A stretch of DNA of 64,000 nt, taken from contig PBTY01000006.1 of NCBI GenBank assembly GCA_002729235.1, positions 31,835 to 95,834 on the forward strand. Reading direction: 5' to 3'. Position 1 is the first letter of the stretch. Every line of letters begins with the position of its first letter. The translations under genes were made by a program, and so were the position numbers. The stretch is from Rickettsiales bacterium. GTDB lineage: Bacteria > Bacteroidota > Bacteroidia > Cytophagales > Cyclobacteriaceae. The notes under the pieces were generated by a model. That model saw nothing but the letters and a program-made list of their open reading frames with translations, was not told where the DNA came from and made no database searches. Below, piece after piece: positions 1 through 64,000 of this stretch.

Positions 1-202
1 AGTAGTTTGAGTAAATGCGAAACGGTAAATGTATCTTTCATATATGTCGCGATTAGTTTAAAATCGGATCAAACATATTGTCTCAAACAAGGGATATGAA
101 AAATATGACCATCTACTGAGTGAACCATACCGCCAGGTAGGTAAACAAAACCGCCATCAATACCTAACCAACTGTTAATCAATTAGTTGAAATAAAATAA
201 AA

Positions 203-231
203 AACCCAAATCCTAGTGTAGGATTTGGGTT
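203..231 (-). terminator. Rho-independent terminator of the hybrid kinase gene
   Basis: A perfect 13-bp inverted repeat (AACCCAAATCCTA, loop GTG) lies 27 bases past the kinase stop codon. Read on the minus strand it is followed by a T-rich run (TTTTATTTTATT). It ends the minus-strand transcript. Whatever lies left of it cannot be identified from the 200 bases present. Confidence 0.85.
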
Positions 232-257
232 ATTGAACAATAATTTCATCTAATTAT

Positions 258-3068
258 TCAAGAAATATAGTCTGTCGGACGCTTGCCAAAGCGTTGATAA
301 AACATCTTCGATAGATAGGCAGGTGTGCCGATACCGACTTCCATTGCCAACTGTGATAGTTTGACTATTTCACCAGACAGTAAAAGCTTCCTTGCCGTTT
401 GTAGACGTACCTCCATGATTAATTGGTTTGGTGTCATCCCACAGATTTCAGAGGTCTTTCGATAGAGTTGACGATCACTCATGGCTACCACACTTGCAAG
501 TTCTGGAATAGACAGTTTGGCATTGCTAATGTTAAACTCTATGAACTCTTTTAACCGTTCTATCAATTCTGAGTCTTCATCATCTACTTTGCCCTGAATG
601 ATTGTTTGATCATCCTGATTTTCTGCGGCCCATCTTAATCGATGTTGCAGGTTTTCGAACAAATTGACCACTCGAACCAACAACTCTTCACGATCAAATG
701 GTTTAGTGATGTAATCATCCACACCTAATCGAAGCCCCCTTAGCCTATCTTCACTGGCGGCACGTGCCGTAAGCAAAATAAACGGAATGGACGAAGCTGA
801 TCCTTTGCTGTTGAGTTTCTCCAACAAAGTAAAGCCATCCATAACAGGCATCATCACGTCTGAAATGATTAAACTAGGATTAACCTCTTTGAGCTTTTCT
901 AATGCTTCTATCCCATTGTTGGCTTTTTCTATTTTGAAATACTTACCCAATATTTCCACTAGAAAATCCTGCATTTCGAGATTATCCTCGACCAACAATA
1001 TAGTTGGTTCAGACGTTTTGAGGTTCAAGAGCTTATCTTCAATAAAATCATTGACATTTACATTAGAAGCTTCATCCTCGATAGGAACTGAAGCCGTGAC
1101 ATCAATGAAAATACGGAACTGCGTTCCTCTACCTTCTTCACTCTCCACCTCAATGGAACCATGATGTAAATCCACAATTTCTTTGACAATAGCAAGGCCC
1201 AAACCACTTCCTACTTGATGATCATGGTTATTAGCCTGATAAAACCGATGAAAAATATTCGGTAAGTCTTCTGATGAAATTCCCCTTCCGGTATCACTAA
1301 CGCTAACAACAGCTTTACCCTCTTCCTGACTTAAAGTTACTAGTATGGTGTCCCCAGGTTTGGTAAACTTAAAAGCATTGTAAAGGATGTTATTAACCAC
1401 TTTTTCAAACTGTCTTACATCTATCTCAGCAAATGGCTCTGTGGCAGATTCATTGATAAAGTTCAAGGAAACTTGTCGATCCTCTGCTAAAGATGCAAAA
1501 GATGAAGTCGTTCGCTTCAAAAATGTCGCCATGTTCATACTTTGCAGCTGAAGCCTGAATCGGCCGAGTTCAAATTTGGACAGATCCAGAAGGTCCTCTA
1601 CCATTCGAGAAAGTTGACTTAAGCTTCTTCGAGCATTAGATGCGTGTTTAACCTGACTGTCCCCTTTCACTTCATCCGTTAATAAGGCAATATTTCCCTG
1701 AGCTAGTGTAAGAGGAGTTCGTAGTTCATGGCTGATGTTCGCAAAGAATTCAGACTTCAGATCGTTGAGCTTTTGAAGCTCAAATGATTGTTTCTCTATG
1801 ATTGCTTTATCCCGTTGTAATCTTCTATAAAATATGAACAAGAACAAAACCAATAGACCAAGAGCAACAGCCGCAATAATCAAATATCTGTTTGCTATAG
1901 CTTGCTGAGTGTTAACAGCTTGCAATTGTCTATTTTCAGCTTCCTTTTTCTCTGTCTCAAATTCTGTTTTTAGCTGAGCAAACCGGTCCTCCATACGCTT
2001 CTTGTTCAAACTCTGAATAAGAGATACTCTTTCGGTTTGTTTTTCAAGTGCTTTACGATAATCATCCATTGATTCATAAATCATTACAAAGCCTTCCAGA
2101 CTTGCTTCAACTTGAGCTTGCAATTCCAATTCTTCAGCCAAATCATATGCCTTTTGTATATTGGCTACTGCCTGGTCGTATTTAGCATTGTCCTTATGAG
2201 CATCTCCAATGAGTTTGTACAGATATGAAAGGCCCTGGTATACATAAATTAATCCCACCTTATTTTCGGAGTTCTTATAAATCTCTTCAACTTGAGTATA
2301 GTTGGCTAACGCCTCATCAAATTGTCCTATAGAAGCAGCAGTGTTTGCCAAACTGAGAATCAGGTTATTCCAAAATCTTGGATCCTGATTGCCCATGGAT
2401 TTCGCCTTAAGTTGATATTCATATGCCTTATCATCTTCATAAAGGTCATAGTAAATTGATCCTTTATTTCTATATACCTGAAATAGTAACGTAGAATCAG
2501 AAATGGTCAGAGCGAAGGTTTCTACACGACTCAAAATCTCTAGTGCTTCATCTTTCTGTCCGGCTAGACTGTAAGTATAGGCCAGATTAAAATAGGAACT
2601 CATAATTTCCAAACTATCACCAATAGGCTCTAATAACTGGATCGATTGAATAACCAACTCAGATGCTTTCTCGAAATCCCCATATCCTGTTGCCAGCACA
2701 GTACTGAATTCTCTGTAGGTTTTTGCAAGCAAATAATCCTCTCCTAGCGACTCAAAATGCTCGATTGCTTTTAAGTAATAGACCTGAGAAGAATCGTATT
2801 TTGCATTGAATCCATAGTAATACCCCAGATTCATTTCAGCAATTGCTTTCTGCTTTGCACTACCGACGCTTTGAGCTAAATCATATAGATCAAAAACAAC
2901 ATACTGAAGTGAGTCAAATTCTTTGTCTTGTGTATAGGCATCTACTAGATCAATAAGTTGTAGAATTTTTTTATCGTTTGAGTGCTCTTGACTTTTATCC
3001 TGAGCAATCAAATTCAGATTAAACCCAAAGTAGAGTATAATAAGGATGATTGATGTATTGTGTTGCAT
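258..3068 (-). CDS. TPR-sensor hybrid histidine kinase with receiver and AraC output domains
   Basis: A complete two-component pathway in one 936-residue chain. A signal peptide (about 1-23) precedes a TPR-rich sensor region (about 35-345), probably periplasmic, then a coiled coil and one membrane segment (about 395-415). HisKA follows with the phospho-accepting His near 447 in SHELRTP, then HATPase with GSGLGLAI, a receiver with phospho-Asp near 737 in SDVMMPVMDG, and a C-terminal AraC/XylS helix-turn-helix (about 840-936). This is the layout of Bacteroidota hybrid two-component systems, with TPRs in place of the usual propeller sensor. The regulon is unknown. The second kinase gene lies just downstream of its promoter region on the same strand but has its own 5' gap. 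A 9-bp inverted repeat sits in the leader. Confidence 0.9.
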   Translation of the reverse strand: MQHNTSIILIILYFGFNLNLIAQDKSQEHSNDKKILQLIDLVDAYTQDKEFDSLQYVVFDLYDLAQSVGSAKQKAIAEMNLGYYYGFNAKYDSSQVYYLKAIEHFESLGEDYLLAKTYREFSTVLATGYGDFEKASELVIQSIQLLEPIGDSLEIMSSYFNLAYTYSLAGQKDEALEILSRVETFALTISDSTLLFQVYRNKGSIYYDLYEDDKAYEYQLKAKSMGNQDPRFWNNLILSLANTAASIGQFDEALANYTQVEEIYKNSENKVGLIYVYQGLSYLYKLIGDAHKDNAKYDQAVANIQKAYDLAEELELQAQVEASLEGFVMIYESMDDYRKALEKQTERVSLIQSLNKKRMEDRFAQLKTEFETEKKEAENRQLQAVNTQQAIANRYLIIAAVALGLLVLFLFIFYRRLQRDKAIIEKQSFELQKLNDLKSEFFANISHELRTPLTLAQGNIALLTDEVKGDSQVKHASNARRSLSQLSRMVEDLLDLSKFELGRFRLQLQSMNMATFLKRTTSSFASLAEDRQVSLNFINESATEPFAEIDVRQFEKVVNNILYNAFKFTKPGDTILVTLSQEEGKAVVSVSDTGRGISSEDLPNIFHRFYQANNHDHQVGSGLGLAIVKEIVDLHHGSIEVESEEGRGTQFRIFIDVTASVPIEDEASNVNVNDFIEDKLLNLKTSEPTILLVEDNLEMQDFLVEILGKYFKIEKANNGIEALEKLKEVNPSLIISDVMMPVMDGFTLLEKLNSKGSASSIPFILLTARAASEDRLRGLRLGVDDYITKPFDREELLVRVVNLFENLQHRLRWAAENQDDQTIIQGKVDDEDSELIERLKEFIEFNISNAKLSIPELASVVAMSDRQLYRKTSEICGMTPNQLIMEVRLQTARKLLLSGEIVKLSQLAMEVGIGTPAYLSKMFYQRFGKRPTDYIS

Positions 3069-3072
3069 AATC

Positions 3073-3106
3073 CAGAATTGAATGCGGAAAAATTAAGTCA
3101 ATTCTG
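3073..3106 (-). promoter_or_regulatory. Inverted repeat in the leader of the AraC-hybrid kinase
   Basis: CAGAATTGA and TCAATTCTG form a perfect 9-bp inverted repeat with a 16-base spacer, starting 5 bases upstream of the kinase start codon. It could be an operator or a leader hairpin. No promoter consensus was found next to it, so its role is inference. Confidence 0.35.
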
Positions 3107-3159
3107 CATATACCTGGAACAACAAATCTGCCATCTGTATTGACAAACCTGCCAATCGA

Positions 3160-5403
3160 TTAAATCGATGCTAAAGCCTCATAGAGTTTGTCTTGCTCTA
3201 TAGGTTTAAGCAAGAATCCATCGAACAATGTGGAGAAACTCTCTTGACCTGCCATTACATCTGCAGTTAGAGCGTAAATAGGTGTGTTTTGATTGGGGTT
3301 GGAAGTAGTGCGTATTCTTTGAGCAGCCTCAAAACCATCCATCTGAGGCATATGAATGTCCATTAAAATGCAATCATAACTCTGCTCACCTGCCAGACGA
3401 ACTACTTCTTCGCCATTGGTAGCATGATCACTACTCAGCCCCCATTTGCCAAGTAGTTTTAATGAAACCATCGCATTAATCATGTTGTCTTCAGCCAGAA
3501 GAATTGACTTGTTTAGGAACGTCTCTTTGACACTTTCAACTTTTTTACGCTCCGCATCTGTTCTAATTAAGTCGATGGTAAAATAAAACCTGGATCCTTC
3601 ACCTATTTTGCTTTCCACGTGGATATCACTACCGTGCAACTCAATGATTTTCTTAACAATAGCAAGTCCAAGTCCAGATCCACCATGTTTTTTAGTCTTA
3701 TTAGATGAAGGTTGTGAAAAGCTATCAAATAGTTGATCCATAAAATCCTCAGGAATACCACTACCAGTATCAATTACAGAGAATAAAACCCTGTCTCTGG
3801 ACTCACCAGATTCCACTAGCTCAACACTCATGGTCACGTTACCTTCATCAGTAAATTTGATAGCATTACTCACCAGGTTACCCATGACCTGAGTCATACG
3901 AGTTTCATCCATCAGGTAATGTCCAGAGAGTCTATCATTGACAATAAGTTTGAGGTCAATTTCTTTATCCACTGCAAGGCTCAGATAGGTATTTCGAATG
4001 TTCTCTAGTAATACTGACAAGCAAATGGGAGCTGACTCCAATTTGAGCTTACCAGCATCCAACTTATTGAAATCCAGAATATCGTTAATGATTCTCAACA
4101 AATTATTGGATGAAAACTGGAGTGAATCCAATAAACTCACTTGATCTTCTCTTGCCGTTTCTTGTAAGAAGGATGTAATTGTCGTTACGGCATTTAAAGG
4201 TGTTCTTATCTCATGGCTCATGGTTGATAAAAACTCTTGCTTCATTTTCGAAGCTTGTTCTGCCTTATTTTTCTTCTCAATGATCTCTGCCTTTTCACGT
4301 TCGGATTGAGCTTCTTTCTCCATTCGTTCCATAGCTGCAATAGCCTCATAACTATTGACTACACTTTGGGTTTGGTTATCAATAAGCGTCTCTTTATCCT
4401 TCATGTAGGCTTCAATAAATTTCAAAGCGTTCTGAAAATCATTTTGCCTCTTGTAAATTTCGTAAAGCAGAAAGTTGCTGCGGGACTTAATGGCCACCAG
4501 GTTATTAAAACTCGCAAAATTCAACGCTCCTCTTAAGGCTTCTATTGCTTCCTCCATTTCACCCAACTCGAAGTACATTTCTCCGAGTTTATAGTAGCAC
4601 ATGCCCAAACCTATGATCTGTCCATTCTCACGATGAAGTCTTACGGATTCCCAGTAAGCTTCTTTAGCTTGGATGTAATGTTTCTTCTTGGTGTAGACCT
4701 TAGCCTTTCCATACAAGGAGAATGCCATTCCTTTTTGATCCTTGGCGGTGTTTTTCATACTCATTGCCTTGTCGAGCATAATATCCGCCTGATCAATCTT
4801 TCCTTGATTAAGGTAGATTCCCGACAAGGGATTATAGGCATCAGATTCAAGTACCTTATCACCTACGATTTTTGCTGAATCCACCGATCGTTCATAGGCG
4901 ACAATGGCATTGTGATCATCACCAAAATGTTCGTATACCGCACCTATAGACTGTTGGACTTTGGCTTGCTGGAAATGATCTTCCAAACGCTTATATATTT
5001 CCAGGCAATCTAAGTAGTAGATTAAGGCAAGATGATAGTTGTCTGACTGATGATAAATCCGGCCCAAACTAAACTTACTTTTAGCCACGCAATGGTCGTC
5101 TCCAAGGATCAAATAGGTACCAATGACTTCTCTAGCAATGGTAATGGCCTTATTAACATCACCGTTGATCATTAATTTCCCCGACAACTTATCTTTTGCT
5201 TTCGCAATCAGCCCAGCATCATCTGTTTTGAGGCTTGCTTGTAGTGCCTTTTTGGCATACTTCACACCATCTTCGGGATCATCATGATCCCAATCAGCCT
5301 TGGACAAAAGACTAAGAACCTTTTGAGCTTCTTGTAGATTGGTGGAATACATCGGGTGGTCGATAAAAAATGATTTCGGTTTTGAAAAATACGAAAAATC
5401 CAA
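3160..5403 (-). CDS. Cytoplasmic TPR hybrid histidine kinase (HisKA-HATPase-REC)
   Basis: 747 residues without a signal peptide or convincing membrane segment, so a soluble sensor kinase is likely. Residues about 20-340 are tandem TPR helices, followed by a charged coiled coil (about 345-390). HisKA carries the His near 397 (SHEIRTPLN), HATPase carries GGSGLGLAIV, and the receiver carries the phospho-Asp near 682 (MDIHMPQMDGF). There is no output domain after the receiver, so phosphate must pass to an HPt or regulator elsewhere. The first 17 residues are poorly structured, and Met18 is an alternative start. It lies 91 bases from the AraC-hybrid kinase on the same strand. Stimulus and partner are unknown. 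Confidence 0.88.
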   Translation of the reverse strand: MDFSYFSKPKSFFIDHPMYSTNLQEAQKVLSLLSKADWDHDDPEDGVKYAKKALQASLKTDDAGLIAKAKDKLSGKLMINGDVNKAITIAREVIGTYLILGDDHCVAKSKFSLGRIYHQSDNYHLALIYYLDCLEIYKRLEDHFQQAKVQQSIGAVYEHFGDDHNAIVAYERSVDSAKIVGDKVLESDAYNPLSGIYLNQGKIDQADIMLDKAMSMKNTAKDQKGMAFSLYGKAKVYTKKKHYIQAKEAYWESVRLHRENGQIIGLGMCYYKLGEMYFELGEMEEAIEALRGALNFASFNNLVAIKSRSNFLLYEIYKRQNDFQNALKFIEAYMKDKETLIDNQTQSVVNSYEAIAAMERMEKEAQSEREKAEIIEKKNKAEQASKMKQEFLSTMSHEIRTPLNAVTTITSFLQETAREDQVSLLDSLQFSSNNLLRIINDILDFNKLDAGKLKLESAPICLSVLLENIRNTYLSLAVDKEIDLKLIVNDRLSGHYLMDETRMTQVMGNLVSNAIKFTDEGNVTMSVELVESGESRDRVLFSVIDTGSGIPEDFMDQLFDSFSQPSSNKTKKHGGSGLGLAIVKKIIELHGSDIHVESKIGEGSRFYFTIDLIRTDAERKKVESVKETFLNKSILLAEDNMINAMVSLKLLGKWGLSSDHATNGEEVVRLAGEQSYDCILMDIHMPQMDGFEAAQRIRTTSNPNQNTPIYALTADVMAGQESFSTLFDGFLLKPIEQDKLYEALASI

Positions 5404-5472
5404 TTTAAATCACCATCTATTACAATTAAGTAACTGATGATTTATATCAACGGAAAAAATGAAAACACAGTC

Positions 5473-6276
5473 TTAATCAGTCAATATAAACTCCTCGGGC
5501 CTCTGAATAGCCTTCTTCAAATAGCGAAGCAACTTCCCCCCATGTGAGGCATCTGCCATTCGGTGATCAATGGCGACAGACACGGTCATGATATTGCGAA
5601 TGACAATTTCATCATTGACAACCACAGGCTTTTTCTTTACTCCTCCTAGTACAAATACCAGCGCAACATTAGAACTTGGCATAAGTGCTGGATAGCCAGT
5701 ATCCAATCCAATACTCCCAATATTGGTGAGAATAACTGATCCGAAATTATTGGCAGACAAACCTCCTAAAGAGACTCCCCAATCCACTACTATCCGTTTA
5801 TAAAAAGAGAAAAACCAACTTCTCAATGGCCATGGAAGTTTAGCTAATAAATTCTTTGATGCTTTGTGATGTGTATCATCACCTTTTCTTGCAGCACCAA
5901 TTTCAGTTTTGAGAATTTGATCAAGATCACTCAGAGACTTTTGATGAGCATTACCCACTTTGACTGACCCCATCGCTCCGTCCGCTTTCAACACACTGAT
6001 CATTACATCAATCGTCTCCCTTGGCAGTACCTTTCCAAGTCTCATGTAGGTGTTGAACTCTGGAGTGACTGTATCGAGGCACCTAGCCAACAACAAGGTA
6101 AAAATATGAGTATAGGTAATCTTTACTCCCTCCCTACGTTTAAATGATATGAACTCATCCAAAGCAGTCACATCCAAATCACTTTGACCAAAAAGCTTAG
6201 AGTCAACTGGCTTTTTATAAATCGTAGAAGCAACTCTACGCCAATCCGAATTCCAATCTATTTGATTTTTTGACAT
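5473..6276 (-). CDS. Stand-alone 2-oxo acid dehydrogenase E2-type acyltransferase domain
   Basis: 267 residues matching only the catalytic (CoA-dependent acyltransferase) domain of dihydrolipoamide acyltransferases. The C-terminal DHRMADA keeps the H-x3-D active-site pattern of the family (usually DHRxxDG). There is no lipoyl domain and no E1/E3-binding domain, so it cannot act as a normal E2 core by itself. The mid part (about 90-230) carries the usual LTNIGS and VLGGV strands. It lies 37 bases downstream of sppA on the same strand and is probably co-transcribed. The acyl acceptor is unknown. Confidence 0.75.
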   Translation of the reverse strand: MSKNQIDWNSDWRRVASTIYKKPVDSKLFGQSDLDVTALDEFISFKRREGVKITYTHIFTLLLARCLDTVTPEFNTYMRLGKVLPRETIDVMISVLKADGAMGSVKVGNAHQKSLSDLDQILKTEIGAARKGDDTHHKASKNLLAKLPWPLRSWFFSFYKRIVVDWGVSLGGLSANNFGSVILTNIGSIGLDTGYPALMPSSNVALVFVLGGVKKKPVVVNDEIVIRNIMTVSVAIDHRMADASHGGKLLRYLKKAIQRPEEFILTD

Positions 6277-6313
6277 ATCTCGTTTTCTTCAGAGACAGTT
6301 AATCTAAACTGGA

Positions 6314-8053
6314 TTACTTGATGGTTATATCACCAGGAAGTCGGGCTTGAATTCCACGCATTCTTTCCAAAGTCTGAATCTTTTCAAGGTATGGAGTCAT
6401 CACATCTACTTCTGGAGCAAAAATGCTAACCTTAACTTCGTTTAAATCATCTAAAATTTTCTCCAGGAATGGCTTTTGCTCAGGATAATACCTCACAGCA
6501 AAATCATCAGAAATACCAGCCTTCTCTGCTGCTATTGCAACAGCTGTCTCATATGAACCCAATACATCAACTAGTCCACGCTCATAAGCTTGGGTACCAC
6601 TCCAGACTCTACCTCCAGCATATTTTTTAAGTTGCTCTACATCCATGTTTCTTCCCTCGGCAGCTTTGGTAGTGAAAGTCTTGTAACCATCTTCTACCTG
6701 GCTCTGGATTATTGCTTTCTCGTATTCTGTCAAAGGACGTGAGATGGTCATGATATCCGAAAACTCTCCTGTATTTACAGACTCATTAGTGATTCCTAAT
6801 TTATTCTCCAGGAAGCCTTCGATATTAAACATCATTCCGAAAATCCCGATTGAACCGGTGATGGTGTTTGGTTGAGCAACGATGGTATCACATGGCATGG
6901 AAATGAAATATCCACCTGACGCAGCTACATCAGACATGGAAGCGATAATTGGCTTCACTCCTTTGGTCAAAATTATTTCTCTCCAAATGATATCAGAAGC
7001 AGTCAAGCTACCACCCGGAGAGTTTACTCTTAGAACTATTGCCTTAACGGCATCATTTTCTCTTGCCTTCCTAATCTCTCTTGCAAATTGATCTCCACCA
7101 ATTACACCATCTGCTGAGCCCATGACAATATCTCCATTTGCAACAATTACGGCCACTTTGCTTGAAGAATAACCCGAGGAAGTGGTCTTCATGTACTTCG
7201 AATACGTCATCAATGTCAAATCATCACTTGTTTGAAGTCCCACTTCTCTTTTGAGCAAGTCAATCATTTCATCCTCATAGGCTACTTTTGAAACTAGGCC
7301 AAGGTCAGCTGCATCTTCCGGGAAACGTACTTTCATCTGATCAGAGATTCCCTTAAGTATCTCAACTGGAATGCCCCGCACCTCTGATACATTCTCTAGG
7401 TATGTTGAATGAACAGATGTAATTAATTCTGTTAATTGAAGCCTATTTTCTTCACTCATTGACTTGCGTACAAACGGCTCAATAAAGCTCTTAAATTCTC
7501 CTACTCTAAATATTTGAGGCTCGATATCTAGCTTCTCAAATAGTCCTTTGAAAAAGGTAACTCCTGCAGTTAACCCATTGAATTCTAATGATCCCTCTGG
7601 ATTTAAATAGATTGAATCTGCTGTTGAAACAAGGTAGTAATCTCCCTCACTGATATATTCTCCATAAGCATGAACAAACTTGCCGGAAGATTTAAAGTCC
7701 AGAATAGCATCCCGAATTTCCTGAAGTGAGGAATATCCTGCTTGAAGGTATTGTGGCTCTAAATAAATCCCTTTAATTCGATCGTCATTTTTTGCGGCAT
7801 CAATTGCACTAATTAAATCAAGGAGACTGATTTGTTTAGGACCATTTGCAAAAACTTCTTCGAACGGATCATCCACTGCTTTTTCCACAACTACACCACC
7901 AAGGTTCAAGTGTAACACAGTATTTGATTTCACTTCTGGTATATCCTCTGCACTGGAAGCAGCTCCAATAATTCCAACCAATAGAACTATACCTAAGAAT
8001 GTGAAAATGGATAATCCGACCAATACAGCCAATAGATTACGAAGAAATGCCAT
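6314..8053 (-). CDS. sppA: Signal peptide peptidase SppA, 67K type
   Basis: Membrane-anchored serine/lysine protease that degrades cleaved signal peptides. The 579 residues match the long bacterial type with two S49 domains. An N-terminal anchor helix (about 8-32) is followed by a first domain with the probable catalytic Lys in RVGEFKSFIEPF and a second domain with the nucleophilic Ser in DVAASGGYFIS. GSIGIFG is also conserved. The start ATG lies 30 bases from a TAnnTTTG promoter element. It is divergent from folK, with 90 bases between the two starts. Confidence 0.93.
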   Translation of the reverse strand: MAFLRNLLAVLVGLSIFTFLGIVLLVGIIGAASSAEDIPEVKSNTVLHLNLGGVVVEKAVDDPFEEVFANGPKQISLLDLISAIDAAKNDDRIKGIYLEPQYLQAGYSSLQEIRDAILDFKSSGKFVHAYGEYISEGDYYLVSTADSIYLNPEGSLEFNGLTAGVTFFKGLFEKLDIEPQIFRVGEFKSFIEPFVRKSMSEENRLQLTELITSVHSTYLENVSEVRGIPVEILKGISDQMKVRFPEDAADLGLVSKVAYEDEMIDLLKREVGLQTSDDLTLMTYSKYMKTTSSGYSSSKVAVIVANGDIVMGSADGVIGGDQFAREIRKARENDAVKAIVLRVNSPGGSLTASDIIWREIILTKGVKPIIASMSDVAASGGYFISMPCDTIVAQPNTITGSIGIFGMMFNIEGFLENKLGITNESVNTGEFSDIMTISRPLTEYEKAIIQSQVEDGYKTFTTKAAEGRNMDVEQLKKYAGGRVWSGTQAYERGLVDVLGSYETAVAIAAEKAGISDDFAVRYYPEQKPFLEKILDDLNEVKVSIFAPEVDVMTPYLEKIQTLERMRGIQARLPGDITIK

Positions 8054-8082
8054 GTTATGTGTTTAAATAGTACTTAGTTTTA

Positions 8083-8090
8083 CAAATCTA
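8083..8090 (-). promoter_or_regulatory. Candidate -7 element of sppA
   Basis: On the minus strand TAGATTTG matches the Bacteroidota -7 consensus TAnnTTTG and ends 29 bases before the sppA start. No clear -33 TTTG was found at the expected distance, so support is moderate. Confidence 0.4.
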
Positions 8091-8143
8091 ATGATACAGA
8101 CCATTTAAGACGGCAGTTGACATTAAATGTTTGAAGGCTTTTG

Positions 8144-8641
8144 ATGAAAGGAATTTATCTACTTCTAGGAACTAATCTGGGTGATCGGCTGGAAAATCTA
8201 AAAAAAGCTGCCGAGATCCTAGAATCAATGAATCTCTCGATTGTTGATTATTCGTCAGTTTATGAATCTGCACCCTGGGGCAAGGAAGACCAACCCTGGT
8301 TTCTTAATATGGTGTTGCGCATCGACACGATCATGCCTCCAGAAAAACTTCTGGATGCCTGTCTAGAGACTGAGAAGCGAATGGGGCGTGTCAGAGAAAT
8401 CAAGTGGGGTGAGCGCATAATTGATGTAGACATCCTATATTATGATAATGAAATAATCAATGAAGAAAATCTAATTATCCCACATCCAGGTATCCCTTCT
8501 CGTCAATTTACATTGATTCCATTAGTTGAAATCTCACCAGATGAAGTTCATCCATCTCTTGTCAAATCAAACACACAATTATTGGAAAAGTGTAAGGATT
8601 CGCTTGACTGTAAAATATCTGACTTTGAACTGATTTTATGA
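8144..8641 (+). CDS. folK: 2-amino-4-hydroxy-6-hydroxymethyldihydropteridine diphosphokinase
   Basis: Transfers pyrophosphate from ATP to 6-hydroxymethyl-dihydropterin in folate synthesis. About 165 residues, the normal size. LLLGTNLGDR at the N-terminus, SSVYESAPWG, WFLNMVLRI, GRVREIKWGERIIDVDILYY (the catalytic DxD) and IPHPGIPSRQFTL are all family signatures. The ORF track begins at a TTG, and the ATG one codon later is preferred. The stop overlaps the next start by ATGA, so translation is probably coupled to the TauE/SafE gene. Confidence 0.95.
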   Translation: MKGIYLLLGTNLGDRLENLKKAAEILESMNLSIVDYSSVYESAPWGKEDQPWFLNMVLRIDTIMPPEKLLDACLETEKRMGRVREIKWGERIIDVDILYYDNEIINEENLIIPHPGIPSRQFTLIPLVEISPDEVHPSLVKSNTQLLEKCKDSLDCKISDFELIL

Positions 8642-9390
8642 CCTTTAATGAAGCCTTAATACTTCTTGGAGTTGGTTTGTTTACCGGAGTAATCAATACA
8701 CTTGCTGGAGGTGGATCGTTAATTACTCTCCCACTTTTTATTTTTATGGGATTGCCTTCTAGTGAAGCAAACGCTACCAATAGAATTGGCGTATTCCTGC
8801 AAAGTCTTGTCGCTGTGGGAGGCTTTAGAAGTAAGGGAATATCTGTATTCCCATATGCGATCTATGTAGCGATCACAGCGGTCATAGGGAGTGTTATCGG
8901 AGCTTATTTTGCGATGGATATTCGTGGCGATCTGTTCAATAAGATTCTGGCTATAGTGATGTTGATTGTGATGGTACTAACCATCCTTAAACCATACCTG
9001 CAAAAAAAAGGAGCTACGGAGTTATTCACTCCTAAGACTCAATTTCTCAGCATTGTCATGTTCTTTTTTGTGGGACTTTATGGTGGATTCATTCAGGCTG
9101 GAGTAGGATTCCTAATCATTGCTACACTCACTGGTATTCATGGATTGAGCATGGCCAAAACCAACAGTATTAAATCATTCGTGATTGTTTGTTATACCGC
9201 GGTTGCGCTGACCATATTTATCTTCGAAGATAAAGTTAGATGGGACTATGGTTTGACCTTAGCTGCTGGCAACTCAGCTGGTGGCTGGATTGCCAGCAGA
9301 TGGTCAGTAGGTGTAGACGAAAAATGGGTTCGTCTTATCCTTTTAATCACTGTAGTTGGTATGGCTACTAAACTATGGTTTTTTAGCTAG
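8638..9390 (+). CDS. TauE/SafE family membrane permease
   Basis: 250 residues with about eight hydrophobic segments in two related halves, as in the TauE/SafE (sulfite/organosulfonate exporter) family. The N-terminal GLFTGVINTLAGGGSLI and the second-half GLYGGFIQAGVGFLII are the paired glycine-rich repeats of that family. It overlaps folK by 4 bases (ATGA). The substrate cannot be read from sequence, and no sulfur metabolism genes are nearby. The stop is immediately followed by the LamG remnant on the other strand. Confidence 0.85.
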   Translation: MTFNEALILLGVGLFTGVINTLAGGGSLITLPLFIFMGLPSSEANATNRIGVFLQSLVAVGGFRSKGISVFPYAIYVAITAVIGSVIGAYFAMDIRGDLFNKILAIVMLIVMVLTILKPYLQKKGATELFTPKTQFLSIVMFFFVGLYGGFIQAGVGFLIIATLTGIHGLSMAKTNSIKSFVIVCYTAVALTIFIFEDKVRWDYGLTLAAGNSAGGWIASRWSVGVDEKWVRLILLITVVGMATKLWFFS

Positions 9391-9510
9391 CTATTCGTTT
9401 ATTAATGCAGTAATTTCAGACGCCGAAAGAGATCGAGAATAAATTCTAACTTCATCAATCTTACCTCTAAACGGATCATTTTTAAAATCAGAATTATAGA
9501 ACTTCGCAAG
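9391..9510 (-). pseudogene. C-terminal remnant of a LamG/concanavalin-like domain protein
   Basis: This intergenic stretch, absent from the ORF track, reads on the minus strand as 40 open codons ending in TAG. It contains FRGKIDEVRIYSRSLSAS, then EITALINE and the stop. The pattern G-x-IDEVRIYxRxLSxxEI is the typical last strand of LamG-type (Laminin_G_3) domains of secreted Bacteroidota proteins. Upstream the frame hits a stop (TGA) at 9511-9513, 10 bases before the flippase gene. No start codon or rest of the gene is present. It is therefore a truncated relic, probably cut when the polysaccharide island arrived. Confidence 0.7.
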
Positions 9511-9523
9511 TCAAAAGTAAAAT

Positions 9524-11017
9524 ATGGGCGTAGTAATCAAGCAAAGTTTTTGGGGGTCGCTTCTGGCTTATTTAGGAGTTGTTATTGGTTTTCTCAATAC
9601 CATATACTTAAGACCACTTTTCCTTGATCTAGATGAAATTGGACTTATCACTATGGTTGTATCCAATGCGTTACTTATTGCTCCATTTGTTGCCGTGGGA
9701 ATGCCAGCTACTTACATCAAGTACTTCCCATATTTTCAACAGGATGAGTTTTTAAATCGACAATTTTTTTCCTTTCAATTAGTGGTAATTATTCTGGCCA
9801 ATATTCTATTGGCGTTGTTAGTTTGGGCTGGTTTTGGGTTCATAGAAAAGTATTATCAAGCTGACTCGTCTGAGTATCTAAACTATGTTTGGATTTCCGT
9901 AATCATCACACTATTTAGTGCAATATTTCTTCAGCTTCATTCCTATTCGAGAACCAAATTAGATGTTGTTCTCCCCAATGGAATAAAGGAAGTTGGTTTC
10001 AGGCTTGGCAGTATAACAGCGATTATCTTGTTGGGATTAAAGCTCATCAGTTTACAGACTACCATCTATCTTTTCGTGGCCATCTACATAATACCGGTAG
10101 TTATTCTATTTTATAATCTTTACAAAAAATACAATCTCCGACTTACATGGTCGTTCAGTCAAATCAAGAAACAATGGATTTCCAAAATGGCCAATTTTGG
10201 TGGATACAGCCTTTTACTTGCAGGTAGTGGATCAATTTACTCCAACATTAGCTTCCTAATGATCCCTGCAATGTTGTCACTTGAAGCAAATGGGATTTAT
10301 TCTACATGCTTTTATATAGGTATTGTCATTGAAATGCCAAAAAGAGCAATGGGGCAGATAGTATCTCCTCTGATTTCTACACATTTTAAAACCAATGATT
10401 TCAAGGAAATCAACAATTTGTATAAGAAGGTATCTCACACGCTTACAATCATATCCATTCTCTTTTTCATCGGCATCCTAAACAATCTATCTGACCTTTT
10501 CAGTTTGATTCCCAAAGGAAGTGTTCTGGCAAATGGATATTACGTAGTATTGTTCATTTCCATCTCAAAAGTGGTGGACTTAGCTTTCAGTATTAACTCA
10601 GAGATTCTGGTTTATTCTAAATTCAAAAAACTCAACCTGTATTATTACGTCATGACTGCCCTCCTCATGCTAGTGCTTAATTATTCATTGATTCCGATAT
10701 ATGGCATTTCCGGAGCAGCATTTGGATTTTTGATTACCACGTTTGTCTTTAACCTACTCAAGTCGATTACACTTAAAATTAAATTAGGGCTATCTCCTTT
10801 CACTAAAAAGCATTTAGGGATTTTGTTGTTTTCATCACTGGTGACTATCACTTTCTACTTTCTTCCATTAACAAACAATGCCCTATGGAATATAATTATT
10901 CGTTCTGTGCTCATGACCATTGTATATGTAGTAGGAGTTTATATTTTTAAGTTTTCTAATGACATTAACAATCTAATCGAAAATCTTGCAAAGAAGTATC
11001 TTAAGATCTCGTTCTGA
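9524..11017 (+). CDS. Wzx-like polysaccharide flippase (MATE/MOP superfamily)
   Basis: 497 residues with about 12-14 membrane helices along the whole length, and the GSLLAYLGVVIGFLNTIYL start typical of the polysaccharide transport (RfbX/Wzx) family. It probably flips undecaprenyl-linked glycan repeat units across the inner membrane. It is the first gene of the surface-glycan island and lies 12 bases before the YfhO gene. AT-rich compared with folK-tauE. The family is clear, but the exact glycan is not. Confidence 0.82.
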   Translation: MGVVIKQSFWGSLLAYLGVVIGFLNTIYLRPLFLDLDEIGLITMVVSNALLIAPFVAVGMPATYIKYFPYFQQDEFLNRQFFSFQLVVIILANILLALLVWAGFGFIEKYYQADSSEYLNYVWISVIITLFSAIFLQLHSYSRTKLDVVLPNGIKEVGFRLGSITAIILLGLKLISLQTTIYLFVAIYIIPVVILFYNLYKKYNLRLTWSFSQIKKQWISKMANFGGYSLLLAGSGSIYSNISFLMIPAMLSLEANGIYSTCFYIGIVIEMPKRAMGQIVSPLISTHFKTNDFKEINNLYKKVSHTLTIISILFFIGILNNLSDLFSLIPKGSVLANGYYVVLFISISKVVDLAFSINSEILVYSKFKKLNLYYYVMTALLMLVLNYSLIPIYGISGAAFGFLITTFVFNLLKSITLKIKLGLSPFTKKHLGILLFSSLVTITFYFLPLTNNALWNIIIRSVLMTIVYVVGVYIFKFSNDINNLIENLAKKYLKISF

Positions 11018-11029
11018 CTACTTTATCAA

Positions 11030-13477
11030 ATGAAAGACTCAATTAAAAAATTTGCTAAGACACATTTACTGGCAATACTTGGTTTTATAGCAATCACTGT
11101 AGCATTGTATTACCCATATTTTGTAGATGGACTTCAAATTAGTCAGCATGATGTTCTACAGGGAAATGGAGCAACGCATCTTCTTGAAGAATATGAAGCG
11201 AATGGTGGAGAAGAGGCTCTTTGGTTATATACAATGTTTAGTGGAATGCCAGCATACCTAAATGGGATGGAATTCTCCATCAATAGTATGCATGTTGTCT
11301 ACAAGATATTCAAGTTAGGAATGCCACATCCAGAAGGGATTACCTTCATTTCCTTCATTTCTTTCTATGTTTTATTGTTAAGTTTTGGCACAAGACCATG
11401 GATAGCTTTTGCTGGAGCAGTTGCATTTGGCTTGAATGGCTTCTCGATTATTGGAATTATGGCTGGTCATAATGCCAAAATTGCTTCTGTAGCACTCATG
11501 CCTCTGGTTCTTGCGGGTATCCACTTAACTTTCAATCATAAAAAGTGGATTGGAGCTGGACTGACCGCCATTGGGTTGGGATTACAACTATATACCAATC
11601 ACTACCAGATAACCTATTACCTTTTATTGATCACCTTAATTTATGGTGCATTTGCTCTTTTCTTTGCGGTTAAGAATGGTCTTCTTAAGCCTTTCGCCAA
11701 TAGTTTATTATGGCTAGTAGGAGCTGCTATTTTGGCTGTGGGATCTAACGCCGGGGATCTTCTGACCATTTCAGAATACAGCAAATATAGTATTCGAGGT
11801 AAATCCGAATTAACTGCCGAATCAGCAGAGTCTGGAGGTCTTGATAAAGAATATGCCTTTAGATATAGTAATGGCATTATGGAACCTCTATTTCTATTTG
11901 TGCCGAATTTTTTTGGAGGCTCTACTCAACAAGAGCTTAGTGAAAACTCCGAGAGTGCTCAGGCATTATTGAAAGCAGGTATGTCCCGAGCTCAAGTAAA
12001 TCAGCAAATAAAAGCACTACCAACCTATTGGGGAGACCAACCTGCTACCGCTCCATATTACGCCGGATCAATTGCCTTCTGTCTTGCCATTGCGGCTATG
12101 TTTTTTTTAAAGAAGGAAGAAAAATGGTGGTTGATAGTTGCAGGAAGTCTAGGTATCATTCTCAGTTGGGGTCATAATCTAGAAAGTGTTAATATTTTCT
12201 TGTTTGACTACCTTCCTGGTTATAACAAATTCCGCGCAGTTACCTTCACTATCATTATCACCTTGATTGCTTTATATATTTTGGCATTTACTGGACTAGA
12301 AAGAATATTTTCGTCGGAATATAATAAGCCATTCTTTCAAAAACTATTAAAAGCTTTTGGTGTAGGTGTTGGTTTTTTAGTTTTACTTATCATTTCTTCT
12401 TGGTTTCTTGGTTTCAAGGCGCCTATTGATGCGCAGTTACCAGATTGGTTAGTGGATCCATTGCGTACTGATAGAGCATCTTTACTGAGATCTGATGCCT
12501 TTAGAGCTTTGTTTTTTGTAATTGCATTTTCTGGCTGTACGATAGCTCTCTTCAAGAGTAAGTTAAAAGCAACCTTAGCGGTTGCTTTACTTATTGGTTT
12601 AATTACATTAGACAATTTCACTTTATCAAAACGGTTTATTAAAAGCGAGATGTTTGAAAAGGCGCCAGCGAAATCCTATTTCGTAGCATCAGAGGCGGAT
12701 CAGGCTATTCTTGATGTCTCAAAACCAGGTGAAAGAGTATTCAATTTGCAAAATCCATTTAATGAAGCTAGAACATCTTACTATCATGAATCAATAGGTG
12801 GATATCATGGCGCTAAATTGAGACGTTATCAGGACATCATTTCGCATAATTTAAACAATGAGCTGAGTGGAATAATTTCGAGTCTTCAGGCAGGCAAACG
12901 TGATTTCTCTAATTTCCCAGTGACCAACATGTTGAATGCTCGATATTTCATGGCCGGAAATTCTAAAAACGCTGTTTTAAGAAACCCCAACGCTCTGGGT
13001 ACGGGCTGGATTGTCGGTCGAACAATTGCCGTGAACAGCGCGGACGATGAAATTGCACAGCTGAATAATTTTGATCCCTCAAAAGAGGCGATCATCGATC
13101 AGACTAAATTCAATCTACCATCGATAAATACTAAAGTAAATGGATCAGTTCAACTCATTTCTAAAACACCGAATGAGCTTATTTACTCTGCTAATCTAAC
13201 AGGTGGTGATGGTTTAGCCATTTTTAGTGAAGTATATTACCCGAAGGGTTGGCATGCTTTTGTAGATGGGGAGGAAATTGACATACTTCGTGCAAATTAC
13301 ATTCTGAGAGCAGTACCTCTCAAAGCTGGTAATCATGAAGTCAAATTTCTATTCGAACCAACATCATATTCACTGGGTAATCAATTAACAACCATTTTTG
13401 GTGTGCTAACTGTTCTGGTATTTATTACCGGAGTTTATATGGAGGCAAAGCAAGAAATAATTCCAAAAAGTGAATAA
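11030..13477 (+). CDS. YfhO family membrane protein
   Basis: 815 residues. An N-terminal region of about 12 membrane helices (to about 545) has an early loop containing QHDVLQGNG and MFSGMPAYLNGM. A soluble region and a final helix (about 785-805) follow. The segment with YYPKGWHAFVDG and the beta-rich C-terminus are typical of YfhO proteins. YfhO members are GT-C-like and in Bacillus are linked to glycosylation of lipoteichoic acid. In Bacteroidota they often sit next to polysaccharide genes. Position between flippase and FkbM gene suggests a glycan role, which is inference. Confidence 0.82.
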   Translation: MKDSIKKFAKTHLLAILGFIAITVALYYPYFVDGLQISQHDVLQGNGATHLLEEYEANGGEEALWLYTMFSGMPAYLNGMEFSINSMHVVYKIFKLGMPHPEGITFISFISFYVLLLSFGTRPWIAFAGAVAFGLNGFSIIGIMAGHNAKIASVALMPLVLAGIHLTFNHKKWIGAGLTAIGLGLQLYTNHYQITYYLLLITLIYGAFALFFAVKNGLLKPFANSLLWLVGAAILAVGSNAGDLLTISEYSKYSIRGKSELTAESAESGGLDKEYAFRYSNGIMEPLFLFVPNFFGGSTQQELSENSESAQALLKAGMSRAQVNQQIKALPTYWGDQPATAPYYAGSIAFCLAIAAMFFLKKEEKWWLIVAGSLGIILSWGHNLESVNIFLFDYLPGYNKFRAVTFTIIITLIALYILAFTGLERIFSSEYNKPFFQKLLKAFGVGVGFLVLLIISSWFLGFKAPIDAQLPDWLVDPLRTDRASLLRSDAFRALFFVIAFSGCTIALFKSKLKATLAVALLIGLITLDNFTLSKRFIKSEMFEKAPAKSYFVASEADQAILDVSKPGERVFNLQNPFNEARTSYYHESIGGYHGAKLRRYQDIISHNLNNELSGIISSLQAGKRDFSNFPVTNMLNARYFMAGNSKNAVLRNPNALGTGWIVGRTIAVNSADDEIAQLNNFDPSKEAIIDQTKFNLPSINTKVNGSVQLISKTPNELIYSANLTGGDGLAIFSEVYYPKGWHAFVDGEEIDILRANYILRAVPLKAGNHEVKFLFEPTSYSLGNQLTTIFGVLTVLVFITGVYMEAKQEIIPKSE

Positions 13478-13509
13478 TTCATTAGCCATGACCTTCCAAT
13501 TTTGATTTC

Positions 13510-14406
13510 ATGAAACAACTCTTTTACAAACTGATATATCAACCAACTTTTAATTTCGTCCTCAGGAATTTAAATAAGCTTCTATATCCATTGTTGCCGA
13601 AGCAAATCACTTTACCTCCATCTGGTGTGATAACCATCAATGTGGAAAATAAACCATTGAAATTGCTCACCAATCAAACAAATTATTTAACCCAGCTAGT
13701 GTTTTGGAATGGATATCAAAATTTTGAGTATACGCCTATTTTTACCGATTTAATTAAAAACATCAATTGCTTTTTTGACATTGGTGCCAACATAGGATAC
13801 TATAGTTTACTGGCAGCTCACCTTAATCCTAAAATGACAATCATTGCTTTTGAGCCAGCAGCAGGTCCTCTACATTATTTGAAGGAAAACGTTAGAAAAA
13901 ATCAATTTAACAACATCAAAATTGAAGGTTTAGCACTTTCCGACAAATTGGGTGAAATAACCTTCTATACTGTGGAATCAGAAAAATACCATTTTATCAA
14001 ACACAATCTTGCCGGCGAAGGAAATGCCGGATCCAAAACTACGGAGAGAAATTTCGTGAAAAACACTGTAACTTCTACAACTCTATCAACATACATTGAA
14101 CAAAATCAAGTGGGCGCTATCGATTTAATAAAGATTGACACAGAAGGAACTGAGCACATTATTTTAGGAAATGGCAGAGAGGTACTGGAAGACCACAAAC
14201 CCATTATAATATGTGAAACTCTCTTTGATAAAATAGAAAATCAGTTAGACGATCTTCTTTCATCATATGGCTATGAGTTTTACAACCATGTATCTGGAGG
14301 ACTTCAGCAGGTTGAAACAATTAAAAGAAATCAGGATAATGGAGTAACCAATTGTTTTTTTGTGCACCCTGATAAGAAAAAACTTATAGAGCCATATATA
14401 ATATAA
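13510..14406 (+). CDS. FkbM family methyltransferase
   Basis: 298 residues. The SAM-binding motif I is FFDIGANIGYYSLLAA (about 92-107), motif II is IIAFEPAAGPL, and a later IDLIKIDTEGTEHIILGNG is the signature of FkbM methyltransferases, which O-methylate sugars or polyketides. The N-terminal 60 residues are extra and basic. In a polysaccharide island the likely substrate is a sugar hydroxyl. It is 32 bases after the YfhO gene and AT-rich. Confidence 0.85.
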   Translation: MKQLFYKLIYQPTFNFVLRNLNKLLYPLLPKQITLPPSGVITINVENKPLKLLTNQTNYLTQLVFWNGYQNFEYTPIFTDLIKNINCFFDIGANIGYYSLLAAHLNPKMTIIAFEPAAGPLHYLKENVRKNQFNNIKIEGLALSDKLGEITFYTVESEKYHFIKHNLAGEGNAGSKTTERNFVKNTVTSTTLSTYIEQNQVGAIDLIKIDTEGTEHIILGNGREVLEDHKPIIICETLFDKIENQLDDLLSSYGYEFYNHVSGGLQQVETIKRNQDNGVTNCFFVHPDKKKLIEPYII

Positions 14407-14434
14407 TTATTTGCACTAACCATAACTGAACCTC

Positions 14435-15094
14435 ATGGGAATATTAAGTAAAACGTTTAGAAAAATTTTCTATAACCCCAAGGAAAAAAGACATGAATTG
14501 GTTGGTCCTGGGAAATTGTGGAAGTTAAAAAGAGATTTCCAAATAAATTTCTTGAAATCGCAGGGCCTAAAAACTACAGATAATTTTCTAGACATAGGAT
14601 GTGGGACATTACGTGGGGGCATCCCTTTAATCCAATACTTGAATAAAGGATTATACTCTGGCATAGATGTTAGAGAAATTGCTATAAGAGAGGCAAAAAA
14701 GGAGCTCATTGATGAGAAACTTATTGATAAAAACCCTAAAATTATATTATTTAACAAGTTCAATGAGTTGACTTTTGAAGATAAATTTGACGTTATCCTC
14801 GCCTTTGCTGTTCTCTTTCATCTTGAAGATCATATTTTGAAAGATTGTCTAGAGTTTGTAAAACAGAACTTAAAGCCAAATGGTAAATTTTACGCTAATA
14901 TTTATCCTGCTGCTAAAAGTGATGGAAAATGGCTGGATTTTCCCGTGGTTTTTAGAAGTTTAGATTTTTACCAGAAGCATGCTGAACAAAATCAATTGTC
15001 TATTAAAGTAATTGATACCATGGAAAATCTTGGACATATTACGAATATGCCGGGTGATCAACAAGTTATGTTAGAATTCTCACACTCCAATTAA
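14435..15094 (+). CDS. Class I SAM-dependent methyltransferase
   Basis: 219 residues with motif I NFLDIGCGTLRGGIPLI (about 45-61), an acidic residue after GLYSGIDVRE and the strand FDVILAFAVLFHL. These fit the class I Rossmann methyltransferase fold (Methyltransf_11/23 type). The substrate is not determinable, and sugar or lipid methylation is suggested by the neighbours. It ends the plus-strand half of the island and converges on the sulfotransferase with 7 bases between stops. Strongly AT-rich. Confidence 0.78.
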   Translation: MGILSKTFRKIFYNPKEKRHELVGPGKLWKLKRDFQINFLKSQGLKTTDNFLDIGCGTLRGGIPLIQYLNKGLYSGIDVREIAIREAKKELIDEKLIDKNPKIILFNKFNELTFEDKFDVILAFAVLFHLEDHILKDCLEFVKQNLKPNGKFYANIYPAAKSDGKWLDFPVVFRSLDFYQKHAEQNQLSIKVIDTMENLGHITNMPGDQQVMLEFSHSN

Positions 15095-15101
15095 AGACTA
15101 A

Positions 15102-16049
15102 TCAATCACTTAAATCATAATCATACTTAGAGGCTAATTTTCCTAGGCTCTTCCTTATCAAACGTAATTCAGCTTCATTTAATTTACCTCTCCATTTATT
15201 CAAAGAACTAGTGTTAATTGGATTATTCAGGTTCTGGTGATATTCCAGATTTGATACTCCCATTGCATCAATGTGTTCAGAAAAACTGAATATGTCAGGA
15301 TCATAATTATATCCTAAAAAACTCAACACCTTGTCCATACTCTCCTCCGGAAAAGAAACTAAATCTTTGTAATGAATCAACAACACATCCTTCTTCTTAC
15401 GCTTTAAATACTCATACATTCTAATGCTATCTTTCCATTTCCAAATAGCATGATTGATGTTGCTGGCAGGGTGGTCCTTCATTTTTGAATAAGAGTAAAC
15501 TACCTCTCTAGGATCTCGTATCAAATAAATAAATTTTGCCCTTGGAAATTCTTCACTGATTAGTTTAGAATGATGAGTCATAAGTGGTGAATTATCTCCC
15601 ACGCTTTCTATAAGGTATTTACCAAGTGTATTTCCATAATTTAGAAATACTCGCTTAGTAATATTCTCATATGACAAAGGGGTTTTTAGTAAATCGTATT
15701 TACCTTTTTGCAATTGATCAAATGTAACAGTCCAATTAACCGTATTCCCAGGCTTAGTGTAAGCAGCAAATAACCTATCAACAAACAAATTATCACTCAT
15801 ATTTCTAGATAATTGCCATTCCATTGCATAGTAAGGAAGAACAAACTGCTCTGGCGGGATAAAAATTTTAGCGTGTTCATTCAATATAGCTGAGAGAAGA
15901 GTACTTCCGTTTCTGCCAGAACCCATGATAAAAAAGAAAGACGTATCGGAAATGGAATTTATGTTACGATCTCCCAGCACCAACTTAATCATATTAATTA
16001 GCCCAGGAACTAACCATCGATATTTAATGTATTGTATTTTTGAATTCAA
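15102..16049 (-). CDS. Sulfotransferase family protein (PAPS-dependent)
   Basis: 315 residues. The 5'-phosphosulfate-binding loop is MGSGRNGSTLLSAIL (about 42-56) and the 3'-phosphate-binding segment is LIRDPREVVYSYSK, with the later LSFLGY strand typical of bacterial Sulfotransfer_3 proteins. It probably transfers sulfate from PAPS to a sugar or lipid. Last gene of a seven-gene minus-strand operon; its start overlaps the upstream glycosyltransferase stop by ATGA. Confidence 0.83.
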   Translation of the reverse strand: MNSKIQYIKYRWLVPGLINMIKLVLGDRNINSISDTSFFFIMGSGRNGSTLLSAILNEHAKIFIPPEQFVLPYYAMEWQLSRNMSDNLFVDRLFAAYTKPGNTVNWTVTFDQLQKGKYDLLKTPLSYENITKRVFLNYGNTLGKYLIESVGDNSPLMTHHSKLISEEFPRAKFIYLIRDPREVVYSYSKMKDHPASNINHAIWKWKDSIRMYEYLKRKKKDVLLIHYKDLVSFPEESMDKVLSFLGYNYDPDIFSFSEHIDAMGVSNLEYHQNLNNPINTSSLNKWRGKLNEAELRLIRKSLGKLASKYDYDLSD

Positions 16050-17065
16050 TGAATAATCTGTTTAATCTGGTTGATTCTAGATTCGATAGGATATTCAATC
16101 TCAATATGTTCTGAAACATTACAGTTCACACTTAATTCAGCACTTAAGGCTTCATCTATTTTCATCTCCAATTCTTTTGCAGACCTTCTAGTCACAATGT
16201 ATCCATATGGTCCACTTATTTGTGGTAAAACATTCACATTAGATACGACAGGTATACATCCACATAGCATCGCCTCGCATAATGCACATCCAAACCCCTC
16301 ATAAATTGATAATTGTAAATAATAACGACACTTTCCGTACAAATCTTTTAACTGATCAGAATTGAGTCTACCAAGAAAACGAACATTTCCAGGACAATCA
16401 TCGATACCATTATGTCCAGCTATGAAGAATTCACAATCTGTAAATATTTGTGAAATCTCTAAAATTAAATCAAGGCCCTTTCGCCTTTCCTGACCATGTC
16501 CAATAACTGACACAAAAGTTTTTTCTACTTTAATTACTTCTTTGGATTTAATCCAAAAATTAAGATCAAAACCATTAGGTATAACTTTATAAGGAGTCTT
16601 CAAATCCGGAATTATCATTTGGATGCCGAGTGATCTCTTATTATTATCATAATAATCATTCTCTGTAAACATTAGTGAATCACTTACAGGTAAAAGCATC
16701 GTACATTTTTCGTATGACTTCCTACAAAACCAACCAATTGGAAAACTTTTTAAATACCCATAATTGATCTCATCAAAAGAAACGCTATCTGTCCCATTTA
16801 AAATAATATAAGAATCTTGCTTTTTTAATCGGGACACTAAAACCCCAATGTAAGAATGGTAGCCACCAAAAGAAATTAATATTGGGGCTTTGGACTCTTT
16901 TAATAGCCACCAAAAAAGTTTCGATATATATAAGGGCAGCAAAAATTTATTTGGAACCTTAAAAAAGTATGACGTAACTTGAAACTCCTTTTTCAACCAT
17001 TCAATATCCTGAAGTACAAATGCTGATTTACCTGGTGCAATATAAATTAACTTCCTTTTACCCAT
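16046..17065 (-). CDS. Family 4 glycosyltransferase (GT-B fold)
   Basis: 339 residues. The C-terminal half has SVIGHGQERRKGLDLILE, VRFLGRL and the donor-binding E-x7-E motif in YEGFGCALCEAMLCG, diagnostic of GT4 (Glycos_transf_1). The N-terminal half is short and lacks the usual GG(x)xR start, beginning instead with IYIAPGKSAFVLQDIEWL. Overlaps the next gene by 4 bases and follows the first sulfotransferase by 11 bases. Sugar donor and acceptor are unknown. Confidence 0.83.
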   Translation of the reverse strand: MGKRKLIYIAPGKSAFVLQDIEWLKKEFQVTSYFFKVPNKFLLPLYISKLFWWLLKESKAPILISFGGYHSYIGVLVSRLKKQDSYIILNGTDSVSFDEINYGYLKSFPIGWFCRKSYEKCTMLLPVSDSLMFTENDYYDNNKRSLGIQMIIPDLKTPYKVIPNGFDLNFWIKSKEVIKVEKTFVSVIGHGQERRKGLDLILEISQIFTDCEFFIAGHNGIDDCPGNVRFLGRLNSDQLKDLYGKCRYYLQLSIYEGFGCALCEAMLCGCIPVVSNVNVLPQISGPYGYIVTRRSAKELEMKIDEALSAELSVNCNVSEHIEIEYPIESRINQIKQIIH

Positions 17066-17076
17066 TTAGAACTCAC

Positions 17077-17949
17077 CTAATCACCAATCAAGTTATTCAC
17101 TCTTTCGTTGCTGTCGTGAAAATAATCTGCAATCCTTTCCTTTTGATCTTTAGTATAAAAAAACTTTCTAGCAGAAATTAATTTTAGAAAATATGGATCC
17201 AAAATAACGGCAAAAATTTTCCAAATATTTTTCGAAGAAATCCTATTCCAAATCAATTGATTTGGTCTTTCACTATTGAATGTGAAATGGTTAAGAATTC
17301 TCAAAACCTGTATACTTAAATTACTAAGAGATTTATTTGATCTAATCGACACGTCAAGTTCAATGCCAGAATCTAAGAACTTACTCAACTCAGATTCGAA
17401 CCTATTCTTATCTACCTTCAACCATTCATTTCTTAGAATAAGGACATTTTCTGATCCAAAAACATTTTGGTATACTGATATTAACAAATCATACTTTAAA
17501 TAATCAAGATGGAAAGCTCTGAGATAAGGGTTCCATTTAAGGTCCAGGTTCAAAAAATCTCGAAATCCCATTACTCCTCCCTGAACCACATATTGGCGAT
17601 ACATTGAATCAACCAAACTCACCTGATCTCTTATTGTAATGATCACCTTATCGAATCCTAATTGTTTAAGTCTTTCTGGAATAGCTGACCTACCTAAACC
17701 TTTAAACTTAAAAGGAGCACCAGAAAGTGTTTCGTACGAAGCAAGATTATTCCCTTCTTTAGAGAATAGACTCAATCGCTTTTCAACCAATTTTTTATCA
17801 TAATCCAAATCATCAAGGTATATAAGGTCCATAAAAATCTGATGACTTTGATGATAATCGATAAAATTCCAATTCTTCAGTTTTGGAAAAACATTCCATT
17901 GAAGAAAAGTTGTCCCTGTCTTAGGATATCCAATATGGACTACATTCAT
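17077..17949 (-). CDS. Sulfotransferase domain protein (second copy)
   Basis: 290 residues with the PAPS loop directly at the N-terminus (HIGYPKTGTTFLQWNVF, about 6-22) and the 3'-phosphate segment KVIITIRDQVSLVDSMYRQY. It is more like Sulfotransfer_1 proteins than its neighbour at 15.1 kb and is not a recent duplicate of it. Starts inside the aminotransferase stop (ATGA overlap). Together the two genes predict a doubly sulfated glycan or two sulfation positions. Confidence 0.82.
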   Translation of the reverse strand: MNVVHIGYPKTGTTFLQWNVFPKLKNWNFIDYHQSHQIFMDLIYLDDLDYDKKLVEKRLSLFSKEGNNLASYETLSGAPFKFKGLGRSAIPERLKQLGFDKVIITIRDQVSLVDSMYRQYVVQGGVMGFRDFLNLDLKWNPYLRAFHLDYLKYDLLISVYQNVFGSENVLILRNEWLKVDKNRFESELSKFLDSGIELDVSIRSNKSLSNLSIQVLRILNHFTFNSERPNQLIWNRISSKNIWKIFAVILDPYFLKLISARKFFYTKDQKERIADYFHDSNERVNNLIGD

Positions 17950-19043
17950 GATTCAAACCTATTAACAACATCTGAAATGAACTTCACTGATCCGTTTGTT
18001 AGTTCTGGATACATTGGTATTGAGACAATCTCACCAGATAGCTTATGAGAAATAGCAAACTTCTCTTCGCTATTCTCTTGATAAGAGTATGCTTTTGTCA
18101 ACGGAAGAGGTGTTGGATAATGTATCGCACATCCAATCCCTTTGTTCCCAATTACAGTCATCAGGTGGTCCCTCTTTAAAGATCTAATCACATAAAGATG
18201 ATAAGCATGGTAATAACCATCCACCTTCACAGGTTTTACAATGTCTTCATCAAGGTACTGATCATACCATTGAGCAACCTGATTTCTTGCTTGAACCCAT
18301 TGATCCAGATATGGAAGTTTGGCTTTCAATATTGCTGCCTGCATCGTATCCATCCGGCTGTTTCTACCGATAATTTGATGATCATGCTTTGAGAGCTGTC
18401 CATGATTACCAATCATTCTACAATGACGGGCGAGCTCATCATTGTTCGTCACTATACCACCAGCATCGCCGTACGCACCCAGGTTTTTACCTGGATAAAA
18501 ACTGAAAGAAGCCGCGTGTCCAAATGTTCCCACTTTCTTCCCATTGATTGAAGCACCGTGGGCCTGTGCACAATCTTCTATAACTTTCAACTTGTATTGT
18601 CTTGCAATATTCAGAATGTCCTCCATGCGTGCTGGCATACCGTACAAATGAACAGGTATAATTGCTTTTGTTCTATTCGTAATTGCAGCAAGAATCAAGG
18701 ATGGATCAATGGTATATTCATCCTCCAAGACATCCACAAAAACAGGTTCAGCACCCACATTGTTAACCACCTCAGCGGTAGAAATCCAACTATTCGCTGG
18801 TACTAATACCTCATCTCCTGGACCAACACCCATAGCTTTCAGGATGATTTCCATGGAATCTGTCCCATTAGCACAGGCAACACAATGCTTCAAACCTATA
18901 TATTCGGCAAAAGCTATTTCGAACTCAGAAACAATACCCCCACCAATAAAACTGGTATTGTTGATTACACCTGCAATAGCCCTGTCAATCTCTTCTTTTA
19001 TCGACTCATACTGAGCTTTCAGATCCACAAATGGAATTTTCAT
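17946..19043 (-). CDS. DegT/DnrJ/EryC1/StrS-type sugar aminotransferase (WbpE-like)
   Basis: PLP-dependent sugar aminotransferase, 365 residues. MKIPFVDLKAQYESIKEEID is the classic N-terminus, EDCAQAHGA holds the Asp that contacts the PLP ring, and FYPGKNLGAYGDAGGI holds the PLP lysine. Next to a WbpB-like dehydrogenase and a WbpD-like acetyltransferase it most likely aminates the 3-keto sugar in synthesis of a 2,3-diacetamido-2,3-dideoxyuronic acid. Overlaps the downstream sulfotransferase by ATGA and follows the acetyltransferase by 2 bases. Confidence 0.88.
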   Translation of the reverse strand: MKIPFVDLKAQYESIKEEIDRAIAGVINNTSFIGGGIVSEFEIAFAEYIGLKHCVACANGTDSMEIILKAMGVGPGDEVLVPANSWISTAEVVNNVGAEPVFVDVLEDEYTIDPSLILAAITNRTKAIIPVHLYGMPARMEDILNIARQYKLKVIEDCAQAHGASINGKKVGTFGHAASFSFYPGKNLGAYGDAGGIVTNNDELARHCRMIGNHGQLSKHDHQIIGRNSRMDTMQAAILKAKLPYLDQWVQARNQVAQWYDQYLDEDIVKPVKVDGYYHAYHLYVIRSLKRDHLMTVIGNKGIGCAIHYPTPLPLTKAYSYQENSEEKFAISHKLSGEIVSIPMYPELTNGSVKFISDVVNRFES

Positions 19044-19045
19044 TT

Positions 19046-19504
19046 TTATCTAATTTTTCTAGCAGGATTGCCTGCATACACCCCCACCTCTGTGATGTCC
19101 TTTGTTACTACAGAACCCGCCCCGATCACCACATGATCGATAATGCTTACCGGCAAAATAGTAGCATTGGATCCAATAGAAACGTGGTTACCAATTTTGG
19201 TAGCTTTCCACATGGTCTGATCTCCCCCAGCTGGTCCTCCTTTTTGAAACAAATCATTGATAAACATCACTCCATGACCAATGAAGCAATGGTCTCCTAT
19301 CTCAACCAACTCACATATAAAACTATGTGATTGAACTTTACTCTCTTTGCCAATAGCAACGTTCTTTTGGATTTCCACAAATGGTCCAATGAAGCATTGA
19401 TCACCAATAGAACAACCGTATAAATTCACCGGCTTAATCACCTTGACATTTTTGCCGAAAGAAACATTCTTTATCCCTGATTCATGAAAGATTGGTTCAG
19501 CCAT
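19046..19504 (-). CDS. WbpD-like hexapeptide N-acetyltransferase
   Basis: About 152 residues of left-handed beta-helix hexapeptide repeats. Includes YGCSIGDQCFIGPFVEIQ, SHSFICELVEIGDHCFIGHG and the C-terminal VGVYAGNPARKIR, like WbpD/WlbB acetyltransferases acting on UDP-3-amino sugars. The ORF track begins 24 bases earlier. Met9 is preferred because it gives a compact ATGGCTGA overlap with the upstream gene and the normal N-terminus (AEPIFHESG). Expected to use acetyl-CoA as a trimer in the cytoplasm. Confidence 0.85.
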   Translation of the reverse strand: MAEPIFHESGIKNVSFGKNVKVIKPVNLYGCSIGDQCFIGPFVEIQKNVAIGKESKVQSHSFICELVEIGDHCFIGHGVMFINDLFQKGGPAGGDQTMWKATKIGNHVSIGSNATILPVSIIDHVVIGAGSVVTKDITEVGVYAGNPARKIR

Positions 19505-20510
19505 TTGCAGCCCGGTAAATTTTATCAATAATTTCCACAGTTTTCAGTCCTTCAAATCCATTCGTTGCGATCACCCCATGATTGGTCAAAACCTCAATTA
19601 CATTTTCATAAACCTTATCATGATTAGACATTGATCCCTGGTATTCGCCATATTCATTGGCAGGATTTCCTGGCGCTAGCTCCCCGATTTCGAAATCGTC
19701 AATATTCTGATAATCAAGGCTATTGAGATATTGGCCTCCTACTTTCACAGTTCCTTTTTCACCAAATAATGTAAGAGATCCTTCCATATTCTTACCAAAT
19801 GAGTTGACCGAGTAATTAATAGTTCCAATAGCTCCATTGAAAAAGCGTAGAGTAACAACACCGGTATCTTCAAAATCTATGACTCCCTGATGCGCGTAGT
19901 TGCCAGTAAACGCTGTAACATCCACTACATCACCAACTATCCAATATAAAAGATCAATAAAATGACTGAATTGAGTATATAGAGTTCCTCCATCGAGATC
20001 TTTACTTCCTTTCCAATCAGAATTTTGATAATAATTGAAGTTACGATTCCAAAAACAATTCAACTGCACCGACAGGAGTTTACCCAGTCTTCCTTCATCC
20101 ACAATTTTCTTGATCTCCGCAACTGCAGGATTGAAACGGTTCTGTTTCACAATAAATAATCTCCTATTGGCTTTTTCTGCAGCATTGATCATTCTACCAC
20201 AATCATGAACAGAGATAGCCATTGGTTTCTCACATAGCACATGAAATCCGGCTTCCAAAGCAGCAATAGTATGCTCAGCATGCAACCCATTAGGCGTGCA
20301 GATCGAAATAACGTCGATTTCAGGATGATTACTCAGAAGTTCCTCAATTGAATGATATCCAGCGACACCAAACTCAGTCGTGAACTCATTCACTGCTTCT
20401 GTCTTAATATCAGAAACCGCTACCAACTTACCCAGTCTTGTGATATGACCAGCGTGTCGTTTTGCAATTCTACCACAACCGATTATTCCGAATTTAATAG
20501 GATCACTCAT
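19497..20510 (-). CDS. Gfo/Idh/MocA oxidoreductase (WbpB/WlbA-like)
   Basis: 337 residues. Rossmann motif GIIGCGRIAKRHAGHI at the N-terminus, then SICTPNGLHAEHTI and CEKPMAISVHDCGRMI, the family's catalytic EKP. The set LFIVKQNRFNPAV, YYQNSDWKGSKDLDGG and SHFIDLLYWIVGD is characteristic of WlbA/WbpB, which oxidises C3 of UDP-N-acetylglucosaminuronate. ATGA overlap with the glycosyltransferase upstream. No UDP-GlcNAc 6-dehydrogenase (WbpA) is in the window, so the precursor must come from elsewhere. Confidence 0.88.
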   Translation of the reverse strand: MSDPIKFGIIGCGRIAKRHAGHITRLGKLVAVSDIKTEAVNEFTTEFGVAGYHSIEELLSNHPEIDVISICTPNGLHAEHTIAALEAGFHVLCEKPMAISVHDCGRMINAAEKANRRLFIVKQNRFNPAVAEIKKIVDEGRLGKLLSVQLNCFWNRNFNYYQNSDWKGSKDLDGGTLYTQFSHFIDLLYWIVGDVVDVTAFTGNYAHQGVIDFEDTGVVTLRFFNGAIGTINYSVNSFGKNMEGSLTLFGEKGTVKVGGQYLNSLDYQNIDDFEIGELAPGNPANEYGEYQGSMSNHDKVYENVIEVLTNHGVIATNGFEGLKTVEIIDKIYRAANG

Positions 20511-21814
20511 AGATTTTCGAGTAACGAGTTTAGCTGCTTTGTCTGATTCGATCTGGAGTATTTTTCAAGAAGTCTTTTCATGTGATCAGGGTTAGGTGAA
20601 TAGTTGTTCTCGAAATTAGATAAAATGAACTTACTAAACTCATTCACCTGCTCAAACTCATACATTCCACCAATTTCATTTTGCTGAAACATCTCATTGA
20701 GTTCACTATTACAATCTCCAAGGCTAAGAATTGGTTTTCCTGCAGATAAATACTCAAAAAATTTCATTGGCAAAATCCATTGAGCATTATCACTTTTATT
20801 GAGTAATAACAGTAATAAACTGGCTTTACTGTACTCCTCAAACACCTCATTTTGTGTCAAATAACCAAGCAGCACAACTTTATCTTTCAAATACTTACTT
20901 GATAATAATCGCTGCTGTATACTTTCAGATACAATACCTCCTAGCCTAATCTCTAATTGTGAATTGAATTCCGGATTTTCCTTGCAAATAATTTCCAATT
21001 CATCCCACAGATGGTGAGGATCTCGAATTTCATTGAGCATACCAAAATAACCGATCACAAATTTATCTGATTCTTTTGTAGGTTGGTTAATACTGATTCG
21101 ATCATCAGAAATACCATTAGTAAGCAATTTCACTGTTATTGCATCGCCTTTGGATCTAAAATTCTGTGCCAATCGATTACTTACTGTCAGTACCAGATCA
21201 CTTGTAGTTAATACTTTTCTCTCCAGATTTTGATGTCTTTTAAGATTATAGCGACTGGTTTTGAGCTTTTTAATTACATCCCAATCAGACCACGGATCTC
21301 TAAAATCGGAAATCCAATTCAATTCTGGCATTGCTTTTTTAAGACGATAACCAATTAGATGCATACTATGAGGTGGACCTGTAGTAATTATCGTTCTAAT
21401 TTCATTTTCGTGGATCGCATTTTTCAATACTTTCACGGACCTTCCTATCCAAAATTTTCTTGGATCCGGAACAAATAAATTTCCTCGAATCCAAACTAGT
21501 AAATCATCCTTCCAACTTTTGGCACTTTTCTCCATGACCAAACCTTGCTTGACATTATGTCGATTTTTATTGCCAGTGAGTTTGTGGAAAAAATTAAAGG
21601 GCTCCCAAATCTCCTCTTTGATCACCCGAAGATCCTTTACATAGTTTAGTAAATGTTCATCCTTAATATCAAATTGTGGATTTGATGGGGTGTAAATGAT
21701 TGGTTCCCAGCCCATTTTCTGCAGATTAATCGCAAAATGCATCCAGCGATGAACGCCAACTCCGGCACTCGGTGGCCAATAGTATGTAATGATCAAAATT
21801 CGCTTATTCTGCAT
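20507..21814 (-). CDS. Family 4 glycosyltransferase, first gene of the minus-strand glycan operon
   Basis: 435 residues. N-terminal RILIITYYWPPSAGVGVHRW and TTGPPHSMHLIGYRLKK with DFRDPWSDWD are typical of Bacteroidota GT4 proteins. The C-terminal domain has VIGYFGMLNEIRDPHHL, VVLLGYLTQNEVFEEYSKA and MKFFEYLSAGKPILSLG, where FEYLSAGKP takes the place of the E-x7-E region. Probably builds the glycan in the cytoplasm. All seven genes from here to 15102 overlap or lie within 12 bases of each other, so one transcript from left of 21936 is likely. Confidence 0.83.
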   Translation of the reverse strand: MQNKRILIITYYWPPSAGVGVHRWMHFAINLQKMGWEPIIYTPSNPQFDIKDEHLLNYVKDLRVIKEEIWEPFNFFHKLTGNKNRHNVKQGLVMEKSAKSWKDDLLVWIRGNLFVPDPRKFWIGRSVKVLKNAIHENEIRTIITTGPPHSMHLIGYRLKKAMPELNWISDFRDPWSDWDVIKKLKTSRYNLKRHQNLERKVLTTSDLVLTVSNRLAQNFRSKGDAITVKLLTNGISDDRISINQPTKESDKFVIGYFGMLNEIRDPHHLWDELEIICKENPEFNSQLEIRLGGIVSESIQQRLLSSKYLKDKVVLLGYLTQNEVFEEYSKASLLLLLLNKSDNAQWILPMKFFEYLSAGKPILSLGDCNSELNEMFQQNEIGGMYEFEQVNEFSKFILSNFENNYSPNPDHMKRLLEKYSRSNQTKQLNSLLENL

Positions 21815-21922
21815 TTATTTTTTTATTCTGTTGAATACTATGGACAATCAATTTCAAAGGATTTTTATTTTCGTTAATATTGGCCCCCGAAAGCAAAGAA
21901 ACAACTTAGCCCCTTAATTTTA

Positions 21923-21930
21923 TAACTTTG
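21923..21930 (+). promoter_or_regulatory. Candidate -7 element of pfkA
   Basis: TAACTTTG matches TAnnTTTG and ends 5 bases before the pfkA ATG, so transcription would begin at or very near the start codon. No -33 TTTG is visible at the usual distance. Confidence 0.4.
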
Positions 21931-21935
21931 GAAAT

Positions 21936-22907
21936 ATGAAAAGTATTGGTGTTTTTACATCGGGAGGAGATGCGCCAGGCATGAACGCCTGTATACGCTC
22001 AGTTGTAAGAACGGGGCTCTACCTTGGATTGGATGTCTACGGCATCAAATATGGGTACAATGGGATGATAGATGGTGACATCTATAAAATGAAATCCTAT
22101 TCGGTATCAAACATTGTTCAACGTGGAGGTACGATTCTCAAATCTGCCAGATCTATGGAGTTTAAAACCAAAGAAGGTAGAGCGAAAGCATACGAGCAAC
22201 TGAAGAAAAGAGGGATTGAAGGCCTTGTAGCTGTCGGTGGTGATGGAACCTTCACAGGAGCCAATATTTTCTATGAAGAATATGGTATTCCAATCGTAGG
22301 TGCACCAGGAACAATTGACAATGACCTTTATGGATCAGATTATACAATTGGATTCGATACTGCGGTAAATACCGCTCTTGATGCAATTGACAAAATTAGA
22401 GATACTGCTAACTCTCACGACCGAGTATTCTTCATTGAAGTAATGGGAAGACACTCTGGCTATATCGCCATTCAAAGTGGTATTGGTGGAGGTGCCGAAA
22501 TGGTCATGGTTCCAGAAACCTCGACTACTATCAATGATGTGATCAACACATTGAGAGAAGGTAGAGATAAGCAGAAAACTTCTTCCATCGTAGTGGTGGC
22601 AGAGGGTGGTGAACAAGGTGATGCTCATGAAATAGCAGGAAGAGTATCGAAAGAACTACCTGAATTGGATATCAGAGTTTCTACCCTAGGACACATTCAA
22701 AGAGGTGGTTCCCCTACTTCTTACGATAGAATCTTGTCATCTCGTTTAGGAATGGCTGCCGTAGAAGGACTAGTAAATGGTGAAAAGAATGTAATGGTTG
22801 GAGTGGTGAATGATAAGGTTACTTTTACCAGCTTCAAGCTAGCCATCTCTAAAGCAAAACCAATCAATCAAGAATTGATGCGATTGGTAGAAATACTAAG
22901 CATTTAA
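21936..22907 (+). CDS. pfkA: ATP-dependent 6-phosphofructokinase
   Basis: Phosphorylates fructose 6-phosphate in glycolysis. 323 residues, the usual bacterial length. TSGGDAPGMNACIRS (ATP site) opens the protein. VAVGGDGTFTGA has Gly-Asp-Gly at the ATP/PPi selectivity position, GAPGTIDNDLYGSD is the substrate loop with the catalytic Asp, and EVMGRHSGYIA follows. The Gly of the GGDGT motif favours ATP over pyrophosphate. Its last 12 bases overlap the end of miaA on the other strand. Confidence 0.96.
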   Translation: MKSIGVFTSGGDAPGMNACIRSVVRTGLYLGLDVYGIKYGYNGMIDGDIYKMKSYSVSNIVQRGGTILKSARSMEFKTKEGRAKAYEQLKKRGIEGLVAVGGDGTFTGANIFYEEYGIPIVGAPGTIDNDLYGSDYTIGFDTAVNTALDAIDKIRDTANSHDRVFFIEVMGRHSGYIAIQSGIGGGAEMVMVPETSTTINDVINTLREGRDKQKTSSIVVVAEGGEQGDAHEIAGRVSKELPELDIRVSTLGHIQRGGSPTSYDRILSSRLGMAAVEGLVNGEKNVMVGVVNDKVTFTSFKLAISKAKPINQELMRLVEILSI

Positions 22908-23813
22908 GGATTTATTGATCAACCGAATGGCCTGATCCAGGTCATTCGGTTGCATCCATATAATCTCCTCATCTCGTTTAAACCAGGTCATCTGGCGTTT
23001 AGCATACCTCCTACTGTTTCGTTTCAACAATCGAACAGCTTCCTCTCGATCATACTCTCCATCCAGATAGCCAAAGATTTCAGAATATCCCACGGTCTGA
23101 AGTGCATTATGATCTTTATACTCCATTAATCGTTCTGCTTCTTCAAACAAGCCTTGTTCAATCATCAGATCCATCCGTCTATTGATTCGATCAAACAAGA
23201 CTTCTCTCTCCATTTCCAAACCAATCTTAACATTGGTAAATAACCGCTCTTTGGCCTGATGACCTTTTCTGAATTCAGAAAAAGGTTTACTTGTAGTCCG
23301 TATTACTTCTAATGCTCGAATCACTCGCTGATGATTCTGGCGATCTACTTGTTCATAATACTTTGGATCGGTCTCGTTTAGCTCTTGAAGCAATGGCTCC
23401 AACCCATTCTGTTCAAACTCATTATTTAGTTGCTTGCGAAGTGATAGATCCACTTCCGGCATTTCATCAAAACCTTCCCACACTGCTTTAAAAAACAAAC
23501 CTGAACCTCCAACCATGATGACTATGGAATTTTTCTGAAAAAGCTCCTCCAATAGAACAAGTACATCAGCTTCAAATTGACCAACGTTGTAATAGTCATT
23601 AATAGAATGTGAGTTGATAAAATGATGTTTAGCAGCTGCTAACTCATCTGCATCAGGTTTGGCGGTACCAATCTCTAGTTCTTTATAAAACTGCCTGGAA
23701 TCAGCACTCACTATCTCAGCATTGTAAGCTCTAGCCAATTCAATGGCAAACTTCGTTTTACCAACTGCTGTAGGTCCGACTACTGAAATCAATAAGTTTT
23801 TTTTCGCCTGCAT
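22896..23813 (-). CDS. miaA: tRNA dimethylallyltransferase
   Basis: Adds an isopentenyl group to A37 of tRNAs reading UNN codons. 305 residues. P-loop VVGPTAVGKTKFAIELA at the N-terminus, SADSRQFYKELEIGTAKP, the VGGSGLFFKAVWEG motif and the C-terminal RYAKRQMTWFKRD are all family signatures. Convergent with pfkA (12-bp overlap of 3' ends) and divergent from the PAS hybrid kinase with only 41 bases between starts. Confidence 0.96.
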   Translation of the reverse strand: MQAKKNLLISVVGPTAVGKTKFAIELARAYNAEIVSADSRQFYKELEIGTAKPDADELAAAKHHFINSHSINDYYNVGQFEADVLVLLEELFQKNSIVIMVGGSGLFFKAVWEGFDEMPEVDLSLRKQLNNEFEQNGLEPLLQELNETDPKYYEQVDRQNHQRVIRALEVIRTTSKPFSEFRKGHQAKERLFTNVKIGLEMEREVLFDRINRRMDLMIEQGLFEEAERLMEYKDHNALQTVGYSEIFGYLDGEYDREEAVRLLKRNSRRYAKRQMTWFKRDEEIIWMQPNDLDQAIRLINKSLNA

Positions 23814-23854
23814 TTCAGGTTCGAAAGTAGCATTAATTACCTAATTTTAAAGGA

Positions 23855-26800
23855 ATGGATGTGGTTAACTCGGATATCAAGTTATTACAAGAAGAAATTA
23901 AGGAGCTCAAGGTCGAACTTGAAAAGTCTCATAAGAACTTCTATGACCTGGTGGACAAGACCAACTTTCACCTCAAAGAGCTATTCGATTCATCCAATGA
24001 CCTTATCCAAATTTTTAAACCAAATGGCGATTTTCGATTCGTCAATGAAGCCTGGAGAAATAAGCTAGGATATCGTGAAGAGGAAGTAATCGACCTAAAA
24101 TTCATGGATGTAGTACATCCAGATTATCGGAAAAAGACACTATCCAACCTACTCAAAATTACTGCAGGAAGTAGCCTTGAGCGTTTCGAAACAGTATTGA
24201 GAACCAAATATGGAAAGAATATCTATGTCATAGGTAAACTAACTTCTGTATTTGAAAATGGAGAACCAGTAGAGTACCGATGTGTTTTCTTCGACATCAC
24301 AGAGCGTTTTAGAGCAGAACGTGCCCAAAGTCTCTATTATAAGATTGCCAACATTACCATTACTAGAAATCGATTAGAGGATTTCTACGGACAGATATAT
24401 CAGGAACTTAACGAAATACTCAAGGTCCGAAATTTCACAGTTTCCATGAAAGTGGGTAAGTCCTATGAATATACCTACTGGATCAATGAACATGAACAAA
24501 CCACAGGTTCTACACTCAAAAAAGATGTTGAAAGACTATTAGCAGATTACACCTTCGAACGGGGAAAACCCTTGATTATATATAACGAAGGAATCGAAAA
24601 AATAGCCTCCCAGAAAAAAATCAAACTATTCGATCCTCTTCCAAATATTTGGTTAGGAGTACTTATTCATCTGGACGAGAAACCAGTAGGTGTCCTGAGT
24701 ATATTTTCATATCTCGATCAATCTGCCTACAATCATAAAGATCTTGAGCTATTGGATTTCATCTCTGGTCAAATCACTTTGGCCATCGAGCGAAAAATCA
24801 ACGAAGAAAAAATCCAAAGTCAGGGTGCTCGTATAAATGCAATCTTTGAAAGCAGTACACACCAAATCTGGTCTTTGGATAGAACCTATCAGTTCACTTC
24901 CTTCAACCAGAACTATGCTGTTGCATTTGAAAAATACTATGGCTTCATCCCTAGAATAGGTATGTCTTTGCCTATGCTAGATGATAAAAACGTCAACCGG
25001 TCAACAATTGATTACTGGACCAAAAGATATGATGCAGCCTTTTCAGGTGAAAGCTTAAACTTTCAACACAGTATTAAAACATTAAAAGGCAAAAAAGTCT
25101 GGCGAGATGTTTTTATCAACCCAATCTTTTTACCTGATGGGTCTATTCACGAGATTTCAGTTATTGCCAACGACATCACTGAGAAAAAATCTTCAGAGAC
25201 TGCTCTAAAAGAAAGTGAAGAAAAATTCCGAAACATATTCGAGTCATTTCAGGATGTGTACTTCCGATGCAATATGGATGGCATCATTTCTATGGTGAGT
25301 CCATCAGTGGAGCGTGTATTGGGTTATAGCCCAAAAGAAGTAATTGGGAGTCAAATCACTGAATTTTTCATCAGTAAAGGCAAACTCTCTAAGCTGTTTA
25401 AGAATCTTTACGAGCATAAACAAGTCCAAAACTTTGAAGGTGAAGTAAAAACCAAAGATGGTGAAGAGATCCAATTCTTAAGTAACGTTCGTCTAATCAA
25501 AAGAACTCGCAATCAATATGAAATTGAAGGAGTTGCCAGGGATATCTCCAAACTGAAGGAAACTAACAAACAACTTCGAGAGGCAAAAGAAGTTGCAGAA
25601 CGCTCCCTGCAAATACGGGAAAGATTCCTAGCCAATATGAGTCACGAGATCAGAACACCAATGAATGGTGTTATTGGTATGATCGACCTATTGGGTTCTA
25701 CTGAATTGGACGAAGAACAATCAGAGTACATCCGTACCATCAAAAAATCTTCAGATAGCCTTCTGCACATCCTCAATGACATCCTTGATCTATCCAAGAT
25801 AGAGGCAGGCAAAATGAAACTTCGACAAGAGCCTGTCAAAATCATCGATACATTTGAGAAAGTATATGAATTATACTCACAGCAAGCACATATTAGCAAG
25901 AATTCATTGTACTACCATCTCGATGACAAATTACCTGATTATATTCTTGGAGATGAGACCCGTCTGATGCAAGTACTTTCTAATCTGACGAGTAATGCTA
26001 TCAAATTCTCTCCTCAAAAAGGGACCATTAATCTTAGCATTCGGGTGATGGAGCAAAAAGGTAAACGATACAAATTCAAAGTATCAATTAAGGATTCTGG
26101 TATCGGCATATCCAAAAAAGACATTGATAAGTTATTCCAAAATTTCAGTCAAATAGACAGTTCGAGTAGCAAGAATTTTTCTGGAACAGGACTGGGTCTT
26201 GCTATATCAAAAGAATTGGTCAAATCAATGGATGGCGATATTGGAGTTGCCTCCACACCTGGCTTTGGGAGTACCTTCTGGTTTACCTTTTGGGCAGAGT
26301 CTATTGAAGCAGATCAGGTAACCGAGAAAAAAGATGATGGTGCATTCCTTAAAGAGTTTAAGGATACCAACCCAAGAATCCTCTTAGTAGATGATAATAA
26401 TATCAATCGAAATGTGGCCTGCACTATTCTTTCGAAAGCTGGTTGCGAAGTAGAAGAAGCACAAAGTGGGTTTGAGGCAATAGAGAAGGTGAAAGCCAAG
26501 AAATTTGACTTAATCTTCATGGATATCCAGATGCCAGAAATGGATGGAGTGGAAGCCACACAAAATATCAAAGCATTAGGCTTAGAAAACCTCGCTCCCA
26601 TAGTAGCAATGACCGCCTATTCCATGGAAGAAGACCGTTCCAAATTCCTCAGTCAGGGATTGGACGATTATATCGCCAAGCCAATTAAAGCCATTTCATT
26701 AATCGATAAGGTCAAAAGCTGGATACACTTTGAACCTAAATCTGTAGGCTCGGAAGTTTTCAAAGAAACTGCAGAAGAACTGGTCATAAATCAAAATACA

Positions 26801-27118
26801 TTGAATCAGTTGTATAAATTTGGGGGTAAGGAGTTAATAGAAAGTGTTTTGCAAGATTTTGATGAAGAAGCAACCCAACAGGTGAATGATTCCAGAAAAC
26901 TCTTAGATTGTGGTGATTATGAACAAATGCGTCAGGAGCTTCACACCCTAAAAGGAAATGCTGGCACTTTCGGAATAGAGCGATTGGCTACTATTGCCAA
27001 AAAAATGGAACAAACCCTGAAAAATGGGCCATATGATGAACTTGCAAACGATATGACAACTTTAGAATATTGCTTGGAAGAATTTAAAGAGAGTTACCAC
27101 ACCTTCATGAATACATAG
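23855..27118 (+). CDS. PAS-containing hybrid histidine kinase with REC and HPt domains
   Basis: 1087 residues with no membrane segment. Order: coiled coil (about 5-35), PAS (about 38-155), GAF-like (about 160-320), PAS (about 325-450), PAS (about 452-575), HisKA with the His near 597 (SHEIRTPMN), HATPase with GTGLGLAISKELV, receiver with Asp near 890 (MDIQMPEMDGV), and a C-terminal HPt with the His near 1030 (LHTLKGNAGTF). Everything needed for a His-Asp-His relay is on one chain. The next gene, 4 bases on, is a stand-alone receiver that could be the final acceptor. A TAnnTTTG-like element (TAATTTTA) ends 5 bases before the ATG. Confidence 0.9.
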   Translation: MDVVNSDIKLLQEEIKELKVELEKSHKNFYDLVDKTNFHLKELFDSSNDLIQIFKPNGDFRFVNEAWRNKLGYREEEVIDLKFMDVVHPDYRKKTLSNLLKITAGSSLERFETVLRTKYGKNIYVIGKLTSVFENGEPVEYRCVFFDITERFRAERAQSLYYKIANITITRNRLEDFYGQIYQELNEILKVRNFTVSMKVGKSYEYTYWINEHEQTTGSTLKKDVERLLADYTFERGKPLIIYNEGIEKIASQKKIKLFDPLPNIWLGVLIHLDEKPVGVLSIFSYLDQSAYNHKDLELLDFISGQITLAIERKINEEKIQSQGARINAIFESSTHQIWSLDRTYQFTSFNQNYAVAFEKYYGFIPRIGMSLPMLDDKNVNRSTIDYWTKRYDAAFSGESLNFQHSIKTLKGKKVWRDVFINPIFLPDGSIHEISVIANDITEKKSSETALKESEEKFRNIFESFQDVYFRCNMDGIISMVSPSVERVLGYSPKEVIGSQITEFFISKGKLSKLFKNLYEHKQVQNFEGEVKTKDGEEIQFLSNVRLIKRTRNQYEIEGVARDISKLKETNKQLREAKEVAERSLQIRERFLANMSHEIRTPMNGVIGMIDLLGSTELDEEQSEYIRTIKKSSDSLLHILNDILDLSKIEAGKMKLRQEPVKIIDTFEKVYELYSQQAHISKNSLYYHLDDKLPDYILGDETRLMQVLSNLTSNAIKFSPQKGTINLSIRVMEQKGKRYKFKVSIKDSGIGISKKDIDKLFQNFSQIDSSSSKNFSGTGLGLAISKELVKSMDGDIGVASTPGFGSTFWFTFWAESIEADQVTEKKDDGAFLKEFKDTNPRILLVDDNNINRNVACTILSKAGCEVEEAQSGFEAIEKVKAKKFDLIFMDIQMPEMDGVEATQNIKALGLENLAPIVAMTAYSMEEDRSKFLSQGLDDYIAKPIKAISLIDKVKSWIHFEPKSVGSEVFKETAEELVINQNTLNQLYKFGGKELIESVLQDFDEEATQQVNDSRKLLDCGDYEQMRQELHTLKGNAGTFGIERLATIAKKMEQTLKNGPYDELANDMTTLEYCLEEFKESYHTFMNT

Positions 27119-27122
27119 ACTA

Positions 27123-27500
27123 ATGAGTAAGAAAATTCTAGTTGCCGAAGACAGTTCAGTCATTCAAAACCTAACTAAAAAGATCCTGACTTTACAGAAT
27201 TACCAGATCAGCGCGGTAAAAAATGGAAAGCAAGTCATCGATAAATTAGGCAATGAGGCTTTCGATTTGATATTAATGGACATCCACATGCCTCAAATGG
27301 ACGGTATGGAGTGCGCCAGAACCATCAGACAGATGACTGGTGATATAGCCAATATCCCGATCATTGCTATTACTGGCAACGCAAATAATTACAGCATGGA
27401 CGACTTCAAAGAGGCAGGAATCAATGAATTCATCCCAAAACCACTGAATTATGACAATCTCGTCACCGTGGTGAATAATTACTTGGCGAATGGAAATTAA
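27123..27500 (+). CDS. Single-domain response regulator
   Basis: 125 residues, only a receiver (REC) domain: ILVAEDSSVIQNL acidic pair, phospho-Asp at 53 in LMDIHMPQMDGME, the Thr/Ala and Lys of the switch (ITGNANNY, FIPKPLNYDNL). It has no output domain. It directly follows the HPt-bearing kinase and is probably its phosphate acceptor, acting by protein contact. It overlaps the following small gene by 11 bases. Confidence 0.92.
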   Translation: MSKKILVAEDSSVIQNLTKKILTLQNYQISAVKNGKQVIDKLGNEAFDLILMDIHMPQMDGMECARTIRQMTGDIANIPIIAITGNANNYSMDDFKEAGINEFIPKPLNYDNLVTVVNNYLANGN

Positions 27501-27765
27501 GTACAGCAAACATTTTCTAAATAAACTTGAAGATCTTTTCTCAGAAACAGATTACGTACTGAGATATGAAAAGGGTAAATTCCAATCTGGATATTGTATT
27601 CTCAAGGATACAAGGATTGCCATTGTCAATAAGTATTACTCTCTTGATGGAAAGATTAATAGTCTTCTAGAAATCATCAAACAAATAGATATCGATACAA
27701 AGACACTTAGCGACAAGAACAAGAAGTTATATCAGGAAATCAATCAAACTCAACTGTCGTTTTGA
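27490..27765 (+). CDS. Small protein of unknown function
   Basis: 91 residues, no signal peptide, rich in Lys, Ile and Asp. The core reads YVLRYEKGKFQSGYCILKD followed by RIAIVNKYYSLDGKINSLLEI, a mixed alpha-beta pattern ending in a helix. I know of similar small proteins next to this MBL-fold gene in other Bacteroidota only from memory and cannot name a domain. Embedded between a response regulator (11-base overlap) and the MBL gene (TTGA overlap), so translation is probably coupled. Function unknown. Confidence 0.75.
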   Translation: MEIKYSKHFLNKLEDLFSETDYVLRYEKGKFQSGYCILKDTRIAIVNKYYSLDGKINSLLEIIKQIDIDTKTLSDKNKKLYQEINQTQLSF

Positions 27766-28523
27766 TCATTACCTTTTTAGGAACTGGAACATCTCAGGGA
27801 ATTCCTGTGATAGCATGTGAGTGTGAGGTGTGCCAATCTGTAGATTATAGAGACAAGAGATCTCGTACCTCAATCCATATTGAAGTGGATGGACTCAGCC
27901 TTGTAGTTGATACAGGTCCAGACTTCAGAAACCAAATGTTGCGAGAACGAATCAAGCACCTTGATGCAGTGTTGTTTACACATGCACACAAGGATCATAC
28001 AGCAGGAATGGATGACGTTCGCAGCTTCAATTTCAAACAGCAAATGGATATGCCCGTTTATGCGAGAAAGGAAGTCATTGAGCAACTGCAGAAGGAGTAT
28101 TCGTACGTATTTGCTGAGCATAAATACCCTGGTGTTCCCCAAGTAGAGATCATAGAGATCGAAAATGTACCTTTTCAAATAGCTGAAACTACGATCACTC
28201 CGATCGAAGTGATGCATTACAAGTTGCCTGTATTTGGTTTTCGTATCAAGGACTTCACCTATATCACCGATGCCAATTATATTGACGATCAGGAGATTGA
28301 GAAAATAAAAGGTTCGAAAGTTGTTGTACTTAATGCACTTCAGAAGAAAGCGCACATCAGTCATTTTACTTTGGATGAGGCTATAGCAATGGCACAAAGA
28401 ATCGGTGCAGAACAAACGTACTTCATCCATATGAGTCATAACCTGGGAAAGCATCGAGATGTTGAACAAGAGCTTCCTGATGGAATCGAATTTGCATACG
28501 ATGGATTAAAAGTGGAACTGTAA
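27762..28523 (+). CDS. MBL-fold metallo-hydrolase, PhnP-like
   Basis: 253 residues. ITFLGTGTSQGIPVIACECEVC with paired cysteines near the N-terminus resembles PhnP-type cyclic-phosphodiesterases. Metal ligands appear in FTHAHKDHTAGMDDVR (HxHxDH), the TDANYI region (Asp) and FIHMSHNLGKH (His). The start is a TTG sharing bases with the previous stop; translation from it gives the expected family N-terminus. Overlaps the RqcH gene by one base (TAATG). Probably a cytoplasmic phosphodiesterase; substrate unknown. Confidence 0.85.
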   Translation: MIITFLGTGTSQGIPVIACECEVCQSVDYRDKRSRTSIHIEVDGLSLVVDTGPDFRNQMLRERIKHLDAVLFTHAHKDHTAGMDDVRSFNFKQQMDMPVYARKEVIEQLQKEYSYVFAEHKYPGVPQVEIIEIENVPFQIAETTITPIEVMHYKLPVFGFRIKDFTYITDANYIDDQEIEKIKGSKVVVLNALQKKAHISHFTLDEAIAMAQRIGAEQTYFIHMSHNLGKHRDVEQELPDGIEFAYDGLKVEL

Positions 28524-30058
28524 TGTTTCACAATTACTATTTCCTAAAGCGTTTAGCAGACGCCTTAAATGAACGTCTCATTGGCAAGGACTTACTCGAA
28601 TGTTTTTCACAAAACAAAGACGAACTCATACTGGGATTCGCTAATGGTTCAGAAGCGATTTACATCAGAGCCAATCTCGAACCTCAAATTGGTTTACTGC
28701 AGTTTCTAGATGATTTCAAAAGAGCTAAAAAGAATAGTGTAGATCTTTTTAATGAGTTGATAGGTATTCCTGTTGAATCAGTTAATGTTTTTCAATTTGA
28801 GCGATCTTTCTGGATTGATTTCGAGAATGGCATGAGTCTGATATTCAAAATGCATGGATCGCGTTCCAACATTCTACTGGCTCAGAATAATCAAATAAAA
28901 CAGCTTTTTCGCTCGATTCTTGTGGCCGACAAGGAAGTTGTACCATCTGAATTATATCAGCAACTTGACTTGAGCTTTGATCGGTTCAATGAACTTGAAG
29001 GCAATCCCAACAAGTTCATTCCTGCGCTGGGAAAAGAAGTGAAGAAACACTTGAATGATAATGGTTATTTTGAGCTTAACCCAAGCGAAAAATGGAATGT
29101 TTTCCAATCATTATTGAATGATTTGAACAGCAATCCCATTTGCATCGAAGAAGAGCGAAAACCTCAAATCACCCTCTTAAAGTCTTCTTGTGAGTCCTCA
29201 TATACTGATCCAATTGCTGCAACCAATGAACTCTACATTCGCTTCACAAGACAACACTACTTATCTGATGCTAAATCAAGTGTGATCAAACCGATTGAAG
29301 ATCAAATTAAGAAGACTGAAAATTATATTTCTAATACAGAAAACAAATTGCTTTCCATTCTTGATCGACGAGGATATGATGAAATAGCCAACATTATTAT
29401 GGCCAATCTTCATCTGATTAAGAAAGGCCAGGAAAAAGTTACTTTAACAGACTTTTACTCCAATCAAGAGATTGAGATCAAGTTGAATCCGCAGTTGTCT
29501 CCGCAAAAGAATGCGGAGAATCTATACCGAAAAGCCAAGAATCAAAACCTGGAAATTGCGAATTTGGAAGCCAATATTGAATCTAGAAAGTCCCGACTAC
29601 ATGAGTTGAAAAACAAACTTCAAGAACTGCAGGAAAGTGATGATATCCGATCACTTAGAAAGGAATCATCTAAGCATTCAGTCAAAAAAGAAGAACACCT
29701 ACCCTATCATCCATATACCTTATTTGGTTACCAGGTAATGGTTGGTAAAAACGCTCGATACAATGATGAACTCACTCTTAAAGTTGCTAACAAGAACGAC
29801 CTGTGGCTTCATGCGAAAGATGTGGCTGGCTCACATGTAGTCATTAGAGATCAAGCAGGCAAGAAAATCCCCAGAGAGGTTTTAGAGGCCGCTGCTCAAC
29901 TGGCAGCATGGTACTCCAAAAGAAAAACTGACAGTCTATGCCCTGTGATATACACACCCAAGAAATACATCCGAAAACGAAAAGGAGATCCACCAGGAGC
30001 AGTAGTTGTTGAAAAAGAAGATGTGATTATGGTGGTCCCGAGGAATTTTGAAAATTAA
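28523..30058 (+). CDS. rqcH: NFACT RNA-binding protein, RqcH/Rqc2 homologue
   Basis: In ribosome-associated quality control, RqcH binds the obstructed 50S subunit with peptidyl-tRNA and adds C-terminal alanine tails. 511 residues with an NFACT-N-like start (NYYFLKRLADALNERLIG), a middle coiled coil (about 340-380) and an NFACT-R (DUF814) domain with NKNDLWLHAKDVAGSHVVIR and KYIRKRKGDPPGAV. It is a little shorter than Bacillus RqcH. Start and stop of the MBL gene overlap. Symbol by homology. Confidence 0.85.
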   Translation: MFHNYYFLKRLADALNERLIGKDLLECFSQNKDELILGFANGSEAIYIRANLEPQIGLLQFLDDFKRAKKNSVDLFNELIGIPVESVNVFQFERSFWIDFENGMSLIFKMHGSRSNILLAQNNQIKQLFRSILVADKEVVPSELYQQLDLSFDRFNELEGNPNKFIPALGKEVKKHLNDNGYFELNPSEKWNVFQSLLNDLNSNPICIEEERKPQITLLKSSCESSYTDPIAATNELYIRFTRQHYLSDAKSSVIKPIEDQIKKTENYISNTENKLLSILDRRGYDEIANIIMANLHLIKKGQEKVTLTDFYSNQEIEIKLNPQLSPQKNAENLYRKAKNQNLEIANLEANIESRKSRLHELKNKLQELQESDDIRSLRKESSKHSVKKEEHLPYHPYTLFGYQVMVGKNARYNDELTLKVANKNDLWLHAKDVAGSHVVIRDQAGKKIPREVLEAAAQLAAWYSKRKTDSLCPVIYTPKKYIRKRKGDPPGAVVVEKEDVIMVVPRNFEN

Positions 30059-30080
30059 GATAGGAGTTAGAAATAAGAAA

Positions 30081-30100
30081 GCTAGTCCTCTCGGACTAGC
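30081..30100 (-). terminator. Terminator between rqcH and katG
   Basis: GCTAGTCC-TCTC-GGACTAGC is a perfect 8-bp stem with a 4-base loop between convergent genes. On the minus strand it is followed by TTTCTTATTTC, so it best serves katG. It may also stop rqcH transcripts. Confidence 0.7.
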
Positions 30101-30135
30101 CTTCAATCTAACCAAACTAAAATTTCTTATTCTTC

Positions 30136-32465
<2,330 letters not shown>

Positions 32466-32557
32466 TGGTTGTGAATAAGATTTTTTTATGCCCCAATAAG
32501 TCCTATTAATTGGTGCTCACAAATACTCACATTTTAAGAAAACGTTAGGCATAAAAA

Positions 32558-32581
32558 AAGCTCCTACGTTGGTAGAAGCTT
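32558..32581 (-). terminator. Terminator of pyk
   Basis: AAGCTcCTAC-GTTG-GTAGaAGCTT is a stem of 10 pairs with one internal mismatch. On the minus strand it is followed by TTTTTTTAT. It lies 22 bases past the pyk stop. A T-rich run on the other side could also let it stop plus-strand transcripts. Confidence 0.8.
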
Positions 32582-32602
32582 CTTTTATTAAATCATTTGC
32601 AC

Positions 32603-34036
32603 TTACTCTACTTGACTCACTCTAACCATGTTGGTGTGTCCTTTCCAGTGTGCTGGCATACTTGCGGTATTGATAAATACATCTCCTTTTTCTAGATAGC
32701 CTTCCTGTACAAGTCTTTTTTCGATTTGTTCCAAAGTGGTGTCAATACCTTCTTCTTTATCATAATAGAATCCAGTCACTCCCCAAACCAGGTTCATTTG
32801 TCTCAGCAAATACTTCTGATTTGTGAACAAGAAAATATGCGCCTTTGGTCTGTGCATAGCCAAGCGATATCCTGAATAACCAGATTTGGTCATCCCGATC
32901 AGCGCTTTAGCTTCCACGTTATCAGCCAATCGGCATGCAGATCTAATCAACAAGTCATTAAGTCTGGTACTTGATTCGCTATCTTCTTCCTGAAATTTGG
33001 AATAAATTGTTCGTGAATCTCCTTCTACCGCCTGAATAGTTTTACTCATTTGCTGAACAGCCTGAACCGGGAATTTACCTGAAGCAGACTCTGCAGAAAG
33101 CATAATGGCATCTGCACCATCAAATACCGCATTCGCCACATCATTTGTCTCCGCTCTGGTTGGTCTTGGGTTTTCGATCATGCTCTCCATCATTTGAGTA
33201 GCGATGATTACCGGCTTACCCAAACGATTACATTTTCTCACCATACGCTTCTGTAAGATCGGCACTCTCTCAGAAGGAACCTCAACTCCAAGGTCTCCAC
33301 GAGCCACCATCACACCATCAGTTGCTTCGATAATTTCATCAAGGTTTGCGATTGCCTCTGGTTTTTCCACCTTAGCAATCACCTTTGTATTAACACCAGC
33401 TTTAGCAATTCTTTCCTTGATCTGGTGGATATCACTAGCCTTTCTAACGAATGAAAGTGCAACCCACTCCAAATCAAATTGGAAAGCAAACTCTAAATCT
33501 TCAATATCTTTTTCTGTCATCGATGGAGCAGACACATTGGAATCAGGAAGGTTGATACCTTTTCTAGATTTCAGCAATTCACCATGAACAACCTCAGTAT
33601 AAACCTCGTTTCCTTCCACTTTAATGGTTTTCAATTCGATGTTTCCATCATCCATCAATATGGTATCACCAGGCTTCACATCATTCACAATGCCTTCATA
33701 AACAGTACTCACTTTTTCGCTAGTACCCAATATATCTTCTGTAGTTATGATCAACTGCTGACCCGGATGAATTGGCACACCATCATTCTCGACTTTACCT
33801 ACTCGAATTTTAGGTCCTTGCAAGTCTTGAAGCAATGCAACACTTGATCCAAGCTCATCATTTAATTCACGAACCATATCAATGGTTTTCTTGTGATCAT
33901 CGTGAGATCCATGAGAGAAATTGAGTCTGAAGACGTTAGCTCCAGCTTTGATTAACTCACGAAGAGTTTCTTTATTTCTACTGGCAGGGCCAATGGTTGC
34001 TACAATTTTGGTCTTTTTAAAAAGCGATTCCTTCAT
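32603..34036 (-). CDS. pyk: Pyruvate kinase
   Basis: Makes pyruvate and ATP from phosphoenolpyruvate. 477 residues. TKIVATIGPASRNKETL and NVFRLNFSHGSHDDH at the N-terminus, DLQGPKIRVG, VMVARGDLGVEVP and the MMESMIENPRPTRAE motif with catalytic residues are intact. The C-terminal domain is normal length without an extra PEP-utiliser domain. It has its own promoter and terminator, and the IPExxxVDY-type gene lies immediately upstream. Confidence 0.96.
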   Translation of the reverse strand: MKESLFKKTKIVATIGPASRNKETLRELIKAGANVFRLNFSHGSHDDHKKTIDMVRELNDELGSSVALLQDLQGPKIRVGKVENDGVPIHPGQQLIITTEDILGTSEKVSTVYEGIVNDVKPGDTILMDDGNIELKTIKVEGNEVYTEVVHGELLKSRKGINLPDSNVSAPSMTEKDIEDLEFAFQFDLEWVALSFVRKASDIHQIKERIAKAGVNTKVIAKVEKPEAIANLDEIIEATDGVMVARGDLGVEVPSERVPILQKRMVRKCNRLGKPVIIATQMMESMIENPRPTRAETNDVANAVFDGADAIMLSAESASGKFPVQAVQQMSKTIQAVEGDSRTIYSKFQEEDSESSTRLNDLLIRSACRLADNVEAKALIGMTKSGYSGYRLAMHRPKAHIFLFTNQKYLLRQMNLVWGVTGFYYDKEEGIDTTLEQIEKRLVQEGYLEKGDVFINTASMPAHWKGHTNMVRVSQVE

Positions 34037-34074
34037 GCTTTATGCGAATTGTTTGTATTTCTGAATTTCGGAAG

Positions 34075-34108
34075 CAAATATATCTTTTGCTGGGGCTTTT
34101 TACCCAAA
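34075..34108 (-). promoter_or_regulatory. Promoter of pyk
   Basis: On the minus strand TTTG (34105-34108) is followed after 22 bases by TATATTTG (34075-34082), matching the Bacteroidota -33/-7 pattern. The predicted 5' leader is about 30 bases. Confidence 0.55.
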
Positions 34109-34121
34109 GAATACTTTATGT

Positions 34122-34553
34122 TTAGAATAATAAGTTGTCTTTCATTTTGATTTTCTCAATATCCACTACCAAAGAATAATCAATTATATCTATGGATTTC
34201 AGCTTGTTATTGATCTGAGTGGCCCAATTCTCCTCTGTTTGACTATTTAATTTGAACAAGTAATCAAATTGCTGTAATTCATTTAACAGGTATTGGTTAA
34301 CTGAAGAATTGGATGTCACCAACTTATTCTTTAATAAATACGCTGTTCTAAACTCGTTTTCATCCTTTAAGTTCGAGACACGTATCAGTTTATTGTCAGA
34401 AAATTCGATTTTAATATCATCAGACTTTACCAAATGAAACTCTGTCAATTGATTTAGATGCCAGGCTAGCTTATATTCCTTTACTGAGGATACGATACCA
34501 ATCAGCTCAAAATCAAACGGATAATCAGACGTTAACCGATTCTTCTTTTTCAT
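34122..34553 (-). CDS. IPExxxVDY family protein
   Basis: 143 residues. The FDFELIGIVSSVKEYKLAWHLNQ start and position next to pyk and acpP match the small IPExxxVDY family seen across Bacteroidota. The family's naming motif is degenerate here: LLNELQQFDYLFKL in place of IPExxxVDY. Function of the family is unknown. No signal peptide; probably cytoplasmic. Confidence 0.78.
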   Translation of the reverse strand: MKKKNRLTSDYPFDFELIGIVSSVKEYKLAWHLNQLTEFHLVKSDDIKIEFSDNKLIRVSNLKDENEFRTAYLLKNKLVTSNSSVNQYLLNELQQFDYLFKLNSQTEENWATQINNKLKSIDIIDYSLVVDIEKIKMKDNLLF

Positions 34554-34622
34554 TCTCCTCCCGGTGAGATGCTAAATTACCCAAATCGCCAAAGAGATGC
34601 CATTTCCGAAGAGTTTAATTTG

Positions 34623-34655
34623 TTTTGATTTTAATGGGTAATATGTATTTCTTTG
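34623..34655 (+). promoter_or_regulatory. Candidate promoter of acpP
   Basis: TTTTG (34623-34627) and, 20 bases later, TTTCTTTG (34648-34655) match the -33 and -7 pattern with one mismatch (TA to TT). The leader would be about 25 bases. Confidence 0.45.
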
Positions 34656-34684
34656 CACTGGATTTTTAACTAAATATTATAGAA

Positions 34685-34921
34685 ATGTCAGAAATAGCAC
34701 AAAAGGTTAAGTCAATCATCATTGACAAATTAGGTGTTGAAGAATCAGAAGTAACTACTGAAGCTAGCTTCACCAATGACTTGGGAGCTGACTCTCTAGA
34801 CACAGTAGAGTTGATTATGGAATTCGAAAAAGAATTTAATATCTCTATCCCAGACGACCAAGCTGAAAATATTGCTACTGTAGGACAAGCAATTTCTTAC
34901 TTAGAAGAAAACGTAAAATAA
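34685..34921 (+). CDS. acpP: Acyl carrier protein
   Basis: 78 residues. The phosphopantetheine attachment Ser37 is in the canonical [14 protein letters not shown] motif, and the protein is very acidic as expected. Central carrier for fatty acid synthesis. Followed 14 bases later by fabF, the standard arrangement. Confidence 0.98.
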
Positions 34922-34935
34922 TTAGATCCCATTTT

Positions 34936-36189
34936 ATGGAATTGAAAAGAGTCGTAGTTACAGGAATCGGTGCAGTAACACCTTTAGGAAACAATAAAAA
35001 TGATTATTGGAACGCACTTGCTAACGGTGTTAGTGGTGCCGCTCCTATAACTCGATTCGACACGGAGAAATTCCGTACCAAATTTGCTTGTGAAGTAAAA
35101 GACTTCAATGTTCTAGACTTTATCGATAGAAAAGAGGCTAGAAAAATGGACCTAAACAGCCATTACGGAATGGTTGCCAGTGATGAAGCCATTACAGACG
35201 CAGGCTTAGACCTTGAGAAGGTCAACAAAGATAGAATTGGTGTAATCTGGGGCAGTGGCATCGGCGGTTTCACTACCTTCCAGGAAGAAGTAGTAGGATT
35301 CGCGAATGGTGATGGTACTCCTAGATTCAACCCATTCTTCGTACCAAAAATGATTCTGGATATCACTCCAGGGTTAATCTCTATTAAATACGGTTTCAGA
35401 GGACCAAACTTCGCAACCGTATCAGCTTGTGCATCATCAAACAATGCACTTAGCGATGCTTTCAACTATATCAGATTAGGCAAGGCTAATGCTATCATTA
35501 CTGGAGGCTCAGAAGCTTCTGTAATTGAGTCTGGCATTGGTGGGTTCAATGCCTTGAAGGCACTTTCAGAAAGAAATGATGACCCAACAACTGCTTCCCG
35601 ACCTTATGATAAAGACAGAGATGGCTTTGTACTGGGAGAAGGATCAGGTGCTATGGTGTTGGAAGAGTTAGAGCATGCGAAAGCACGTGGAGCTAAAATC
35701 TACGCTGAAGTATTGGGTGCTGGAATGTCTGCAGATGCTTACCACATTACTGCTCCTCACCCAGAAGGTGAAGGAATTGTTATTGTGTTGAATGAAGCAA
35801 TCTCAGATGCACAAATCAAAGTTGAAGATATTGATTACATCAATACGCATGGAACTTCTACGCCTCTTGGTGATTCAGGAGAAGTGAAGGCTATCCAAAA
35901 AGTATTGGGTGAACATGCTTACAACATCAATATTAGTAGTACCAAGTCAATGACTGGCCATCTTTTGGGTGCCGCTGGAGCTATAGAGAGTATTGCTACG
36001 TTGATGACTATTGATCAGGGAATCATCCCTCCTACGATCAATCATTTTACAGATGATCCTGAAATTGATCCGAAATTGAATCTAACATTCAATGAGGCTC
36101 AGAAAAGAGACGTAAATGTAGCGGTAAGCAACACGTTTGGTTTCGGTGGTCACAATACTTCCATTGTTTTCGGTAAATACAACGGATAG
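34936..36189 (+). CDS. fabF: Beta-ketoacyl-ACP synthase II
   Basis: Elongates acyl-ACP with malonyl-ACP. 417 residues. Nucleophile Cys165 in TVSACASSNNALSDA, His in THGTSTPLGD and the second His in KSMTGHLLGAAGA are present. RRVVVTGIGAVTPLG-type N-terminus. Stop overlaps the rnc start (TAGTG), so the two are probably translationally coupled. Confidence 0.97.
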   Translation: MELKRVVVTGIGAVTPLGNNKNDYWNALANGVSGAAPITRFDTEKFRTKFACEVKDFNVLDFIDRKEARKMDLNSHYGMVASDEAITDAGLDLEKVNKDRIGVIWGSGIGGFTTFQEEVVGFANGDGTPRFNPFFVPKMILDITPGLISIKYGFRGPNFATVSACASSNNALSDAFNYIRLGKANAIITGGSEASVIESGIGGFNALKALSERNDDPTTASRPYDKDRDGFVLGEGSGAMVLEELEHAKARGAKIYAEVLGAGMSADAYHITAPHPEGEGIVIVLNEAISDAQIKVEDIDYINTHGTSTPLGDSGEVKAIQKVLGEHAYNINISSTKSMTGHLLGAAGAIESIATLMTIDQGIIPPTINHFTDDPEIDPKLNLTFNEAQKRDVNVAVSNTFGFGGHNTSIVFGKYNG

Positions 36190-36935
36190 TGCCGTCGTTC
36201 TTTAGGAAGTCACACGGCTATCTAAGGTATCTTTTCTCCCGTAAAGACAAGGAGCTCTACAAGAATTTCAAAATTATTACTGGGCGTAGACCTAATAACA
36301 TTGCGTTATACGAACGTGCGACTCGTCATGTGAGTGCTGCAGAGGTCAACGAAAAAGGCATTAAGGAATCTTACGAACGGTTGGAGTACCTGGGTGACGC
36401 TATTCTTGGAATGGTCGTTGCTGAGATGCTTTTCAAAAGGTTCCCTTTCAAAGAAGAAGGCTTCCTTACAGAACTAAGATCGAAGGTAGTCAACCGTGAA
36501 TCACTCAACAATCTCTCCAAGAAGATTGGCTTAAAAGGATTAGTCAAATACCACAAACATAAAGGCAGCAGCGTATCTCACAAGTCTGTATATGGAGACT
36601 CTCTGGAAGCGTTAGTTGGAGCGATTTACATCGACCAGGGATTCCGATTTACAAAGCGTTTCATTCAATATCGTTTGATGGGACCTCATTTTGATTTTGA
36701 AGAACTCGCACAGACCACTACCAACTACAAGAGTAAGATCATAGAGTGGTCACAAAAAGAAAATAAAGCGATTCGTTTTGAAATGATCCAATCCAACGAA
36801 GACGCTCGAGATAAACAATTCATCTCTCAGGTGTTTATAGATGATGAACCTTTAGAGAAAGGATTTGGGTTCAGTAAAAAGAAAGCGGAGCAGGATGCCG
36901 CTCAAAAATCACTGGAAGTTTTAAATATCGACTAA
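36189..36935 (+). CDS. rnc: Ribonuclease III
   Basis: Double-strand RNA endonuclease for rRNA and mRNA processing. 248 residues. The signature YERLEYLGDAILGMVVAE carries the catalytic acids, ESYERLEYLGD is preceded by the usual helix, and YGDSLEALVGAIYIDQG is the second acidic motif. A C-terminal dsRNA-binding domain (about 170-246) ends in KKKAEQDAAQKSLEVL. The GTG start overlaps the fabF stop. Confidence 0.95.
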   Translation: MPSFFRKSHGYLRYLFSRKDKELYKNFKIITGRRPNNIALYERATRHVSAAEVNEKGIKESYERLEYLGDAILGMVVAEMLFKRFPFKEEGFLTELRSKVVNRESLNNLSKKIGLKGLVKYHKHKGSSVSHKSVYGDSLEALVGAIYIDQGFRFTKRFIQYRLMGPHFDFEELAQTTTNYKSKIIEWSQKENKAIRFEMIQSNEDARDKQFISQVFIDDEPLEKGFGFSKKKAEQDAAQKSLEVLNID

Positions 36936-38786
36936 GTGTCAAAGATGGTTAGAGTTGGTGGAGCATGTTTAAACCAAATCCCGATGGATTGGGAAAACAA
37001 CCTATCCAACATCACATGCGCAATCGAACAAGCCAAGAAAGAACAGATAGAAATCCTATGCTTACCAGAGCTATGCATCACTGGCTATGGATGTGAAGAC
37101 ATGTTTCTATCTGATTGGGTGGCCAACAAAGCATTAGACAAACTCAAAGAAATTGTACCTTGTACAGAGGGGATTGCAGTTACGGTTGGTACACCCATCA
37201 ATCTGAATGGATTGCATTTCAACACCACTTGCTTTATATCAAATCAAAAGATTCTTGGCTTCTACGTGAAGCAAAAGCTTGCCAATGATGGTGTGCACTA
37301 CGAACCTAGATGGTTCACTCCATGGGTACCAGGAGAAGTCATTGACTTTGAGTTCGATGGTCAGAAATACCCTTTTGGGCACATCACTATCGATTACAAA
37401 AACTTAAAAATAGGATTTGAGATCTGTGAAGATGCCTGGAGAGAAGATCGCCCAGGATGTCACCTCATCAATAAGGGTGTAGATATGATCTTGAATCCTT
37501 CTGCGAGTCATTTCGCTTTCGGTAAGGCAGATTTTCGGGAAAACCTGGTGATCAAGAGCTCTGAATCACTGGACTGTGTGTATGTCTATACTAATCTACT
37601 GGGAAATGAGGCGGGAAGAATGATTTATGATGGAGACATTCTAATTGCTCAGAAGGGAGAATTGAAAGGAAAGAATGCACGATTAAGCTTCAAAGACTTC
37701 AAAACATTGAGTTGTGCAATTGATTTTGAGAATCCTAAAAACTCAGAAGTCGATATCCGCCCAGATTCTCATGACCGATTTGTAGAATTTGGCAAAGCAG
37801 CTCCCCTGGCACTGTTTGATTACATGCGAAAGAGCAAGAGCAAAGGGTTTGTACTTTCACTAAGTGGTGGAGCAGACTCTAGCTCTATAGCCGTATTAGT
37901 CGCTCAAGCTGTAAAACTGGGCCTAGATGAATTAGGTTCAGAAGTGCTGGGACAGAAACTAGGCATTGAAATCCTACCCTCAGACAGCTACAAACAAATT
38001 GTCAATAAGATATTCCATACCGCATATCAAGGCACCAAGAACTCCTCTGAGGACACCCTAAACTCTGCCCGTTCACTTGCAGAAAGTTTAGGTGCTAACT
38101 TCTATCACTGGACCATTGATGAGGAAGTGGATGCCTATTCTAAATCTATTGAAAAGGTATTGGGTCGCTCATTGAGTTGGGATACAGATGATATTGCCAT
38201 GCAAAACATCCAGGCGAGAGCTCGCTCTCCAATTATCTGGATGCTCACCAATATCAAGAAATGCCTCCTCCTATCCACGAGTAACCGTAGCGAAGGAGAT
38301 GTGGGATACGCTACCATGGATGGTGACACCAGCGGAAGCATTTCACCCATCGCAGCCGTGGATAAGGACTTCATTCTAAAATGGTTGGTCTATGCAGAGA
38401 AAGAGTTAGGGTATAAAGGACTTTCTTATGTGAATAATCTAACTCCAACTGCAGAGCTAAGACCTCAGGATCAGCATCAAACAGACGAGCAGGATCTGAT
38501 GCCCTATGCTGTTTTGGTAGACATAGAACACAAGGCGGTGAGGGATAAGAAATCTCCATTAGAGGTATATGATCGACTCAAAGGCAAATGGCCTGATCAT
38601 GTTTTATTAAAACAATGGATTACTAAGTTTTTCCGTCTTTGGTCTATCAACCAATGGAAGCGAGAACGAATCGCACCAAGCTTTCATCTAGACGATTTTA
38701 ACGTGGACCCTAGAACGTGGTGTAGATTCCCCATACTTTCAAGCGGATTTACTGAGGAGTTAGAGGAATTAAAAAGTAGGTCTTGA
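36936..38786 (+). CDS. nadE: Glutamine-dependent NAD+ synthetase
   Basis: Amidates deamido-NAD+. 616 residues with an N-terminal nitrilase/glutaminase domain (LCLPELCITGYGCEDMF with the Glu, a Lys in FYVKQKLANDG, Cys in IGFEICEDAWRED) and a C-terminal synthetase domain with PP-loop VLSLSGGADSSSIAVL. The GTG at 36936 directly abuts the rnc stop; the ATG three codons later is an equally good start. Last gene of the acpP-fabF-rnc-nadE run. Confidence 0.95.
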   Translation: MSKMVRVGGACLNQIPMDWENNLSNITCAIEQAKKEQIEILCLPELCITGYGCEDMFLSDWVANKALDKLKEIVPCTEGIAVTVGTPINLNGLHFNTTCFISNQKILGFYVKQKLANDGVHYEPRWFTPWVPGEVIDFEFDGQKYPFGHITIDYKNLKIGFEICEDAWREDRPGCHLINKGVDMILNPSASHFAFGKADFRENLVIKSSESLDCVYVYTNLLGNEAGRMIYDGDILIAQKGELKGKNARLSFKDFKTLSCAIDFENPKNSEVDIRPDSHDRFVEFGKAAPLALFDYMRKSKSKGFVLSLSGGADSSSIAVLVAQAVKLGLDELGSEVLGQKLGIEILPSDSYKQIVNKIFHTAYQGTKNSSEDTLNSARSLAESLGANFYHWTIDEEVDAYSKSIEKVLGRSLSWDTDDIAMQNIQARARSPIIWMLTNIKKCLLLSTSNRSEGDVGYATMDGDTSGSISPIAAVDKDFILKWLVYAEKELGYKGLSYVNNLTPTAELRPQDQHQTDEQDLMPYAVLVDIEHKAVRDKKSPLEVYDRLKGKWPDHVLLKQWITKFFRLWSINQWKRERIAPSFHLDDFNVDPRTWCRFPILSSGFTEELEELKSRS

Positions 38787-38792
38787 GGTTAT

Positions 38793-39014
38793 TTATGGCA
38801 CCGGGTCATATCCACTACCCCCCCATGGGTGACAACTACCTATGCGCTTGATGGCTAACCATCCTCCTTTAAACACACCATGCTTCATAATTGCTTCTTT
38901 AGCATAGTTAGAACATGTGGGTGTATACCGACAGGTGCTCGGAAATAAAGGAGAGATACTATACTGATAAAATAGTACCGGAAGAATAAAAAGCTTACGA
39001 ATTACGTTCTTCAC
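38793..39014 (-). CDS. yidD: Membrane protein insertion efficiency factor YidD (canonical copy)
   Basis: 73 residues with an N-terminal amphipathic helix, [21 protein letters not shown] and the C-terminal [14 protein letters not shown], the complete YidD signature. Assists insertion of inner-membrane proteins by YidC. GTG start. Convergent with nadE, 6 bases between ends. A second, unusual YidD-type gene is at 61.8 kb. Confidence 0.93.
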
Positions 39015-39018
39015 ATAT

Positions 39019-39049
39019 CAAAAGTACCATTCAAATTTGGTGTGAACAA
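39019..39049 (-). promoter_or_regulatory. Candidate promoter of yidD
   Basis: On the minus strand TTG (39047-39049), a 20-base spacer, then TACTTTTG (39019-39026) match the -33/-7 pattern. The -7 element ends 4 bases before the GTG start, predicting a leaderless or almost leaderless mRNA. Confidence 0.5.
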
Positions 39050-39110
39050 TTAAATTGATTCTGTTTGTGGATTAATAGGACAAACTACCAGTAGAGGTTA
39101 TAGACGGATT

Positions 39111-40562
39111 GTGAGATTGGACAAACTCAAACTACTTATTTTATCGCTCATTATTCTGCTTGGATTGCAGGCAGCTGCCCAGATTTCAAGGGAAAAGATC
39201 AGTAACCACGTGAGTGATAGTACTGGTTTCACCACTATTCGAGAGATCACCATAGTGGGGAATGATAAAACCAAGGACTACATCATCACGAGAGAATTGA
39301 GTTTTAATCAAGGAGATACACTTGCCAATCACCAACTCGAAAAAGAACTTCAACGATCAAGAAACAACGTTTACAATACCAATCTTTTTACAACGGTAGA
39401 GTTTGAAACTACGCTCATTGATTCCACTCTAATTGACCTGACGATCAAATTGGAAGAGCGCTGGTATGTGTGGCCTTCCTTCGTTTTGAAACCGATCGAC
39501 AGAAACTTAGTAGACTGGTGGACTAACCGAGACAAAGACTTCAGTCGTGTTCGGTTTGGTCCAAAACTCGACATTTACAATGTAAGAGGTCGAAAGGAAT
39601 CTCTACGTTTCATTGGATTATTTGGATTTGATAGACGATTCATCTTTCAATATTCCCTCCCATATATCGATAAGAATCAAAAGCATGGTCTGATCATGGG
39701 TGCTAGCAGCATTCTAAACAAGAAAATGCCATATGAGACAGTTGACCATGTCAACAACTTCATTACAGACACTTCTGAGTATGTAAATCAAGTCAATGCC
39801 GAGGCATGGACCGGTTTCCTGATCTATAAATACCGCCCATCTTTCTATGACTATCACTACATCACACTGCAGGGATATGACTTTACCATTTCCGATGATA
39901 TTGCGCGATTGAATCCAAATTACTTTGGTGGTGGACAAACTCGACAGTCAGCACTTGGACTTTCTTATTCCTACTTAAGTGATAAAAGAGATAACCGAAA
40001 TTATCCACTTACAGGAACATACAAACTAGCAATCATTGAGAAACTTGGATTAGGAGTGTTTAATGATGTGGATATATGGCGATTGGATTTACAATACCAA
40101 AAGTTTGTGGACCTTGGTAAAAAATGGTATCTCAGCACCAGTATTGGTGGACAACTAACTTCTCCAGATGTTGCATATTTCAATTATTCACAATTTGGTG
40201 AGGAGAATTACTATGTACGTGGTTTTGAACAGTTTATCGTGGAGGGACCACATAATGTACTAACCAGGAACTCCATCAAAAGAGAGATTTTCCAGACTAA
40301 GTTTAATCTAGGGAAGTTCATGCCTCTTAAGAAGTTTAGAAAGCTTCCATTCGCCGTATATGCAAAGGCATTTGCAGATGGTGGGTATGTAGTCAATTAT
40401 GACAACTACGAACAGAACAGTCGCCTGACAGATAAACCACTTTATAGTTTTGGTGTGGGACTTGATTTGGTGATGCTTTATGATATCACACTTAGATTGG
40501 AATATTCCTACAACTCAGAAGGTCAATTCAAGTTTGCTCCAAATGTAATGGCGGAACTTTAA
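39111..40562 (+). CDS. Omp85/BamA-TamA type outer membrane barrel with one POTRA domain
   Basis: 483 residues. Signal peptide (about 1-25), one POTRA domain (about 40-120: REITIVGNDKTKDYIITREL through LIDLTIKLEERW), then a 16-strand-type barrel ending in an aromatic-rich stretch. The FGVGLDLVMLYDITLRLEYSYN region is the last strands of the surface-antigen family. One POTRA instead of five argues against BamA itself; a TamA-like, patatin-associated or accessory assembly role is possible. GTG start. Stop overlaps the YwqK-like gene by 4 bases (convergent). Confidence 0.83.
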   Translation: MRLDKLKLLILSLIILLGLQAAAQISREKISNHVSDSTGFTTIREITIVGNDKTKDYIITRELSFNQGDTLANHQLEKELQRSRNNVYNTNLFTTVEFETTLIDSTLIDLTIKLEERWYVWPSFVLKPIDRNLVDWWTNRDKDFSRVRFGPKLDIYNVRGRKESLRFIGLFGFDRRFIFQYSLPYIDKNQKHGLIMGASSILNKKMPYETVDHVNNFITDTSEYVNQVNAEAWTGFLIYKYRPSFYDYHYITLQGYDFTISDDIARLNPNYFGGGQTRQSALGLSYSYLSDKRDNRNYPLTGTYKLAIIEKLGLGVFNDVDIWRLDLQYQKFVDLGKKWYLSTSIGGQLTSPDVAYFNYSQFGEENYYVRGFEQFIVEGPHNVLTRNSIKREIFQTKFNLGKFMPLKKFRKLPFAVYAKAFADGGYVVNYDNYEQNSRLTDKPLYSFGVGLDLVMLYDITLRLEYSYNSEGQFKFAPNVMAEL

Positions 40563-41182
40563 TCAAAATTCTTCCACTTCTTCTTCTCTCCTTTACGATT
40601 AAAGTAATACCATACTCCCACTCGTTCTCCTTCCTGGTAAGATCCTTCATAGGTCGGTTTCCCATCTTCATCAAAGAACTTCCAAAGACCTTCTTCTAAT
40701 CCCTCTCGATATTCTCCCTCCTGTAACACAACACCATTGTCAGCATACATCAGCCACAACCCATGTGGAACTCCATCATGGTAATTACCTTCTTGTCTAA
40801 GTTTCCCAGATGGGTAATAAAACTCCCAAAACCCTTCATAAACTCCATTCCCATATTTACCCTTTCGGTCCAGTTGACCATTTTCATGGTAATAAAAAGC
40901 CGAGTCAACATAAATATTCTGTGACCATTGTTCCACTGCCTGAAATTGTCCATTAGGGTAATAGTATTGCTGTGAACCTTCCAGCAAGCCATTATCATAG
41001 TTTAATAAGGCGCTTTTCTCTCCCGAAGGATAAAAATAGGTCCACTCCCCATTCTCCTCGTCTTTCAACAATTCCCCAATTGCCATAACAGCGCCATCTT
41101 CATACCACAAAGTATCCTGGGACATGACTGGATTAACAAAAAGGAAAATGAAAAGAAAAATCAGTACCCCAAATTTCATCAT
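40559..41182 (-). CDS. Secreted MORN-repeat protein, YwqK-like
   Basis: 207 residues: signal peptide (about 1-21) followed by six or more MORN-type repeats with the pattern GxWxFYxxxGxxxxxGxY, for example GLWKFFDEDGKPTYEGSY. Such proteins are labelled YwqK-family antitoxin in databases, but no toxin partner is here. A cell-envelope role is more likely in Bacteroidota. Preceded by a TAnnTTTG element 4 bases upstream. Convergent with the Omp85 gene, sharing stop bases. Confidence 0.83.
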   Translation of the reverse strand: MMKFGVLIFLFIFLFVNPVMSQDTLWYEDGAVMAIGELLKDEENGEWTYFYPSGEKSALLNYDNGLLEGSQQYYYPNGQFQAVEQWSQNIYVDSAFYYHENGQLDRKGKYGNGVYEGFWEFYYPSGKLRQEGNYHDGVPHGLWLMYADNGVVLQEGEYREGLEEGLWKFFDEDGKPTYEGSYQEGERVGVWYYFNRKGEKKKWKNFD

Positions 41183-41186
41183 GAAT

Positions 41187-41194
41187 CAAACATA
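41187..41194 (-). promoter_or_regulatory. Candidate -7 element of the MORN gene
   Basis: TATGTTTG on the minus strand fits TAnnTTTG and ends 4 bases before the first ATG. No -33 seen at the expected spacing. Confidence 0.35.
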
Positions 41195-41235
41195 ACCACT
41201 ATTGTCTAATAAACTGGAAAAAACTAGTTTGCAGT

Positions 41236-42051
41236 ATGCTCCGGTATTTTTTTATGATCATCGCCATACTGCCACTATTTTGTTTTGCTCAAGACGGTGA
41301 CTACACACTTGGAGCAAGTAATAGTGCCATGGCTGACGCTTCCGTAGCAACGGTCAATAACTGGGCATTATTTAATAATCCAGGAGCTTCTGGAGCATTG
41401 ACCCAAACAACCGTAATGGTGAGCTTCCAAAACCGTTTTGACTTGAGCGAAATACAAGTAATTGGGGGTGGAGCCATCTACCACCATCGATTGGTGAACA
41501 TTGGAGTTCGATATTTCAAGTTTGGAGATGATCTATTCAACCAGCAATTGGTTGGTCTAACCCTCAGCAACAAACTGCAAATGGTAAGTCTAGGTGGTGG
41601 GGTTAGTATCATCCAGACCCATGCAGAAAGTTTGAATGATGATCGCGTTTGGGTTGGAGAATTTGGAGGTCTGGCTCAGCTAACCAGTAAGATATCCTTT
41701 GGTGCACACATCTTCAATTTCAAACATGGAGTCGAGTATCCCACAACTATGAAGGCTGGCATGCAAATCGAACCTCTGGAGACCATCGCTATCAACTGGG
41801 AAGTGCAAAAACAACTGGAGCAGCGAGAGATATACAAAGTAGGACTGGCCTATGGACTGCTTGATTTTCTGGTCTTGCGAACTGGCATCAATTTACAGGG
41901 AGTGGAAGACAAATCCAGAACAAACACCAATGCCTCTTTTGGATTTGGGTTGAATACCTCCAGCTTCCTGATGGACTACTCCTTTAATAGTGGTGAGATT
42001 GGGGCAATCCATGAAATCTCATTATCCATTTCATTTGGTGATACTGAATGA
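41236..42051 (+). CDS. PorV/PorQ-like outer membrane barrel protein
   Basis: 271 residues with a signal peptide (1-18, cut after FCFA). The mature start, YTLGASNSAMADASVATVNN followed by WALFNNPGAS, is the hallmark of the PorV/PorQ/UPF0164 outer membrane family related to FadL. The rest is alternating beta strands ending in EISLSISFG. PorV-type proteins act as type IX secretion shuttles or as general barrels; which applies here cannot be told. Overlaps the next gene by ATGA, so the pair is coupled. Confidence 0.78.
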   Translation: MLRYFFMIIAILPLFCFAQDGDYTLGASNSAMADASVATVNNWALFNNPGASGALTQTTVMVSFQNRFDLSEIQVIGGGAIYHHRLVNIGVRYFKFGDDLFNQQLVGLTLSNKLQMVSLGGGVSIIQTHAESLNDDRVWVGEFGGLAQLTSKISFGAHIFNFKHGVEYPTTMKAGMQIEPLETIAINWEVQKQLEQREIYKVGLAYGLLDFLVLRTGINLQGVEDKSRTNTNASFGFGLNTSSFLMDYSFNSGEIGAIHEISLSISFGDTE

Positions 42052-44090
42052 GAAAACTAGGATTCATACTGGGTCTCTTAATTTCACTTTCTCTGATTGG
42101 ACAGGAACTTGATCTGGAGCAGTTTGCCGAAGCGCGATTCCAACTGCAGGATGATGACATCCCCTATGAAGACCTGTATGAGTCTCTTCTACTTTTTTAT
42201 ACTAATCCGCTAAACCTCAACAAAGCTACCAAAGCAGAATTGGCTTCTTTGTACATCCTGACACCCGCACAAATCAATTCCTTCTTCACTTACAGGGAAT
42301 CAGTCGGAACATTAATATCCATTTATGAACTTCAGGCCATTCCAGACTTTGACATCCCAACCATTCATGATTTATTGCCTTTTGTATCTGTGACAGAAGC
42401 TTTGGATTCCAGACCACTGTTAACTCGAATCCTGAATGAAGAAAACAATTATCTTCTGTTGCGTTATACCCGAACATTGCAATCCGCAGAAGGCTACCAA
42501 CGCGGAGATGGATCTGGTTACAAGGGAGATCCAAACACCATTTACGGACGCTTTAGAGTGAGTCATTCCAAAGACTTTAGTCTAGGTGTGACCTTTGAAA
42601 AGGATGCCGGAGAACAGTTCGCTTTCTCTCCAGGTAATCAGCAATATGGTTTTGATTACTACTCCTACCACTTCGCATTGCAGAATAAAGGGATCATCAA
42701 AAATCTGGTTTTGGGAGATTATCAAATGCAGTTTGGACAAGGATTGGTATTAGGAGCTGGTTTTGGTGCTGGTAAAGGCGCAGAAACCATCAACACGATT
42801 AAAAGAAACAGCACGGGCCTTAAACCTTACTCCTCAGTATTAGAATCCGGATACTTTCGTGGAGTTGCTGCTACAATCTCCATCAAAGATCTGGACATTA
42901 CTGCATTTGGGTCTCGTCTGGCTCAGGATGGCAACTTATTAAACGACACCACTTATTCGGACTTTGAAGAATATGTCAATTCCATCCAATCAACAGGCTT
43001 TCACCGAACCAGTAATGAATTGATGTCTAAGAATGCCATTACCGAGGTAAGTACTGGCTTTGCAATTCATTATAGCCTCAAACACCAATTCAATATTGGA
43101 GCCACAGGATTGTACACCCACTATGCCAGTCCCTTACAGAAGAAACCTAACAACTACAATCAATATGAATTTTCTGGAGATGAGAACTTTGTAGGAAGTG
43201 TTTACTCCAATCTCAATTGGCAAAACCTAATGCTCTTTGGCGAAATGGCGAGATCACAGTCTGGGGGTATCGGAGCTGTAACCGGCATTTTGCTTTCCAT
43301 GACTCCCAAACTTGATTTCAGTTGGTCATACAGAGATTACAGCAAAGACTTCCATTCGTTTTATGGTAACGGTTTTGGAGAGGGCTCCAGAATCATCAAT
43401 GAAAAAGGAACCTACTGGGGTCTTGCTTATCGACCTTCTAGAAAGCATGCTTTTTCCGGATACTTTGACAAATTCACTTTCCCATGGTTAAGGTTCCGAG
43501 TCGATGCTCCATCCAATGGTTTCGAATACCTTGGACGGTTTACCTATAAACCAACTCGCTCGATCCAGATGTATGCCCAATTCCGACAGGAAAACAAAGA
43601 GCTCTCCGTAGATTCAGAAGATGGCACCTTGAGCGAACTCACCGAAACCATCCGAAAAAACTACATCATTAATCTAGATTATGCCATTGGCAGGAGCTTC
43701 AGTTTCAAATCAAGAATTCAAGGTTCCAGCTATGCACAGTCTGATGAAATCACTCATGGTCTAGCCATCATTCAGGATGTAAATGTCGCTTTCTGGAAAA
43801 TGAAATTAAGCACACGATTTGCACTGTTTGATACAGATGACTTTAACAACCGTCAGTACCTGTATGAAAAGGATGTTCTCTATGCATTTAGCATTCCTGC
43901 CTACAATGGAGTAGGCACACGAAGCTACTTCATGGCACAATACACCGTCAATCGCTCACTTACTTTATGGCTTAGGTATTCTCAATTCCAATATGTCAAT
44001 CAAGAAAGTGTAGGTTCCGGACTAAATGAAATCGATGGTGGCCTCCGATCTGATGTCAAGTTCATGCTAAGGTATAAGTTCAGGAATTAG
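42048..44090 (+). CDS. Outer membrane beta-barrel protein with N-terminal helix-hairpin-helix
   Basis: 680 residues. Signal peptide (about 1-18), then a ComEA-like helix-hairpin-helix pair (about 50-110: NPLNLNKATKAELASLYILT and VGTLISIYELQAIPDFD). From about 140 the sequence is a long run of beta strands (LVLGDYQMQFGQGLVLGAGF, LDFSWSYRDYSKDF) ending FMLRYKFRN, a good outer membrane C-terminus. HhH motifs usually bind DNA. Their fusion to a surface barrel is unexplained. Coupled to the PorV-like gene. DNA uptake or a structural role are both possible. Confidence 0.8.
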   Translation: MRKLGFILGLLISLSLIGQELDLEQFAEARFQLQDDDIPYEDLYESLLLFYTNPLNLNKATKAELASLYILTPAQINSFFTYRESVGTLISIYELQAIPDFDIPTIHDLLPFVSVTEALDSRPLLTRILNEENNYLLLRYTRTLQSAEGYQRGDGSGYKGDPNTIYGRFRVSHSKDFSLGVTFEKDAGEQFAFSPGNQQYGFDYYSYHFALQNKGIIKNLVLGDYQMQFGQGLVLGAGFGAGKGAETINTIKRNSTGLKPYSSVLESGYFRGVAATISIKDLDITAFGSRLAQDGNLLNDTTYSDFEEYVNSIQSTGFHRTSNELMSKNAITEVSTGFAIHYSLKHQFNIGATGLYTHYASPLQKKPNNYNQYEFSGDENFVGSVYSNLNWQNLMLFGEMARSQSGGIGAVTGILLSMTPKLDFSWSYRDYSKDFHSFYGNGFGEGSRIINEKGTYWGLAYRPSRKHAFSGYFDKFTFPWLRFRVDAPSNGFEYLGRFTYKPTRSIQMYAQFRQENKELSVDSEDGTLSELTETIRKNYIINLDYAIGRSFSFKSRIQGSSYAQSDEITHGLAIIQDVNVAFWKMKLSTRFALFDTDDFNNRQYLYEKDVLYAFSIPAYNGVGTRSYFMAQYTVNRSLTLWLRYSQFQYVNQESVGSGLNEIDGGLRSDVKFMLRYKFRN

Positions 44091-44175
44091 GCATTGAGTA
44101 AGTGGGTCATATTGCTCAATTATGTATAAATTCAGTCATTTTTATGTGAATTGACCAGCCAACTAACCACCTCAT

Positions 44176-45177
44176 ATGCGCATTCTCATCACAGGTGCCA
44201 CAGGATTTTTAGGCAGCAAAACCCTAGAGTCTTTTGCCAATCACCCAGAATTTGATCACATCATTGCAACGGGTCGGACACTAACTCCTGATCGAAAAGT
44301 GATCAAAGATCATGTAGCCTATCAATTAGGAGAATTGTCTGATTCTGATTTTGTAACAAGCTTATTTACAAACCATATAGATATAGTGATCAACTGTGTC
44401 AGCTTATCCTCTCCCTGGGGTTCCTATGAGGAATTTTACAATGCCAATGTAGTGACCCAGCAATTACTTATTGAACAGTGCATAAAACATGATGTTCACC
44501 GATTCATTTACATTTCATCACCTAGCGTTTACTTCAAGTTCAAGGATCAGTTTGATGTAACAGAGGAGACTCCTCTGCCCAATCATCTGGTCAACGACTA
44601 TGCACGGACTAAACTGGAAGCAGAGCGTTTGTTAGAAAACTCCGGTTTGACTTACATAACCTTACGTCCTAGAGCTCTCGTAGGTGCAGGAGATACTGTG
44701 ATCATGCCTCGATTGGTACGATCATACGAAGAAGGAAAGTTGAAAATCATGGGTTCTGGGAAAAATCTGGTGGATTTAACCCCTGTCTCCAACATGGTTG
44801 ACGCCATTTTTCTAGCTACTCAGGCAACCAAGGATGCTTGTAACGAAGTTTACAATATTGCCAATGGACAGCCCATCCAGTTATGGCAAGCCATCAACCA
44901 AATACTGAAGAAGATAGGCTATGCACCAATTGCGAAGAAAATCCCCTATTGGCTTCTAATGACCGTAGCTACCCTGATGGAGTTTGCCGCTAAGTATTTC
45001 GGAGGAAATAAAGAACCAACACTCACAAGATATTCTGTCGGGGTGTTAGCACATTCGTTTACACTTAATATCGATAAAGCCAAATCCAAGCTCCATTACA
45101 AACCCAGACAAACCGTTCAGGAAGCCATGAATGAGTTTGCCAACTGGTACAAACTACAAAAAGATGGCAACAGTTAA
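44176..45177 (+). CDS. OleD-like NAD(P)-dependent reductase (3-beta-HSD/extended SDR)
   Basis: 333 residues. ITGATGFLGSKTLE is the Rossmann GxxGxxG, SSPSVYF supplies the catalytic Ser, and NDYARTKLEAERLL holds the YxxxK pair. The C-terminal helix and VYNIANGQPIQLWQAIN fit the 3-beta-hydroxysteroid dehydrogenase group that includes OleD, which reduces 2-alkyl-3-keto acids. First of five overlapping genes with a KAS III-like enzyme and an adenylating enzyme, so it is probably the keto-reduction step of that pathway. The start is the first ATG after an 85-base gap. Confidence 0.83.
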   Translation: MRILITGATGFLGSKTLESFANHPEFDHIIATGRTLTPDRKVIKDHVAYQLGELSDSDFVTSLFTNHIDIVINCVSLSSPWGSYEEFYNANVVTQQLLIEQCIKHDVHRFIYISSPSVYFKFKDQFDVTEETPLPNHLVNDYARTKLEAERLLENSGLTYITLRPRALVGAGDTVIMPRLVRSYEEGKLKIMGSGKNLVDLTPVSNMVDAIFLATQATKDACNEVYNIANGQPIQLWQAINQILKKIGYAPIAKKIPYWLLMTVATLMEFAAKYFGGNKEPTLTRYSVGVLAHSFTLNIDKAKSKLHYKPRQTVQEAMNEFANWYKLQKDGNS

Positions 45178-46009
45178 ATTTGAATTGCGATCGGCAGGAT
45201 ATTGTACTGCTTTGAAGTCACATGCGCTCAGAGGCACAGCAGCTCGGACCATTAAATTCTTTGCGACCTACTCCTACTTACATCACCCGACACATGGTCA
45301 TATCCTTTTTGACACGGGCTATACAACTCGTTTTTATGAGCTAACCAAATCCTTACCTATGAGCTTGTATGCCAAAGCAACAAAGGTATTTGTCAAGCCA
45401 GAGAATCATGCTTCTGTTGCTCTTTCCAAGGATGGAATTTCACCAGAATCCATTGATAAAATCATCATATCCCACTTTCATGCAGATCACATTGGTGGGT
45501 TACGAGATTTCCCAAATGCAACTTTCATTTGTAGCCAACAAGCTTATGACAGCATTCAGAATAAAACGGGATTCTCCGCATTGAAACAAGGATTTATTCC
45601 GGAACTATTACCAGATGATTTCGATCACCGCGTGCAACTAATCCATACTGAATCGGGAAAAAATCAAGATATACACCTTGGGCCAATGTTTGACCTGTTT
45701 GGTGATGGAAGCATTCAGTTATTTCAGGTAGAAGGACATGCCTGTGGACAAATTGGCGCCTTGATCAAAACCGAACAAAAACCCGTACTACTCATCGCAG
45801 ACGCTGCCTGGCTCAAAGAAAACTACTTGCAAATGCACCTCCCCTCTCCAATTGTTCGTTTATTCTTTCACTCGTGGAAAAACTTTAAAGTCAGCTTGAA
45901 AAATGTGCATAATTACCATCAAGCCAATCCAGATACGCTGATTATACCATGCCACTGTGAAGCAACATACCGCCAGCTTGCTAATGACCTAACCGATGAA
46001 GCCCAATAA
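45164..46009 (+). CDS. MBL-fold metallo-hydrolase of the biosynthetic cassette
   Basis: About 281 residues. All dizinc ligands are present: SHFHADHIGG (HxHxDH), EGHACGQIGAL, IADAAW and IIPCHCE. The N-terminus, RGTAARTIKFFATYSYLHHP, resembles AHL-lactonase-like MBL enzymes, so an ester, thioester or lactone is a plausible substrate. The ORF track starts 33 bases earlier inside the reductase gene. The internal ATG gives a 14-base overlap and a better N-terminus. It could release or hydrolyse the condensed acyl intermediate, in the slot OleB fills in olefin pathways. That comparison is inference. Confidence 0.85.
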   Translation: MATVKFELRSAGYCTALKSHALRGTAARTIKFFATYSYLHHPTHGHILFDTGYTTRFYELTKSLPMSLYAKATKVFVKPENHASVALSKDGISPESIDKIIISHFHADHIGGLRDFPNATFICSQQAYDSIQNKTGFSALKQGFIPELLPDDFDHRVQLIHTESGKNQDIHLGPMFDLFGDGSIQLFQVEGHACGQIGALIKTEQKPVLLIADAAWLKENYLQMHLPSPIVRLFFHSWKNFKVSLKNVHNYHQANPDTLIIPCHCEATYRQLANDLTDEAQ

Positions 46010-47270
46010 ATTACATATCCTCCTTTGGTTCCTAAAGCTTCGGTATTCACGGCTCTTTCACTCCAATAAAATAAGTGGATCAAGAGTAAGACATTGGAAA
46101 AAAACGCTTTCAAAATCCGATTTTTATCAACCACTGATTTCCTCTGGGGACTTTCCGATCATGAATAAGCAGCGCTTCATGGATCATTTCGATGAAATCA
46201 ATACTGTTGGAGTATACAAATCAGAGGCTATGGACATTGCATTGAAGAGTGAACAATCCAGGGACTTTACGCCCACCATCAACAACATTAGCATTGGATT
46301 ATCATCTGGCACCAGCGGCAACAAAGGAATATTCCTAACCAACCCTGCCGAAAAAGCCATTTGGGTTGGCGCTATCCTCGATCGGGTAATTGGGCTGTCT
46401 CTGAAGAAACGAAAAGTGGCGTTTTTCTTACGAGCTAACAATAACCTGTACGAGTCTGTAAAATCCAAAACCCTGGAATTCACTTTTTTTGATCTGAAAG
46501 AATCAGTGAATGTACATTTTCAACGACTGGCAGAGTTATCTCCAGACATTTTGGTGGCTCAACCTTCTGCTCTTTACCAAATTGCAAAATGCTATGAAGG
46601 CACAAACACCAAACCCACTTTTAGTAAAGTGATCTCAGTAGCAGAAGTTTTGGAAGATGACCAGAAAGCCTACTTCCAAAGAGTGTTTCAATGTCGGATT
46701 GATCAGGTCTATCAATGCACCGAAGGCTTTCTAGCTTATACCTGTAAACAAGGAAAACTCCATTTCAATGAAGATTGGCTGAAAATCGAAAAGCGATACC
46801 TCGATGAATCCCGGTTTCATCCGATCATTACCGACTATCTCCGTTCCTCACAACCAATAGTTCGTTATGAACTTAATGACATCATCCATGAAGGAAAAGT
46901 GTGTACCTGTGGAAGTAAAGCTACTGTTATTGACCGAATAGAAGGGCGATCCGATGATGTCTTTTTATTTGAGGTAGCAGGTGATGAAAAGATCATTTAC
47001 CCCGACTTTATCCGTCGGGCAGTGATCTCCTCCTCTGATGAGATTCTCAATTATTTGGTTCGCAAAACATCCAAATCACGATTAGAGGTGTCTTTGGAAA
47101 CAACGGACAAATCATCCTCCAATGAGGTATTTGATACTGTGAAGCAGCGACTCGTTGAATTACTCACACAGTATGGTGTGGTTGATATCGAAATAACGCA
47201 AATGGAGTACCAACATGATCCCATGATGAAATTTACCCGCATTAAAAATGACTCCCGTGAGAACGTTTAA
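45996..47270 (+). CDS. F390-synthetase/PaaK-like adenylate-forming enzyme
   Basis: 424 residues. The phosphate-binding motif is IGLSSGTSGNKGIFL (about 100-114), YQCTEGFLAYTC is the A5-like motif and IVRYELNDII is the A7-8 region, followed by CTCGSKATVIDRIEGRSDD. This pattern belongs to the phenylacetate-CoA ligase/F390 synthetase branch rather than to the acyl-CoA synthetases (OleC). The N-terminus is reduced and the C-terminal subdomain short. It likely activates a carboxylate as acyl-AMP. Overlaps both neighbours (14 and 23 bases). Confidence 0.83.
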   Translation: MKPNKLHILLWFLKLRYSRLFHSNKISGSRVRHWKKTLSKSDFYQPLISSGDFPIMNKQRFMDHFDEINTVGVYKSEAMDIALKSEQSRDFTPTINNISIGLSSGTSGNKGIFLTNPAEKAIWVGAILDRVIGLSLKKRKVAFFLRANNNLYESVKSKTLEFTFFDLKESVNVHFQRLAELSPDILVAQPSALYQIAKCYEGTNTKPTFSKVISVAEVLEDDQKAYFQRVFQCRIDQVYQCTEGFLAYTCKQGKLHFNEDWLKIEKRYLDESRFHPIITDYLRSSQPIVRYELNDIIHEGKVCTCGSKATVIDRIEGRSDDVFLFEVAGDEKIIYPDFIRRAVISSSDEILNYLVRKTSKSRLEVSLETTDKSSSNEVFDTVKQRLVELLTQYGVVDIEITQMEYQHDPMMKFTRIKNDSRENV

Positions 47271-48249
47271 CATTGCCGGAATTGGTAAGTATTTGCCTCA
47301 GAAGCAAGTGTCAAGCCATGCGCTGGAGGAGCAGCTACAATTGCCAGAAGGCTGGATTGAACAATACATAGGAGTGCAAACACGATACCTTGCGGAAACG
47401 GAGAGCAATACCGAAATGGGTGCCAAAGCACTTCAGTCGGCACTTAATGATGCTGGTATTACGATAGGTGATCTTGATTGCCTCATTGGCGCAGCAGGAA
47501 CATTTGATCATGTCATCCCTAATCGATCTTCACTCATCAAAGCCGCTTTTAAAGAAGCACATTTATATGATTTCCCCTGTGTTGATATCAATACCGTTTG
47601 CACCAGTTTCATTACCGCATTGGATTATGCTTCGCTATTGATTCAATCCGGACAACATCAAACCATCGCGATTGTCACCTCAGAAATCAGCTCCAAAGGT
47701 CTGGATCCTTCCAATACGGAAACCTATTGCCTCTTTGGAGATGGTGCTGCAGCGGTGATTCTCACAGCAGGAGATGATGGTGGATTGATTCATTCCAATC
47801 AAAAGACATATTCTGAAGGAGCCATCAATACGATGATAGCAGGTGGTGGCAACCAATACCATCCAAAAGATTATCCATATGATCCTGCATTGTATAGCTT
47901 CAAAATGGATGGAAAGAAGCTCCTGAAACTGGCTCATCAGCACCTGGAAGAATTTATTATCAATTTCTTTTCTAAATCGTCGTTGAGATTGAATGAGGTG
48001 AATTGGATAGTGCCCCATCAAGCGAGCAAATTAGGTCTGAGAATGCTCTGCTCCTTGGAAGAAATTGAATCAGAGAAAGTGATAGATCAGCTATCTCTTT
48101 ATGGAAACTGCATTGCGGCTTCGATACCAATCGCCCTAATCACCAGCATTGAGCAGGGAAAAATCAAAGAACAGGACACATGCTTCCTGATAGGAACTGC
48201 TGCTGGCATGTCAATTAGTGGATTGTTACTCAAATACACCAAATCATGA
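47248..48249 (+). CDS. KAS III-like 3-oxoacyl synthase of the cassette
   Basis: 333 residues with the full triad: Cys118 (INTVCTSFITALDYA), His257 (WIVPHQASK) and Asn287 (YGNCIAASIP). Closer to FabH/OleA-type decarboxylative or Claisen condensing enzymes than to FabF. Not needed for housekeeping fatty acid synthesis here, as it sits in a cassette with a reductase, an adenylating enzyme and a hydroxylase. Probably joins two acyl units or an acyl unit and malonate. Starts 23 bases inside the adenylating gene and overlaps the desaturase gene by ATGA. Confidence 0.87.
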   Translation: MTPVRTFNIAGIGKYLPQKQVSSHALEEQLQLPEGWIEQYIGVQTRYLAETESNTEMGAKALQSALNDAGITIGDLDCLIGAAGTFDHVIPNRSSLIKAAFKEAHLYDFPCVDINTVCTSFITALDYASLLIQSGQHQTIAIVTSEISSKGLDPSNTETYCLFGDGAAAVILTAGDDGGLIHSNQKTYSEGAINTMIAGGGNQYHPKDYPYDPALYSFKMDGKKLLKLAHQHLEEFIINFFSKSSLRLNEVNWIVPHQASKLGLRMLCSLEEIESEKVIDQLSLYGNCIAASIPIALITSIEQGKIKEQDTCFLIGTAAGMSISGLLLKYTKS

Positions 48250-49346
48250 GTCTCGCTATCGCCAACTCTCTTCTGCTGATCCTGGTTCTTATCGAACTGA
48301 TGGTGATTGGATTGATTAAGAAACAAACCATTCCCTGGAAAGAAGTGGTGTTTAATCTCAACTCCGGTCACATTCTCATGTGGATCTTCAGAGGATTGGA
48401 AGTGACCATCTTTCACCTCATTTCTACTCATTTCGGGCTAGGCATCGTGGATAACTGGCCATATTTAGCTATCTGGATCTTTACCTTCTTTGCCTGGGAT
48501 TTTTGCTTTTACTGGCTACATCGGATTCACCACAAACTTCGGATTCTGTGGGCAGTTCATGTGGTGCACCATGAGGGGGAACACTATGGCTTGTCACTTG
48601 GCATCCGAAACTCGTGGTATTCTTCCATCACGTCCATCCCATTTTTCCTGGTTTTGGCTTTTATAAGCATTCCAGTGGAGATTTTCCTCACAGTTGGTAG
48701 CATTCATTACTTTATCCAATTTTACAACCACAACGATCTGGTAAGGAAGAGTGGAATCCTGGAGAAAATCATGATCACACCTTCTCATCATCGAGTGCAC
48801 CATGGCATGAATGACGAGTACATCGACCGAAACTTTGGGGGAACGTTGGTGATCTGGGACCGACTCTTTGGAACCTTTCAGGCCGAAAAGGAAGACGTGC
48901 CGGTTCAGCTAGGCACTAGAGACAACCCACATACAATGGATGTCATCAAAGCCAACAATCTACCCTTTGCCAAGCTTTTCGGGAAAGCTAGATATCATTT
49001 ACCTGAACCGAAATATTCCATCAGTAACTGGTTCATCGCTTCTGGAGGTATCTTGTTGTTTGTCCTGCTTCTGTTTTACATCCTACAGGAAGAGACCTGG
49101 CCAATGGTGATGAAGATTCAACTGTTTCTTATTGTTTTTATGGGCACCATAGCAAATGGTGGATTGTCCGAAGGAAGAACCTGGGGATTGGTACTCTGGA
49201 GCTTTCTTTTTGTAGTGGCAGCACCATTGTTTCTCTACTTCCAGGAGGTCACGGATTGGAAACTCATACTTCCCATGGGATTGCTGGGGCTGCATGCGCT
49301 AGGTACCTTGTTATTTGTTAAGTTTCAGGCACTTGCGCGAAAATAA
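48246..49346 (+). CDS. Membrane fatty acid hydroxylase/sterol desaturase family protein
   Basis: 366 residues with about seven membrane helices. The three di-iron histidine boxes are intact: HRIHH (92-96), HVVHHEGEH (105-113) and SHHRVHHGMND (from about 180). These define the FA_hydroxylase family, which hydroxylates or desaturates lipid chains at the membrane using O2. Downstream helices (about 280-355) are an extra C-terminal membrane part. Last gene of the cassette, so it may oxidise the product. Confidence 0.9.
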   Translation: MSLAIANSLLLILVLIELMVIGLIKKQTIPWKEVVFNLNSGHILMWIFRGLEVTIFHLISTHFGLGIVDNWPYLAIWIFTFFAWDFCFYWLHRIHHKLRILWAVHVVHHEGEHYGLSLGIRNSWYSSITSIPFFLVLAFISIPVEIFLTVGSIHYFIQFYNHNDLVRKSGILEKIMITPSHHRVHHGMNDEYIDRNFGGTLVIWDRLFGTFQAEKEDVPVQLGTRDNPHTMDVIKANNLPFAKLFGKARYHLPEPKYSISNWFIASGGILLFVLLLFYILQEETWPMVMKIQLFLIVFMGTIANGGLSEGRTWGLVLWSFLFVVAAPLFLYFQEVTDWKLILPMGLLGLHALGTLLFVKFQALARK

Positions 49347-49539
49347 ATAACTACATAATCAACTGAATTACAGTTCATTATATGTATAATCCTATTTTCT
49401 ATAAGATTCCTCTTACCCCTTTTTAGGTATTTTCATCTCAGATGATGGTTTTAGTTGTTCCATGAGTCAAAATACTGTACTTTAAAATCGAGATCATTTG
49501 ATTTTCTAATCCAAATACTAATATTAAGAAGCTTTTTAC

Positions 49540-50211
49540 ATGCCACCTCCCAATAGACAAAGTATTATTCATACCAAACAAGCCAATTGGTTACATCTTA
49601 TCCTATTCCTTTTATTGGCAGTGAGTACTGTTTTAATAGTTCTCAAAGTTCCAAATCTCTATTCAGATAAACTTTTTTTTCTAAGAATTATAATGGGACT
49701 TTCAACAGCTGGAATAGCTGCTATTATTCCAGGGTTTTTCGAAATAAATATAAAATGGCTTGATAACACAATTAGATCAGGAGGAGCTATTGGTCTCTTT
49801 ATCCTAGTCTTTACTTATACCCCTCCGGCAATCATCCCCAACAATAGTTGTATTAGTGCTATTGACTTAAATGGTGATTGGTCTATTGAAACCGTATCTT
49901 CTATTGGAGCTAAGACAATTGGTGTAGCAAACATTCAACAGAACAACATGGAGTGCTTCTTGAAAATCTACGGGGATTTTGAAAACCTGACTGAAGGAAA
50001 ACCCAAAATTCGATTTAATTCAGAAATTGCTGAAATCAAGGACAATGAAATCATTTTTGTTTATATGAATAATGATGATGAACGAGGAGTATGCCGTGGA
50101 CAATTGAATGTAAGTAACCCTGACGAAATATATATGAACTATTACGATCTATCTGGTTATGACAAAAACAATGACCCTAGTGGAACATTGATATTTAGTA
50201 GACAAAAATGA
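49540..50211 (+). CDS. Membrane protein of unknown function with a beta-rich C-terminal domain
   Basis: 223 residues. Three hydrophobic segments (about 18-37, 48-70, 80-103), then a soluble part (about 105-223) starting LNGDWSIETVSS and containing about eight predicted strands, loosely like a lipocalin or calycin. No family recognised. AT-rich and separated from both neighbours by more than 150 bases, without operon context, so an accessory gene. The 193 bases before it hold no other gene I can support. Confidence 0.65.
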   Translation: MPPPNRQSIIHTKQANWLHLILFLLLAVSTVLIVLKVPNLYSDKLFFLRIIMGLSTAGIAAIIPGFFEINIKWLDNTIRSGGAIGLFILVFTYTPPAIIPNNSCISAIDLNGDWSIETVSSIGAKTIGVANIQQNNMECFLKIYGDFENLTEGKPKIRFNSEIAEIKDNEIIFVYMNNDDERGVCRGQLNVSNPDEIYMNYYDLSGYDKNNDPSGTLIFSRQK

Positions 50212-50370
50212 GTAAGCAGATAAATACTTAGATTTGTTTTTTCTACCTCAATTTAGTAATGTCCAAATTCAACATGACCTTTGTTACTTTCCTCCCCATC
50301 AAACATAAGACCTTTTAAACAAAGTAACTTCGGACGTTAAGAAAACAGAATAAAGAAATAAAAACACCCC

Positions 50371-51285
50371 CTACCTCAAATTATCCGTCCCTAGTGCCTT
50401 GCGCTTGTGCACTCGGTTGAACAAGGGATAGATCAATACGGATAACAAAATCAGCCCCGTACCCATGTAAAAACCAGGGTTCATTTGCTCATCTTCAGGA
50501 AAGAAAATCAAGGCCAGAACAATTCCATAGACAGGCTCCAGATTGACGGTAAGGTTCACAGAGAATGCAGACAACCGTTGCATCAACTTCACAGAATAAC
50601 TATAAGCAAATACGGTACAAACGAGCCCAAGCAGCAATAAATACCACCAGTCACTGGCTGTTGGTTGAAGTGCTAATTCATCAACTCCATCCAGAGTTAG
50701 ATAAATCGGGAAAAACAATCCAATGGATAGGCAAGCGCCAACCATCTCGTAAAAAGTGATGACAAAAGGATCTTCCTTTTTGGTTAGGTCTCCATTGATC
50801 ACGGTAAAGAGTGCTGCCAGGAATGCTGAAACCATAGCGAGAATCAAACCGAGGAAGTAATCAAACTCCACATTGAAAATGATGACAATCCCAATGAACG
50901 CCATCACGCTTAAGATCACTTCAAACAGTTTGATTTTCTTTTTAGTAGTCAATGGCTCCAAAATACTCGTCCACAAAGAACAAGTAGCCATTCCTGCCAA
51001 GCAAACGGAAACATTAGAAACCCTCGCGCTCAAGAAAAATAAAATCCAGTGCCCAGCGATTAAGATTCCTGTTCCCAATGTGATTGGAAATGTTTTGCCA
51101 GCTCGAAAATTGAAACCTTTCTTCCAAATGACAAGCAAAACAGCTAACCCAATGGAGGCAATCATCGTCCGGTAAAAGACCATTTCCACAGGAGGTAAAT
51201 CAATCAGCACACCAAGGATCGCCGTAAACCCCCACACCAGCACAATGAAGTGTAGAAATCCAAAGTCTTTGGTTTCCTGAGTCAT
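50371..51285 (-). CDS. EamA family (DMT superfamily) transporter
   Basis: About 304 residues with ten membrane helices in two EamA halves (FTAILGVLIDLPPVEMVFYRT in the first, FAYSYSVKLMQRLSAFSVNL in the second). Probably an exporter of metabolites or amino acids; substrate unknown. The ORF track starts 60 bases earlier, but Met21 gives an exact ATGA overlap with lptG and the usual N-terminus, so 51285 is used. Ends the tgt-lptG-eamA operon. Confidence 0.85.
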   Translation of the reverse strand: MTQETKDFGFLHFIVLVWGFTAILGVLIDLPPVEMVFYRTMIASIGLAVLLVIWKKGFNFRAGKTFPITLGTGILIAGHWILFFLSARVSNVSVCLAGMATCSLWTSILEPLTTKKKIKLFEVILSVMAFIGIVIIFNVEFDYFLGLILAMVSAFLAALFTVINGDLTKKEDPFVITFYEMVGACLSIGLFFPIYLTLDGVDELALQPTASDWWYLLLLGLVCTVFAYSYSVKLMQRLSAFSVNLTVNLEPVYGIVLALIFFPEDEQMNPGFYMGTGLILLSVLIYPLFNRVHKRKALGTDNLR

Positions 51286-52364
51286 CGGGGAACGGTGTTG
51301 TAAAGAAATACGCCGATAGCCGTAAAGATCATATTTGGTATCCAAACAGCAATAATTGGATTAATAGAGCCCGCCTCTGCAATAGCCCTTGCAAGAATAA
51401 AAAAGAGAATAAAGATAAAGGCAATGAGGAACCCTAAGGCTATCTGAAATCCAGTTCCACGCCTCGATTTTCTTGCCGACACAATGACCCCAATGAAACA
51501 TAGAATGATCACTCCAAATGGCTGCATATACCGAATATAAACTTCGATCTCATAAAACTGAACATCATCTGCACCTCTACTTTTTTGTAAGGCTATATAG
51601 TCATTGAGCTCAGTGAGTGTCAGTGTTTCGTGGTGTCGCTCCTTATTTTGAAAATCTGCTGGTGTCAAGTTGAGCAAAGTATCAATATCTGCACTTGCAC
51701 CTCCTCCAGTAATCACCTCCTTATCATCAAAAACTTGTCTGCGTTGCCAGTTTTTCAAACTCCATTTATTGGTGGCTGTATCCCAGTGAATTCTTTTGGC
51801 AGTTATTTTATCTTCCAGTCGTTCATCTATAATCTTTTCAAGAGTGACAGTGTAACCAATGTCTCGCTGATTATTATACCGATCAATGTAGATGTAATCA
51901 TTGTCACCAATTTTCAAGTGAATGTTTCGATCCGAATAAAAAAATGGTTTTTTCAGGTAATTCAACTCAAAACCAATTCGAAACTTATTGGCATCAGGAA
52001 TGATATATCCCATCGAAGCAAAGCTCAGCGCCGCAATCAATACTGAAGCGATGAAATATGGCCACAGTAATCTCTTAAAAGAAATGCCTGAAGCAAGAAT
52101 AGCTACAATCTCTGTCTTGGAAGCCAACTTCGCTGTAACAAAAACTACTGCAATAAACGCAGTAATTGGAGTCAATAACGATGCGAAATAAGGAAACAGC
52201 GTCAAATAATACTTCGCGATCTGTGCTCTGGACACATTATTCTGAATGAAGTCATCATTCTTCTCTGTGAAATCAATCACGCAGATGATGAGCACCAACA
52301 GAAACACCACAAACACGAACGTGGTAAGTATCTGACGAAGTATATACCAGTCTAATTTCTTCAA
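51282..52364 (-). CDS. LptF/LptG family lipopolysaccharide export permease
   Basis: 360 residues. Three N-terminal helices (about 10-130), a periplasmic beta-jellyroll domain (about 135-270) and three C-terminal helices (about 270-355). KLDWYILRQILTTFVFVVFLL and GYIIPDANKFRIGFELNYL are typical of YjgP/YjgQ proteins, which with LptB extract lipopolysaccharide from the inner membrane. F and G cannot be told apart with one copy. Overlaps tgt and eamA by ATGA each. Confidence 0.9.
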   Translation of the reverse strand: MKKLDWYILRQILTTFVFVVFLLVLIICVIDFTEKNDDFIQNNVSRAQIAKYYLTLFPYFASLLTPITAFIAVVFVTAKLASKTEIVAILASGISFKRLLWPYFIASVLIAALSFASMGYIIPDANKFRIGFELNYLKKPFFYSDRNIHLKIGDNDYIYIDRYNNQRDIGYTVTLEKIIDERLEDKITAKRIHWDTATNKWSLKNWQRRQVFDDKEVITGGGASADIDTLLNLTPADFQNKERHHETLTLTELNDYIALQKSRGADDVQFYEIEVYIRYMQPFGVIILCFIGVIVSARKSRRGTGFQIALGFLIAFIFILFFILARAIAEAGSINPIIAVWIPNMIFTAIGVFLYNTVPR

Positions 52365-53491
52365 AGTCTAGTTGTCACTTTTTTGACCATTTGATCTTTC
52401 CAGCTTGCAAAGGTACCTGCTTTTATTTGCTCCCTTGCTTCTTTCACTAACCACAAGTAGAAAGTTAAATTGTGAATGCTGCTGATTTGTGCTCCCAATA
52501 TCTCCTTGCTCATGATCAGATGGCGAACATATGCTTTCGAGTAAAACGTACTTACATACCCTCCAATAGCAGGATCAATTGGAGAAAAATCAGTCTTCCA
52601 ACGTTCGTTCTTGATATTAATTATGCCTTCACTAGTAAAGAGCATCCCATTGCGGGCATTTCGTGTTGGCATTACACAGTCAAACATGTCCACACCCAAA
52701 GCTATGCACTCCAGAATATTCTCTGGTGTACCAACTCCCATCAGATAACGTGGCTTATCTTTTGGTAAGATCTCACAAACCAAGTCTGTCATAGCGTACA
52801 TGTCTTCATGAGGCTCTCCCACTGACAACCCACCAATAGCATTACCTTCTCGACCCTGCTCAGCAATGAATTCAGCGGATTGCTTCCTCAAATCAGGATA
52901 AGTACTTCCTTGCACTATGGGAAACAAAGTTTGAGAATAGCCATGAATAGGACCTGTTGCATCAAAATGATCAATACATCTCCTCAACCAGCGATGCGTC
53001 ATGTGCATAGAGTTCTCCGCATACTTTTTATCGCAGGGATATGGTGTACACTCATCAAAAGCCATGATGATATCAGCACCAATCACTCGCTGAATGTCCA
53101 TGACATTCTCTGGAGTGAAGTCATGCATCGACCCATCAATATGGGATTTGAATTTAACACCCTGTTCTGTAATCTTTCGGTTATCACCAAGACTGTATAC
53201 CTGATATCCTCCGCTATCAGTTAGAATAGGTTTGTCCCAACCATTGAATTTATGAAGTCCACCAGCTGCCTTGATCACATCCAAACCCGGACGCAAATAC
53301 AAGTGGTAGGTATTACCAAGGATAATCTCAGCTTTTATATCCTCTTTAATTTCACGCTGATGTACCGCTTTAACAGTACCAGCAGTACCAACAGGCATGA
53401 ATATCGGTGTTTCAATCTGACCATGGTCTGTTTCGATCAAACCAGCTCTGGCCTTAGACTGAGGGTCGTTATGTTGTAAGGTAAATTTCAT
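52361..53491 (-). CDS. tgt: tRNA-guanine transglycosylase lacking the zinc cysteines
   Basis: Exchanges guanine 34 for a queuine precursor in GUN tRNAs. 376 residues, normal length. TDSGGYQVYSLG, AFDECTPYPCDKKYA, GGLSVGEPHEDMY and MPTRNARNGMLF carry substrate and catalytic residues. In the zinc region, where E. coli has PECDCYTC, this protein reads PAIGGYVS, with no cysteine left. Only the His (SSIHNLTFY) remains. Either the family branch uses no zinc here or another ligand set applies. First gene of an operon with lptG and eamA. Confidence 0.94.
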   Translation of the reverse strand: MKFTLQHNDPQSKARAGLIETDHGQIETPIFMPVGTAGTVKAVHQREIKEDIKAEIILGNTYHLYLRPGLDVIKAAGGLHKFNGWDKPILTDSGGYQVYSLGDNRKITEQGVKFKSHIDGSMHDFTPENVMDIQRVIGADIIMAFDECTPYPCDKKYAENSMHMTHRWLRRCIDHFDATGPIHGYSQTLFPIVQGSTYPDLRKQSAEFIAEQGREGNAIGGLSVGEPHEDMYAMTDLVCEILPKDKPRYLMGVGTPENILECIALGVDMFDCVMPTRNARNGMLFTSEGIINIKNERWKTDFSPIDPAIGGYVSTFYSKAYVRHLIMSKEILGAQISSIHNLTFYLWLVKEAREQIKAGTFASWKDQMVKKVTTRL

Positions 53492-53499
53492 GAACGGCG

Positions 53500-53507
53500 C
53501 AAAAATA
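53500..53507 (-). promoter_or_regulatory. Candidate -7 element of tgt
   Basis: TATTTTTG on the minus strand fits TAnnTTTG, ends 8 bases before the tgt ATG and lies in the 27-base gap to the divergent glycosyltransferase start. No clear -33. Confidence 0.35.
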
Positions 53508-53518
53508 GTTGGCTCGGA

Positions 53519-54661
53519 ATGAAATGCACGAATTTTAGCCTTCTATCTTTACCCACCGTGTTGATTACTGTCGTATACATCGCCTTTATCCTGCTAATAT
53601 TAATTGATGGTGCACTAACTATCAGTTCATGGCGTACAATCCTATCTGTTTCGAAACCGATAAAATCCAATCAATCTCTATCTGTTAGCATCATCATATG
53701 TGCACACAACGAGATAGAAAATCTTGAAAAGCACCTTCCATTTATACTCAACCAGGACTACCCAAATTTTGAAGTCATTCTTGGTCTGGATCGCTGTACA
53801 GATGGATCTATCGAATATGTTCAGTCAGTGGCCAATGATCGTTTAGTACCGGTGATCATTCATGAGACACCATCTGGATGGAATAGTAAAAAGTTTGTCT
53901 TAAGACAATGCATTGACAAAGCTCAAAATGATTGGCTACTATTAACTGATGCCGATTGTCAACCTCAATCTTCGAAATGGATTCAATCATATGTGGATCA
54001 TATGAGTGGCGCTACCAATCTTGTCCTTGGAGTCAGTCCATATCAAAAGGAGCCGCATCTTATTTCTCTCATCACTGAATATGAGACATTTATAACCGCT
54101 AACAAATTCCTCACACAGGCGATCAAGGGCGAAACATATATGGGAGTTGGGCGAAACATCGCTTATACCAAATCTCTTTTCCGTGAAGTCTCTGGATTTG
54201 AAGACATTGCCCATATTACTGGTGGAGATGATGATTTATTAGTCCAAAAAATGGCACCATTCGCTAAGGTAAGTGTCAATATTCAAAAAGAATCGCTAAC
54301 CTATTCCGCTCCAGAACGTACATGGAGAAAGTACCTAACTCAAAAGACTAGACATCTCTCCGTTGGCAAGTATTACCAGGAAAAATTTAAGAAAAAACTT
54401 AGCACCAGCGCTGTGTTACACAGTAGCTTATGGTTGAGTTTTCTATATTTGATAGGTTTTTCGGATACTATCTGGAGAATTATTGTACCCTTTGCGACGT
54501 TGGTACTTATAAAAGGACTATTTTTCAAGAAAATCGCTAACCAGCTAAACATGCCTTTGCGTGTGATTTGGTATCCAGTAATGGACCTGATTTATGCGGT
54601 TTTTTTACCTCTGGTTGCTATCAGAGCGGTGCTAGAACGAAATATTAGATGGAAGAAGTAA
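53519..54661 (+). CDS. Membrane-bound family 2 glycosyltransferase
   Basis: 380 residues. N-terminal membrane helix (about 10-32), GT-A domain with VSIIICAHNEIENLEKHLPFI, the DxD-type LLLTDADCQ and the later GGDDDLLVQKM, then two or three C-terminal helices (about 305-370). Likely extends a lipid-linked or envelope glycan. Its divergent start is only 27 bases from tgt. Overlaps the sigma factor gene by 13 bases. Confidence 0.85.
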   Translation: MKCTNFSLLSLPTVLITVVYIAFILLILIDGALTISSWRTILSVSKPIKSNQSLSVSIIICAHNEIENLEKHLPFILNQDYPNFEVILGLDRCTDGSIEYVQSVANDRLVPVIIHETPSGWNSKKFVLRQCIDKAQNDWLLLTDADCQPQSSKWIQSYVDHMSGATNLVLGVSPYQKEPHLISLITEYETFITANKFLTQAIKGETYMGVGRNIAYTKSLFREVSGFEDIAHITGGDDDLLVQKMAPFAKVSVNIQKESLTYSAPERTWRKYLTQKTRHLSVGKYYQEKFKKKLSTSAVLHSSLWLSFLYLIGFSDTIWRIIVPFATLVLIKGLFFKKIANQLNMPLRVIWYPVMDLIYAVFLPLVAIRAVLERNIRWKK

Positions 54662-55260
54662 AAAGGCAGTTTTCAGATAAAGCATTAAAAGATTTCAAAC
54701 TCATAGATCGTGCAACTCTGGAGAATGATGAATCAGCTTTCGCGGAATTAATGAGCCGTTACAAAAAGCCAGTTTATCACATGATCCTGAAAATGGTTAG
54801 AAATGTGGATGATGCTGAGGATTTGACCATTGAGGCTTTTGCTAAAGCTTTCAAGAACCTTGCACGCTTCAAAAAAGACTACACGTTTAGTACCTGGCTA
54901 TTTCGTATTGCTACTAACAATGCCATCGACTTTATTCGTAAGAAGAAGTTAGAAACTTACAGTCTAAACACCTCATTTACCGATGACAGTGGAGAATCTG
55001 TCAACATTGATGTAGAGGACGGTGATAGAACGCCAGACGAAGAGGCTATCAACACACAAAAGATTGAGTTGGTCCGCATGTTCGTGACCAAACTTCCTGC
55101 AAAGTATCAGCGTCTTGTGAAGCTTCGTTATTTTGACGAGCTATCATACGAAGAAATTGCAATCGAGCTTGACGCTCCTCTAGGCACTGTCAAAGCACAA
55201 CTTCACCGGGCTAGAGAGTTGATGTACGAATTGGTGAAGGATAAAAAGAAGCATATTTAA
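54649..55260 (+). CDS. ECF-type RNA polymerase sigma factor
   Basis: 203 residues. Region 2 (about 28-98: AFAELMSRYKKPVYHMILKM, DLTIEAFAKAFKNLARF, STWLFRIATNNAIDFIRKK) and region 4 (about 140-198: LPAKYQRLVKLRYFDELSYE, GTVKAQLHRAREL). No anti-sigma gene follows; rsmG begins at the stop codon (TAATG). A group without a membrane anti-sigma may be controlled at expression level. Promoters served are unknown. Confidence 0.9.
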   Translation: MEEVKRQFSDKALKDFKLIDRATLENDESAFAELMSRYKKPVYHMILKMVRNVDDAEDLTIEAFAKAFKNLARFKKDYTFSTWLFRIATNNAIDFIRKKKLETYSLNTSFTDDSGESVNIDVEDGDRTPDEEAINTQKIELVRMFVTKLPAKYQRLVKLRYFDELSYEEIAIELDAPLGTVKAQLHRARELMYELVKDKKKHI

Positions 55261-55892
55261 TGAGCCAGGGTGTTCAGCAGGTTTTTGATCATTTCCCAAA
55301 CCTTACAGAAAAACAAAAAGAACAGTTTAGTCGGCTGGAATCACTTTATTCCGAATGGAACGAGAAAATCAATGTGATTTCACGCAAGGATATTGAGCAG
55401 TTGTATACCAGACATGTTCTTCACAGTCTGGCCATCGCAAAATATTTGACATTCACACCGGGAGCAAGAGTTTTGGACATTGGAACAGGTGGTGGTTTCC
55501 CTGGCATTCCTTTAGCTATACTTTATCCGGATTGTGAGTTTTTGTTGGTGGATAGTATAGGTAAGAAAATCAAAGTAGTACAAGGAGTTGCAGATGCTAT
55601 TGGTCTAATCAATATAAAAGCAGAGCATGTCAGGGCAGAGAAAATCAAGCAAAAGTTTGACTTCATCGTTTCCAGAGCTGTCGCAAGAACCAAAGTAGTC
55701 TACCAGTGGTCCAATAGATTGATTGAGGCTAGTGATCACCCAACCGCAGCTAATGGCTACTTACTCTTGAAAGGTGGTGATCTGGATGAAGAACTGAAAG
55801 AGTTTGGTAGATCACATACTACACAGGACATCAGTTCTTACTTCGATGATGAGTTCTTCGAGACTAAGAAGATCGTATACATTCCGGTTTGA
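55260..55892 (+). CDS. rsmG: 16S rRNA (guanine527-N7)-methyltransferase
   Basis: 210 residues. NVISRKDIEQLYTRHVLHSL and motif I RVLDIGTGGGFPGIPLAI with FIVSRAVA are classical RsmG (GidB) signatures. Methylates N7 of G527 in 16S rRNA; loss gives low-level streptomycin resistance in other bacteria. Coupled to the sigma factor by a one-base stop-start overlap. Confidence 0.96.
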   Translation: MSQGVQQVFDHFPNLTEKQKEQFSRLESLYSEWNEKINVISRKDIEQLYTRHVLHSLAIAKYLTFTPGARVLDIGTGGGFPGIPLAILYPDCEFLLVDSIGKKIKVVQGVADAIGLINIKAEHVRAEKIKQKFDFIVSRAVARTKVVYQWSNRLIEASDHPTAANGYLLLKGGDLDEELKEFGRSHTTQDISSYFDDEFFETKKIVYIPV

Positions 55893-55901
55893 TTGCTCTT
55901 T

Positions 55902-56468
55902 ATGTTTGTTAAACACTTATTTATTGTTTGCTTCATTGGGTGTTCACTTGCATTATCTGCACAAGACATCAAGATTGAGATAGAGTCTCGTGTTGCAGTG
56001 TCTGAAGTTCCCAAAAAAGCTCTTGAGAAAATAAAAGAGCATTTCCCATCTTCTCAGGCCAAGTGGTACAAAGAAGAAAGCGAGAGTGGCATTTCCTTTG
56101 AAGCCAAGTTTAAGGTGAAAGAACACCTCCTAAGCATCGAGTTTGGAGATGACGGTGTGTTGCAAGACACTGAAATAACTATCAAATGGAAAGAATTGGA
56201 ACCTTCCATTCAAAGAAGCCTTCTATGGTATTTTGAGGACAGCTTTGATAAATACAAACTCCACAAAATACAACTTCAGTATACACAACCATTAGCGCAA
56301 GTCGCCGAACATCTCTTGAGTGGCAATTCTTTGATTCCAACTTACGAAATAGAGTTCTTTGGCAAAAATGAAAGTAAAGACCTTTGGGAGGGTGAATTCA
56401 ATGAATCTGGAGAGTTCATTTCTAAGCGGAAAATAATTACCAAACCATCTGACACTCTCCAATATTGA
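55902..56468 (+). CDS. Secreted PepSY-like protein
   Basis: About 188 residues with a signal peptide (FVKHLFIVCFIGCSLALSAQ). VPKKALEKIKEHFPSSQAKW followed by SFEAKFKVKEHLLSIEFGDDG matches PepSY-like/DUF2874 repeats of periplasmic proteins. The ORF track begins at a TTG abutting the rsmG stop; the ATG three codons later starts a proper signal peptide and is preferred. Overlaps the DUF2490 gene by 4 bases. Possibly an inhibitor or binding partner; function unknown. Confidence 0.72.
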   Translation: MFVKHLFIVCFIGCSLALSAQDIKIEIESRVAVSEVPKKALEKIKEHFPSSQAKWYKEESESGISFEAKFKVKEHLLSIEFGDDGVLQDTEITIKWKELEPSIQRSLLWYFEDSFDKYKLHKIQLQYTQPLAQVAEHLLSGNSLIPTYEIEFFGKNESKDLWEGEFNESGEFISKRKIITKPSDTLQY

Positions 56469-57133
56469 GATGTTGGTTCACGATATTGCTTGGCATTTCG
56501 AGCACAACGTTATTTGCTCAAACAGATACCTATGGTGGCTTATTTCCTGAGATGGCCTTAAGTAAGAGTCAGGGAAACTGGAAGTATACCCTGAAAATTG
56601 AATCACAGAACTATTTCTACTCCTCTCCAGCTCTTGATCAATGGAAATACACTAAAAAGCAGAATGACCTTCAAGGTTTCATAGCTCATAAAATTACCCC
56701 CTTGGCATCCTTGTCAGTTGGATATCAGTATCGCATGACAAATAGTGAGGACAACAGTCATCGGCTAATTGAGCAACTTAGTTTTGTTCAAAAATCATCT
56801 CTATTGAGAGTAGGCCATCGTATCAGACTAGATCAGACCTTCCTTGACGAGGGACTACAGCTTAGATTCCGTTATAGACTCTCTTTAGAAATACCCTTAA
56901 ACGGTCATTCGCTTGATCCAAAAGAATTCTATTTACTAGCTCAGGATGAACCAATCATGAGCTTTGAACCAGAAAAGCAAGATCTGGAAAACCGCCTCAA
57001 TACAGCTATTGGATATGTTTTTAGAAATCACAGTAAGATTCAATCAGGAATCGACTACAGAACTGATCGTTATTTTATTGCTGGATTTCGTCATCGTATA
57101 TGGTGGAAAACCGGTCTTTACCTCAAAATTTAG
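56465..57133 (+). CDS. DUF2490 family outer membrane protein
   Basis: 222 residues with a signal peptide (about 1-18) and a small beta-barrel pattern. The sequence RFRYRLSLEIPLNG, EFYLLAQDEP, DLENRLNTAIGYVF and SGIDYRTDRYFIAGFRHRIW agrees with DUF2490. Function unknown. The ATGA overlap with the PepSY-like gene suggests the two work together in the envelope. Confidence 0.78.
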   Translation: MRCWFTILLGISSTTLFAQTDTYGGLFPEMALSKSQGNWKYTLKIESQNYFYSSPALDQWKYTKKQNDLQGFIAHKITPLASLSVGYQYRMTNSEDNSHRLIEQLSFVQKSSLLRVGHRIRLDQTFLDEGLQLRFRYRLSLEIPLNGHSLDPKEFYLLAQDEPIMSFEPEKQDLENRLNTAIGYVFRNHSKIQSGIDYRTDRYFIAGFRHRIWWKTGLYLKI

Positions 57134-57184
57134 AATCTCAACATTGCCTCCATTCTGATTGAATGCAGTCAACCGCTAAAGTGC

Positions 57185-57202
57185 CTGAAGAAGAATCTTC
57201 AG
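57185..57202 (+). terminator. Possible terminator after the DUF2490 gene
   Basis: CTGAAGA-AGAA-TCTTCAG is a 7-bp perfect stem with a 4-base loop, 52 bases past the stop. Only a weak T-rich tail follows, so this is tentative. Confidence 0.3.
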
Positions 57203-57334
57203 CTTGATATCATAATTGCAAAATACCTTCGGTAATGATTATTTGTTTGCAATGAACAAATCCTTTTTTTGCACATTTTAAAACATTCCGTTCTATTCAG
57301 TGTTTCTTGATTAGAATCAAAACTTTTTTATCTT

Positions 57335-57661
57335 ATGAAACACTCAAAATCTCTCTTACTCGCCTTCCTATTTTTTAGCACTTCCATTGGAGCAATGGCT
57401 AGTGATGGTTTAACAAAAGAAAACGTTTCGTCCAAATCAGAAACTGAAGTAAAGAAGCGAGTTGGACAACTACTTGATCGAGTAGAAGAGATAAGAGGAT
57501 TTGATAGAACTAACATGGATCAGTTCGAACGAGCGGAATTGAAAGAGGAACTTATCGATATTAAAAAAGAATTGAATGTAGCAAAAACAAATGGCGGTAC
57601 AATCACTATTTCAGTGGGTGCGGCTATCATCATTATTTTATTGCTAATTATTATCCTATAA
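57335..57661 (+). CDS. Small exported protein with a C-terminal membrane tail
   Basis: 108 residues. Signal peptide (about 1-22, MASDG cut site), a charged helical middle (about 25-88, likely coiled coil) and a C-terminal stretch ISVGAAIIIILLLIIIL followed directly by the stop. This plan, with a glycine-threonine turn (GGTITISVG), recurs in small Bacteroidota envelope proteins as I remember them; no function is known to me. Stands alone with its own terminator. Confidence 0.72.
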   Translation: MKHSKSLLLAFLFFSTSIGAMASDGLTKENVSSKSETEVKKRVGQLLDRVEEIRGFDRTNMDQFERAELKEELIDIKKELNVAKTNGGTITISVGAAIIIILLLIIIL

Positions 57662-57686
57662 TACTCACATCTGAAACTTAGAAATG

Positions 57687-57716
57687 ACCTTCGGCCTTAT
57701 AGTCGAAGGTTTTTTG
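57687..57716 (+). terminator. Rho-independent terminator of the small tail-anchored gene
   Basis: ACCTTCG and CGAAGGT pair perfectly around a 10-base loop and are followed by TTTTTTG. It lies 26 bases past the stop, giving a monocistronic transcript. Confidence 0.88.
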
Positions 57717-57844
57717 TACACTATTCAACAGTGACTGTTTCACTCTGAAACACACCTTCCCTCTATACCCTTCTTTTTTCAGTCAGAATCAACATTTTCA
57801 GGTCTGGCACATCGTTTGGAATCGTGAAACCAAACATATTACCT

Positions 57845-60226
57845 ATGCTAAGAAATTTCCTATTAAGTAGCCTAAGAAACTTTCGTAAAAACAAGTCTTT
57901 CACTTTCCTTAACCTTTTGGGGCTGGCAGTAGCTATCTGCGGAATTTTCACCATTTACGTCTTTATCCAAAATGAGCTCTTGGTAGATAGTTCTATACAA
58001 GAAAAGAATTCAACCTACCTGGTAACGTATACACAGCAAACGGAATCATCATCACGAGAAATAGGACTTGGTGATATGCAAACAGACAAATGGTTGCTTG
58101 ATAAGAACTCAGAAGTAGCAGCATCACATCATATTAGACATATTGGAGAATCTCTCGTTAGAAATGGGAATATCAAAGCAGAACGATCAATTACATTAAC
58201 CCAGTCCAATTTCTTCGACTTCTTCAACATCCCACTCGTTCAAGGAGATATCAACACAGCACTTAGCAAACCAAACAGTATCATTCTATCTGAATCTGCA
58301 GCAAAGGTATTTTTTGGAGACAGTAACCCCATTGGCCAAAAACTTGAGATTTTTGGAGATTACACCATGCCTCTACAAGTGACTGGCGTCATTCAAGAAG
58401 GGGTTAATCTTCATTTTGACTATGACTGTCTGGTTTCCTGGGATTCAAGACCAAATGATGAACCAAACACCATTGGCGAATGGTACCGTTATTCTATCAA
58501 TAGCTACATCAAATCAAACAATACTAGCTCAGTAGAGCTTGCCAATACATTAACTGCGCGATATCAAACTGAATTTCCAGAAGAAAATATATCCATTAAT
58601 CTCTATCCGATATCGGATCTATACTTTAAGATTGGTCATGTTCAGTTTTTACCTGGCTTTAAATCCGGTAATAAAAACAGCTTAACCATCCTTTCCCTCA
58701 TTGCCGTTTTGATTCTGGTGATTTCAGTAGTCAACTACATCAACATCAACATCTCGCTTGTCCTAAAACGGCTGAGAGAAATTGGTATGAGAAAAGTAAT
58801 GGGTGCCAGTAAACTCACCTTGGGCAGTCAGTTTTTGGTGGAGAGTACACTTTTGGTCCTACTAGCCAGCGTCATAGCCATTACGCTATCAGACCTACTA
58901 ATTAAAGAGCTACCTTCTCTATTCGGAGCAATCAACGGCCCTTTTAGTAATATTTCCTATCTCTGGACACTCATTGGATTGAGTTTGTTGATTGGACTTC
59001 TGTCAGGCTCCTATCCAGCCCTCTTTATCAGCCGAATCAAGCTATCCGATGGCCTTAAAAGCCAGCTGAATGGTGGCAAATCAAGAAACATCATTAGAAA
59101 CAGTTTAATGGGCCTTCAGTTTTTCATCACCTTTGGCCTATTGGTAATGTCCATAGTCGTTTATCAACAATATCAATTCATTCAGAACAAAGAATTAGGA
59201 TTCAATAAAGAGGATATTCTCATTGTAGACATTGGCAACAGTGGTAAAATAACTGAAGGATACAGAGCATTCCAAAGCACTATTAATACCTTCCCAGAAG
59301 TCAAAAGTACTAGTGTAAGTACCGATATTATTGGGACAGGATACACCAACAATTCCTACTATGCGATCAAGGAAGGTCAAACTAGTGCACCTGAAAACGG
59401 TGTGATGACCACTTACTTTTCTGTTGACCCTGACTTTACCACCACATATGATTTACAAATACTTGAAGGAAGAGCCTTTAATCGCGACTTGTCTATAGAT
59501 AGCTCAGGAGTAATCATCAATGAAGCATTGGTGTACAAATTAGGCCTTGAAAATCCTGTTGGTTCAAGAATCAAATTATTTGGCGCAGACAGTAAAAGTC
59601 TTCATGTACTAGGAGTAGTAAAAAACTTCAATTTTAAAAGTTTACACAATGAAGTCACACCTATTGCCATGTACCTCGGAAGACGAAATTTTTGGAACCT
59701 AAGCATTCAGTTTGATCGAAACAATACGGCGGCATTGATGGCTAAGTTGGAAAATGCCTGGCTTCAATTCGATCAGGATGTTCCGTTTTCGTACGAGTTC
59801 CTGGATGACAAACTTGGCAGATTCTACGAGCAGGATCAACGTTTCAGTAAGTTGATTAGTGGTTTTGCTATCATGAGTGTGATTTTATCACTAATTGGGT
59901 TATTTGGTTTGACAGCTTTCTCAATGGAGCAGCGATTAAAAGAAATAAGCATTCGTAAAATATTGGGGGCGGATATTAAAACGTTGATTTTGCTATTCAA
60001 CAAACAAGTGATCATTGTTTTTACAATAGCTTCTGCTTTGGCCTTACCACTCATTTACACATTGGCAGGAGACTGGTTGTCAAACTTCGCATTTCATATA
60101 GGCAATACCTGGGTAATTTATATCTCATCAGCCATCATCATTTTTACGTTGATTGTAATGACCGTAACCATCACCTCTTTGAAGGCAGCTAATTCAAACC
60201 CTGCCAAGTATTTAAAAGATGATTGA
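57845..60226 (+). CDS. FtsX/MacB-type ABC transporter permease
   Basis: About 793 residues. N-terminal helix and MacB periplasmic domain (about 20-240), FtsX domain with three helices (about 280-400, LREIGMRKVMGASKLTLG), a second anchor and periplasmic domain (about 420-660), and a second FtsX unit (about 675-790, LKEISIRKILGADIKTLI). The track's GTG start gives seven extra residues; the ATG (MLRNFLLSSLRNF) matches the family and is used. No ATPase gene is adjacent. Mechanotransmission or lipoprotein/small-molecule export is expected. Confidence 0.87.
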   Translation: MLRNFLLSSLRNFRKNKSFTFLNLLGLAVAICGIFTIYVFIQNELLVDSSIQEKNSTYLVTYTQQTESSSREIGLGDMQTDKWLLDKNSEVAASHHIRHIGESLVRNGNIKAERSITLTQSNFFDFFNIPLVQGDINTALSKPNSIILSESAAKVFFGDSNPIGQKLEIFGDYTMPLQVTGVIQEGVNLHFDYDCLVSWDSRPNDEPNTIGEWYRYSINSYIKSNNTSSVELANTLTARYQTEFPEENISINLYPISDLYFKIGHVQFLPGFKSGNKNSLTILSLIAVLILVISVVNYININISLVLKRLREIGMRKVMGASKLTLGSQFLVESTLLVLLASVIAITLSDLLIKELPSLFGAINGPFSNISYLWTLIGLSLLIGLLSGSYPALFISRIKLSDGLKSQLNGGKSRNIIRNSLMGLQFFITFGLLVMSIVVYQQYQFIQNKELGFNKEDILIVDIGNSGKITEGYRAFQSTINTFPEVKSTSVSTDIIGTGYTNNSYYAIKEGQTSAPENGVMTTYFSVDPDFTTTYDLQILEGRAFNRDLSIDSSGVIINEALVYKLGLENPVGSRIKLFGADSKSLHVLGVVKNFNFKSLHNEVTPIAMYLGRRNFWNLSIQFDRNNTAALMAKLENAWLQFDQDVPFSYEFLDDKLGRFYEQDQRFSKLISGFAIMSVILSLIGLFGLTAFSMEQRLKEISIRKILGADIKTLILLFNKQVIIVFTIASALALPLIYTLAGDWLSNFAFHIGNTWVIYISSAIIIFTLIVMTVTITSLKAANSNPAKYLKDD

Positions 60227-60231
60227 GCTAG

Positions 60232-61062
60232 CTACTCAAAATTAACTTGAATCATTCCCGCATATTCAGATACCAGCCGATTATAAAGCTGATCAAATTG
60301 CTCAGCTTTATATTCTTCCAACAAGTCAGCTGCAGAATTCATTCCTCCAACGTAGTATCGCTGGAACCATGGGGAAACGCTTATTAATCCGACCACCAAT
60401 CCATAATTAGTGATGGTAAAAACATAGGCAGCCCCGAATGCAGAAATCGTAATTAGAGAGTTGATTCCTTCCTTATAATGCCTGGAGTACGCTTGTCCAG
60501 TACCAGGAAAAACTGCTGAAAGCAAGATCGCCTTCATTTTTGTCTTCTTATTTACTTTATCAACTGATCTAAAGACCTCATTCAGTTGGTCTGGAGAAGC
60601 ATCAAGTTTCAAGAAACCTTCTTTAGCTTTAGCATAATCACCTAAATAAAAATCGATTAATGACTTGATAATTTGTTTGTTTTGCTCCCCAATTTCATTG
60701 TCAGGTCGGTAAGCCAACACACTTCTCTTTGCGTTCAGAAAATCATCCAATTTAACTAGAGATAGAATTTCCATCAATTCATACCCCTCACCTTCCTTCA
60801 TTCTGGTTAAGGTCTTAAAGTATTTGGCAGACACATCATAGTCACCTGACAAATAACTTGACCATGCCAAGCCTTCTACAGTGAGGGAATCAAAATCTCC
60901 CGATTTATCGAAGAAAAGCACACGCTTATAAAAAGAAGCGGCCTCATCATATTGCCCTATCTCAAAGGATGTTTCAGCCAACTCAATCGTTTGACTAATC
61001 GATTGAGCGGACATACTACCTACCGTAATAAATATCCAAAAGATACTGAACGCGATCTTCAT
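60232..61062 (-). CDS. TPR protein with C-terminal glycine-rich membrane segment (first of pair)
   Basis: About 276 residues. Signal peptide, TPR-like helices (about 20-160), then from about 180 a region with AILLSAVFPGTGQAYSRHYK and hydrophobic stretches. The PGxGxxY motif and following helices resemble DUF5683-type tails. ATG at 61062 is used since the track start is a TTG. It starts 47 bases inside the preceding gene, so the product is coupled to the paralogous TPR protein. Convergent with the FtsX permease (5 bases). Function unknown. Confidence 0.72.
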   Translation of the reverse strand: MKIAFSIFWIFITVGSMSAQSISQTIELAETSFEIGQYDEAASFYKRVLFFDKSGDFDSLTVEGLAWSSYLSGDYDVSAKYFKTLTRMKEGEGYELMEILSLVKLDDFLNAKRSVLAYRPDNEIGEQNKQIIKSLIDFYLGDYAKAKEGFLKLDASPDQLNEVFRSVDKVNKKTKMKAILLSAVFPGTGQAYSRHYKEGINSLITISAFGAAYVFTITNYGLVVGLISVSPWFQRYYVGGMNSAADLLEEYKAEQFDQLYNRLVSEYAGMIQVNFE

Positions 61063-61852
61063 ATTTCTTCTCTTCAATCTGATTAAACTCTTGAGCAGAT
61101 TTCACACTTCCATAGATATTGCCTGTATAGAATCCCAGTGCAAGCCCTCCAAATATCCAGGCACCAGGTCTGTCAATACCTTTTTCGGAGATGATTCTAT
61201 AGGCTTGATATCCGGTTGTAGATATTAGCAACAAGGAAAACAAGCCATCCTTCCATCTACCAGTATATATTTTACCTAAACCAGGCACAACCGTGGATAA
61301 AGCTCCTGCCAGAAAGGGGCTTTTATGACGTCTATCCTGAGCCTCAGAAGCAACAGTATACATTTGTTGTACCAGATAAGGAGGATTGTTTAGTTGCTCT
61401 GACTCTTGCTGGGCTGATTCCCAGTTTCCCTCCAGCGCTAATGAAGCAGCTGTCAGGAAATTAAGATCAGGTTTCGTAAAAGTATAGTTTCCAACCACAC
61501 CACGAATTTCTTCGAATTGACTACTGGAAAACAATGCATAGGTATGAATTTTCCCAAATTGAATACTCGCTATCGTCACTGTCTCAATACTCTTTAGCCG
61601 TCGTATAGACTCCTGGTATAGCTCCAGGTTTTGCATACTAATTAACAAGTTATGCCATGAGGTTGTATCTGTGGGATTTAAATAAACAACCCGTTCATAT
61701 TCCGTCGCGGACTCATCATATCGTCCTGCTTCAAACAAATAATCTGCGTACTTCTTACTATTTGAATAATCAAAAAGATCCTGACCAAACGTCAGAGTGG
61801 TACATCCAAAAAGACATACAATCACAAATAACCTAAAACTCTCCAACCTCAT
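61016..61852 (-). CDS. TPR protein with C-terminal glycine-rich membrane segment (second of pair)
   Basis: 278 residues. Signal peptide (about 1-23), TPR-like repeats (FEAGRYDESATEYERVVYLN, about 37-56), and a membrane-like tail with LAGALSTVVPGLGKIYTGRW followed by FSLLLIST and GGLALGFYTGNIYGSV. It shares this layout and the PGxGxxY motif with its downstream neighbour but with low overall identity, so an old duplication. Overlaps the secreted YidD gene by 20 bases. Probably works with it at the membrane. Confidence 0.72.
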   Translation of the reverse strand: MRLESFRLFVIVCLFGCTTLTFGQDLFDYSNSKKYADYLFEAGRYDESATEYERVVYLNPTDTTSWHNLLISMQNLELYQESIRRLKSIETVTIASIQFGKIHTYALFSSSQFEEIRGVVGNYTFTKPDLNFLTAASLALEGNWESAQQESEQLNNPPYLVQQMYTVASEAQDRRHKSPFLAGALSTVVPGLGKIYTGRWKDGLFSLLLISTTGYQAYRIISEKGIDRPGAWIFGGLALGFYTGNIYGSVKSAQEFNQIEEKKYEDRVQYLLDIYYGR

Positions 61853-62228
61853 CCACTAACCTATTTTTATTCTTATCGAGTTTATAAAAACCAGGACTCA
61901 AGGAATTGCACCTGGTATAGCGATCAAAAAAAGATATGGTCCCCTTGACTAATCCAAGCTTTTTCACCGCCTGAACAGCATACTCTGAACACGAAGGAGT
62001 AAAAGAACAAGTACTTCCATCTTGAGAGCTGATAAAACTCTTGTAAAAAACAAAAGCACCCGTGTAGAGCATTTCAACCTCATTGTCAGCCCTTTTAAAA
62101 TACTCACCATAATGGCGGTGCTCAGACTTTTTATCAACCGTTAACTCCTTCTCAAAATCAATGGATTTGACCTGAGCGGATAACTGGAAGGATAACATCA
62201 TCAAAAACAGAATAAATAGCTGCTTCAT
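61833..62228 (-). CDS. Signal-peptide-bearing YidD-like protein
   Basis: About 131 residues. Signal peptide (MKQLFILFLMMLSFQLSAQ), then a 50-residue extension, then a YidD core: FYKSFISSQDGSTCSFTPSC, SEYAVQAVKKLGLVKGTISF and a further Cys. Canonical YidD ends in [12 protein letters not shown]; here it ends RYTRCNSLSPGFYKLDKNKN, so that motif is lost. With a signal peptide it should act outside the cytoplasm, opposite to normal YidD. The ATG at 62228 is chosen over an upstream TTG. Its first 71 bases lie inside the upstream gene. Confidence 0.8.
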   Translation of the reverse strand: MKQLFILFLMMLSFQLSAQVKSIDFEKELTVDKKSEHRHYGEYFKRADNEVEMLYTGAFVFYKSFISSQDGSTCSFTPSCSEYAVQAVKKLGLVKGTISFFDRYTRCNSLSPGFYKLDKNKNRLVDEVGEF

Positions 62229-62862
62229 CTTCAAAATCGTCAATCTTTATGTCACTGTGGGTTGTAATCTTTTTATTATCTCCTAATGGTGTATGAATGA
62301 TCTCATAAATTTTCATAGGAAACATGTATCGACCGACCTTCTGATGCTCTTTAAAATATTGCTTCACAAGTGGCTCGCCTTTCTTTTTGTAAAAGATAAT
62401 TCCTTCTAACAGGCCTTCAGACTGGGTAATGGCCACATATCCTTCTTCACTGGCAGGATGTTTCCATTTTGAAACGACCTGATTTCCCACCTCTTCTACA
62501 TCCATAAGTCTGAATCCCATTTTGGACAAACCAAAATCGTCCATCTCATTTTTTAAAAGTAAGTGATAAATAGAAAAACCAACGGTCATTGCTGAGGAAG
62601 ATGTACGCATGACACTATCGTTCAACACAATGTATGCAGCAGTATCCTTAAATACCAGAAATTGCTCACGCGGAAATGTCTGATTATGAATTAATGTTTC
62701 CTTATTCAAATCATAGAATACCTTTCCTACGATTAAGGACTGTTTCTTATCAGGGCTAATCTCTTTAATACTATACTTGGCTTCTATTCGAGTGCCAAAA
62801 TTCTGGGTAAATGCAATGTGTGAAATCAGCACACAAAACAGAAAATAAAAAAGGTGTTTCAT
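62158..62862 (-). CDS. Secreted LolA-like beta protein
   Basis: 234 residues with a signal peptide (about 1-19). The mature part is alternating strands: VGKVFYDLNKETLIHNQTFP, LVFKDTAAYIVLND, EGYVAITQSEGLLEGIIFYK, TTHSDIKIDD. This recalls LolA/LolB-type lipoprotein carriers, but I see no diagnostic motif, so the fold assignment is weak. First gene of a four-gene overlapping operon. Its start codon lies directly behind the T-tract of the upstream terminator. Confidence 0.65.
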   Translation of the reverse strand: MKHLFYFLFCVLISHIAFTQNFGTRIEAKYSIKEISPDKKQSLIVGKVFYDLNKETLIHNQTFPREQFLVFKDTAAYIVLNDSVMRTSSSAMTVGFSIYHLLLKNEMDDFGLSKMGFRLMDVEEVGNQVVSKWKHPASEEGYVAITQSEGLLEGIIFYKKKGEPLVKQYFKEHQKVGRYMFPMKIYEIIHTPLGDNKKITTHSDIKIDDFEDEAAIYSVFDDVILPVIRSGQIH

Positions 62863-62869
62863 AAAAAAA

Positions 62870-62883
62870 GGGCCTTACGGCCC
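62870..62883 (-). terminator. Terminator/attenuator between the small membrane protein and the YidD operon
   Basis: On the minus strand GGGCC-GTAA-GGCCC is followed by TTTTTTTATG, where ATG is the start of the LolA-like gene. It lies 28 bases past the stop at 62911. It should end most transcripts of the small membrane protein. Read-through would feed the downstream operon. Confidence 0.75.
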
Positions 62884-62910
62884 ATTTTACTTTTACAAAT
62901 CTACTACTAA

Positions 62911-63375
62911 TTAATAACTATAGTAGAATGGGGAAGTGATTGCTCCTAAAACTACGTTAGCAGCAAAACCAATCCAGAAAGATGTTTTTTGATCTTTTGT
63001 CTTGTTCTTGTTAGTAATCACTACGAAGAAACCAATTGGACAACATAGGAAACCCCAAAGACCAGATGGCCAATCGAAGTTGCTCCATTGGAAACCTTGA
63101 GTTCCTTCTACTGAATTCACGCTTTTGAAAGAAGCCATATCAATTGATGCGTCCATTGAAGAAAGCTCCTCCATAGAAGTGATTTCGTTAGCAACAACTA
63201 ACTCTTCTACCTGGTTTAGCTCATCAAACTCAGCTTCGAAAGCTACAGCATCAAATTCAACATCTTCTACAGCAACTTCCAACTCCATATTTGCAGGTGC
63301 TGCAAACAATGCTTGAGTTGAGAAAATCAAAGTCGCCATGAACATCGAAGAAACTCTTAATAATCTCTTTTTCAT
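62911..63375 (-). CDS. Small exported acidic protein with C-terminal membrane domain
   Basis: 154 residues. Signal peptide (about 1-26), an acidic region rich in Glu, Asp, Ser and Met (about 28-85), then a membrane domain: PSGLWGFLCCPIGFFVVITN, a Lys-rich turn and FWIGFAANVVLGAITSPFYY. The two-helix tail resembles small proteins next to TPR/DUF5683 genes that I remember from Bacteroidota. Separated from the YidD operon by a terminator. The 261 bases upstream show only an AT-rich intergenic region. Confidence 0.7.
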   Translation of the reverse strand: MKKRLLRVSSMFMATLIFSTQALFAAPANMELEVAVEDVEFDAVAFEAEFDELNQVEELVVANEITSMEELSSMDASIDMASFKSVNSVEGTQGFQWSNFDWPSGLWGFLCCPIGFFVVITNKNKTKDQKTSFWIGFAANVVLGAITSPFYYSY

Positions 63376-63636
63376 AATCTGTTATAATGGTGATAAGTTT
63401 AGAATGTGAATATTATGATTTACGCATTCATTTCCTAATGTTGTTTGTAAAATACTATCATACTTTACGCTTTCAGTTCTGATCAAGGAGGTATTTCGTG
63501 ATATAATTATTTGACATTAAATGAATTAATACCACAAAAAACTATTCTTCCCGAGCTTATTATTTTTTTTGTTTCTGGCTTCAGATTACCATCATATTTT
63601 TCCCCTCTTTTCATTTAACTCCTCTAGATTTAAACA

Positions 63637-64000
63637 GTGAGAAAAAAGATAGTCGTATTAACTGGAGCTGGCATAAGTGCAGAAAGCGGAATAAAGACAT
63701 TCAGAGATGCAGGTGGTCTTTGGGAAGGACATGACGTAATGGAAGTGGCAAGCCCTCAAGGTTGGGCTAAAAACCAGGAGTTGGTATTGAATTTTTACAA
63801 TCAACGTAGAAAACAGGCACTTACTGCAAAACCAAATAAAGGTCATTCGGCTCTTGCCGAATTAGAAAACCATTATGAAGTAGTGATCATCACTCAGAAT
63901 GTGGATAATCTTCATGAAAAATCAGGAAGTACGAATGTTATTCATCTTCATGGAGAACTATTTAAGGTTAGGAGCACATTGGATGAGTCGTTGATATATG
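63637..64000 (+). CDS. cobB: Sir2-type NAD-dependent protein deacylase, cut by the window edge
   Basis: Removes acetyl or succinyl groups from lysines using NAD+. Not in the ORF track because it runs off the end. The first 121 codons read VLTGAGISAESGIKTFRDAG at the NAD site, LWEGHDVMEVASP, VVIITQNVDNLHEKSGS and VIHLHGEL with the catalytic His. GTG start gives the normal N-terminus (RKKIVVLTG). A TAnnTTTG-like element (TAGATTTA) ends 4 bases before it. C-terminal part, including any zinc cysteines, lies outside. Confidence 0.93.
   Translation, partial: MRKKIVVLTGAGISAESGIKTFRDAGGLWEGHDVMEVASPQGWAKNQELVLNFYNQRRKQALTAKPNKGHSALAELENHYEVVIITQNVDNLHEKSGSTNVIHLHGELFKVRSTLDESLIY

Follow-up and report, generated by a model that had tools for sequence, protein, structure and literature searches.

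Glycan loci of the O-antigen and capsule type are variable loci with a recognizable layout: conserved ends, a divergent wzx gene, a changing set of sugar-modification genes, and debris at the border. The locus described here, which has tauE and pfkA as its conserved ends, is alike in all these points. Literature searches returned nothing on this locus, nor on the lipoprotein family from which the debris at its left border probably derives.

The window, by which we mean the whole stretch of 64,000 nucleotides that was analysed, from a marine bacterium of the genus Marinoscillum, came with an initial annotation. It had pointed out a short minus-strand frame with a LamG-like end at the left edge of the glycan cluster, and had proposed that a glycan island replaced the 5' part of a resident gene for a secreted LamG protein. 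The placement is right, as the frame sits between tauE and wzx; the explanation is another matter, and we would replace the "island insertion scar" by the decay of a gene in a changeable slot at the edge of an old locus.

The locus between tauE and pfkA

The features of the locus are collected in Table 1. At its left flank, tauE is 80-87% identical in all five congeners. The Wzx-like flippase, by comparison, is 37-50% identical to its congeneric counterparts in the aligned set and 29% identical to that of G001, and its identity between congeners is no higher than that between genera, except for the 50% shared with G003. Set against flanks at 80-99%, these values mean that the wzx or cluster side of the locus clearly turns over between species. 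The Pfam family Polysacc_synt (PF01943) is matched by three of the five aligned Wzx members, the window protein itself missing the E-value limit of 0.01, and no solved structure matches the family by sequence. The variable rest of the cluster holds genes for an FkbM methyltransferase, another methyltransferase, two sulfotransferases, two glycosyltransferases, a DegT aminotransferase, a hexapeptide acyltransferase and a Gfo/Idh oxidoreductase.

Table 1. Features at the tauE-pfkA locus, with positions counted from the first letter of the window
Feature	Position	Strand	Basis or remark
TauE/SafE permease gene tauE, intact, vertically inherited left flank	8638..9390	plus	Pfam TauE, 1.7e-40
Open frame of 39 codons plus stop, C-terminal end of a LamG (Laminin_G_3) gene, gene remnant	9391..9510	minus	Pfam and tail-HMM match, single copy
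Likeliest junction of the LamG coding part with the wzx leader	9493..9499		inferred position; outer bounds about 9480-9505
Putative wzx promoter, -7-type box GAACTTCGC, motif [TG]ANNTTC[GA]C, not LamG	9499..9507	plus	recurrence upstream of wzx
Intact gene for a wzx-like flippase, first in the glycan cluster	9524..11017	plus	same start and length in homologues
Gene for a YfhO-type membrane protein, the second conserved one in the glycan cluster	11030..13477	plus	Pfam YfhO; 48-56% identity in most congeners
Remaining, variable part of the glycan cluster	13510..21814		related DegT/acT/Gfo/GT2 end in several relatives
pfkA, conserved right flank	21936..22907	plus	93-99% identity in G001, G002, G005

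The nearest named relatives of the genome are Marinoscillum sp. MSM7 (G004), which is a metagenome assembly, and M. pacificum MRN461 (G002), the only two that a scan of named genomes for tauE returned. The gene wzx follows tauE in both of them and in the congener G005, and also in G036, G039, G045, G046 and further genomes of genus g35. In the congener G001 yfhO comes first after tauE and wzx second. The cluster extends to pfkA in G001, G002 and G005, where the contigs allow this to be read. As most congeners and several other genera have wzx after tauE, the cluster, judged by gene order, is old at this place. In the congener G003 the next gene after tauE is an unrelated one of 410 aa, and the glycan cluster is found elsewhere in the genome (L127, G003:C1:123000-142900). 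This relocated cluster has the wzx closest to that of the window (50%). Its upstream neighbour is a gene of about 1118 aa that looks, by eye, like a pyruvate:ferredoxin oxidoreductase, which suggests a move of the entire cluster or of its flank.

A LamG gene end without the rest of the gene

The frame between tauE and wzx has 39 codons (9394-9510), one fewer than first counted, and encodes the peptide LAKFYNSDFKNDPFRGKIDEVRIYSRSLSASEITALINE. Its LamG end and its regular stop were both read correctly: the TAG stop (9391-9393) abuts the stop of tauE (9388-9390) with zero bases between them, and the translated fragment matches Pfam Laminin_G_3 (PF13385) with an E-value of 5e-7 and 30.4 bits, above the gathering score of 27.6. 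A Laminin_G_3 search of the whole genome found it again (E=3e-5). An HMM made from the tails of LamG-ended members of the lipoprotein family described below gave 47.3 bits (E=1.3e-13); the frame was its sole match among the 2513 stop-free frames of the window, and the last profile position was reached exactly at the stop. With E-values from 5e-7 (Pfam) to 1e-13 (tail HMM), the LamG identity is far beyond chance.

What is present is, however, far from a complete Laminin_G_3 domain of about 151 positions. The match covers positions 127-151 of the 151 alone, that is, the last 25. As the first ~126 positions are gone, the remnant cannot fold as a LamG domain, and it is a gene remainder, not a functional domain. 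Most likely it has no function beyond that of a spacer between tauE and wzx, possibly as a part of the wzx leader. At the DNA level its own genome has no second copy of it, and its best protein relatives there reach about 50% identity over 25-29 residues, and neither DNA nor protein searches of that genome returned a near-identical or intact source copy. No orthologue was found in the 397 genomes of the taxonomic family that were searched; the fragment is unique to its genome rather than conserved with the cluster in many.

The missing 5' part was looked for among the other LamG genes of the genome, an assembly of 6.55 Mb in 116 contigs. It has 33 LamG_3 matches, most of them in large proteins, and the remnant is the only one that lies in a frame under 600 aa. 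All other matches reach at least profile position 143, save for one domain that is split over two adjacent hits in a single frame. Thus no orphan 5' part truncated inside LamG came out of the Laminin_G_3 search of the assembly, and the rest of the gene is missing, just as the initial annotation had it. A split of the gene by inversion or translocation was also considered and is unsupported, as there is no detached 5' half among the LamG matches of the assembly. The intact LamG genes of the genome code almost without exception for long proteins in which LamG lies far from the stop. One of these large multidomain proteins scores 45.6 bits on the tail HMM against the 47.3 of the remnant, so that tail similarity alone does not settle the family. 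Two large minus-strand LamG genes are located within about 10 kb to the left of the window start (G000:C7:21555-21974 and C7:30367-30774, G000 being the genome of the window); neither is closely related to the remnant.

The tauE-wzx slot in relatives

The distance from tauE to the next gene of the cluster varies a good deal. The gap is 133 bases in the window, 86 in G005 and 112 in G001 (to yfhO), and it is about 1.4-2 kb in M. pacificum and in Marinoscillum sp. MSM7. In M. pacificum it is filled by a gene for a 438-aa lipoprotein (L091:10750-12066), which lies on the minus strand, tail to tail with tauE and with the two stops overlapping. The slot of MSM7 (L081 2283-4227) has two decayed genes: a homologous lipoprotein gene with frameshifts in its C-terminal CBM96 part, which in a metagenome assembly could be assembly errors, and a copy of the DegT aminotransferase gene with many stops. 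The tauE-wzx gap is therefore a variable slot that accepts different genes. An aminotransferase-like gene, in the same direction as tauE and wzx, is seen in the slot of G046 (L088 2266-3402) and of G114 (L166 7323-8387).

An intact LamG gene in the tauE-wzx slot is absent from all the relatives examined. A pattern search of 30 tauE loci (that of the window included), taking up to 1.5 kb on each side, found the remnant alone as a LamG gene after tauE. The comparison proposed at the outset, for close relatives that lack the glycan island and have a complete LamG gene next to tauE, turned up no such relative.

A lipoprotein family with interchangeable ends

The slot proteins of M. pacificum and MSM7 are homologous over their N-terminal ~250 aa to a lipoprotein of 474 aa encoded in the glycan cluster of G003 (33-36% identity, E-values 1e-31 to 3e-48). 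Their C-termini differ: the end is CBM96/DNRLRE in M. pacificum and in a paralogue in the window's own genome (C87:11510), and LamG in G003. The N-terminal region has no convincing match in Pfam, NCBIfam or PDB. An assignment of the G003 protein to NCBIfam TafC was rejected, with 64 bits against a cut-off of 410 and a match to the LamG part only. An AlphaFold2 model of the M. pacificum lipoprotein, made from only two sequences, had a pLDDT of 36.8, too low for further use.

A profile search with the N-terminal region found the family in 78 of the 397 genomes and in 29 of the 85 genera. Among the sampled members, twelve have a LamG end, and in these the IDxxRxY motif is followed by the stop after 13-20 aa. 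In the remnant the stop comes 15 aa after the motif (IDEVRIY), and 15 is the commonest value among the LamG-ended members. Two members, from two other genera, align with the remnant to the last residue, at 61.5% and 53.8% identity.

The surroundings were read for 19 members, of which six belong to the tauE...pfkA glycan locus or lie at its edge (G002, G003 with the relocated cluster, G004, G036, G145 and G114) and three in other glycan clusters (G000 C87, G037 and G217); the remaining ten are near neither. These 19 loci were picked by score and wzx linkage, several of them from one genus, so the figures describe an association and are no measured enrichment. LamG lipoproteins are found inside the glycan clusters of G003, G036, G145, G037 and G217. 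The C87 member of the window's own genome (G000:C87, L164 8478-9830) is intact, with 450 aa and a CBM96 end, and adjoins glycosyltransferase genes and a putative heptose-nucleotide gene set (NTP transferase/HAD fusion, GHMP kinase, SIS isomerase). G114, a genome of another genus, has a LamG-ended member at the other edge of the locus, where it separates GT2 from pfkA (C5, L166 15716-16906).

The break and the wzx leader

LamG similarity can be traced to residue 7 of the remnant, at about base 9492, and the motif of the wzx leader starts at 9499. The break is for this reason most likely to fall between these two points, 12-30 bases further left than the 9511-9523 given earlier. The sequence TTC[GA]C (here at 9503-9507) is present just upstream of wzx in all seven loci where no tight coupling joins wzx to the preceding gene. 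Of 65 upstream regions, eight carry its longer form, [TG]ANNTTC[GA]C, compared with one of 65 when the reverse strand is read; some of the eight are the wzx regions themselves. The same motif recurs shortly before gene starts within the genus. The usual -7 promoter element is TAnnTTTG, from which the motif differs; its recurrence suggests a putative -7-type promoter box of this lineage. Because the box takes up 9499-9507, the first four codons of the remnant frame (LAKF) probably belong to the wzx leader and not to LamG. The break is just upstream of the -7-like box, and wzx has thereby stayed intact.

Origin of the remnant

We consider it probable that the remnant is the dead 3' end of a LamG-ended surface-lipoprotein gene of the tauE-wzx slot, whose 5' part was lost. 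A lipoprotein gene with a LamG end (ConA-like, carbohydrate-binding) would once have filled the tauE-wzx slot, on the minus strand and convergent with tauE; M. pacificum has this arrangement today, with a homologous gene that has a CBM96 end. The 5' part of the gene, with its signal peptide and start, would have been lost together with the far half of the divergent promoter region between the lipoprotein gene and wzx, while wzx and the promoter half next to it were spared. Since one event suffices, a simple deletion has a slight edge, and a loss with replacement of the wzx-side allele would be nearly as likely. The lipoprotein assignment is favoured because the stop position, the strand and the slot all fit. 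Counting against it are four observations: the window has no N-terminal trace of the family, the tauE-wzx slot itself holds a LamG-ended member in none of the relatives, a large multidomain LamG protein of the genome scores nearly as well on the tail HMM, and about half of the sampled members (10/19) are away from glycan loci.

It is unlikely that the remnant comes instead from an unrelated LamG protein, such as a large secreted multidomain one, that happened to insert in the slot. The LamG domains of the genome are indeed mostly in large proteins, one of which nearly equals the remnant on the tail HMM, and the slot does take unrelated genes, as the 410-aa gene of G003 and the aminotransferase-like genes of G046 and G114 indicate. 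Almost all LamG proteins of the genome, however, run far past LamG, and the remnant stops as shortly after the motif as the lipoproteins do; nor does the genome have a near-identical source copy.

The insertion of a glycan island into a resident secreted LamG gene beside tauE, or its replacement of a part of that gene, is highly unlikely, and this model is largely refuted. The junction itself, a LamG 3' end directly followed by wzx, is what an insertion would leave; the alleles on the wzx side turn over, going by their low identity next to that of tauE, and the relocated cluster of G003 means that the block can move. Yet the cluster is old here, having wzx after tauE in most congeners and several other genera, no relative has the LamG gene without the cluster, and the lipoprotein genes of the slot go together with the glycan locus themselves.

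More remote still is the arrival of an already broken LamG end as the passenger of an incoming wzx or glycan allele from another strain. Sequence on the wzx side has been exchanged more than tauE, and the five glycan clusters named above do have LamG lipoproteins inside them, but the LamG stop that abuts the tauE stop with no spacer, much like the overlapping stop of the M. pacificum slot gene, looks native to the tauE side. Chance resemblance or an assembly artefact, for which one could cite the lack of an orthologue in the family genomes, can be given hardly any credence in view of the E-values and of flanking genes that are both intact, in the usual order and with the wzx leader motif kept, which makes a chimeric join unlikely.

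The remnant would thus be the ordinary end of a pseudogene, left by ordinary gene loss at a fast-changing locus, and no scar of a fresh island. What it points to is a family of lipoproteins with interchangeable carbohydrate-binding ends that recurs in or beside the glycan loci of this bacterial family, and from this comes a testable idea: does the protein recognize the surface glycan of its own cell? The slot lipoproteins might be surface lectins whose exchangeable LamG or CBM96 end is matched to the glycan of the neighbouring cluster, so that with a change of cluster the lectin is swapped or discarded. We regard this as rather doubtful; if true, the remnant would be the footprint of a loss driven by mismatch.

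Comparison with known systems

As a sequence, the remnant shows the typical end of Laminin_G_3 of the ConA-like lectin/glucanase superfamily, FxGKIDEVRIYxRxLSxxEI. With the lipoprotein family, whose C-terminal domain is LamG or CBM96, it shares a protein end within about 20 aa of the domain end, and the stop position of the LamG-ended members. Like the genes of M. pacificum and MSM7, it lies in the tauE-wzx slot and is convergent with tauE, a position that is not universal among members. Unlike the members of the family, it keeps the last ~33 codons only: the start is absent, and no frame of the window matches the N-terminal region of ~250 aa with the lipobox, which would have been deleted if the gene ever had it. 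Within a locus that otherwise resembles those of the O-antigen and capsule type, the remnant is a passenger at the border and not a gene of glycan biosynthesis.
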